From contig JANYKL010000162.1 in assembly GCA_025361625.1 (NCBI GenBank), forward strand, positions 1-35,583: a DNA stretch of 35,583 bases, read 5' to 3'. Position numbers and translations under genes: made by a program. Below, piece by piece: positions 1 through 35,583 of the stretch. The stretch comes from Acidobacteriaceae bacterium (lineage in GTDB: Bacteria; Acidobacteriota; Terriglobia; Terriglobales; Acidobacteriaceae). How positions within the stretch are numbered: the first letter of the stretch is position 1; each line of letters begins with the position of its first letter. The notes beneath the pieces are model-generated. The model made no database searches, was not told where the DNA came from, and saw only the letters and a list, made by a program, of their open reading frames with translations.

Positions 1-1
1 C

Positions 2-373
2 AAAATCCGAAAATTTTTTGCGGTAAAGGCGGGCGATTTTCCGAGATTTGATCTGATTCTTCTCGGCATGGGGGCGGACGGGCACACGGCTTCCCTTTTC
101 CCTGAATCCCAAGGACTGAAAGACCAGGAACATCTGGTGATTGCGAACTGGGTTAAGAAGTTCAAGGCTTACCGCATCTCGTTTACCTTCCCGGTGCTCA
201 ATCGCGCCGCCGAAATTCTCTTTCTTGTTTGCGGAGCGGACAAGGCTCCGGTGCTGGCGCAAGTGCTGCAGGGCGATGCGTCGCTTGCCCTGCCATCGCA
301 GAGAGTGCAGCCTTTGGACGGAAAGCTTGTCTGGATGCTGGACGAAGCTGCGGCCGCGAAATTGAAACGCTGA
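2..373 (+). CDS. pgl: 6-phosphogluconolactonase, 3' part
   Basis: The reading frame is open from the left edge of the window, so the start lies outside it. The product hydrolyses 6-phosphogluconolactone to 6-phosphogluconate in the oxidative pentose phosphate pathway, in the cytoplasm. The visible part holds the family signature FDLILLGMGADGHTASLFP, which starts about 15 codons into the window. It also holds the C-terminal features of the glucosamine-6-phosphate isomerase/6PGL fold: an RISFTFPVLNRA strand and a late GKLVWMLDEAAA helix. An internal ATG at 68 lies inside the signature, so it is not the true start. About 123 residues remain of a protein usually near 230-260. The downstream gene is convergent, with its stop at 390. 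Confidence 0.92.
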   Translation, partial: KIRKFFAVKAGDFPRFDLILLGMGADGHTASLFPESQGLKDQEHLVIANWVKKFKAYRISFTFPVLNRAAEILFLVCGADKAPVLAQVLQGDASLALPSQRVQPLDGKLVWMLDEAAAAKLKR

Positions 374-389
374 CCATTTACTTCTACTT

Positions 390-1193
390 CTAGTGCGGGG
401 GCGACGCGCGGGCGGCGACGAGTTGGGCGGAGCCAGCGATCTCCGCGAGCTGCGGACGCTTTTTTCCCTGGCTGGTGGATTGGGCACGATGAGGCGGGAA
501 CTTTTGCCCGGCAATGGCGTGGAGATCAAAGCTCTTCTGGATATGGGCTGAGATTTCGGCTTTCGCCTTGGCTACGGCTTGATCGCTTGTTGTCGGATCG
601 TTTTTTAGTCGATCGTTTGTTAGTCGATCGTTTGTTTTTAGATCGTTATTTTCTAGATCGTTAGTGATCGGATTTTCAGTTCTGGCTTTCGCTTGCGCTC
701 GGTTTTGCTGCCCTTCATTTTCTTCATCCGGCACATCTTCTTCTGGCTCATCTTCTGCTGCTTCGAACTCTTCTTTATACCAGGCGTTATCTCCGAGAAA
801 GGTGTCGGGGACGCGGCTGGGGTCGATCAAGACTCGTTCGGGACGTGGCTCGAATTCGGTGTGGCGAAGATTGGTGGAAGCGGTCTGGAGGCCGTAAAAA
901 AGGAGGGCGGCGGTTTTGTGGTCGATCTGATTGGTGAGGAGCAGGCGCATGGCTTGCATGAGCGTGACCTGAATGGAGTTCGCGTCCTCGAGAACGGGCA
1001 TTTCGATGGAGAAACGCGCGCGGCGGGCGCGGTTGGCGTTGATCTGAATGCGTCCTACTTGCCAGCGCTGATGAAAGTGACACAGCTTACGACTTTTGAG
1101 CGATGGCGAGCCGCACTGGATTCCGTTGACCTTGATGTGTTGGCAACGATGGATGGAGGATGGATAGTTGAATTCCGAGATTCTGGCTTTCAT
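390..1193 (-). CDS. Hypothetical protein with Cys/His cluster and pentapeptide repeat
   Basis: A 267-residue soluble protein of unknown function. The N-terminus has a possible metal-binding cluster (C17, C27, C38, H41; C-x9-C-x10-C-x2-H) in a basic context. A helical middle (about residues 70-125) follows, then an acidic stretch with EEDVPDEENEG. About residues 175-204 form a five-residue repeat of the type NDxxx (NDLKT, NDRLT, NDRLK), encoded by a 15-bp DNA repeat. The C-terminus is basic and low in complexity. I remember similar N-terminal Cys motifs in acidobacterial hypothetical proteins but cannot name a family. The gene is convergent with pgl and has no obvious operon partner. Confidence 0.7.
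   Translation of the reverse strand: MKARISEFNYPSSIHRCQHIKVNGIQCGSPSLKSRKLCHFHQRWQVGRIQINANRARRARFSIEMPVLEDANSIQVTLMQAMRLLLTNQIDHKTAALLFYGLQTASTNLRHTEFEPRPERVLIDPSRVPDTFLGDNAWYKEEFEAAEDEPEEDVPDEENEGQQNRAQAKARTENPITNDLENNDLKTNDRLTNDRLKNDPTTSDQAVAKAKAEISAHIQKSFDLHAIAGQKFPPHRAQSTSQGKKRPQLAEIAGSAQLVAARASPPH
581..670. repeat. 15-bp degenerate tandem repeat, about 6 units, in-frame
   Basis: Units starting GATCG recur every 15 bp at 581, 596, 611, 626, 641 and 656 (for example GATCGTTTGTTAGTC), with a last partial copy at 666. The array lies inside the gene on the minus strand and encodes the NDxxx pentapeptides. Copies differ at several positions, so it has diverged since expansion. Confidence 0.9.
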
Positions 1194-1688
1194 GTGGCGG
1201 TGGCCCCCCTCCCCCTCCCCCCCGATCTTGTGGAATCATGGGGTTAAGCGGGGAATATGATGGAGATCTTTGATTCCCAAGGGGTTGCCGGCAAAATATA
1301 GATAGCAGTGGAGTTACAACTTGTAAGCCGGCTTGCCTCTTGGTTATACGAGTTAATAAGTGTTATAAGTCGACGGTAGTTGGTGGCGGAGTGGAAAGCA
1401 ATCTTATTAGTGGAAGTTTGACAGGGCGCGGTGCCGAAATGGGAGGGGCTTATCGGAAGCGACGGGATGAGATGGGAACAGCGGTCGCGTATTCACACCG
1501 AAAGCTGGTGCTGTTTTGGGTCCGCTACGCAGGGATTGCACGCCATTTCAATCGCCGGAAGAGCGCGAACTGTTCTTGGACACTTTGCGCTATATGGTTA
1601 CCGGCCCGGTACTGACATTTGAAAGCCTGACGGCCAATTCTTAATACTGTGATATAAATCTCCTTCCCTTACCCCGACCTGAGGTAAC
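1194..1688. other. Long non-coding stretch, possible decayed coding remnant
   Basis: No convincing gene. Three overlapping open frames between about 1340 and 1640 give no recognisable protein. One of them, without a start codon, ends at a stop near 1641 after a plausible looking tail (SPEERELFLDTLRYMVTG) and may be a gene remnant. A TATAAA at about 1653 could be a -10 element for the small gene starting at 1689, but no good -35 was found. Confidence 0.4.
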
Positions 1689-1883
1689 TTGCAAGAAAAG
1701 CGAAACATCGCTGAAATGGGTGGAGAAGCGCTAAGAGAAGCTGGCGTCCTCACGCTGGTATTTGCCCCACTGTACGAGCTTTTTGAGCCCGCAACGCCAA
1801 GCTGGGCAACGTTTTGCTTGGTGTGGATCGTGGGCGGCATATTATTGGCCTTAGGCATCCAAGTCGAGAGGAAGCGCACATGA
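1689..1883 (+). CDS. Small two-helix membrane protein
   Basis: A 64-residue protein with a TTG start preceded by GAGG at 1681-1684. Residues about 17-33 (REAGVLTLVFAPLYELFEP) and 40-58 (ATFCLVWIVGGILLALGI) look like two membrane segments joined by a short loop, with a charged ERKRT end. The stop codon overlaps the next start as ATGA, so the two genes are very likely translated together. Function unknown. The hydrophobic pattern and the coupling argue that it is real. The start codon is the weak point. Confidence 0.6.
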   Translation: MQEKRNIAEMGGEALREAGVLTLVFAPLYELFEPATPSWATFCLVWIVGGILLALGIQVERKRT

Positions 1884-2032
1884 GCACACCCGCCGCTTTG
1901 CAAATGCTCGCATTTGTTGCATCCGCCTTCGGATTCGCTTGGTACGTTCTCAGGGTTGACAAGCGAGAATCTGGATCTGGATCGCGCAAACTTGAGAAGC
2001 AGCAAGAATTTTATTTCGCCGAAGAACAATAA
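1880..2032 (+). CDS. Small single-helix membrane protein, coupled to upstream gene
   Basis: A 50-residue protein whose ATG (1880-1882) overlaps the TGA of the preceding gene (1881-1883). A longer open frame begins at 1814, but the ATGA overlap makes 1880 the better start. Residues about 6-23 (ALQMLAFVASAFGFAWYVL) form one membrane helix. The tail is charged and Gln/Glu rich (ESGSGSRKLEKQQEFYF). Probably a partner of the 64-residue membrane protein. No family recognised. Confidence 0.55.
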   Translation: MSTPAALQMLAFVASAFGFAWYVLRVDKRESGSGSRKLEKQQEFYFAEEQ

Positions 2033-2120
2033 GGATGAACAGCAGCATCGCGGGGCGGCCATGTCTCGTCTTTCGTAGCTCCCCGTCTCGGCTCTCGTTT
2101 GATAACTTTCACCCCCCAGG

Positions 2121-2357
2121 CTAGTGTTCCGGTTCTGACTTTTTAGCGTCTAGTTGCTCATTGGGCTTTTCAACGCCTCCTTCCGTGTGTGCTGGGCTCA
2201 CAAGAACTTGGCCATGCCGCGCGACGATTGCGCCAATGCTATCTTCAGCTTCTCGGGGGATTCTTGGAGCGGTGTAAGTTCCCCATAATTTCCTAATTTC
2301 TTCCAGTTCGTTGGGTTGAATAAAATATCCCTTCCAAGCATCGTTCATCAATATCAC
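2121..2357 (-). CDS. Hypothetical small protein
   Basis: Open frame for 78 residues with a GTG start at 2357 or an ATG at 2348. The composition is protein-like (WKGYFIQPNELEEIRKLWGT at the N-terminus) and the C-terminus is charged. No membrane segment, no known motif and no clear ribosome binding site. It could be a real small soluble protein or a fragment. Its neighbours give no hint of function. Confidence 0.4.
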   Translation of the reverse strand: MILMNDAWKGYFIQPNELEEIRKLWGTYTAPRIPREAEDSIGAIVARHGQVLVSPAHTEGGVEKPNEQLDAKKSEPEH

Positions 2358-2497
2358 TTGAATCGTGATGCTGTGTTGGACAAACTAGACGCACACGCAG
2401 CAGCGCGCGCTTGAATAGCGAGAAAAGTGGGTCAATCGGAATTCGCGCGGACTTGTACGCTTTTGGACGCGATCACTCCCAAACTTACAACTTACAA

Positions 2498-2796
2498 CTA
2501 AGACATTGAGTTGTTGTACCAACGCAGGACGCGGAGAGCGCGCAGTGTGTTCCAGCGGCTTGCGTCGGCCGACATCGGTCTCCATGTGTGAGGGGAGATG
2601 TTCGGGATGAAGGAGGTTGAGGGGCCAGCGGCCGTTCTGGTGACGGCGCTTGATCACGACTTGGATGGCTTCACGGAGGCGACGGTCGGGCTTGATTCCT
2701 GCATTCCGCAAAAACTCGCGTCCGCAAAAGACTTTGCGCTCGGGTCGGTGCGAATTTTTGGATTGCAGTAAGTTCGGTTGAACTGGGTTCGACTAG
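2498..2796 (-). pseudogene. Frameshifted C-terminal gene remnant
   Basis: On the minus strand an open frame bounded upstream by a TAG near 2797 reads GREFLRNAGIKPDRRLREAI, then QNGRWPLNLLHPEHL, then METDVGRR. At about 2555 the frame must shift by one base to continue as SRWNTLRALRVLRWY and stop at 2498-2500. The motif series (R.L.EAI, GRWPL, SRWNTLRALRVL.WY) looks like the C-terminal end of a repeat-rich, terpene-cyclase-like hypothetical protein whose other parts are missing here. Unshifted, the frame runs on as noise to 2385. A broken fragment, not a working gene. Confidence 0.65.
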
Positions 2797-2814
2797 AGTG
2801 GATTCGATTGGAGT
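2760..2814. repeat. 14-15-bp degenerate repeat at globin 3' end
   Basis: Related units start near 2760, 2772, 2786 and 2800, for example GTTCGGTTGAACTG, GGTTCGACTAGAGT and GGATTCGATTGGAGT. The array covers the globin stop codon and its downstream side. Similarity between units is modest. Confidence 0.5.
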
Positions 2815-3269
2815 CCATTCCATGACCAGCGAGGGATGGCGAGGGCGGTGGGGACATCGCTGGCGGAGTGGTGATAGCGGGCGAGGGTTGTGGTGATCGT
2901 CCAGGCAAAGTAATCGTGCAGCGCTTGTTGCAGGGCGAGGTTGTCGGCGAGTCCGGCGTCGGCGAGGGCCTGGTCGAAGCAGGCTATGGCGCGGCGATCC
3001 ATTTCGGCGTGCTCACCTTTGCCGCTGTGCATTTTGACGACGGTGGTCTCGTCCCCAAAATTGCCGGAGTACGCGTTGGGGCCGCCGAGGGCCTCGGCCC
3101 AGTAGGCGGCGAGCCGCTCGACATGCTGGGGATGGAAGCCGTGGCTGAAGGCATGAGAAACGATGTCGTCGTCCATGACGCGACGATGCCATGCGTCGGC
3201 GAGGCGGCGGAGACCGTCGATTCCGCCGGCTGCTTCGAAGATGGTCGGGATGGGCTCTGGTTGGGTCAC
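2793..3269 (-). CDS. Group II-like truncated haemoglobin
   Basis: A 158-residue single-domain globin of the 2-on-2 (truncated) type, which binds haem and is expected to handle O2 or NO or act in redox chemistry in the cytoplasm. The N-terminal part GIDGLRRLADAWHRRVMDDD corresponds to helices A/B. HPQHVERLAAYWAEALGGP fits helix E and the following loop. The segment KMHSGKGEHAEMDRRAIACF carries the likely proximal His (the H of GEH). HDYFAWTITTTLARYH is the last helix. Start chosen as GTG at 3269, which gives a normal family length plus a short tail. A haem biosynthesis cluster lies 15 kb away in the same window. The 3' end overlaps a local DNA repeat. Confidence 0.85.
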   Translation of the reverse strand: MTQPEPIPTIFEAAGGIDGLRRLADAWHRRVMDDDIVSHAFSHGFHPQHVERLAAYWAEALGGPNAYSGNFGDETTVVKMHSGKGEHAEMDRRAIACFDQALADAGLADNLALQQALHDYFAWTITTTLARYHHSASDVPTALAIPRWSWNGLQSNPL

Positions 3270-3493
3270 ACAGAATGGGTGGATGGTGCCAAGGACGTCA
3301 AGATTATGAAGGCGGTTTTATCACTGGGAAGGTGCGTTTGCAAGATCGATTTGGGGCGCGCAATTAGCGCTTTGGAGGTGGTGGCGCGATGTGCGATGGG
3401 CGGATGGACTCCCGGTTATGAATAGGAGATTTTGCCTGGCGCGCGGGTGCGACTTATCCGTGAAAGCGTTTCGAAAAATTTGGCGAGGGTAGA

Positions 3494-4021
3494 TTAGGCG
3501 GCGCGGCCTCGCCAGTCGGCGATTTCTTTCAGGGCTTCTCCGCGGGCGCGCTCGAAGAGGCGAATTTTGTGGCGGGTGTGCTCGAACTCGTGGATGTCGG
3601 CCCAGACTTCGGCTTGCCAGGATTGATCGTGGCTGGCGGACTCGCCGCAGCTGGCGCAACGGGTGTGGAAGGTGATTGTGGATTTCGGGATAAGGAGTGC
3701 GTGTGGCAGTTCTTTTAATGGAAATTCTTTGTCTTGAAGTTCTTTTTCCAGAAATTCTTTGTCTTGAAGTTCCCGGTCTGAAAGGTCTTGGTCTAGAAGG
3801 TCTTGATGTGGAAGGCCTTGATCTGGCAATTCGATGAAGATGCAGCGGACTTCTTCAATTTCTTCTTCGGGGCCGAGCAGATGTTCATAGCGGAGAAGGA
3901 ATCCAAACCTTAATTTTCGAGCTTCGGTTTCCGCCTCTTCGCGAGTGTGGAATGGCCCGTATTCGGCGCGCAGCTGTTCGGTCGAGTCGCAAGCCATCCA
4001 GAAAACATCTTTTTGAGACAT
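3494..4021 (-). CDS. Hypothetical protein with long pentapeptide repeat
   Basis: A 175-residue protein of unknown function. The N-terminal 60 residues look like a small folded domain (YGPFHTREEAETEARKLRFG). About residues 63-105 are nine five-residue units of the type L-x-D-x-E/D (LPHQD, LLDQD, LSDRE, LQDKE, FLEKE) encoded by a 15-bp DNA repeat. The C-terminal 60 residues contain one CASC motif followed by a helical region ending DWRGRAA. The repeat would form an acidic linker or helix. Single gene, divergent from nothing obvious. Confidence 0.65.
   Translation of the reverse strand: MSQKDVFWMACDSTEQLRAEYGPFHTREEAETEARKLRFGFLLRYEHLLGPEEEIEEVRCIFIELPDQGLPHQDLLDQDLSDRELQDKEFLEKELQDKEFPLKELPHALLIPKSTITFHTRCASCGESASHDQSWQAEVWADIHEFEHTRHKIRLFERARGEALKEIADWRGRAA
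3708..3838. repeat. 15-bp degenerate tandem repeat, about 8.5 units, in-frame
   Basis: Units every 15 bp from 3708: AGTTCTTTTAATGGA, AATTCTTTGTCTTGA (twice, at 3723 and 3753), AGTTCTTTTTCCAGA, AGGTCTTGGTCTAGA, AGGTCTTGATGTGGA, AGGCCTTGATCTGGC. It is the longest array of its kind in the window and keeps the frame of the surrounding gene. Confidence 0.92.
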
Positions 4022-4095
4022 TCCTACCCTTACTTTCCTAGAGGTGGCGGGGCCGGCGATGGTGAGAAGAAGATCAAGAGAGTCACGGCATCTTT

Positions 4096-4150
4096 TCTCG
4101 TTAATCTCTCGTTAATCTCTCGTCAATCTCTCGCCAATCTTTTGCAAATC
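4096..4150. repeat. 11-bp degenerate tandem repeat, 5 units
   Basis: TCTCGTTAATC at 4096 and 4107, TCTCGTCAATC at 4118, TCTCGCCAATC at 4129, and a weaker TTTTGCAAATC at 4140. Intergenic, and the unit is not a multiple of three. Confidence 0.88.
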
Positions 4151-4473
4151 ACTGACCCGACTCGGGTAAAGCAATCGGATTACCGGAGTTCGCGGGCTTT
4201 GTGGGCCTTTTCACTGTCCTGGGACGATCACGGGTATTCGTCCTGATGTTATTGATTCGTAACATGTTGCAGGCTGGCCACTGGGCTTGTTCCTAAGCTT
4301 GGGCGTGATCGGCTTGGCGACTGTATGTGAAAAGATGTTGCCAAATCGAGGGTTAAGAGGGAGAAAGCGCAGATTGGGAAGGCGGGAAGATCGGCTAAAA
4401 GAGGTTGGCGAAGACGGAATGATCCGGGCTAAACGGAGAGGGGGGGATTCGAAGCTTTTTGGGGAGAGTGCTG

Positions 4474-4500
4474 CAGCCCTCCGCTTGGGTCGAAGGGCTG
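4474..4500 (-). terminator. Inverted repeat downstream of the first LuxR pair
   Basis: CAGCCCT (4474-4480) and AGGGCTG (4494-4500) form a perfect 7-bp stem with a 13-nt loop, 17 bp past the stop of the minus-strand regulator pair. No T tract follows on the minus strand. A short T run (4506-4510) follows on the plus strand. Terminator function is therefore uncertain. Confidence 0.35.
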
Positions 4501-4517
4501 CTTAACGTTTTTAGGAG

Positions 4518-4766
4518 TTAACGCGCTGCCGGCAAAGGCCCGGGTACGGGCGCGGTATGCCAGTTGGCTCCCCCATGGCCGGCCACGTAGAGAGCGAGTT
4601 CGAGGCGTGTCCAGACGCCCAGTTTGTCGAAGGCGGTACGCAGGTAGTTCTTTACGACCTGCTCGCTTGTGAGGAGGACGGCGGCCACATCTTTGTTGGT
4701 GAGACCCTGCCAGACGAGGGTTGCCACCTGAATCTCTTTCGCGGTTAAGCGTTCGCGAGGTTGCAT
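4518..4766 (-). CDS. HTH-only LuxR-type regulator (type B of pair 1)
   Basis: An 82-residue DNA-binding protein made of a LuxR/GerE helix-turn-helix and little else, with no receiver or ligand domain. RERLTAKEIQVATLVWQGLT and NKDVAAVLLTSEQVVKNYLR give the scaffold, turn and recognition helices. FDKLGVWTRLELALYVAG is the fourth helix, which dimerises in this family. A longer frame to 4919 exists, but its extra 51 residues are low in complexity and overlap the neighbouring gene. ATG 4764-4766 lies within the 3' end of the upstream type A gene (22-bp overlap), with GGAG about 11 nt upstream. Probably co-translated with it. Confidence 0.82.
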   Translation of the reverse strand: MQPRERLTAKEIQVATLVWQGLTNKDVAAVLLTSEQVVKNYLRTAFDKLGVWTRLELALYVAGHGGANWHTAPVPGPLPAAR

Positions 4767-4987
4767 GAGGATGCCTGCTCCTTTACGAACATTGCGGTCG
4801 CGAGTTTCACGCGTTTCCGTCCGTCGGTGATTCCGGCACGCAGAAAGAGGGTGCGCAAGTGTTGTTTTACGGTGCGCGGGCTGATGCTTAAATGGCCTGC
4901 GATTTCTTTGTTGCTGCAACCCTGCACGAGCAAGTGCAAGACCTGCTGGTCGCGGGGGGTGATCTTAATATCGTTGAGGTTGATCAT
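4745..4987 (-). CDS. HTH-only LuxR-type regulator (type A of pair 1)
   Basis: An 80-residue LuxR/GerE helix-turn-helix protein without a sensory domain: ITPRDQQVLHLLVQGCSNKE, ISPRTVKQHLRTLFLRAGI, then GRKRVKLATAMF. The last segment differs from the type B partner and is shared with the type A gene at 11828. It is the first gene of an overlapping pair. A GGAG lies about 13 nt before the ATG. It could bind DNA as a heterodimer with the type B product. No receiver domain is encoded next to it, so how it is controlled is not visible here. Confidence 0.82.
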   Translation of the reverse strand: MINLNDIKITPRDQQVLHLLVQGCSNKEIAGHLSISPRTVKQHLRTLFLRAGITDGRKRVKLATAMFVKEQASSCNLANA

Positions 4988-5287
4988 TGCTTTTGTAAGA
5001 CTCCTTCAGTTCAGAAACTTGGAGGTCGCGACCCGCGAGCTTTTAATTGCAAACGGTTCGCCAAATGTTCGCCGCTGGCAAGGCCCATTCGAACCATCGG
5101 CTTAGCAGTTTTCGAGTTAAGCATGGGAGGGTGGGATAAGACTGTTCTAAGAAAATTCTGTCAAAACGGGATCCTTAAACGGGAAAGCGTTCCGTATGCG
5201 GCTTCACTATTCCTTTCTTGTTTCACGCGCTGCGATTTGCACTACAATGGAGTCAGTTATCACCACTCCGCACTCCCTCGAACTTGC
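4988..5287. other. Divergent intergenic region
   Basis: It separates the minus-strand regulator pair from the plus-strand double-CxxC gene. A TACAAT at 5243-5248 could be a -10 element giving a leader of roughly 35 nt before the ATG at 5288. The -35 is weak. No other structure was recognised. Confidence 0.4.
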
Positions 5288-6496
5288 ATGCCCCAGGACC
5301 GACCAAACCTGATTTTGGACGAGCGCTCCTTCGAAGGACTTCTCTTGGCGGCGTTTACGATTCAGGAGCATAACGACCGGCGCAGTCGCGCTGAATCGAA
5401 TCACGGTCAAAACTCAGCGAGCTCCGTCTGCCGGCATTGCGGCGCGGCGAAAAGCACGCAAGGCTCGCGCTGCGGCGCTTGCGGACAAGGCGAATTTCGT
5501 CCGGGCGAGAGGTTGCAGCGGAATTGGGCCTCTATGTGGTCGGAGAGGCAGAACCAGTTCGAGGGTCAGAACGAACCCCCCGTCTTTACTGTTAGTGCGC
5601 CGGCGCCGACGCCTGCGTCTTTGCCCACGTCTTCGCCTGTAAAGTCAGCCTTCGCTTTGCCCGACACAGCGAGTGACTACCCTCAAACTCTTTCAACCGA
5701 AGAGATTGAACGTACGATGCCGCAGGCTTATCGAGCTGCTTATATTGCTGAAGATTCCTACGTCGCGCCCTCTCAGGGCGACGACTACGCTACGACGGCG
5801 GAGAGCGAAGCGGTTCAGGATCGGGCCGAGGTTGCGGGCGGCCCGGAAGAATCTTATTCGGCAGAGGGTCATTCTGCAGAGCTTCACTCCGCAGAGCTGT
5901 ATGCAGAAGAACTTCATGCAGCGGAGCTTTATTCAGAAGAGCTTCATGCTGCAGAGCATTACTCTGCGAAGCTTCGCTCGTTGCAATCGCGGCCCACGGA
6001 CGATGCGGGACTCGTGCGCTCCGCGTTCAGGTTTGACTCTGAGGCTGGGGATGACCTGGCGACGAAATTCGATTTCGATTTGCAGCCTGAGCCGCAGCCT
6101 GAGAAAGAGGTCGAGGCCGGGCGGATGGCGTCTCTGCTTAGGCACGTTTCAGATCTGAGGGTGAAGCTGCGGTTTCGGCGCGCCGATCTTTATCTGGGAG
6201 TGGCGGTGTTCGTGTCCATCGTGGCTTTGATGTGGCCGTCGGCCGTCCCGCGGAGTCCGTCGTCGTTGAGCGCATGGGAACGGGCGCTGGTTGTGACCGG
6301 GATTGCTGAGGCTCCGGCATCGGTTGTGCACCTGCGGGGAGACCCGGGGGTGAGCGTATGGGTGGATCCGCATACCGCGCTTTATTATTGCGATGGGGAT
6401 GAACAGTATCAGCACACTCCGGACGGCCGATTGAGCAGCCAGCGTGACGCGCAGATGGATCGTTTCGAACCGGCTGGCCGCGTTGCCTGCGAGTAG
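5288..6496 (+). CDS. Double-CxxC single-pass membrane protein with pentapeptide repeat
   Basis: A 402-residue protein of unknown function. The N-terminus (LDERSFEGLLLAAFTIQEHN) is followed by a double CxxC zinc ribbon (C48, C51, C62, C65) and RPGERLQRNWASMW. About residues 190-229 are eight five-residue units (YSAEG, HSAEL, YAEEL, HAAEL, YSEEL, YSAKL). One membrane helix follows near residues 301-320 (LYLGVAVFVSIVALMW). The C-terminal domain has VWVDPHTALYYCDGDEQY and ends DRFEPAGRVACE. I associate both ends with acidobacterial proteins of unknown role, from memory. The frame is open back to 4892, but ATG 5288 fits the start of the conserved part. It precedes the cytochrome and pilin genes on the same strand. 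Confidence 0.75.
   Translation: MPQDRPNLILDERSFEGLLLAAFTIQEHNDRRSRAESNHGQNSASSVCRHCGAAKSTQGSRCGACGQGEFRPGERLQRNWASMWSERQNQFEGQNEPPVFTVSAPAPTPASLPTSSPVKSAFALPDTASDYPQTLSTEEIERTMPQAYRAAYIAEDSYVAPSQGDDYATTAESEAVQDRAEVAGGPEESYSAEGHSAELHSAELYAEELHAAELYSEELHAAEHYSAKLRSLQSRPTDDAGLVRSAFRFDSEAGDDLATKFDFDLQPEPQPEKEVEAGRMASLLRHVSDLRVKLRFRRADLYLGVAVFVSIVALMWPSAVPRSPSSLSAWERALVVTGIAEAPASVVHLRGDPGVSVWVDPHTALYYCDGDEQYQHTPDGRLSSQRDAQMDRFEPAGRVACE
5855..5974. repeat. 15-bp degenerate tandem repeat, 8 units, in-frame
   Basis: Units every 15 bp from 5855: TATTCGGCAGAGGGT, CATTCTGCAGAGCTT, CACTCCGCAGAGCTG, TATGCAGAAGAACTT, CATGCAGCGGAGCTT, TATTCAGAAGAGCTT, CATGCTGCAGAGCAT, TACTCTGCGAAGCTT. They encode (Y/H)-(S/A)-(A/E)-E-L pentapeptides in the region between the double-CxxC motif and the membrane helix. 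Confidence 0.93.
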
Positions 6497-6534
6497 TGGG
6501 GCGATCGTGGCGGGTTCCAATAATTTTTATTTTT

Positions 6535-6604
6535 AGTCTTCATTATTCAGTCTTTATTTCTCAGTCTTTATTTCTTAGTCTTTATTTCTTAATCTTTATT
6601 TCTT
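6535..6604. repeat. 14-bp tandem repeat, 5 units, intergenic
   Basis: AGTCTTCATTATTC (6535), AGTCTTTATTTCTC (6549), AGTCTTTATTTCTT (6563 and 6577), AATCTTTATTTCTT (6591). The array ends 13 bp before the cytochrome gene start, so it forms part of that gene's 5' untranslated region or promoter. Confidence 0.93.
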
Positions 6605-6617
6605 AGGGGCGCTCAGA

Positions 6618-7205
6618 ATGTTTGAGGAGACGACTTTGGTGTTCAAACCATATTTTTCAGAAAGATTCTTTTCGCAGGGATTCGATCGGCGGCGCGTTGC
6701 ATGGTTGTTTTTGCGCTGGCTGCCCGTGTTCGGGCTGGCGTGGGTTCTGGTCCACGGGAGCCCGGCGGCGGCGCAGAAGAAACAGCACAAACCCGGGACG
6801 AGCGCGAGCGAGAATGCGAGTGGTGGAAGCGCGGCCCGAGGCAAGTACATTGTCGAGGGGGTCGCGATGTGCGGAGTTTGCCACACGCCGCGCGACAACG
6901 AAGGAAATGCGGACCGGTCGCACTGGCTGCAGGGCGGTTCGGTACCATTTATGCCATCCGAGCCCGCAGCGGACTGGCCGGTGAGGGCGCCGCGGATCGG
7001 GGGCAATCCTCCGGCAAGCGATGCGGACATGGTGAAGCTGCTGACGACTGGAATCTGGGTTACGGGCGAACGGTTGCGCTTCCCGATGCCGCAATTCCGC
7101 ATGGATAAAGGCGATGCCGAAGCGGTGGTCGCCTACCTGAAATCGGCGACCGGCAAACAAGAGGTCGAATCGCCGTCGGGCCTGAGTTCGAATAACCGCA
7201 AATAA
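6618..7205 (+). CDS. Membrane-anchored or secreted mono-haem cytochrome c
   Basis: A 195-residue c-type cytochrome for periplasmic electron transfer. A basic N-terminus (FDRRR) and a hydrophobic segment at about residues 27-46 form a signal peptide or anchor, with a possible AxA-type cut near PAAAQ. The haem-binding CGVCH is at 85-89. The distal methionine is probably M157 or M162 in RFPMPQFRM. The end, GDAEAVVAYLKSA, is the usual last helix of class I cytochromes. ATG 6618 was chosen because a hydrophobic leader follows it. A 14-bp repeat lies just upstream. No oxidase or dehydrogenase partner is adjacent, so the electron donor is unknown. Confidence 0.88.
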   Translation: MFEETTLVFKPYFSERFFSQGFDRRRVAWLFLRWLPVFGLAWVLVHGSPAAAQKKQHKPGTSASENASGGSAARGKYIVEGVAMCGVCHTPRDNEGNADRSHWLQGGSVPFMPSEPAADWPVRAPRIGGNPPASDADMVKLLTTGIWVTGERLRFPMPQFRMDKGDAEAVVAYLKSATGKQEVESPSGLSSNNRK

Positions 7206-7316
7206 GTTTCGATCGTGGTTTGAGAAATTCTCGGTGCAGGCGCGAGCTACGGGACTTACGAATTGTCGCCGTTAGTTGCTTTTTGACGCGGCTCGAAAGC
7301 CCGCTCCAAATAACAG

Positions 7317-7360
7317 GTCACCTCGTATTAGTAACCTCGTAATCCTTAAACCTCGACATA
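7317..7360. repeat. 14-15-bp degenerate repeat, 3 units
   Basis: GTCACCTCGTATTA (7317), GTAACCTCGTAATCC (7331) and TTAAACCTCGACATA (7346) share a central ACCTCG. Intergenic, between the cytochrome and pilin genes. Confidence 0.6.
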
Positions 7361-7429
7361 ACATCCAGGTAACTTCAGTAACCTGCTGAACGCCCGAAGA
7401 CCAATCTTTCGACAATAACCTAAAGTACT

Positions 7430-7458
7430 TTGACCGCGCTGGCGGACGCCCCTACGAT
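7430..7458 (+). promoter_or_regulatory. Predicted sigma-70-type promoter of the pilin cluster
   Basis: TTGACC (7430-7435) and TACGAT (7453-7458) are separated by 17 bp. Transcription would start near 7465, about 20 nt before the first pilin start codon. Confidence 0.5.
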
Positions 7459-7484
7459 GAGCGCTGTAGGTATTGAACTGATAC

Positions 7485-8162
7485 ATGACTCGCAGCGGTT
7501 GCCGCGTGCTCGGCTGCTCGCATGGGCAAATGAGCTGGAGCGGGGTTGAAAGACAGCGATTGAAAAATTTTAGCCGTAAATCCCGAGGTTTCTCGCTGCT
7601 GGAGATGATGATTGTTCTCGCCATCATCATGGTGCTGGCGAAGATCACGGTGCCTCGCTTTCTGAACATTGTTGGAGATATCAACCTTCGATATGTGGCC
7701 AATAACTATGGTGGCTTGCTGCAATCGGCGCGTATTCAGGCGGTCAAGAAAAACACCTATTACACCGTGACCACAACGACGCTGACGACGGGTGGAAGCG
7801 GCTTTTTCGTGCACGCTCAAGGAGGCTCTTATACGGCGGGCGATCCTCTACTGCCGCTCGGGAGTCAGATTTCGTACCACGCTGGAACGGGGAGCGGCGC
7901 ACCGAACGAGTCGACATTGACGTGCGGTTTGGGTTGCACATTCGGCACGTCGCCGAATTATCCGAGTTTCAACGCGCGCGGTTTACCGTGTGCCATCGCT
8001 ACGCTGGTATGCCCGCAGAATAACGGGGTTGGCTACGCGACTTTCTTCTCGAACACGACGATTACGGGGAACACATCGTGGGCGGCAGTGATTGTGACGG
8101 CAGGCGGACGCATCCAGATCTGGACGAGCGATGGGTCCGGGAACTGGGTGCAACGCAATTGA
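7485..8162 (+). CDS. Minor type IV pilin, FimT/GspH-like
   Basis: A 225-residue prepilin. The class III signal ends RKSRG (G35), followed by FSLLEMMIVLAIIMVLA with the invariant glutamate at +5 (E40), so prepilin peptidase should cut after G35. The mature head has CGLGC and CAIATLVC cysteines that could pair, and it ends in a strand-rich region (AAVIVTAGGRIQIW). As in FimT/GspH, it would act at the pilus tip or in priming assembly. The start is ATG 7485, or ATG 7530, which gives a more typical leader. Neither has a good ribosome binding site. First gene of a four-gene cluster behind a predicted promoter. Confidence 0.85.
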   Translation: MTRSGCRVLGCSHGQMSWSGVERQRLKNFSRKSRGFSLLEMMIVLAIIMVLAKITVPRFLNIVGDINLRYVANNYGGLLQSARIQAVKKNTYYTVTTTTLTTGGSGFFVHAQGGSYTAGDPLLPLGSQISYHAGTGSGAPNESTLTCGLGCTFGTSPNYPSFNARGLPCAIATLVCPQNNGVGYATFFSNTTITGNTSWAAVIVTAGGRIQIWTSDGSGNWVQRN

Positions 8163-8179
8163 GGAAGGCGCCATTGAGA

Positions 8180-8863
8180 ATGTCCAATCCACGAATTTCA
8201 TCTTCACAAATTTCGGCTTCGCTTTCGTCTTCACTTTCGTGTAGGAAATTTCCACGAAGGTCGCGGAGTGGCTCGGCGAGCGGAATGGGGCTGCTGGAGT
8301 TGACGATCGCCATGGCGATTCTTTCGGTTGGATTGCTGGCGTCGATGGTGATGATCATCACCGGCATGGAATCGAATACGCGGAACAAGCGCGATAACGG
8401 GGCAACGATTCTCGATCAGGAGATATTGGAAACGTTTGCCACGCTAAAGAATTATCCAAACACGGGGTACGTCAACATTAACGACTGCGCGACAAGTTCA
8501 AGCGTGCACCAGGCGTCGATCGTGCAGGGGACGTATGCCGCCAACGGAGCGGGGGCCACATTGGTTACAACCGGAAACGCAGCGCAGGTTGTGGGCGACA
8601 TCGATTGGACGCAGGCGACCCCGACGCTTGCAACGGGGAGCACGACTGGCTACGCCATGATGTACCAGACCTGCGGCGGCGACATTTATGAAGTGCGGTG
8701 GAACATCATGGACGCGAACAGTTCGATACCCGCTGGGTCGACGAGCCGGCTGAGCCTGCTCACCGTCTCCTCGCGGCTCACGGCCAACGTCAATGGCACG
8801 AATGCCATGCTTTTTTCACAACCGACAACGCTGCGGACGATTATCGAGAGCCAAAGCTACTAA
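8180..8863 (+). CDS. Minor type IV pilin, PilV-like
   Basis: A 227-residue prepilin. A Ser/Arg-rich leader ends SGSASG, followed by MGLLELTIAMAILSVGLLAS, with Met rather than Phe at +1 and the +5 glutamate present. The head domain is strand-rich and has cysteines in NDCATSS and YQTCGGD. The frame is open from 8078, but ATG 8180 follows a GAGGAAGG at 8161-8168 that overlaps the stop of the previous gene. That makes it the likely start and implies coupled translation. The PilV-like assignment rests on position in the cluster and length. It would sit with the other minor pilins in the inner membrane and pilus tip. Confidence 0.82.
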   Translation: MSNPRISSSQISASLSSSLSCRKFPRRSRSGSASGMGLLELTIAMAILSVGLLASMVMIITGMESNTRNKRDNGATILDQEILETFATLKNYPNTGYVNINDCATSSSVHQASIVQGTYAANGAGATLVTTGNAAQVVGDIDWTQATPTLATGSTTGYAMMYQTCGGDIYEVRWNIMDANSSIPAGSTSRLSLLTVSSRLTANVNGTNAMLFSQPTTLRTIIESQSY

Positions 8864-8894
8864 TTGGTTGGGGAATAACGCTTGGCGGGCATAG

Positions 8895-8924
8895 GACTGG
8901 CGATCACAGGACTGGCGTTCACAG
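8895..8924. repeat. 15-bp repeat before pilW
   Basis: GACTGGCGATCACAG (8895) and GACTGGCGTTCACAG (8910), with a third related copy around 8880-8894. If pilW starts at the TTG at 8882, these units encode LAGIG, LAITG and LAFTG. Confidence 0.7.
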
Positions 8925-8938
8925 GAAAAGAGCAGGAA

Positions 8939-9859
8939 ATGATGGTTAGTTTCGACAGAACCGATATGCGAAGGAAATCAGGCAGACAAAAATCGCCTGG
9001 CGCGCAGGCAGGCTTCTCACTGCTTGAAATGACGATTGTGTGCGCCATACTGACGATCGTGCTGGCGGCAATTTTCGTGGTTGTCAACACTACGATCCAG
9101 CGCAGTCAGGCGGAACAAGTCAGAGTCGATCTGGTGCAGGAGGGTCGCGAGTTCATGGACGAATTCGAACGCGATTTGCATCAGGCCGGCTATCCCAACT
9201 GCCGTATGGTCTCAATCAGTGGAAACAACTGCCCGGCTGACAACGGGACCACGGAGGGCAACAGCGTTTACGTTGCGGCGGGGATTGTATACCTCGATAG
9301 CACCAGAATCATTTTTGAGGGCGACGTGGACGGCGATGGGCAAGTGGATTCGGTTCAATACGCGGTGCTTGACTCGGCGGGCAACAATCCTCCGACGGGA
9401 ACTTGCCCGTGCTCGATCCGGCGCAGCCAGGTTGCGAAATCGGCGGCCAACAATTCGCTGAATCAGACGCCCGTCTGGACGCAGGAGCTGCAAAACATCG
9501 TGAACTCGGGGCAACCGACCGGGACCAATGCATATGGTGGCGGGGTGTCAATTTCAGGCAATACGGCGTGGGGGGCAACGAACACTGCGTACTACGCTGC
9601 GATCAGCAGTTTTAAAGACTATCCGGTGTTTCAGGCATACGACCAGAACGGCAATATTATCCAGATCAATCCTGGGTTAGACACGAGCACTAGTGCCAAC
9701 TCCCTCATTTTGAACTGTCAGCCCTCTTCCACCAATTGCGTGAAGACGATTCGCATCACGCTGAATCTGCTGGGCGATCCAATAACCGGGGTGGACCAGC
9801 AAACCAGGATACGACCAGTGACCACCCTGGTGGGCGATGCTCGCCTGGTGAATAACTAG
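8939..9859 (+). CDS. Minor type IV pilin, PilW-like
   Basis: A 306-residue prepilin from ATG 8939 (8942 is equally possible). The leader ends GAQAG (G25), followed by FSLLEMTIVCAILTIVLAAI with E30 at +5. Helix residues QVRVDLVQEGREFMDEFERD are typical of PilW-like proteins. Residues 129-137 read DVDGDGQVD, a D-x-D-x-D-G loop of the calcium-binding kind. Cysteine pairs occur in CPCS and near the C-terminus. A TTG at 8882, 19 bp after the previous stop, would add 19 residues (LAGIG LAITG LAFTG). I prefer 8939 because the leader is then of usual length. Third gene of the pilin cluster. Confidence 0.85.
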   Translation: MMVSFDRTDMRRKSGRQKSPGAQAGFSLLEMTIVCAILTIVLAAIFVVVNTTIQRSQAEQVRVDLVQEGREFMDEFERDLHQAGYPNCRMVSISGNNCPADNGTTEGNSVYVAAGIVYLDSTRIIFEGDVDGDGQVDSVQYAVLDSAGNNPPTGTCPCSIRRSQVAKSAANNSLNQTPVWTQELQNIVNSGQPTGTNAYGGGVSISGNTAWGATNTAYYAAISSFKDYPVFQAYDQNGNIIQINPGLDTSTSANSLILNCQPSSTNCVKTIRITLNLLGDPITGVDQQTRIRPVTTLVGDARLVNN

Positions 9860-9891
9860 AAGCGGCGACTCGATCGAAGGGAGACCACACC

Positions 9892-11481
9892 ATGCACAAG
9901 CGCGAGATGGACAAGAAAATTCGGAAGAAAGAAAGTGGTATGGCGCTTCTGATCGTGCTGCTGGCGCTTTTTCTGGTTTCGGCCATCGGCATGGGCATGA
10001 TTTATATGTCGACGACCGAGACTTCGATCAATGCGAACTACCGCGATACGCAGCAGGCTTTCTTTGCCATGCGCGCGGGTCTTGAAGAGGCGCGCGACCG
10101 GATGCGCACGAATGCGCCGTCGCCCGTAACTTTGCCGACAGTTCTGCCGACCAACTCAGTCGCCGGGTCGGTTGTTTACATTACCAATCCCACGGGCTCT
10201 GAAACGATTGCTCCGCAGACTTACGGAAACGCTTACTATGATGACGAGTTTTGCCACGAAACCTTCAGCACGATGACCGGACTTAGCGTAATGGCGAACA
10301 TTGCCACGCCGTGCGATTCTGGCGGGGCAGTTCCGGCGACGGCCGTTACCACCGTGGCAAGCATTGCGCCTTATACGGGCACATCTTCTGCTTTGAAATA
10401 TAAGTGGGTTCGTATCACGATGAAGCAGAATAATACGATCTACAATGCGTCGGTAAATTCTTCGGCTTCAGCATCAGGACAGGTTTGCTGGGATGCGGGA
10501 AATAGCCGCGAAGTGGTGGTTACCACGCTTGGCGCCTATACGACGTGCGCTCAAGCTCAGAATGCAGGGCTTCTGGTCGCTCCGGTTTATATCATTACAT
10601 CGTTAGCGATCACGCCGCAGCAAAGCCGCCGCATTGGCCAATATGAAGTTGCGGCAATCGATATCACCCCGCCGCCCGCGGGGCTGGCGATGGCTGGGGC
10701 AGGAGCGGTGGTTCCGAGTGCGCCAAGCTCGAACAACTTTTTTATCAACGGTAATAACAGCGGCACCGCCGGATACGCAGGGGGGCCCGCGTGCCATACC
10801 ACGACACCGGGGACGGCTCCCGCGATCGCAACCGGCAGCTCTACCGGGGTGACGAATATAGTGTCGGCGATTCCCAATAACCGCCAGGGAAATTACACCG
10901 GATCCGGCGGCACGACTCCGAACGTGATTGATGAAGGCACGGATGCGGGTGGAACGGGCGCATTAGGCGGATTGTGGTCGAATCCGCAACAGCTCAACAA
11001 CCTGGTAGCGGCACTGGCGAATGGAGCGGACAACCAGCTCACGTGCGGCATCGGCGGGGTGTTCCCGACAGGAGTAAGCTCGGCGTCGCCAGGATGCAGC
11101 ACCGGCAGCTACGGTACGGATGCAGCCCCACAAATCACGTATGTAAATGGCGACTACAACCTTACCGGCGGATCAGGGGTACTGATCGTGACCGGCACTC
11201 TCAGCGCTACGGGACTTTCCAGTTTCAACGGACTCGTTCTGGTCATAGGCCAAGGGATTTTTTCGGAGAGCGGCGGCGGCAACGGCCAGTTCAACGGCTC
11301 GCTTTTTATTGCCAACACCAATAGCCACACCTCGCCATTTACTCAGCTCTCAAGCCTGGGGCCATCATCGTTCTCGTGGAACGGCGGCGGTACGAATGGC
11401 ATTCAATACAATAGCTGCTGGGCGAATCTTGAGAACGACCTTCACTACCAGGTTGTCTCATCGCGCGAAGAGATGTACTAA
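9892..11481 (+). CDS. PilX-like pilus assembly protein
   Basis: A 529-residue protein. The N-terminus is basic (HKREMDKKIRKKESG), followed by a membrane helix MALLIVLLALFLVSAIGMGM and TTETSINANYRDTQQAFFAM, which matches PilX N-terminal regions. These proteins lack a classical +5 Glu, as here. The rest is a large Gly/Ser/Thr/Asn-rich extracellular part with strand repeats (VNGDYNLTGGSGVLIVTGTL) and an end of YQVVSSREEMY. It is larger than proteobacterial PilX (about 200 residues). ATG 9892 has a GGAG about 8 nt upstream. Last gene of the cluster. A terminator follows, and no PilY1 gene is present. Confidence 0.82.
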   Translation: MHKREMDKKIRKKESGMALLIVLLALFLVSAIGMGMIYMSTTETSINANYRDTQQAFFAMRAGLEEARDRMRTNAPSPVTLPTVLPTNSVAGSVVYITNPTGSETIAPQTYGNAYYDDEFCHETFSTMTGLSVMANIATPCDSGGAVPATAVTTVASIAPYTGTSSALKYKWVRITMKQNNTIYNASVNSSASASGQVCWDAGNSREVVVTTLGAYTTCAQAQNAGLLVAPVYIITSLAITPQQSRRIGQYEVAAIDITPPPAGLAMAGAGAVVPSAPSSNNFFINGNNSGTAGYAGGPACHTTTPGTAPAIATGSSTGVTNIVSAIPNNRQGNYTGSGGTTPNVIDEGTDAGGTGALGGLWSNPQQLNNLVAALANGADNQLTCGIGGVFPTGVSSASPGCSTGSYGTDAAPQITYVNGDYNLTGGSGVLIVTGTLSATGLSSFNGLVLVIGQGIFSESGGGNGQFNGSLFIANTNSHTSPFTQLSSLGPSSFSWNGGGTNGIQYNSCWANLENDLHYQVVSSREEMY

Positions 11482-11509
11482 GGCAGGGCTGGATAGAAAC
11501 AATAAACGA

Positions 11510-11550
11510 AGAGAGACGGGGCTTAGGCTTAGGCTTCGTCTCTTTCTTTT
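11510..11550 (+). terminator. Terminator after the pilin cluster
   Basis: AGAGACG (11512-11518) pairs with CGTCTCT (11537-11543), with partial continuation inside the loop, and is followed by TTCTTTT. It lies about 30 bp past the last pilin stop. Confidence 0.65.
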
Positions 11551-11621
11551 GATTAGTTCGCGATAAGGTTGCGATGGGTTTGAGGGGAAGGGCGGTCGGT
11601 AAGAACGCGGGGCGGGGCGGT

Positions 11622-11653
11622 GAAAAACGGTGCGTAGCGGGGGCTACGCACCG
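11622..11653 (-). terminator. Terminator of the second LuxR pair
   Basis: CGGTGCGTAG (11628-11637) and CTACGCACCG (11644-11653) form a perfect 10-bp stem with a 6-nt loop. On the minus strand the hairpin is followed by TTTTTC (11627-11622), 10 bp past the stop of the type B gene. A classic Rho-independent terminator. Confidence 0.85.
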
Positions 11654-11663
11654 CACTCCGAAA

Positions 11664-11894
11664 CTAAGCGGCGGCCAAGCTTTCGTGCTGGCGTGCCACG
11701 TACCACAACGCTAGTTCCACGCGATTCCACAATCCGAGCTTGTCGTAAATGAGGCGCAGGTAGTTCTTGATCACGTGCTCTGTGGTGCCTAAATCCTGGG
11801 CGATTTCGGCGTTCTTGCAGCCTTCGGCTACGCGCCGGATGATGAGGTGTTCGCGCTCGCTTGGTGCAAGGTTGGCTTTGCCTTTTCCGAACAT
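11664..11894 (-). CDS. HTH-only LuxR-type regulator (type B of pair 2)
   Basis: A 76-residue LuxR/GerE helix-turn-helix protein with no receiver domain. NLAPSEREHLIIRRVAEGCK and NAEIAQDLGTTEHVIKNYLR form the DNA-binding part, and YDKLGLWNRVELALWYVAR the last helix. It shares VxKNYLR, DKLG.W.R.ELAL and YVA with the type B gene at 4518. ATG 11892-11894 has a good GGAG 6 nt upstream, although the start lies 67 bp inside the preceding type A gene. Second gene of the pair and followed by a strong terminator. Confidence 0.85.
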   Translation of the reverse strand: MFGKGKANLAPSEREHLIIRRVAEGCKNAEIAQDLGTTEHVIKNYLRLIYDKLGLWNRVELALWYVARQHESLAAA

Positions 11895-12103
11895 AACTGT
11901 CTCCTATAAAGTAAGGTCGCGAGCTTGACTCGCTTGATTCCGCCCCTGATGCCGTAGCGAACAAAGAGGCGGTTGAAATGCGCTTTTACGGTACGCTCGG
12001 CAATATGCAGGTCCTTGGCAATGGCAGCGTTGTCGCACCCTTGAAGCAGGAGCTCTACAATCTGTTCTTCCCTCGGTACGGTTTGGCCGACGTTTTCTTC
12101 CAT
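11828..12103 (-). CDS. HTH-only LuxR-type regulator (type A of pair 2)
   Basis: A 91-residue LuxR/GerE helix-turn-helix protein (95 if the ATG at 12115 is used). VPREEQIVELLLQGCDNAAI, IAERTVKAHFNRLFVRYGI and GIKRVKLATLLY align with the type A gene at 4745. ATG 12101-12103 is preferred because GGGGAG ends directly at the ATG at 12113-12115, leaving no spacer for that start but about 12 nt for the inner one. The C-terminal 25 residues are Ser/Ala rich and overlap the next gene. It lies back to back with the GAF-PAS histidine kinase gene, 546 bp away. Confidence 0.82.
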   Translation of the reverse strand: MEENVGQTVPREEQIVELLLQGCDNAAIAKDLHIAERTVKAHFNRLFVRYGIRGGIKRVKLATLLYRRQLCSEKAKPTLHQASANTSSSGA

Positions 12104-12649
12104 TAAAAGTTGCATCTCCCCGGACAGAGCCCGTTCAAAACCTTGCAGATTTGACTGAATCCGGTATTAGGGTTATTTGCCCTGTTCTTTTGCATGCACC
12201 CGGCCAAAACCGCCTGTGGGGCGTATTAAAACGAGGAAAACGCCATTTCCTGTGATTTTTGGTGCAAAATAGACCTTTATAAGGTGTATTTGAGCGGGAC
12301 GTACAGTGTCTTTGATGGGCATCTACAGCGAACACCCTAGTATTAACTCCACAGTGATCGAGTTCGACTGGGAATGATTTACATACAAGTACATTTTTCA
12401 CCCTACTGGCAGAGTGGCTTGATGGTTGAAGGGGAGATTGTTGCGAAGGCATGGCGATCTGACTGATTCCAAATCCCTTATCGGTAGAAGCAGGCGCAGA
12501 GGCATTACGGAGTGCGATCCAGAATCATTGCCGCAATCAGCCCTCCTCTTGTAGGATCAGCTTAGGATTCAGCTTCTAAGATCGGCTCACGCGTACTCTG
12601 CACGAACTTTGCACGAACAATCCCGCGAGAGTCGGTAGTAAGGACCCCA
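12104..12649. other. Divergent intergenic region with short repeats
   Basis: No gene recognised between the minus-strand regulator pair and the plus-strand kinase. A small palindrome ACCTTTATAAGGT lies at 12273-12285. Near the kinase, AGGATCAGCTT and AGGATTCAGCTT are adjacent (12553-12575), and CTCTGCACGAA and CTTTGCACGAA are adjacent (12596-12617). The length suggests regulatory sites for both sides, but no clear promoter was found. Confidence 0.4.
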
Positions 12650-14404
12650 TTGTTGACGCCCTCAACTTCTACGTCCTCAACTTCTGTGACCTCACCCTCT
12701 GTGCCCTCAGTTTCTGCGGCGTCGACGGACGCCGTGGTCAATGAGTTATCGCGGCTTCTGGCCTTGAAGGCCGAACTCGGGAAGATATTGCTCGGGACGG
12801 GGACGCTGCAGGAGATGCTGCATCGCTGTACGGAATCAATCTTGCGCGGGTTGGATGCTTCATTGGTTCGAGTGTCGATGCTGAACGAAACGGATAAGGC
12901 GCTCGATCTGCGGGCGAGCTCGGGACTGCACACAGACCTGGATGATTCTGACAGCGGGGTTCGGGTGGAGAAGTTCAAGATTGAACTGATCGCAGAAGAG
13001 CGCGTGCCCCACGTCACAAATCAAGTTCAAGGAGACCTGAGAGTCAGTGACCAGGAATGGGCGAAGCGGGAAGGCATAATTTCTTTTGCCGGGTATCCGC
13101 TGTTGGTTGGAGATGAATTGCTTGGGGTTCTATCGGTGTTCTCGAAGCAGGAGCTACCGGCGGCGACGATTGAAGCGATCGGAGTTGCGGCGAACTTCAT
13201 GGCGCTGGGCATCCAAAAAAATGTTTCTGAAGAGGCAGCGAGGATTGCCGAGGAGTCTACGCAGCGAGTTCTGGCAAGCTCTTCGGATTGCATAAACATT
13301 CTCGACCTGGATCTTCGCATCAGCTACATGAATCCGAGTGGCATGAAGGTGATGGAGGTCGACAATTTTGGTACCTGCGAAAACGCGGATTGGTGCTCGT
13401 TCTGGGACGAACAGGATCGACCAGTTGTGAGCAAAGCGGTCGAAGAGGCGAAAGCGGGACGAACGGGGAATTTTCACGCGTTTGCGAAGACGTTCAAGGG
13501 CACGCCGAAGTGGTGGGACGTGGTTGTGTCTCCGATAAAAGACGCGGAAGGCACGGTGGTAAAAATTCTGGCTTCGTCCCGAGACGTTACGGAGCAGAAG
13601 CTTTCGAACGACGCCGATAGGAAGAACGCGGAAAAATTGGCGGCCATGGTCGAGGAACGCACGTCGCATTTGCAGCGGGAGGCGACAGAGAGGAAGCGGG
13701 TGGAAGCGGACCTGCGCAAGCTGAGTTCACAGCTGCTGACGTTGCGCGATGAAGAACGGCGCCGCATTGCTCGCGATCTGCATGACAGCCTTGGCCAGAT
13801 TCTGACGGCAGCGACGATGACAGTATCGCTCGCGCAGAAGGAGATTGCGAATTCGAATGGCAATGCGGAACGGGCGCTAGCGAATACGAGCGATTTGCTG
13901 CAACAGGCGATGAAGGAAGTTCGGGTGGTGTCTCAGCTGTTGCATCCTCCGTTGCTGGACGAGATGGGAATCGGCGTGGCGTTGCAGATATATACGGAGG
14001 GGATTTCGGCGCGAGGCGATCTGCAGGTTGAGTTATCGGTTGCGGCTGATTTCGAGCGGCTGCCTTTGGAAGTTGAGACGGCGATCTTCCGCATTGTGCA
14101 GGAATGCCTCACCAATGTTCATCGCCACTCCGGGAGCAAGACAGCTTCTGTGCAGGTCAAACGCCAAGGCGAGGAAATCTGCGTGGAGATTGCCGATCGA
14201 GGCAAAGGCATGCGGATTGAGAACGACCCCGGGGTCGGGTTACGCGGGATGCAGGAGCGAGTGGCGCAACTGCGCGGCGCGCTCGAGGTAAAGTCGTCGC
14301 CGGAGGGCACAACGGTCTCGGTGCGGCTTCCGTTTACGGAAGCAGCGAAGCGGATAGAGACGTCCGCAGGCGAGTTTCGATCTGAGAATCTGCGGGCTAG
14401 CTAA
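12650..14404 (+). CDS. Soluble GAF-PAS sensor histidine kinase (HisKA_3)
   Basis: A 584-residue cytoplasmic kinase without membrane helices. Residues about 1-25 are a Ser/Thr/Pro repeat. About 30-195 are a GAF-like domain (ILLGTGTLQEMLHRCTESIL through FAGYPLLVGDELLGVLSVFS). About 205-325 are a PAS domain (WCSFWDEQDRP, WWDVVVSPIKDAEG). A short coiled coil leads to the HisKA_3 dimerisation domain with phospho-acceptor H378 in RRRIARDLHDSLGQ. The HATPase_c domain has N489 (ECLTNVHRHSG), D516 (DRGKGM) and GVGLRGMQERV. The TTG start at 12650 follows AAGGA by about 6 nt. NarL/FixJ-type regulators are the usual partners, and the nearest upstream genes are the LuxR-type pair, which lacks receivers. 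Confidence 0.9.
   Translation: MLTPSTSTSSTSVTSPSVPSVSAASTDAVVNELSRLLALKAELGKILLGTGTLQEMLHRCTESILRGLDASLVRVSMLNETDKALDLRASSGLHTDLDDSDSGVRVEKFKIELIAEERVPHVTNQVQGDLRVSDQEWAKREGIISFAGYPLLVGDELLGVLSVFSKQELPAATIEAIGVAANFMALGIQKNVSEEAARIAEESTQRVLASSSDCINILDLDLRISYMNPSGMKVMEVDNFGTCENADWCSFWDEQDRPVVSKAVEEAKAGRTGNFHAFAKTFKGTPKWWDVVVSPIKDAEGTVVKILASSRDVTEQKLSNDADRKNAEKLAAMVEERTSHLQREATERKRVEADLRKLSSQLLTLRDEERRRIARDLHDSLGQILTAATMTVSLAQKEIANSNGNAERALANTSDLLQQAMKEVRVVSQLLHPPLLDEMGIGVALQIYTEGISARGDLQVELSVAADFERLPLEVETAIFRIVQECLTNVHRHSGSKTASVQVKRQGEEICVEIADRGKGMRIENDPGVGLRGMQERVAQLRGALEVKSSPEGTTVSVRLPFTEAAKRIETSAGEFRSENLRAS
12656..12715. repeat. 15-bp degenerate tandem repeat, 4 units, in-frame
   Basis: ACGCCCTCAACTTCT (12656), ACGTCCTCAACTTCT (12671), GTGACCTCACCCTCT (12686), GTGCCCTCAGTTTCT (12701). 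They encode the extreme N-terminus of the kinase as TPSTS, TSSTS, VTSPS and VPSVS. Confidence 0.9.
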
Positions 14405-14517
14405 GGGCTAGGCTTCGCGGAGTTCGCGGGTTTCGGGGGCAGACATTTTCCTGGGGAACGTTCGGATGATAATTTTTCAAGAAAAGTCCCTGAACAACGT
14501 CCATAATTAACCTCCCC

Positions 14518-14523
14518 TATAAT
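14518..14523 (+). promoter_or_regulatory. -10 element positioned for a leaderless uvrB transcript
   Basis: A perfect TATAAT ends 6 bp before the GTG of uvrB. Transcription from it would begin at or next to the start codon. The matching -35 is poor. An AAGG lies only 2 nt before the GTG, too close for a normal ribosome binding site. Confidence 0.45.
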
Positions 14524-14529
14524 TAAGGT

Positions 14530-16521
14530 GTGGATTTCAAGCTTGTCAGCCCGTACAAACCCCAAGGCGATCAGAAGCAGGCGATAGAAGCGCTGACTCG
14601 CGGGGTATTTGACCGCGAGCAACATCAGGTTCTGCTCGGAGTCACGGGCTCGGGCAAGACCTATACGGCTGCGAAGGTGATTGAGGCTGCGAACCGTCCG
14701 GCGCTGGTGATGGCGCACAATAAAACTCTGGCGGCGCAGCTTTATCACGAGTTCAAGAATTTCTTTCCTCACAATGCAGTCGAGTTCTTCGTCTCTTATT
14801 ACGACTTCTACCAGCCGGAGGCGTACGTTCCGTCGGCCGATCTCTACATCGAAAAAGAATCCACGGTCAACGCTGAGCTGGATAAGCTGCGGCTTTCTGC
14901 TACGCGATCGCTTTTTGAGAGGCGCGACGTTTTAATTGTGTCGTCGGTGAGCTGTATTTATGGATTGGGATCTCCCGAGGCTTATTACGGGATGATGCTG
15001 TTCCTCGAGAAGGGGCAGAAGATCAAGCGCGGGGATATCACTCGCAAGCTGGTTGACATTCTTTACGAGAGGACGGAAGGCGATTTTCGGCGCGGAACGT
15101 TTCGGGTGCGCGGCGACGTGATCGAGGTTTTCCCTACTTACGACGATAACGCGTATCGCATTGAAATGTTCGGCGACGAAGTGGAATCGCTTACGCAGAT
15201 CGATTCGTTATTCGGGACGGTGAAGCAGCGTTATATGCGGCTGCCGATTTATCCGAAGACGCATTACGTGATGAAGGATGAGACGCGGGTGTCGGCGGTG
15301 GCATCGATCAAGGCTGAGCTGGCGTGGTGGGAGGTCGAACTTGAAAAACAGGGGCGGATTGTCGAGTCGCAGCGCATCCATCAGCGGGTGATGTACGACC
15401 TTGAAATGATCAAGGCGATGGGATATTGCCACGGGATTGAAAATTACTCCCGCCATTTTACGGGACGCATGCCGGGCGAGCCGCCGCCTACGCTGCTCGA
15501 TTATTTTCCGCGCGACTTTCTAATGTTTCTCGACGAGTCGCACCAGACGGTGCCGCAACTGCACGGCATGTATCACGGCGATCGCTCACGCAAGCAGACG
15601 CTGGTGGAATATGGATTTCGCATGCCGTCAGCGCTCGATAATCGTCCGCTGACGTTTGATGAGTTCGAGCACCGCACCAATCAGATCGTTTATGTCTCGG
15701 CGACACCGGGGCCGTATGAGCTGACTAAGTCGGCGGGGGTAGTTATCGAGCAGATCATTCGGCCGACGGGATTGATTGACCCTCCGGTGGAGATTCGGCC
15801 GGTGAAGGGCCAGATCGACGATTTGCTGCACATGATTCGCGATCGGGTATCGCGCAACGAGCGGGTGCTGGTCACCACGCTGACGAAACGGATGTCGGAG
15901 GATCTCGCGGAATACTACAGCGAGGTGGGCGTGAAGTGCCGTTACATGCATTCGGAGATTGAGACGCTGGAGCGGGTGAAGATATTGCGCGACCTGCGCA
16001 AGGGCGAGTTTGATGTTCTGATCGGAATCAACCTGCTGCGCGAGGGTCTCGATCTTCCCGAGGTATCGCTGGTGGCAATTCTTGATGCGGACAAAGAAGG
16101 ATTTCTGCGCTCCGCGGGTTCGCTGATTCAAACGATCGGGCGGTGTGCCCGCAATCTGAATGGGCGCGCGATTCTGTATGCCGATCGGATGACGGATTCG
16201 ATGACGAAGGCTCTGGACGAGACGAACCGCAGGCGAGCCATTCAGGAAGCCTATAACGTGGAGAATGGAATCACTCCGGAATCGATCATCCGACCGCTGG
16301 ACATGACGCTCGCGGCAATTGTTGGCGCTGACTATGCCGACCTGACGGACACGGCGGCGGAAGGGCTTCCGGAGTTCCAATCGCAGAAAGAGCTGGACGT
16401 ATACATCGGAAAACTGGAGAGCGACATGCGAGAGGCGGCGAAACGCTTCGAATTCGAGAAGGCGGCAAAGCTCCGGGACACGATTAAGGAGCTGCGCACG
16501 AAAGAATTTTTGTTTGCATAG
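14530..16521 (+). CDS. uvrB: Excinuclease ABC subunit B
   Basis: A 663-residue DNA repair protein. UvrB verifies damage handed over by UvrA and recruits UvrC for the incisions in nucleotide excision repair. Walker A is GVTGSGKT (37-44). The beta-hairpin region is [20 protein letters not shown]. The helicase motifs include [49 protein letters not shown] and QTIGRCARN. The last motif usually reads QTIGRAARN, and the Cys here is a mild variant. The C-terminal UVR domain that binds UvrC is present ([18 protein letters not shown]). Full family length. GTG start at 14530 with conserved residues from the first codon. No clear SOS box was found upstream. Confidence 0.98.
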
Positions 16522-16546
16522 AGTGGGCCGCGCGAACGGCTATGTC

Positions 16547-17020
16547 TTAGTTTGAATTTTTCCTACGCCGCTGGAAGGCGGTGCCGATCATTCCGGCAGC
16601 CCCGATGACCCCTCCAACCGCGACGAACGAGAACGAGATTAGCGGCCAAAACTTGTAGACCCATCCATGAGAGTTGGCATTGCGAAAAACGTTGGTTGCT
16701 ACGACACCCAAGAAAATGCCGAAGAAATTATCTGAGCGCCGATCTTTTTCAGGATCACGGTGGGAGTATAGCAGCGACTGCTGAATTTCCCAGAAGAACG
16801 ATTCGTCAGTAGCTGACGAATAGGGCAACACCGATTCCTCAAGACTCCCTCGAAACTGTCGAAATTCAATCTTTTGAGCAAGCCATAAAACCGAACATTC
16901 TGAGTGTTTATATGCCCTTGCGCCGGAGCGCGCTTGCTGCCAGCGTTCCTTCATAGCTGAGGGAAGCGGGGTTATGAATTCCGGATATTTTTCGAGTGGT
17001 GTGCGCTCGCTGATTTTCAT
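16547..17020 (-). CDS. Hypothetical membrane protein
   Basis: The frame is open to 17329, but the protein-like part begins near ATG 17020 (157 residues, MKISERTPLEKYPEFITPLP) or ATG 16954 (135 residues). The N-terminal half is helical and charged (AMKERWQQARSGARAYKH). The C-terminal part has two likely membrane segments: NFFGIFLGVVATNVF and LISFSFVAVGGVIGAAGMIG, followed by QRRRKNSN. Function unknown. With the 17020 start it overlaps the first 47 bp of the divergent gene at 16974, so 16954 may be right. No good ribosome binding site was seen for either. Confidence 0.5.
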   Translation of the reverse strand: MKISERTPLEKYPEFITPLPSAMKERWQQARSGARAYKHSECSVLWLAQKIEFRQFRGSLEESVLPYSSATDESFFWEIQQSLLYSHRDPEKDRRSDNFFGIFLGVVATNVFRNANSHGWVYKFWPLISFSFVAVGGVIGAAGMIGTAFQRRRKNSN

Positions 17021-17665
17021 GAGCTGCGTGACGACGGCCGGTCTCGCGGTTTCGAAGCCGCACGTGGTCAGTTTCGGAAAATGGACTTCGGCGAAGTGGC
17101 AGAGCGCATCGGGCGAGAAGCAGCTTGATCTCAAAGTTCGACCCCTGTTCGTTGACACCAAGCTGAAGGAGTACACGATCGGAGCTCCGCACGAAATTAC
17201 CGATCGCCTGTTCGCGGTGCGCAGAGCTTTTCGCGTGAACGACGCGCTGCCGGGCGAGATGAAAGATGCCGCAGTCACGCCGCGGTGGCAATGGCAGCGG
17301 GGGGGGGATGGCTGCTGGTCGATCGCCAAAGCGGCCGTGTGATCCAGATCAACCTACCTGAGTTCGATGCCTATTATTCGACCGCCAGTTGGTATCGCGA
17401 GTACATCGCTTACTGCGGAGTGTCCGACGACGGGAAGAAACTATTCGCCATGGTGTATCAGGTGGGAAGGCGAAAACCGATTTTAAAAAAAGATGTGGGC
17501 AAGCCGGATGGGGGCGACGATCCGGATTCGGAGTGTCCGGCGCCGGCGTGGGAGCGGGCGCCGATGCGAGTCACGTTCGAGCCCGATGATACGCAAAAGC
17601 TTTTATTTGCGATCCGGAATCGCGTGGTTGACCTGGTTAGTGAGGCGGAAGAGGTGGAGGAGTGA
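16974..17665 (+). pseudogene. Secreted hypothetical protein, frame broken at a 9-G run
   Basis: The first frame (16974-about 17308) encodes a signal peptide (SLIFMSCVTTAGLAV), then KPHVVSFGKWTSAKW, LKVRPLFVDTKLKEYTIG, DRLFAVRRAFRVND and PRWQWQRGG. After nine consecutive G (17299-17307) it runs into noise and stops at 17342. The second frame takes over exactly there as GGWLLVDRQSGRVIQINLP and AYCGVSDDGKKLFAMV, and ends at 17665. Joined, they read as one secreted protein of about 230 residues, which I recall as a conserved acidobacterial family of unknown role. Ten or seven G would restore the frame. It may be a sequencing error, a true mutation or a phase-variable switch. Confidence 0.75.
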
Positions 17666-17726
17666 TTACGGCAAGTCTGGGCCCGCTCGGGTGACGGAGG
17701 GGGAGGTTCAGCTTTTTAGGATTTGG

Positions 17727-18677
17727 CTATGACGATGCCGGCTTTGCCAGTTCTGGAGTTGGGTGACTGCTTGAAACTTTGGCGCTGGTCACTAGAATCA
17801 CGGAGGCGACGATGATGGCGCTTCCCATCAGGATGTAGCGATCGATGCGTTCATGAAGGACGAGCCATCCTAAAAACACGGCGACGACGGGGTTGACGTA
17901 GGCATAGGTAGAAACCTTCGAGGTTGGCGCGTGTTGGAGCAGCCAGATGTAAGCGGTGTAGCCGATCCAGGATCCGCAGACTACCAGGTAGAGAGTGGCG
18001 CCGATTCCACGGGCGGTCCATTGCACGCTGGCGTGGCGCTCGAAGGCGAGTGCGAACAAAAGATTTGCCACTCCGGCAAACACCATCTGCCACGCGATGG
18101 CGCTGAAGGGATGGGCGGCAGCCGACTGCCACTTTTTCGAAAGCACGGAACCAAAAGCCCAACTGAGCGACCCCAAGGGGAGGGCGAGCGACCACCACAG
18201 TTCACGCTTGCCCAGGGTGTTCGTGTGTTTTAGATCGGGCCAGATCAGAACAATCAAGCCGAGAATTCCGATGAGGAGCCCGACCTTGCCCATCTTCGCG
18301 ATGTGATGATCGCCGAGCAGCAAGCTGTCGAGAACGAGGAACCACAACGGCGTTACGGCGACGAGCAGCGCTGCGAGTCCGGTGGGAACAATCTGCTCCG
18401 CGTAGGCGAGAGTGAGATTGCCACCCATGAGCAGCAGAATTCCGACTGCGGCAAAGTGGCTCAACTGAAGGGCGGGAAAGCGCACACGGCGTCCGGTGGC
18501 AGCGCAGTAGGCGAGCATCAGGATGCCGGCAATGAGAAAGCGGACGGCACATACTGTAGCCGGTGGAATTTTTTCAACGGCAATGCCGATACCGAGATAG
18601 GTCGATCCCCAAAACAGATAGACGAGGCCGAAGGCAACGATGATCTTCCACGGGCTTGTGGCAACGGCGTTTTCCAT
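17727..18677 (-). CDS. EamA/DMT-family transporter, YedA-like
   Basis: A 316-residue inner membrane protein with about ten helices arranged as two EamA repeats, typical of drug/metabolite exporters. The first repeat starts FGLVYLFWGSTYLGIGIAVE, a motif close to E. coli YedA. It contains NLTLAYAEQIVPTGLAALLV. The second has LGSLSWAFGSVLSKKW and STYAYVNPVVAVFLGWLVL near its end. ATG 18677 was chosen over a frame extension to 18728, because the extra 17 residues (including a HHH run) look non-conserved. The substrate cannot be told. It lies 112 bp after hemG on the same strand and may be read through from it. Confidence 0.93.
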   Translation of the reverse strand: MENAVATSPWKIIVAFGLVYLFWGSTYLGIGIAVEKIPPATVCAVRFLIAGILMLAYCAATGRRVRFPALQLSHFAAVGILLLMGGNLTLAYAEQIVPTGLAALLVAVTPLWFLVLDSLLLGDHHIAKMGKVGLLIGILGLIVLIWPDLKHTNTLGKRELWWSLALPLGSLSWAFGSVLSKKWQSAAAHPFSAIAWQMVFAGVANLLFALAFERHASVQWTARGIGATLYLVVCGSWIGYTAYIWLLQHAPTSKVSTYAYVNPVVAVFLGWLVLHERIDRYILMGSAIIVASVILVTSAKVSSSHPTPELAKPASS

Positions 18678-18789
18678 ATGGTGGTGAGAGAGAAAATTCA
18701 GGATAGCAGACGGCGGATGGGGAACCATTCAGGCGGTGGGCGACGCTGGTCAGGCGTTAGAGGGCAACGTTCGGTAGGGCGTTGAAGAA

Positions 18790-20220
18790 CTACGCGGCCG
18801 ACCACATTCCCATGGCAGCGAGAATCGTGCTGGCGGCTTCGGCGCCGGAGCGGACGCAATCGGGAACGCCGATTCCGCTGTAGCCGTTGCCGGCGAGCGC
18901 GAGGCCCGGATGTTTCAGGCGCAGCTCTTCGATTCTGCGGATTCTTTCGAGATGGCCGACGGAATACTGTGCCATGGCGGAGCGCCATTTATAGACGCGG
19001 GTAAACAAGGGCTCGGCGCGGAGAGAGGGACCGAGAATTTGTTCGAGTTCATCGCGCACGATTTTGACGACTTCGTGTTCACCCTTTTGCAGGATCGGCT
19101 CATCGCGCGAACCGCCAAGGAAGCAGCGAATCAGAGCGCGGTCTGCGGGAGCGCGATGGGGAAATTTATTGTGAACAAACGTAGCGGCGAGCACGCGGCG
19201 GCCCTCGCTACGCGGCACGAGGAATCCAAAGCCGGGAGGAAGGGCGCGACGCACGGAGTCATTGTAGGCAAGAGCGACGGTCAGCGAGGATGAGTATTGA
19301 ATCTCGCGCAACTCCCGCGACAGAGCTTCGTCGGTTCCCTGCAGAACGAGGCCAGCCTCATAGGTTGGCGTGGCGAGAATCACGCCATCAAATTGATCGC
19401 TGTGGTATCCGGCAGAAACCGTCCAGCGATCGAGCTCGCGCGCGAGGAGTTCAACGGTCACCGACGTCTTGATGGAGCCGGGATCGAGGCTGGCGACGAG
19501 AACACTTATCAACTGCTGCATGCCGCCTTTTAGGGTGGTGAACAGGGGGCGGGGGGCGGGCGGAGGCGTGGTCGAAGAAATAGCAGCAGCTTGTTTGCGG
19601 GCGAAGGCCATGCCGCGGCCGAGGCTTCCCTGCTTCGCTTCCATGTCGGCAAAGCGCGGCAAGACGGCACGCAGGCTGAGCTCGGAGGCTTGGCCGCCGT
19701 AGACTCCGGAGAGCAAGGGATCGGCGAGCATCTCGACCATCTCTCGTCCGTAATGGCGTTCGACAAACTGGGCAACGGTCTCGTCGGCTGAGGATTCTCG
19801 CGGGGGGTGGAACCACTCCGCGGCCATGCGGATTTTCGTTTTAGCGGAAAAGAGCGGGGAGCGAATGGCGGGCATGATTTTCGTGGGAACCATGAACATC
19901 AGGCCGTCGGGCATTGCGACCAATTTATTTTTTGCGAGTATGTACGTCTTGCGCTGAGCGTCGTTTGATCCGATCAGTTGGTCGGCGAGCCCGAGTTTCG
20001 CGCAGAGCTCTGCGGCCCAGGGTTTTTCGGTGAGGAAAGAATCGGCTCCGGCTTCGACCAGGCAACCATCGACTTCTTCAGTCAAGAGAACGCCGCCGAG
20101 GCGCAGTCTGGACTCGAATAAAACATATTCGACGGGAGTGCCTGAACGCCGCTTCTCTTCAATGCTGTAGGCGGCCGAGAGGCCAGAAATTCCTCCGCCG
20201 ATGATGGCAATGCGTTTCAT
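18790..20220 (-). CDS. hemG: Protoporphyrinogen/coproporphyrinogen oxidase (HemG/HemY family)
   Basis: A 476-residue FAD enzyme that removes six electrons from the porphyrinogen ring late in haem synthesis. The FAD-binding GGGISGLSAAYS lies at residues 8-19. LRLGGVLLTEEVDGCLVEAG and a PDGLMFMVPTKIMP-like substrate loop follow. LLSGVYGGQASELSLRAVLP is a family landmark. The C-terminal GNGYSGIGVPDCVRSG completes the FAD site. Whether the substrate is protoporphyrinogen or coproporphyrinogen III cannot be read from the sequence. It follows hemH by 21 bp, so it is the third gene of a hemE-hemH-hemG operon. Length is normal and nothing is missing. Confidence 0.95.
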   Translation of the reverse strand: MKRIAIIGGGISGLSAAYSIEEKRRSGTPVEYVLFESRLRLGGVLLTEEVDGCLVEAGADSFLTEKPWAAELCAKLGLADQLIGSNDAQRKTYILAKNKLVAMPDGLMFMVPTKIMPAIRSPLFSAKTKIRMAAEWFHPPRESSADETVAQFVERHYGREMVEMLADPLLSGVYGGQASELSLRAVLPRFADMEAKQGSLGRGMAFARKQAAAISSTTPPPAPRPLFTTLKGGMQQLISVLVASLDPGSIKTSVTVELLARELDRWTVSAGYHSDQFDGVILATPTYEAGLVLQGTDEALSRELREIQYSSSLTVALAYNDSVRRALPPGFGFLVPRSEGRRVLAATFVHNKFPHRAPADRALIRCFLGGSRDEPILQKGEHEVVKIVRDELEQILGPSLRAEPLFTRVYKWRSAMAQYSVGHLERIRRIEELRLKHPGLALAGNGYSGIGVPDCVRSGAEAASTILAAMGMWSAA

Positions 20221-20241
20221 GAATACTTCCGCAGCCCGATT

Positions 20242-21297
20242 TTAGCGGCTCACGGCGATTGGCGGCTTGGCTTTATCCGCGAGCTTCGCGAGGTTCGCGA
20301 GGCGCACGCGTTTCGAGACCAATTCGGCGAGCGCGGCCGTCAAAATCGGGGAACCGTTGAGCGATTCGGCTCGCCAGAGTTTGATGCCTTCTGTCTTGGC
20401 GAATCCGGTAAAGGCTATATCGATATCGTAAAGAATTTCGACGTGATCACAAACAAACCCTACGGGCTGGATAAAAACTCCGCGGTGGCCTTTTGCCTTT
20501 AGATTCTTGATGGTGTCTTCGACGGTTGGGCCGATCCAGGCGCCTCCGGACATGCCCTGGCTTTGGAAGGCGAAGGTCCAGTCGTCATCGGAAAGGCCAA
20601 CCTGGTCAGAGAGGCCAACCGTTTTTGCGACCAATGCTGCGGTCTCTTTGGCCTGGCGCTGATAAGGATCGCCATCGGCGATGGTGCGCTCGGGAACGCT
20701 GTGGGCGGTGAAGATGACGGGAACGCGAGCGCCATTTTCGAGATTGGCCTTCTGCCATCCGGCGATGAAGCGCTCGGCGAAAGCCTTGATGAGGAGCGGC
20801 TCATCGTGCCACTCTTCGACGAAATCGACGAAATCCATTTTGAAGGGAGGAGGGGCCGCTGCGAGGACGGCACTCCGGTAGAGCCCGACGCTGGTGCGGG
20901 AGTTTTGCGGCGCTAGGCAGATGGCGATGACATTTTCATATTTGCCATCGACGATTGCTTTCACTGCGTCCTTTATAAAGGGCTTCCAGTTGCGCGTGCC
21001 TACGAACACGGGAAGGTTAATGGCCTGGGATAGTTGATGGGCTTGTAAAAGAGTCCAGCAGGCGAGCGGAGAAAAACCGATCAGCGAATAGCGATGCTGT
21101 ACTTCTTCGATTACCGAGGCGGGGATGGTTCGTCCTCCGGTGATGTAGTTCATGAATTCGGGAATCTGGGAGGGGTTTTCGGGACTGCCGTGGGCGAGCA
21201 GGAGCACGGCGGTTTTGGAAGCTGAATTTGGAGCAAACGAATTTTTATGGTTGGCGCAGTAACATTCGGCAGCGAGGGCGAGAGGACAGGTGGTCAT
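20242..21297 (-). CDS. hemH: Ferrochelatase
   Basis: A 351-residue enzyme that inserts Fe2+ (into protoporphyrin IX or coproporphyrin III). It starts after an unusual N-terminal extension with C4, C12 and C14 (CPLALAAECYC). The core begins TAVLLLAHGSPENP. The catalytic His is H199 in FTAHSVPE and the conserved Glu is E287 in GFVCDHVEILYDID. A small internal duplication VGLSDQVGLSDD is present near residue 228. The C-terminus is a simple basic tail (LANLAKLADKAK). Second gene of the haem operon, 21 bp after hemE. Confidence 0.95.
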   Translation of the reverse strand: MTTCPLALAAECYCANHKNSFAPNSASKTAVLLLAHGSPENPSQIPEFMNYITGGRTIPASVIEEVQHRYSLIGFSPLACWTLLQAHQLSQAINLPVFVGTRNWKPFIKDAVKAIVDGKYENVIAICLAPQNSRTSVGLYRSAVLAAAPPPFKMDFVDFVEEWHDEPLLIKAFAERFIAGWQKANLENGARVPVIFTAHSVPERTIADGDPYQRQAKETAALVAKTVGLSDQVGLSDDDWTFAFQSQGMSGGAWIGPTVEDTIKNLKAKGHRGVFIQPVGFVCDHVEILYDIDIAFTGFAKTEGIKLWRAESLNGSPILTAALAELVSKRVRLANLAKLADKAKPPIAVSR

Positions 21298-21318
21298 ATG
21301 CGTGGCTAACCTCGGCGC

Positions 21319-22431
21319 CTAAGGGCGGTCGGGTGATGATGTGTTCGGAGTTGCGTGCGATGCTGAACTCGAGGCTGCGTGCGATGCGGCGATTTCGGCG
21401 GAGTGGTCGCGCACGAAATGGCAGAGTGACTTCACATTCTCGACCGGAGTTTCGGGAAGAATGCCGTGGCCCAGATTAAAAATATGGCCCGGGCGTCCAG
21501 CGGCTTGCTTCAAAATCATTTCCGCCCGGGATTTGATTGCTTTCCAATCGGCGAAAAGCAGCGCGGGGTCGAGGTTCCCCTGCACCGCGCCTTTGAAGCC
21601 GAGCGTCTCCCAGCCTTTGTCGAGCGGGATTCTCCAATCGAGGCCGATCACTTCCGCGCCAGTTTCCTGCATGGAAGGGAGCAGAGTCGAACTGTCGGTT
21701 CCAAAATAAATGGTGGGGACGCGAGTTTTCTGCAACTGCTTCACGAGTTCGGTCACGTGGGGCAGCACATAGCAGCGATAATCTTCAACGCCGAGGCACC
21801 CGACCCAACTGTCGAAGATCTGGATGCAGTCGGCGCCGGCGCGTACTTGATCGGTGGAATACTCGGCGGTGACGGAGACGAGCTTGCGCATTAATTCGCT
21901 CCACGCGGCGGGGGCGGAGTACATCATCTTTTTTGTGAGGAGGTAATTGCGCGAGCTTCCGCCTTCGATCATGTAACTGGCTAGGGTGAATGGAGCGCCG
22001 CAGAAACCGATGATGGGCAGCTTATTGCCGAAGTGTTTGCTGACGAGTTTGACGGCTTCGGATACGTAGCCAAGGTCGGCGGCGCGATCGGTGCGGAGGG
22101 CCGAAACGTCTTCGGCGGTTCGCACGGGCCGGTCAATTTTTGGTCCTTCTCCGGCGGAAAAGTGAAAGGGCAGACCCATGACTTCGAGGGGGAGGAGAAG
22201 ATCGGCAAAAATAATTGCGCTGTCGACCTGCAGGATCTCGGCAGCTTCAATCGTGACCCGGGCGGCGATTTCGGGCTTTTTACAAATTTCGAGCAAGGAA
22301 TAATTCCTGCGAATCGCGCGGTACTCGGGCATGTAGCGGCCGGCCTGGCGCATGAACCAGACGGGAGTACGCTCGGCGGGTTGCGCTCTGGCGGTACGAA
22401 TGAAGAGAGAATCGGGGGCCGACATGAACAT
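21319..22431 (-). CDS. hemE: Uroporphyrinogen decarboxylase
   Basis: A 370-residue cytoplasmic enzyme that turns uroporphyrinogen III into coproporphyrinogen III by four decarboxylations. The signature PVWFMRQAGRYMPEYR is at about 23-38, and the catalytic Asp is D76 in IIFADLLLPLEVMGL. IPLDKGWETLGFKGAVQGNL and GHIFNLGHGILPETP lie near the C-terminus. The last 20 residues (ASSSASHATPNTSS) are low in complexity and unlike the family. The start is ATG 22431, or 22425 two codons later. First gene of the haem operon, divergent from the M28 peptidase gene with 136 bp between. Confidence 0.97.
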   Translation of the reverse strand: MFMSAPDSLFIRTARAQPAERTPVWFMRQAGRYMPEYRAIRRNYSLLEICKKPEIAARVTIEAAEILQVDSAIIFADLLLPLEVMGLPFHFSAGEGPKIDRPVRTAEDVSALRTDRAADLGYVSEAVKLVSKHFGNKLPIIGFCGAPFTLASYMIEGGSSRNYLLTKKMMYSAPAAWSELMRKLVSVTAEYSTDQVRAGADCIQIFDSWVGCLGVEDYRCYVLPHVTELVKQLQKTRVPTIYFGTDSSTLLPSMQETGAEVIGLDWRIPLDKGWETLGFKGAVQGNLDPALLFADWKAIKSRAEMILKQAAGRPGHIFNLGHGILPETPVENVKSLCHFVRDHSAEIAASHAASSSASHATPNTSSPDRP

Positions 22432-22567
22432 TTGATTTTACATGTTCCAGTGCGCTGGCTTGCTGGCGCATGCTTCGCGGGGGGTGTTTCTTTGAGCGTG
22501 TTTCTTTGAGCTGCCCAATTTGCGGCGTTTATTTGCCGCTATAATTGCAGCCTCCAAAAGGAGCTCC

Positions 22568-24880
22568 ATGCAATCCATCTTTACTACTGTTCCAGCTACT
22601 GCGAGTGCGAGAGTGTTGGCGTCGGCGTTGGCATTGTCGTTGTGTCTTCCCTCTTTAGTTTTCGGCGCGGATGCGGCGGCTACGGGGCCGGCGGCGCTTG
22701 TGGGGTACTCCCCGCGCAGCAGTCAAAGTGAGCGCGAGTGGGAGACGAAGCTTCGCGCCATACCTGATCCGGCGAATCTGCGGGAGTACATGAAGCGGTT
22801 GAGCGCGAGGCCGCACCATGTCGGGTCGGCGTATGACAAGGACAACGCGGAATGGATTCTGGCGCATTTCAAGGAGTGGGGACTGGACGCGCACATCGAG
22901 CAGTTTGACGTGCTTTTTCCGACTCCGAAGGTTCGCGTGCTTGAAATGCTGGAGCCGAAGAAGTTCACGGCAAAGCTGGAAGAGCCCGCGGTCGGGGTCG
23001 ATCCAACTTCGAATCAGAAGTCGGAACAGTTGCCGACCTACAACGCATATTCGATTGACGGCGACGTCACGGCTCCGCTGGTCTTCGTGAATTACGGATT
23101 GCCTGAAGACTATGAAAAGCTCGACCGGCTGGGCATTTCAGTGAAGGGCGCCATCGTCATCGCGAAATATCTGCACTCATGGCGAGGCATCAAGCCGAAG
23201 GTTGCGGCCGAGCATGGGGCGATCGGATGCCTGATTTATTCCGAGCCGCAAGACGACGGCTACTCGCGGGAGAACGTGTTTCCGCTGGGCCCGATGCGGC
23301 CTCCGGACGGCGTGCAACGCGGCAGCGTGATGGATTTTCCGTCGAGCAGTCCGGGCGACCCGCTGACGCCGGGAGTTGGCGCGACGAAGGATGCGAAGCG
23401 GCTTGCAATCAAAGAAGCGAAGAGCATCACGAAAATTCCGGTGCTGCCGATTTCTTATGCGGACGCGCAGCCGCTACTGGCGGCGCTTGCGGGGCCGATG
23501 GCTCCGGAAGAATGGCGCGGTTCGCTGCCGATTCCGTATCATGTCGGCCCGGGCCCGGCGAAAGTGCATTTGAAGGTTGCGTTCAACTGGGACACGAAGC
23601 CGGTGTATGACGTGATTGCGAAGATTCCGGGCAGCGTCGCTCCGGATGAATGGATCATTCGCGGCAATCATCATGATGGCTGGGTGAATGGAGCGGAAGA
23701 TCCGATCTCCGCGCAAGTTGCGCTGCTTGAAGAGGCGCGCGGGCTGGGACTGTTGCTGAAACAAGGATGGAAGCCGCGCCGGACGATTATTTATTGCGCG
23801 TGGGACGGCGAAGAACCGATGCTGCTTGGCTCGACCGAGTGGGTGGAAACTCACGCGGAGGAACTGGCTAAGCATGGCGCGGTCTATATCAATACGGACG
23901 GCACCGATCGCGGCGTTCTTACGATGACGGGATCCCATAGCCTTGAGCAGTTTGTGAATGGGGTGGCGCGCGACATTGAGGATCCGGAAACAAAGATGAC
24001 GGTGTGGCAGCGGGCACAGCTGGTCGCGATCTCGGGGGCTAAATCGGCGGAAGCGAAAAAAGAGATACGGCAGCGCGGAGACTTGCGGCTTGAAGCGCTC
24101 GGCTCGGGCACAGACTTCACGGCATTCATCGATCATATTGGGATTGCGACGATCGATCTTGGATACGGGGGTGAGGATGAGGGCGGCATCTATCACTCGA
24201 TCTACGACGATTTTTACTGGTACACGCATTTTTCGGACACAACTTTTGTATACGGCCGGGCGCTGGCGCAGACGGTAGGCACGTCGGTGATGCGGCTGGC
24301 CGACGCTGAAGTGCTTCCATTCGACTTCGTCGACTTTGCGGACACGGTCGAGATGTACATAAAGAATCTGCAGAAGTTGCTGGCCGACAAGCAGGATGAA
24401 ATTCGCGAGCGCAATCAGGAGTTGGACGAAGGCGTATTCAAGGCGACGTTTGATTCGAGGCGTCCGACGGTGGCGCCGCAGCGGGAAGAGGTTCCGATGC
24501 ACATGAATTTTGCGCCGATGCAGAATGCGCTCGATTCGCTTAACCGGAGCGCCAAGCATTACAAAGAGGCGTCGATGCATAAGCAGCCGACGCTTGACGA
24601 CGAAGCCTTCGCGGGGAAGCTTGCCGCGGTGAATCGATCGCTGATCGAAACCGAGCGGAGATTGACAAATCCGGAGGGATTGCCGCGGCGGGCCTGGTAT
24701 AAGCATTTGCTCTATGCTCCGGGGGTGTACACGGGCTACGGAGTGAAGACGGTGCCGGGGGTGCGAGAGGGCATTGAACAGAAGCGATATGCCGAAGCAG
24801 AGCAGGAGATCGTCCGCGTCGCGAAGGCGCTGGAAGACGATGCGCAGGTGATCGACGCGGCGGCGAAAGAGTTGGAGTGA
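22568..24880 (+). CDS. Secreted M28 peptidase, glutamate carboxypeptidase II-like (paralogue 1)
   Basis: A 770-residue exported zinc peptidase with the protease-PA-dimerisation layout of glutamate carboxypeptidase II and the transferrin receptor. The signal peptide is ASALALSLCLPSLVFGADA. A PA insert contains GAIVIAKYLHSWRGIKPKVA. Likely metal and catalytic residues are H368 (GNHHDGW), bridging D378 (AEDPIS), E415/E416 (WDGEEPM), D444 (INTDGTD) and H543 (YHSIYDDFYW). The usual DPSSG-like stretch is DPISA here. The C-terminal helical domain ends in a charged coil. ATG 22568 has AAGGAG about 5 nt upstream. An in-frame extension to 22520 is not needed. The substrate is unknown, probably peptides. 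Confidence 0.93.
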   Translation: MQSIFTTVPATASARVLASALALSLCLPSLVFGADAAATGPAALVGYSPRSSQSEREWETKLRAIPDPANLREYMKRLSARPHHVGSAYDKDNAEWILAHFKEWGLDAHIEQFDVLFPTPKVRVLEMLEPKKFTAKLEEPAVGVDPTSNQKSEQLPTYNAYSIDGDVTAPLVFVNYGLPEDYEKLDRLGISVKGAIVIAKYLHSWRGIKPKVAAEHGAIGCLIYSEPQDDGYSRENVFPLGPMRPPDGVQRGSVMDFPSSSPGDPLTPGVGATKDAKRLAIKEAKSITKIPVLPISYADAQPLLAALAGPMAPEEWRGSLPIPYHVGPGPAKVHLKVAFNWDTKPVYDVIAKIPGSVAPDEWIIRGNHHDGWVNGAEDPISAQVALLEEARGLGLLLKQGWKPRRTIIYCAWDGEEPMLLGSTEWVETHAEELAKHGAVYINTDGTDRGVLTMTGSHSLEQFVNGVARDIEDPETKMTVWQRAQLVAISGAKSAEAKKEIRQRGDLRLEALGSGTDFTAFIDHIGIATIDLGYGGEDEGGIYHSIYDDFYWYTHFSDTTFVYGRALAQTVGTSVMRLADAEVLPFDFVDFADTVEMYIKNLQKLLADKQDEIRERNQELDEGVFKATFDSRRPTVAPQREEVPMHMNFAPMQNALDSLNRSAKHYKEASMHKQPTLDDEAFAGKLAAVNRSLIETERRLTNPEGLPRRAWYKHLLYAPGVYTGYGVKTVPGVREGIEQKRYAEAEQEIVRVAKALEDDAQVIDAAAKELE

Positions 24881-24956
24881 AAGAGGGGCGTGGGAGAACG
24901 AGAATCGTTCGCGGAAAAACATCCCCCGGGCGGTGCAGCCTAGCCCCGGCGGTACG

Positions 24957-25000
24957 CATCTACTCACTACCAATCATTACCAAACCTATCATTACTAATC
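24957..25000. repeat. 14-15-bp degenerate repeat, 3 units
   Basis: CATCTACTCACTAC (24957), CAATCATTACCAAAC (24971), CTATCATTACTAATC (24986). Intergenic, just upstream of the rhodanese gene. Confidence 0.7.
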
Positions 25001-25027
25001 CGTAGCAAGAGGACACAAGGAGATGGC

Positions 25028-25369
25028 ATGGCGGAAGCTCAGCGAATCACGGTGAATGAAGTCAAGAAACGAATGGATGCGAAAGAGAAATTCGTGTTCA
25101 TAGACACGCGAAATCCGCAGGCATGGGCGGAATCGGACACAATGTTGCCGGGAGCGATGCGATTCGACAAGGTCAAAGAGAAACTGCAGTCGATTCCGAA
25201 AGATAAACCTGTGGTCACTTACTGCACTTGACCGAACGAAGGATCAAGCGCCAGTCTGGCGCAAAAACTTCAAGAAAGCGGCTACACCGATGTGTGGGCA
25301 CTCAAGGGCGGATTCGATGCCTGGAATCAAGCCGGATTACCGGTTGAAAAACGCCGCGAAGGAGCGTGA
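25028..25369 (+). CDS. Single-domain rhodanese with in-frame TGA at the catalytic position (candidate selenoprotein)
   Basis: Read through the TGA at 25229-25231, this is a complete 113-residue rhodanese: VFIDTRNPQAWAESDTMLPG, then KPVVTYCT-(TGA)-PNEGSS, then VWALKGGFDAWNQAGLPVE, ending at TGA 25367-25369. Homologues with this loop, as I recall them, read YCxCPNE, so the TGA (codon 68) replaces the second Cys. By spacing to the following helix (13 residues to the L of AQKL, as in GlpE) that is the sulfur-accepting catalytic Cys. Stopping at the TGA would leave 67 residues with no active site. The frame stays intact after the TGA, and a stem-loop follows it. Sec decoding is the inference; a point mutation or sequencing error is the alternative. 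ATG 25028 follows AAGGAGATGGC. Confidence 0.75.
25238..25271 (+). promoter_or_regulatory. Candidate bacterial SECIS element
   Basis: Starting 16 nt after the TGA, GCGCCA (25248-25253) pairs with TGGCGC (25257-25262) around the loop GTC. A weaker lower stem, GAAG (25238-25241) with CTTC (25268-25271), closes an A-rich internal loop. The apical loop begins with G, 22 nt after the TGA, inside the 16-37 nt range described for bacterial SECIS. The top CAGTCTG resembles the CAGGTCTG of the E. coli fdhF element. The hairpin lies within coding sequence, as bacterial SECIS elements do. Confidence 0.55.
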
Positions 25370-25382
25370 GGTAAGACGGTTG

Positions 25383-25406
25383 GGGAGACGCGCCGAAGCG
25401 TCTCCC
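25383..25406 (+). terminator. Hairpin after the rhodanese gene
   Basis: GGGAGACGC (25383-25391) and GCGTCTCCC (25398-25406) form a 9-bp stem with a 6-nt loop, 13 bp past the second TGA. No T tract follows, so it may end transcription weakly or protect the 3' end. Its position past 25369 suits a gene that continues through the first TGA. Confidence 0.5.
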
Positions 25407-25503
25407 GGGGGCCGGCGTTTCAAGCTTAGACAGGGCTTTCTCGCGCGACGGTCATCACTCAGCACCCCGCATCCAGCAGGCGAAGAAGCGAAGTAATCCT
25501 CGA

Positions 25504-25532
25504 TTGACTCGAAAAAAATAAGGGCGTATTGT
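25504..25532 (+). promoter_or_regulatory. Predicted promoter of the beta-helix protein gene
   Basis: TTGACT (25504-25509) and TATTGT (25527-25532) are 17 bp apart, with an A-rich spacer. It implies a leader of about 120 nt before the ATG at 25658. Confidence 0.45.
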
Positions 25533-25657
25533 TTCTGCCAGTTCCAGCACGCAGTACGACCTGCATCTTTCACGAGCGGACCAAAAACAATCTGGCTCAA
25601 CAGGGATTCAGGATCGAACTGCCCCCCGCTGTAAACAATTTCTCGAGGAGAAACTTT

Positions 25658-27001
25658 ATGTACCGTATTCGCCCATGGCAGTTTGCCATTTGCGCGGTTG
25701 TGCTCGCGGCTGCTTGTGAGACCACAATGGCAGCGACGCTCTGCGTTAATCCCGCCGGTTCGAACAATTGTTACTCAACGATTCAGGCAGCAGTCAACCA
25801 CGCGTCCGCAAACGACCTGATTCAGGTTGGAGTGGGCACTTACAAAGAAGAGGTCACGGTCGGCATTCCGGTCTCGATCGTTGGAGCTGGCACTTACGGG
25901 TCGGTCATCGACGCCACGAATCTCGCGCATGGGATTTTTGTGGACGGCTACGATCATCCCGGCCTGAACAACGTCATCATTTCTGGATTGACGGTTGAGA
26001 ACGCCCTGTTCGAGGGAATTCTTCTGGTGAGCGCTACGGACGTCACCGTCAACGACAACCACATCATCAACAATGATAAAAGTTCGGGACTGCAATTTAC
26101 GGGCGCGTTGACGGGATGCCCCGACCAGCCCGGCAATGGCGTCTACGAAACCGATGAAACCGGAGACTGCGGCGGCGGCCTGCATCTGGTGGGAGTTGCG
26201 AACTCGATTGTGTCGGGCAATCTGATCAGCGGAAACGCAGATGGCGTGCTCATCAGCGACGAGACGGCGGAAAGCCGAAACAATCTGGTGACTCACAACA
26301 TCGTGAAAGAAAATCCGTTCGAGTGCGGCATTGTGATGGCGTCGCACCCGCCGGCGAATCACACGACGCCTCCTTTCGCGCCACATCATGGCGTGGATAA
26401 CAACGTTATCTCGGACAATTTTTCGGGCGACAACGGCCTGCAAGGTTTCGGCTCGGGAGCAGGAATGTTCTCGGACGGCGCCGGGAGAGGGAGCGTCTCA
26501 GGCAACGTCATTTCAAACAACCGTATCATCCACAACGGACTGGGAGGAGTCGCTCTGCACACCCACGTGGGCCCGGCTTTCGGGCTGCCTGCGGACAACA
26601 TGAGCGGCAACAAGATCATCGGCAACTACATCTCTGGGAACCTGGCGGATCAAGCGGACACGGCGACGCCGGGACGGGTCGGCATCAACATCAACAGTGG
26701 CGGCGGCGGCACTCCGGTACGGGGCACCGTGATTTCGGGGAACATTATTCAAAACGAGGACGTCGATGTGGCGGTGAACACTCCGGCGGAAGTTGATGTT
26801 CATCTCAACGACCTGCTGGGAGGCAAGGTGGGTGTAGCCGACGTTTGCGCGTTCGACGGGGCGACGGCATGCACTGGACTCATTGATGCGACCCAGAATT
26901 ATTGGGGATGCGCGGCGGGCCCGGGGAAGTCCGGATGCTCGACGATTGATGCTCAGCGGGTTCTGTATATTCCGTGGCTGCAAAAGCCGATCAGCAAGTA
27001 A
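25658..27001 (+). CDS. Secreted right-handed parallel beta-helix protein
   Basis: A 447-residue exported protein. The signal peptide is FAICAVVLAAACETTMAA. The mature part starts TLCVNPAGSNNCYSTIQAAV, the usual opening of pectate-lyase-like beta-helix proteins (NosD/DUF1565 style). Short turns repeat after it (NVIISGLTVENA, NSIVSGNLISGNADGVLI, GNVISNNRIIHNG, GTVISGNIIQNE). The end, QNYWGCAAGPGKSGCS, resembles the NYWG-GP motif seen at the end of such repeats. Catalytic residues cannot be assigned, so enzyme or binding role stays open. The frame extends upstream to 25529, but ATG 25658 has a good GAGGAG about 9 nt upstream. A strong terminator follows. Confidence 0.87.
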   Translation: MYRIRPWQFAICAVVLAAACETTMAATLCVNPAGSNNCYSTIQAAVNHASANDLIQVGVGTYKEEVTVGIPVSIVGAGTYGSVIDATNLAHGIFVDGYDHPGLNNVIISGLTVENALFEGILLVSATDVTVNDNHIINNDKSSGLQFTGALTGCPDQPGNGVYETDETGDCGGGLHLVGVANSIVSGNLISGNADGVLISDETAESRNNLVTHNIVKENPFECGIVMASHPPANHTTPPFAPHHGVDNNVISDNFSGDNGLQGFGSGAGMFSDGAGRGSVSGNVISNNRIIHNGLGGVALHTHVGPAFGLPADNMSGNKIIGNYISGNLADQADTATPGRVGININSGGGGTPVRGTVISGNIIQNEDVDVAVNTPAEVDVHLNDLLGGKVGVADVCAFDGATACTGLIDATQNYWGCAAGPGKSGCSTIDAQRVLYIPWLQKPISK

Positions 27002-27036
27002 TTACGAGTAGTCGTTGGCATTGGCAATGACAAGGG

Positions 27037-27070
27037 CGCCCCGCTCTTTGGTGAGAGCGGGGCGTCTTTC
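27037..27070 (+). terminator. Rho-independent terminator
   Basis: CGCCCCGCTCT (27037-27047) and AGAGCGGGGCG (27054-27064) form a perfect 11-bp stem with the loop TTGGTG, then TCTTTCATTT. It ends the beta-helix gene 36 bp after its stop. Confidence 0.85.
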
Positions 27071-27143
27071 ATTTCCAGGAGGTCGGTTTTTAGCGGTGGC
27101 GTTTTTTTTGAGTCAGGTTTTTTAAATTCAGGTGAAGGGCAAG

Positions 27144-28208
27144 TTAGTCTTTGAAATCTGCTGATACCTTTCCGCCATAATGCTGGACTACCAGGGCAGC
27201 GACGCGGGCGATGGCGTCGTGCAGAGGGGCGGTTTCTCCGCGATGATGGCCGGTGAAGACGACGAGCACAATCGGAGAATCGTGAATCCAGAGCACTCCG
27301 GCATCGTTTGCGATAAAGGGTTGGCCATCACCGGTTTTGTGCGCGATGCGGATATTTTCGAGATAAACGGGAAAGCGATCGTTGACCTGCTGCTTTTCCA
27401 TGATGCCGAGAATCAGGTTGCTGGCATTTTTGGAGACTAGCTTTTCAGTCGCCATCATCTCGAGCAGGCGGCCGATGTCATGCGTGGTGCTGTGACCGAA
27501 ATAAATGCCGGAGTCGTAGATGGTATGGCCGAAGGCCTCTCGCACCTGCTTGCCCGGGTAGAGTGAAAAGGGAAAGTTCACGGTCTGATCTCCGGTGGCG
27601 TGCAGGTATTTCGGATCGAGCGAACCCGTCCAGAGGCGGTCCCAATCAAGATCGGAATATTTGATCGATGTATTGGTGAGGGCGAGGCTATGCATGTATG
27701 CAGTGATGTTCTCGCGCCCCACTTTATCGGCAAGGGCGTCGGTGGCTTCGTTGTCGCTGATGATAATCATCAGGGTGAGCAGATCTTTTACGGTCGGATT
27801 CAGTCCGGGATCGAGCGCGAAGAGGACGCCGGAGGGCAGCCGTTGGTTGGCGGCGGTGAGCGGAACGCGATCGGACAGGGAAAATTTGCCTTGCTCCACC
27901 TGATGCATGACCTCGGAGGCGATGGCGAGCTTGATGACGCTGAAAGTCTCGAAGACTTTGTCGGAGTCGAGATTGATCTCTTCGCCGGTTGCGAGATTTT
28001 TCATGTAGACGGACATGTCGCCGGGAAACTGGCTGCGAATTTTCTCAATCTTATTTTGGAGGGTGGAGATGGGGTGCGCGGACTCAGGCTTGGAATGAGA
28101 GGCCGGAGGAGAGGCCGGATGAGAGATCGGACGAGAGGCCGGGTTCTGGGCCTGCAGGTTGGACACGGTCGCCGGGATGAGCTCGGCACAAAGGAGGAAG
28201 AGAAACAA
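27144..28208 (-). CDS. Class A beta-lactamase-like serine hydrolase
   Basis: A 354-residue exported protein. A hydrophobic leader (LFLFLLCAELIPATVSNLQA) is followed by a Pro/Ser/His repeat linker (about residues 22-45). The nucleophile motif is S90-V-I-K93 (ETFSVIK), the SDN motif is S151-D152-N153, and the KTG motif is K291-T292-G293. The omega-loop region (SDLDWDRLWTGSLDPKYL) lacks an ExxN-like general base, so true beta-lactamase activity is doubtful. A penicillin-binding or other hydrolase role is possible. The only in-frame start is a TTG right after a TGA. An ATG 16 bp upstream is out of frame, so the 5' end may carry a small indel. Confidence 0.82.
   Translation of the reverse strand: MFLFLLCAELIPATVSNLQAQNPASRPISHPASPPASHSKPESAHPISTLQNKIEKIRSQFPGDMSVYMKNLATGEEINLDSDKVFETFSVIKLAIASEVMHQVEQGKFSLSDRVPLTAANQRLPSGVLFALDPGLNPTVKDLLTLMIIISDNEATDALADKVGRENITAYMHSLALTNTSIKYSDLDWDRLWTGSLDPKYLHATGDQTVNFPFSLYPGKQVREAFGHTIYDSGIYFGHSTTHDIGRLLEMMATEKLVSKNASNLILGIMEKQQVNDRFPVYLENIRIAHKTGDGQPFIANDAGVLWIHDSPIVLVVFTGHHRGETAPLHDAIARVAALVVQHYGGKVSADFKD
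28097..28144. repeat. 12-bp tandem repeat, 4 units, in-frame
   Basis: GAGAGGCCGGAG (28097), GAGAGGCCGGAT (28109), GAGAGATCGGAC (28121), GAGAGGCCGGGT (28133). On the minus strand they encode tetrapeptides of the PASx/PISH kind between signal peptide and enzyme domain. Confidence 0.9.
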
Positions 28209-28377
28209 GTCGGTATAGGGTCATTTGGTGGGTCATTTTGTCACTGGGTGATCGGTCATTGGGTCATTGACGCGCGGGCGCGAAAGTTTCCGTGGAAGTT
28301 GAGGCGAATTATAGCAGCAGGAAAAAATGGAAGCCGATTTCCGGCGGAGGTGGCGGAGGGTCGGAGTCGATTGGCGA

Positions 28378-28587
28378 TTAACCGCGATAGCCGGTGAGCA
28401 GGGCGGTCATAAGGATGAGAGAGAAACCGATGGCGACAAGGCTATTGCCGCGAATCGAGCGCGAGCTCGCAGCCCACGGGAACATTAGAACCTGGAACAG
28501 GGGCATCAATTCTTCGGGCCAGAGCAGGCCCGCGAGTCCAAAGATCAAAGAGAGTTGGACGACGAAGCAGAGGGCAAGAAAATGCAT
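28378..28587 (-). CDS. Small two-helix membrane protein
   Basis: A 69-residue hydrophobic protein from the ATG at 28587. LALCFVVQLSLIFGLAGLLW is the first helix, and NSLVAIGFSLILMTALLTG the second, with a basic loop (SSRSIRG) between. The frame is open to 28740, but the extra part is low in complexity and covers the upstream repeat. No known family. It lies upstream of the beta-lactamase-like gene on the same strand with a 170-bp gap, so co-transcription is possible. Confidence 0.6.
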   Translation of the reverse strand: MHFLALCFVVQLSLIFGLAGLLWPEELMPLFQVLMFPWAASSRSIRGNSLVAIGFSLILMTALLTGYRG

Positions 28588-28681
28588 AGGGTTGCAATCT
28601 AGGGTCAATCCAGTATCTCTTATTGGAAACCTCTGCGCCGGGGAAGGAAAGTTACTAACGTGCCAGAGGCTTAACCGAAGA

Positions 28682-28776
28682 GCACTTGATTGCCGGCACT
28701 TCATTGCCGGCACTTCATTGTCGGCAGTCATCGTGGGCACTCATCTTCGGCACTTCATCTTCGGCACTCATCAATG
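28682..28776. repeat. 13-14-bp degenerate tandem repeat, 7 units, intergenic
   Basis: Units beginning GCA(C/G)T start at 28682, 28696, 28710, 28724, 28737, 28750 and 28764, for example GCACTTCATTGCCG and GCACTTCATCTTCG. It occupies the 309-bp gap between the small membrane protein gene and the finger protein gene. Nothing else was seen in that gap. Confidence 0.9.
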
Positions 28777-28896
28777 ATCAGGACTTGCCTCACGAAGAAA
28801 TAATTTGCGAAAGTTGTTACGATTCCGGTATAGCGTGCCGCCTGGCGGGTTGGTCGGCGGTCATGCGCCAGTGTTTGCTTCACAAAGGAGACGTCC

Positions 28897-29079
28897 GTGC
28901 CCAGGTGTTTTATCTGTAAGGAACCCGTGGTTTTAGCGACCTGCGTTGCAGATGAACGCGGGCGGTCGGTCCACGAGGGATGTTATCTGCGAAAGCAGGA
29001 TGGAGCGGAACAGGAAAAAAAAGAAAATGCAGTCAAGAAGACGCTGCGGAAATGGCTGTTGAAGCACGACAAATTCTAG
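28897..29079 (+). CDS. Small CxxC/HxxC zinc-finger-like protein
   Basis: A 60-residue protein with four likely zinc ligands: C4, C7 (RCFICKEP), H26 and C29 (SVHEGCYL). A basic C-terminal helix follows (KKTLRKWLLKHDKF). The GTG start at 28897 has a GGAG about 7 nt upstream. The same motif order, with C-x2-C, a 17-19 residue gap and H-x2-C, opens the histidine kinase at 29963. It might bind nucleic acid or a protein partner. Function unknown. Confidence 0.72.
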   Translation: MPRCFICKEPVVLATCVADERGRSVHEGCYLRKQDGAEQEKKENAVKKTLRKWLLKHDKF

Positions 29080-29235
29080 AGTCACGTTTTAGAGGAAGCC
29101 CAGGATTTGCGAACGAATGGGCTTGGTTGGCTCGCGGCTGCGATGAATGCTGTCTCGCGCGTGGGCTTGCGGCGATGTAAAATGGACCTAGAACAAGTCG
29201 ATGTTGTACAGAAAGTTACTCCGAGGGGTACCGCC

Positions 29236-29526
29236 GTGAACGATCTTTCTCCTGACCACGATGGTGATGACAAAAAGGCAGTCGGGAACGAAAATCCGAA
29301 CGTCACGCTGACCGGAGTTGTTGAAAAGATCGTCAAGCCTATCCATGAGAGCGAGCCAGAGAAAGCGCAAATCGTTGTACAGGGTGCGGACGATTTGTAT
29401 AAAGAGATCCGAATTGAGAACGAGCTAAAAGATGCCGATGGAGAATCCGTCAAGCTAAAACAGGGCGCCGAGGTCGAGGTCACGATCGAAGCGCCAAAGG
29501 ATGCGGTGGAAAAGAAGACTGCCTAG
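29236..29526 (+). CDS. Conserved hypothetical small acidic protein
   Basis: A 96-residue soluble protein: NVTLTGVVEKIVKPIHESEP, then AQIVVQGADDLYKEIRIENE, then LKQGAEVEVTIEAP. The pattern suggests a small beta-barrel (OB or SH3-like). The frame extends to 29107, but the GTG at 29236 has GAGGGG at 29223-29228 with about 7 nt spacing, and the conserved part begins after it. I recall similar proteins in acidobacteria without a known role. It follows the finger protein gene by 156 bp on the same strand. Confidence 0.7.
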   Translation: MNDLSPDHDGDDKKAVGNENPNVTLTGVVEKIVKPIHESEPEKAQIVVQGADDLYKEIRIENELKDADGESVKLKQGAEVEVTIEAPKDAVEKKTA

Positions 29527-29962
29527 GCTTTAGACGGGTGAGATTTCCGTGCGGCGGGGGCGGTTTGGGTTCCTGCTGGTTTGTAGTTCGCGTTTGCCAT
29601 TCTCGGTTTGTCATTCTCAGTTTGTCATTCTCGTTGTTCAACATGATCCTTCGGAGTTCACGGGATCACATCGCTTCAAAGCTGCATCCTTCTGTATGTA
29701 TTCCGCTAGGCCCCTGCTGCAAAACTCTCATTACGCCAATTAAATCGGCAGAGCCGCAGGCTCCTTGAGTCGAATATTCACGCCTTTTTTCTGTCGCATC
29801 TGAGCGATATGGCTCCTTTGAATGTTCGTAAGTCGTCAATGTTTGCGAGATAGTCGGGGTGCAAGCAGACTATCGAACGTTGCGCGGCGTACTTTGTAAA
29901 AGATATGTCGTATCGCACAGGTTTTTGTTCCTTTAGGACTGACGAACGAGGATTGCGGTCTT
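29527..29962. other. Non-coding stretch with one repeat
   Basis: Apart from the 14-bp repeat near its start, I see no gene, hairpin or promoter I would defend. Two overlapping open frames (29538-29768) are low in complexity. Confidence 0.4.
29579..29633. repeat. 14-bp tandem repeat, 3-4 units, intergenic
   Basis: GTTTGCCATTCTCG (29592), GTTTGTCATTCTCA (29606), GTTTGTCATTCTCG (29620), plus a weaker copy starting at 29579. Confidence 0.88.
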
Positions 29963-31693
29963 ATGCTCCTACTCCTCATGGGCCTCCGCGAATCGTACCC
30001 GGTCTGTCATTTTTGTAGCACGCCAGTGGTTGCGAATGCCGGGAAAGACTATGGCAAGTCGGTGCACGATGAGTGTCATACGAAAACTGTACGGACGCAA
30101 AAGTCAGCTCATAATTTGTTCGCGGCAGAATTTTCGAAAATAATAACCGTTGTGAAACGCAACTCCATCGTGGATCAACTTGTCGCCACTTTTAGGTTCG
30201 GCGACGAGAATCCCGTGAATCGAAAGTCTCCCTTGCGGCGCTACGGTTTTGCGGTGCTGGCCGCGTTGGCGGCATTGCTTGTTCGGCGACTGCTTTCGCC
30301 GGTGCTTGGAGACAGCAATCCATACCACACCGCGTGGGCCGCAGTTGTTTTCTCAGCCTGGTATTGCGGGATCGTACCTTCCGCGGTCGCTACGCTCATT
30401 AGCGTCGCAGGGGTGTGGTATTGGTTCATTTCACCTTCTCACTTAACCGGCCAGCATCAGACATCCGACATTGTTGGGATGATAGGTTTCATTATTATTT
30501 CAGGATTTCTGATTGTTTTAGGCGAAAGAAGTCGCGCATCGAACGCGCGCGCGGAGCGGGAAATTGCGGAGCGGCTCCGGGCTGAACAAGAGTTTGGGAT
30601 CGTGGCCAATGTTTTGCCAGACCTGTCGTGGATGGCCCACGCGGACGGTCACATATATTGGTATAACGAGCCGTGGTATGAATACACGGGAACCGTCCGA
30701 GAGCAGATGGAAGGATGGGGTTGGCAGTCCGTCCACGACCCCGAAATTCTTCCCATAGCTCTCGAACGATGGCGTTCGTCTATTCGGAGTGGAGAACCCT
30801 TTGAAATGGAGTTTCCGCTGCGCAGATCGGACGGAATTTTTCAATGGTTTCTGACTCGCGTCCGACCCGTTCGCGATAAAGATGGGCGCGTCCAGCGGTG
30901 GGTGGGAACCAATACCAATATTCAGGAGCAAAGAGAACTCCAACAGTCTTTATCAAGTTCGCGAAAAGAACTTGTGCGGCGGGTTGAAGAGCGGACCGAG
31001 CAACTTACCGTGGCGAATGAAGGTCTAAGCCAACTTACTGCGCGGCTTCAACAGTCTCAGGATGAAGAACGAAGGCGGCTGGCGAGGGAGCTGCATGATA
31101 GTTTGGGACAATTGCTCACGGCAATGAAAATGAACCTCGACGAGGTAAGAAGCTCTGCTTTCGATGAAAGCTCAGATAAAACTATTGCCGACACGATCGA
31201 ACTGTTAAATCAATTGTTAAAGGAAGTTCGCACCATCTCGTATCTATTGCATCCTCCACTACTCGATGAAGCAGGCCTGATCCCAGCGCTCAAATGGTAC
31301 GTTGAGGGCTTCTCGCAGCGCAGCAAGATCGTAATCAGTCTTGACATTGATTCCAAAATAGGACGGATGAATGACGATGTACAGATCGCGATCTTTCGCA
31401 TCGTACAAGAATGTTTAACCAATGTTCACCGCCATTCGGGGAGTCCGAGCTGCACCATTCAGTTGAATCGATCGGGAGGGGAAATTAAATTAGAAATTCG
31501 GGACGCAGGGAAGGGGCTTCCTCCTGGGGCGAAGGTTAATAAGGGCGTGGGTTTTTGCGGGATGCAAGAGCGTATTCAGCATCTCGGAGGGATCATAGCA
31601 GTGGAGTCGGATCGCAATGGCACGACCGTAATATGCACAGTTCCCTACCAACCGAAGTTGGAAATTGCAGAGATAGCAAGCTACGATTCTTAG
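29963..31693 (+). CDS. Finger-DUF4118-PAS sensor histidine kinase (HisKA_3)
   Basis: A 576-residue membrane kinase. The N-terminus has a CxxC/HxxC finger (C15, C18, H35, C38) like the 60-residue protein at 28897. About residues 93-195 hold three or four membrane helices of the KdpD/DUF4118 type (AVVFSAWYCGIVPSAVATLI). A PAS domain follows at about 212-325 (LSWMAHADGHIYWYNEPWYE). A coiled coil leads to the HisKA_3 domain with H378 in RRRLARELHDSLGQ. The ATPase domain has N487 (ECLTNVHRHSG), DAGKGL and GVGFCGMQERI. ATG 29963 follows an ACGAGGA about 9 nt upstream. The partner regulator may be NarL-like. One starts at 35551 on the same strand, beyond a minus-strand gene. Confidence 0.92.
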   Translation: MLLLLMGLRESYPVCHFCSTPVVANAGKDYGKSVHDECHTKTVRTQKSAHNLFAAEFSKIITVVKRNSIVDQLVATFRFGDENPVNRKSPLRRYGFAVLAALAALLVRRLLSPVLGDSNPYHTAWAAVVFSAWYCGIVPSAVATLISVAGVWYWFISPSHLTGQHQTSDIVGMIGFIIISGFLIVLGERSRASNARAEREIAERLRAEQEFGIVANVLPDLSWMAHADGHIYWYNEPWYEYTGTVREQMEGWGWQSVHDPEILPIALERWRSSIRSGEPFEMEFPLRRSDGIFQWFLTRVRPVRDKDGRVQRWVGTNTNIQEQRELQQSLSSSRKELVRRVEERTEQLTVANEGLSQLTARLQQSQDEERRRLARELHDSLGQLLTAMKMNLDEVRSSAFDESSDKTIADTIELLNQLLKEVRTISYLLHPPLLDEAGLIPALKWYVEGFSQRSKIVISLDIDSKIGRMNDDVQIAIFRIVQECLTNVHRHSGSPSCTIQLNRSGGEIKLEIRDAGKGLPPGAKVNKGVGFCGMQERIQHLGGIIAVESDRNGTTVICTVPYQPKLEIAEIASYDS

Positions 31694-31713
31694 TACTGTC
31701 CAGCATCTTTCGC

Positions 31714-31764
31714 GAGGACTTCAGCCAGAACTTCAAGGGCGGACTTCAGTGAAGACTTCATTGC
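31714..31764. repeat. 12-14-bp degenerate repeat, 4 units
   Basis: GAGGACTTCAGCCA, GAACTTCAAGGGC, GGACTTCAGTGA and AGACTTCATTGC follow each other, just past the stop of the membrane histidine kinase. Confidence 0.7.
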
Positions 31765-31853
31765 GTATCGCCTCGGCTTAAGGCTCGCGGTGGCGAGATC
31801 TTTATATAGATGGGCACAGTTGCGGAAAATCGTCTGGAAATCGTCTGGGAAAT

Positions 31854-34163
31854 TTAGGGCAACTTATTTTTCGAAACGGATGGCGGCTTGCTGGTCGCGC
31901 CTTCGAGTTGCGAGTTAATTTTGTCGAGTAACTGGGTATTGACGGCCAGCGCCCGCTGCAGTAACTGCGCTTGTTGACGGGCGGTCGCCCAATCCTTTTT
32001 CTCGACAGCTTCGGTTAGTCCAGGCAATTCGAGATGAGCGTAGGTGTAACGCGCTCCATAGAGCATGTGTTTGAACCATGGCCTGCCGGGGATGCCGTCG
32101 GGATTGAGCCAGTTTCGCTCCACCTGCATCATGCCGCGATTGAGCGCATTGGTTTGATCGGCAGAAAGAGAGCCGGCAGCGAGGGCTTGCCCGACGGTTT
32201 GATTCAGGCGATGGCCGGCGGCGGCGAACTGATCGATGGCTTGGAAAATGGGGTCGAGATGGAGTTGGCTGAGGTCGTTATTTTTATCGTTGTCTTTAGC
32301 TAAATCGTGAACGAAATCGCGAATGTTGCTGGCGTAATTTGCAAAATCGAAGGGTAATAAGTCAGCGTTCGCCAGGCGCAGAGCGAGCACTCCCCAGAGT
32401 TGCGACATCAGAGTGTGATAGCGATAGCCGGGATCGCCGAAATGATTCATCCAATAAAAATCGTCGTACATCGAATGGTAGACACCGTACGGGCCTTCGA
32501 AGCCTAAACCGATGACCGGCATGCCGACGAAGTTTAGGAAGACGGTATGGTCGGATCCGCTGCCGATACGAGTGTTGGCGAGGTTGTAGTCGGGGACTTC
32601 TTTGTTTGCTTCGTTGTTTGCATCGCTGGTTGCATCCCCGCTTGCTTCGTCGGTTGCATCTACGGCTGCTTTCTCTTCACTCTTCTTGCGCAGCGCAGAT
32701 TGCTTCCAGGCGTCATAAAGCGATTTGCCCGATGGATCCTGCAGAGAGCGGGTGGTGTCGACCAGCATGGGTGCGAGCGAAGCGACGGCGCTACCACTCA
32801 AATCAGGCCCGGATGCAGAGGAGTCGACATTGATGTAGGCCACAGCTTTCTTGCGCAGTTCGTCGGCAAACTGCTCTCCCCATTCGGTCGAGCCGGTGAG
32901 GCCGATTTCTTCGCCATCCCAACTGCAGATCACGAGCGTGCGCCGTGGTCGCACTCCACTTTTGAGAAGCTGGCCGAGGGCGCGCGTCATCTCCATCATG
33001 GAGGCGGTGCCACTGCTCGGATCGACGCCTCCGTACACCCATGCGTCGCGATGATTGCCCAAGACGACCCATTCGTCGGGCAACTTGGCTCCGCGAATGC
33101 GCGCCTCGGTGACGTAGTAAGGCCGGATCGAGTTATCCATCTCGATTTTCAAGTGGACGCGGGCCTGCTGTCCGCCAAGGTGATACTCAATCGGCAGACC
33201 GCCCTGCCAGTCTTGAGGCGCGATCTTGCCACCCATATTTTCAAGGAGCGGCTTTGCATCTTTCGCGGAAAGCGGAAGAGCCATGATTTTGGGGACCGAG
33301 AGAGCCTCACTCAGCGGAATCCGCTTGGCGCCCGGAACGCTTGCCCAACCCGGAGTCAAGGGGTCGCCGGGGACCATGAAGTCATACGTGATTGCGCCGC
33401 GCTGGATGTGGCTGTCGGGGCCCCAAGGTCCGTCGGGAACGGTTTTACCCTTCTTGTAACCGTCCTCCTGTGGATCGCTATAGATGAGAATTGCGGCGGC
33501 GCCCTCGCGTTCGGCGGTTAAGGCCTTGAATCCGCGATAGCTGTAAGGATTCGAGTAACGCACGAGAACGATTTTGCCCTTAACGTCGATTCCGTTCTTG
33601 CGCAAGAGGTCATAATCATCGGGATTGCCGCTGTGCGCATAGACAATCGGCGCCGTCACCTCGCCGGAGATCGACATTCCGGTCCAGGCTGAGCTTACGA
33701 GGGGATTTTTCGTGTCGGCATCGGCGTCGAACGACTCCTCGCGAAGCGAGGCTCGGTAAGAGATGGGGGCGACCATCTCTAGAAATGTGCTTTTTGGCTC
33801 GGTGCTGTAGACGTCGTAGCGGCGGACGATGACATCCTCGAGGCCCTGCTTACGCCACTCGTCCGCGATGTACTTTGCCAGATCGTTATTGCGCTTCGAA
33901 CCGGCAAGGTGGGGCTCGGCGGTGAATATGCGATGCTGCCGCTTCTCTTCTTCGGGGTTAGGGATGGCTTTGAACTGCTGTTCGATCTGGTTCTCGTGCG
34001 CCGCAGATGCGGACGTGAAACCCGAAATCGCGGTCGAGGTCTGAGCGCGTAATGCGGGAGCGTTTATTTGGGAGAGTAAGGCTTGGGTGAGCAAGACCTG
34101 GGTGAGTAAAGCTTGGGTGAGTAAGACGAGAAGGGAGGAAGGCAAACGACAGTTTTTTTTCAT
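31854..34163 (-). CDS. Secreted M28 peptidase, glutamate carboxypeptidase II-like (paralogue 2)
   Basis: A 769-residue exported zinc peptidase with PA insert and dimerisation domain. Likely ligands are H371 and bridging D381 (GNHRDAWVYGGVDPSSG), E418/E419 (WDGEEIG), D447 (INVDSS) and H563 (YHSMYDDFYW). All the canonical motifs are kept, including DPSSG, unlike paralogue 1. The signal peptide core is built from a five-residue repeat, LLTQA-LLTQV-LLTQA-LLSQI. Within the catalytic domain a 12-bp DNA repeat adds an Asp/Ala/Glu-rich insert before the SGSDHTVF segment. ATG at 34163 with MKKNCR. The substrate is unknown. The two paralogues are about 7 kb apart and in opposite directions. Confidence 0.93.
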   Translation of the reverse strand: MKKNCRLPSSLLVLLTQALLTQVLLTQALLSQINAPALRAQTSTAISGFTSASAAHENQIEQQFKAIPNPEEEKRQHRIFTAEPHLAGSKRNNDLAKYIADEWRKQGLEDVIVRRYDVYSTEPKSTFLEMVAPISYRASLREESFDADADTKNPLVSSAWTGMSISGEVTAPIVYAHSGNPDDYDLLRKNGIDVKGKIVLVRYSNPYSYRGFKALTAEREGAAAILIYSDPQEDGYKKGKTVPDGPWGPDSHIQRGAITYDFMVPGDPLTPGWASVPGAKRIPLSEALSVPKIMALPLSAKDAKPLLENMGGKIAPQDWQGGLPIEYHLGGQQARVHLKIEMDNSIRPYYVTEARIRGAKLPDEWVVLGNHRDAWVYGGVDPSSGTASMMEMTRALGQLLKSGVRPRRTLVICSWDGEEIGLTGSTEWGEQFADELRKKAVAYINVDSSASGPDLSGSAVASLAPMLVDTTRSLQDPSGKSLYDAWKQSALRKKSEEKAAVDATDEASGDATSDANNEANKEVPDYNLANTRIGSGSDHTVFLNFVGMPVIGLGFEGPYGVYHSMYDDFYWMNHFGDPGYRYHTLMSQLWGVLALRLANADLLPFDFANYASNIRDFVHDLAKDNDKNNDLSQLHLDPIFQAIDQFAAAGHRLNQTVGQALAAGSLSADQTNALNRGMMQVERNWLNPDGIPGRPWFKHMLYGARYTYAHLELPGLTEAVEKKDWATARQQAQLLQRALAVNTQLLDKINSQLEGATSKPPSVSKNKLP
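32604..32675. repeat. 12-bp tandem repeat, 6 units, in-frame
   Basis: GTTTGCTTCGTT (32604), GTTTGCATCGCT (32616), GGTTGCATCCCC (32628), GCTTGCTTCGTC (32640), GGTTGCATCTAC (32652) and GGCTGCTTTCTC (32664). On the minus strand they give tetrapeptides such as VDAT, DEAS, GDAT, SDAN and NEAN inside the M28 catalytic domain. Confidence 0.9.
34066..34125. repeat. 15-bp tandem repeat, 4 units, in the signal peptide
   Basis: ATTTGGGAGAGTAAG (34066), GCTTGGGTGAGCAAG (34081), ACCTGGGTGAGTAAA (34096), GCTTGGGTGAGTAAG (34111). On the minus strand they encode the hydrophobic core of the export signal (LLTQx units). Confidence 0.92.
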
Positions 34164-34354
34164 TGGAGGCCGGTGTGATCGACGCTGGGGAGTTTTGGTT
34201 CGCGAATTATATCAGCACCTAAACTTACGGGCGCCTACGTGAGAGGGCGTGGAACGAGAAGGTGCAAGTGCCTGTCGTACGTTACGCCGGTGGGCTGGCC
34301 CACCCGCCTTGTGCCGCGGGTGCAGGATGCTTGTTCCTATCCCTTACACGCCGT

Positions 34355-34603
34355 TTACATTCCCTTCAGCATCGAGCAGTGGGTCGAAGCGGTTTTCCAT
34401 GTACCGGAATCGTTCACCCATGTGTCGCTGCATATTACCGTCCGCGCCCGATGCGTACCATTAAGCTCAGCGTCGTAGGTGAAGGTGTAGTGTGAAACTG
34501 CGGTGTTCGATTGTGCACCGGTGTCTGGAGTGAGTGAAACAGGAAGCCGTTCTTTCATATAGAACGAGCCCCGGCTGATCACTACCTCAACATACTTAGA
34601 TGG
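34355..34603 (-). pseudogene. NTF2-like/DUF4440-type C-terminal fragment
   Basis: A reading frame without a proper start, bounded upstream by a TAG at 34604-34606. It reads SRGSFYMKERLPVSLTPD, then SNTAVSHYTFTYDAELNG, then RTVICSDTWV, and ends STHCSMLKGM. The strand pattern and the TDTW-like motif resemble the C-terminal half of NTF2-like (SnoaL/DUF4440) proteins. The N-terminal half is not found in any frame upstream, so this is probably a remnant. An ATG at 34558 or GTG at 34582 could still allow a short product. Confidence 0.5.
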
Positions 34604-34724
34604 CTACACGATTGTATGGATGGCCACGGAGAGATCGGCGAGATAAGGTGTTTGCGGGATCGCGTTTCCCAGTCTTCTTATAGAAGCCCAGCGACTGGGT
34701 CACTTCAACTTCGGAGCGAATCAA

Positions 34725-34877
34725 ATGTATACCATTCTCCTGATTGTCCTGGTGCTGCTACTGGTAGGCGCTCTGCCAACCTGGCCATATAGTTCCGGAT
34801 GGGGTTACTATCCGAGCGGTGGATTGGGCCTGGTGCTCATCGTTGTTCTGGTGCTAGTGCTGATGGGACGCGTCTAG
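34725..34877 (+). CDS. DUF3309-type membrane miniprotein
   Basis: A 50-residue protein. YTILLIVLVLLLVGALPTWP is the first helix, and the central YSSGWGYYPSGGLGLV and the final helix ending LVLMGRV fit the DUF3309 family of unknown function. GGAG at 34713-34716 lies 8 nt before the ATG. The stop is TAG 34875-34877, and a terminator follows at 34912. Monocistronic by appearance. Confidence 0.88.
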   Translation: MYTILLIVLVLLLVGALPTWPYSSGWGYYPSGGLGLVLIVVLVLVLMGRV

Positions 34878-34911
34878 CGCTTGCCACAGCTTAAATAAAC
34901 GATTTTTTAAA

Positions 34912-34940
34912 AGGGCCCCGCGTTGGGGCTCTTTGTTTTT
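34912..34940 (+). terminator. Rho-independent terminator of the DUF3309 gene
   Basis: AGGGCCCC (34912-34919) pairs with GGGGCTCT (34925-34932) with one G-T pair and a 5-nt loop, followed by TTGTTTTT. Confidence 0.85.
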
Positions 34941-35550
34941 GCGCTTGCGTGCGATCGTTTTGAGGTGCTTAGGAACATCTCCCTCTACAAAAACTCCTAG
35001 TATCCCTACCCATCCAAGGTTCTAATCCCAGGTTCTAAGAGGATAAAAGAAACGGCTTTTTGATGAGCGGCATGGCAATCTGTTAGACCGAGTTCGAATT
35101 CGCGGTCAACGATAAACACGTGGATTGTAGCTATCTGGGTGCGAGAGATAAACAAGAGTGCTTGCGGGGGACGCGTTCGCCAAACAGCCTGTCATCCCTC
35201 ATCAGAGGAATTTAAGCGCTTTTGCGACGCAAGACTATTTCATGCGCAAAAGTACCCCGATTCGTCACTAAAGTACAGAGTTCGCCCTATTTGCCAGCGT
35301 ACAGATCGGCCCTAGACTTACCTCGGAATCCGGGCATCTGGGAAGGGTACGCAGTACAGGTCGAATGCGGCGCATCCCCGCGCGAAAACGTAAGTGCCAC
35401 GCGGTGGGTGTCGCTAAATCCTGGACCTGATCTGGCAAAGAAAGCGAAAGCTATACAACTTGATTCAGTAAACATCATCCAAAGAAAGGCGGAAGTGCCT
35501 CTCTCAGTAGATGGTTGGCTTACTACTGGCAGGACGAGCAAATAAAAGCG
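34941..35550. other. Long stretch without a convincing gene
   Basis: Open frames at 35222-35545 (plus, TTG start) and 35287-35541 (minus) overlap each other, and neither shows a motif or ribosome binding site. The region may carry the promoter of the response regulator that starts at 35551. Confidence 0.4.
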
Positions 35551-35583
35551 ATGTCTCTTAGAATTTTAGTAGTGGACGACCAT
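35551..35583 (+). CDS. Response regulator, N-terminal codons only
   Basis: ATG 35551 opens MSLRILVVDDH, which runs to the window edge. This is the first beta strand and the acidic pair (DD) of a receiver domain. The DDH ending is usual in NarL/FixJ-type regulators. It would be phosphorylated by a histidine kinase of the HisKA_3 type such as those at 12650 and 29963. The rest of the gene is outside the window. Confidence 0.8.
   Translation, partial: MSLRILVVDDH

Follow-up and report, generated by a model that had tools for sequence, protein, structure and literature searches.

Selenoproteins built on the rhodanese domain have been predicted since 2005 (PMC1088965; PMC2398784), and a review from 2026 distinguishes, in the part of its text available to us, five such forms, of which form 3 is the CxU type represented by the model NF041203 (PMC13188914). 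Forms 1, 2 and 4 of that review, which were predicted in the two earlier papers, share with the protein described here a rhodanese domain with selenocysteine (Sec); their motifs are given in the same part of the text as UxxS, UxxG and UxxG, and CxU is not listed for them there. A further relative, the rhodanese/DsbD fusion-like selenoprotein TsoB (NF045694), is described, so far as the source is available, as having two Sec residues in a UxxxxU motif. For the Acidobacteria, a table in PMC1794560 gives three selenoprotein families with four proteins, and PMC12013277 reports a genome with three selenoproteins; both statements are taken from the accessible portions of those papers. A literature search on NF041203, LYCAU and rhodanese selenoproteins returned, beyond PMC13188914, an algal selenoproteome study, the remaining hits being unrelated. 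The idea of a rhodanese selenoprotein is thus not new, since CxU forms are already catalogued under NF041203 in the available part of that review.

The window analysed here is a stretch of 35,583 nucleotides from an Acidobacteriaceae bacterium (assembly GCA_025361625.1, contig JANYKL010000162.1), and it contains a gene whose predicted product falls close to this catalogued type. Its best NCBIfam match is NF041203 (rhodanese_LYCAU, 'rhodanese-related (seleno)protein'), with which it has in common the rhodanese domain and the CxU motif, here YCTU; the score is 110.3 bits, under the cut-off of 115. The same model matches all 27 orthologues scanned (of 31) at E 0.001, and in a sample of the phylum it matches 67 of 396 genomes at E 1e-20, one of them over the cut-off. 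Because the cut-off is missed so narrowly, we describe the branch as a close sister of NF041203. TsoB stands much further off: its rhodanese part matches the window protein weakly (30.8 bits, cut-off 805), and its two Sec residues, its motif and its fused domain are all unlike the window protein. We conclude that the window gene represents a new, well-supported branch of a known selenoprotein type and involves no new principle. A single odd stop codon leads in this way to a selenoprotein branch that 30 of the 398 genomes sampled from one family possess, in a gene that ordinary annotation would probably end at the UGA.

The UGA codon and its hairpin

The first-pass annotation had claimed that a rhodanese frame is broken by one TGA only, that the domain continues cleanly past it and that a SECIS hairpin follows, and in each of these respects the locus bears it out (Table 1). 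From its ATG to its final TGA the frame has a single internal TGA, at codon 68, in the context YCT-U-PNEGSS, and is otherwise open. When this codon is read through, the protein contains a full rhodanese domain (PF00581, residues 8-101), scoring 58.6 bits against a curated cut-off of 22.2 (E 9.4e-16).

Table 1. Positions of the features of the rhodanese locus, numbered from the first nucleotide of the window.
Feature	Position	Strand	Description
Probable ribosome-binding site	25017..25022	+	AAGGAG, 5 nt 5' of the ATG; read off the sequence
Predicted rhodanese-like selenoprotein gene	25028..25369	+	113 residues + stop; codon 68 is UGA (probable Sec)
In-frame UGA	25229..25231	+	Probable Sec68 of the CxU motif (Cys66-Thr67-Sec68)
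Predicted bacterial SECIS hairpin	25248..25262	+	6-bp stem GCGCCA (25248-25253)/UGGCGC (25257-25262), 3-nt loop GUC (25254-25256)
True stop codon	25367..25369	+	UGA; orthologues have UAA, UAG or UGA here

Among the places listed for the 398 genomes sampled from the same family, the best 31, a set that includes the window and whose border was drawn by hand between E 4.8e-25 and 1.7e-23, each have exactly one UGA, always at the same codon, and all 31 read YCT-UGA-P. They come from 30 genomes and 12 genera, in a sample in which many assemblies are fragmentary. Below the border lie mostly longer frames, which are DedA fusions where inspected; both UGA and Cys occur among them. A separate pattern scan of named genomes yielded one weak ordinary rhodanese; its patterns carried Cys and were blind to UGA copies.

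The hairpin begins 16 nt after the UGA, and its loop, of which the first base is G, lies 22 nt after it. The rules for bacterial SECIS elements, as set out in the available part of PMC13188914, specify a loop of 3-9 nt, an upper stem of 4-16 bp, a G in the first two loop positions and a loop placed 16-37 nt from the UGA; the window hairpin (6 bp, GUC, 22 nt) satisfies them. Folding of the window sequence alone gives z -1.58 for 62 nt, a level reached by 17 of 200 shuffles, and z -2.61 for 45 nt, reached by 2 of 200. The gene and its surroundings, 901 bases in all, gave no Rfam match at E 10, a result that depends on the SECIS families that Rfam holds. The single-sequence fold is only modestly above chance, and the comparative evidence is much stronger.

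That evidence comes in the first place from synonymous codon usage. Codons +6 to +10 after the UGA encode Ser-Ala-Ser-Leu-Ala and lie within the hairpin; among copies with the majority residue they read AGC (31 of 31), GCC (30 of 30), AGT (31 of 31), TTG (29 of 31) and GCG (28 of 28). Across these hairpin codons pS falls to 0.038; upstream of the UGA it is 0.760, over codons +1 to +5 it is 0.698 and downstream of the hairpin 0.739. RNAalifold, run unguided on 86 distinct Sec sequences, recovers four pairs of the stem at -5.63, compared with -0.32 ± 0.68 (minimum -3.44, n = 200) when columns are shuffled. Within these 86 sequences a C-G pair is changed to U-A in 8 and a G-C pair to A-U in 1; three sequences have G-U, and one has a C-U mismatch. 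The A-U case (L079) has Ala replaced by Thr on one side of the stem and by Val on the other, the pair being held while two residues change. A locus from another family of the phylum (L103) contains two UGA rhodanese genes within 3.3 kb, and in its hairpin U-A replaces C-G.

A wider set, which adds DedA fusions and phylum-wide relatives to the standalone genes, has UGA at this codon in 87 copies and Cys in 35, so that the interchange between Cys and TGA that had been suggested as a check on codon 68 is indeed found. Six ordinary rhodaneses with neither a CxU nor a CxC motif (L026, L035, L039, L044, L046 and L048) stand outside this count; L110, a duplicate of L140, and a spurious second frame of L060 were dropped from the Sec rows, and L020 was included. 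The core of the stem, five pairs, is complete in 79 of the 87 Sec copies compared with 2 of the 35 Cys copies (Fisher p 7e-20, a figure that overstates the certainty because the rows are mutually related and not independent), and at least one of the five Watson-Crick pairs is missing in the other 8 Sec copies. A tree, used for Sec/Cys labels and placements only because its assignment of rows to DedA fusions followed a crude length rule, requires at least nine changes between Sec and Cys, a number that is approximate because this is a quick tree from few columns in which 19 of 118 inner branches are starred. In it Sec copies alone make up a group of 30 standalone rows, with support 92 where the tool's own mark is 95. 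With a hairpin that is strongly conserved, and often lost in the Cys versions, the family lends itself well, as a natural test case, to asking how SECIS elements evolve and what Sec contributes to a rhodanese.

The genome from which the window comes (3.83 Mb in 196 contigs, 95.7% complete) also encodes the decoding apparatus that the first-pass annotation had named as something to look for. SelA (421 bits), SelB (361 bits), SelD (355 bits) and tRNA-Sec are all present over their curated cut-offs. The tRNA-Sec is the one match over the Rfam cut-off (71.4 bits against 47), with 14 further tRNA-like matches below it, and ARAGORN likewise reports a tRNA-SeC with anticodon tca. Of 14 control genomes, 5 have a tRNA-Sec over the Rfam cut-off and 2 have SelB over its own. 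Judged by its gene content, the organism should be able to decode UGA as Sec. Across the family, SelA is matched at E 1e-30 in 28 of the 30 genomes with the UGA rhodanese, where 183 of all 398 genomes have it (Fisher p 1.6e-8, to be read with the same reserve). Either SelA or SelB is present in 29 of the 30: one genome (G202) has SelB with no SelA match, and another (G095, 68% complete) is the only one that shows neither SelA nor a SelB over the cut-off. SelD is often itself a selenoprotein, and the SelD frame of the window's genome (G000:C59:3081-4031, L055) has one in-frame UGA at the corresponding place, in AAGUASK, so that SelD too looks like a selenoprotein.

On this comparative evidence we consider it very probable (about 0.95) that the UGA at codon 68 is read as selenocysteine. 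SelB, bound to the hairpin 16 nt past the UGA, would deliver Sec-tRNA-Sec to the ribosome, and translation would continue to the real stop codon 135 nt beyond the UGA. The product would be a single-domain rhodanese-like selenoprotein with a Cys66-x-Sec68 pair in its active-site loop.

Register and chemistry of the active-site loop

In rhodaneses a single catalytic Cys opens an active-site loop of six residues. In the window protein this loop exceeds that of ordinary rhodaneses by two residues and contains both Cys66 and Sec68, and a Cys stands two residues before the Sec in all 87 Sec copies. The earlier claim that the TGA lies exactly at the catalytic cysteine is too firm as worded. Sec would lie within the active-site loop, but the motif reads Cys66-Thr-Sec68, and of three alignments two place Cys66, not Sec68, at the canonical site.

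An AlphaFold2 model was built from an alignment of 27 of the 31 orthologues; the other four (L020, L065, L071 and L084) are absent from the protein alignment because the script found no suitable ATG for them. The model has a pLDDT of 82.6, and the loop is only fairly confident, with block means of about 81. Its best solved matches are rhodaneses, among them the thiosulfate sulfurtransferase GlpE (PDB 1gmx), at TM 0.74/0.78. GlpE has the same fold as the window protein (VIA Z 14.3, rmsd 2.7 over 105 residues), but its loop is two residues shorter, with one Cys there and no Sec.

How the two residues share the work depends on the register, and the evidence on this divides. In selenoenzymes the attack is usually made by Sec, and if Sec68 were here the nucleophile for sulfane sulfur, with Cys66 only a resolving partner, the protein would be a true seleno-rhodanese. 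The alignment to PDB 6mxv, which is gapless in the loop, sets Sec68 opposite the Cys of that structure, and in the predicted structures the helix that follows ends 15 residues after Sec68, just as it ends 15 residues after Cys85 of the genome's own ordinary paralogue. Cys66 is nevertheless placed at the canonical position both by the phmmer alignment to GlpE and by the profile alignment (hhalign) to that paralogue, and the predicted strand ends at residue 65, directly before Cys66, as it does at residue 84, directly before the paralogue's Cys85. The predicted start of the helix is 3 residues after Cys66, compared with 4 after Cys85. Weighing these observations, we would put the assignment of the nucleophile to Sec68 only a little short of an even chance.

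A further departure from the classical activity would be that the protein acts as a thiol peroxidase or disulfide reductase on a rhodanese fold and not as a sulfurtransferase. The invariant Cys at position -2, unlike the arrangement in ordinary single-Cys rhodaneses, points in this direction, as does the view, found in the available part of PMC9312934, that many predicted bacterial selenoproteins are redox enzymes. Gene context, which might have pointed to a substrate, gives no such help: within flanks of at most 1.5 kb no neighbouring gene is common to more than 3 of the 31 copies, so that no function can be assigned to the rhodanese from an operon, and none of the neighbours in the window has a match. 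We regard this alternative as rather unlikely. By eye, the surroundings in the window (18790-22431, - strand; 22520-24880, + strand; 31854-34163, - strand) comprise what we take to be a heme-synthesis run (hemE, hemH and a hemG-like gene) and two related large genes for M28-type peptidases flanking the rhodanese region.

In either register, the invariant Cys-x-Sec pair of the proposed selenoprotein suggests a selenenyl sulfide step. Most likely, one of Cys66 and Sec68 would take up either a sulfane sulfur or an oxidant of the peroxide type, which its partner would resolve; a Cys66-Sec68 selenenyl sulfide would then form, to be recycled by thioredoxin or a similar reductant. Redox-pair chemistry of this kind, suggested by the conservation of the motif, seems to us about as probable as its converse.

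Selection beyond the UGA and other readings of the codon

The coding sequence behaves alike on the two sides of the UGA. Over 30 orthologues, compared without gaps and with the frame-broken copy L020 excluded, pN/pS comes to 0.34 for the 22 codons that precede the UGA and to 0.30 for codons +11 to +35; two of the copies are partly out of register in this comparison, L068 through a one-residue gap after the hairpin and L084 through an insertion before the UGA. In the 41 codons past the UGA these 30 copies have no in-frame stop, against 11 and 27 stops in the other two frames. By these measures, purifying selection carries on downstream of the UGA.

These results bear on two explanations that dispense with Sec. 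The first is that UGA stands for another amino acid, Trp or Cys, because the codon is reassigned throughout the genome or is generally read through; an in-frame UGA does occur in at least three of the genome's genes (the rhodanese, a DedA fusion and SelD), but UGA also terminates the rhodanese gene itself and, among 11 other window genes examined, the one just upstream, the codon interchanges with Cys codons and not with Trp, SelA accompanies the UGA copies and most Cys copies have lost the hairpin, all of which makes this reading extremely improbable. We give equally little credence to the idea that the gene is a pseudogene, truncated or in decay, or that the assembly is wrong here, so that the UGA would be a nonsense mutation and 67 residues would be made, since, for all that one relative (L020) has a frame broken after the hairpin, the UGA is shared by all 31 best places in 30 assemblies and 12 genera, and the constraint and absence of further stops just described extend past it.

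Decay among relatives, which the first-pass annotation had named as something that would count against the gene, is thus not general, being confined to that single copy among the 31. The copy itself (G003:C17:26782-27530) is a UGA rhodanese whose frame breaks soon after the hairpin, and a second, weak UGA rhodanese match lies just upstream of it.

A DedA-fused form

The window's genome contains a second selenoprotein candidate, of 323 residues, at G000:C191:13303-13650 (L050:922-1890, + strand). It is a fusion of a VTT (DedA) domain with a C-terminal rhodanese that carries the same YCTU motif. Its hairpin has the stem of the standalone gene and a loop reading CGGGU; the region folds no better than its shuffles (z 0.46). 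Within the genus, a match containing UGA, in a frame some 290-375 codons long, occurs in 23 of 24 genomes; the motif was read in 16 of them, and Cys forms occur elsewhere. Among the upper matches listed for the family, SelA is present in all 23 genomes with a UGA fusion, compared with 10 of 34 with the Cys form.

Fusions of DedA and rhodanese domains are known as such, according to the available part of PMC10127716. A literature search combining DedA, rhodanese and selenoprotein found no report among its best matches, and DedA is mentioned in neither PMC13188914 nor PMC12013277. We put forward, tentatively and with more doubt than conviction, the broader idea that CxU rhodaneses across the phylum, both standalone and fused to DedA (VTT), may carry Sec two residues past the canonical nucleophile, which would turn a sulfurtransferase into a Cys-Sec redox relay, and that the membrane form may be an unreported selenoprotein architecture. 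If this were true, the membrane-bound fusion in the window's genome would tie selenium to lipid-carrier or membrane transport.

The two Cys copies that retain an intact stem (L024 and L114) are both fusions. In the tree L024 groups with the Sec copy L152 (support 99), and L114 with the Sec copies L136 and L138 (support 86); the loop of L024 has no G. The intact stems, the Sec-copy neighbours in the tree and the L024 loop without G together make it likely that both are recent changes from Sec to Cys that have kept relic hairpins.
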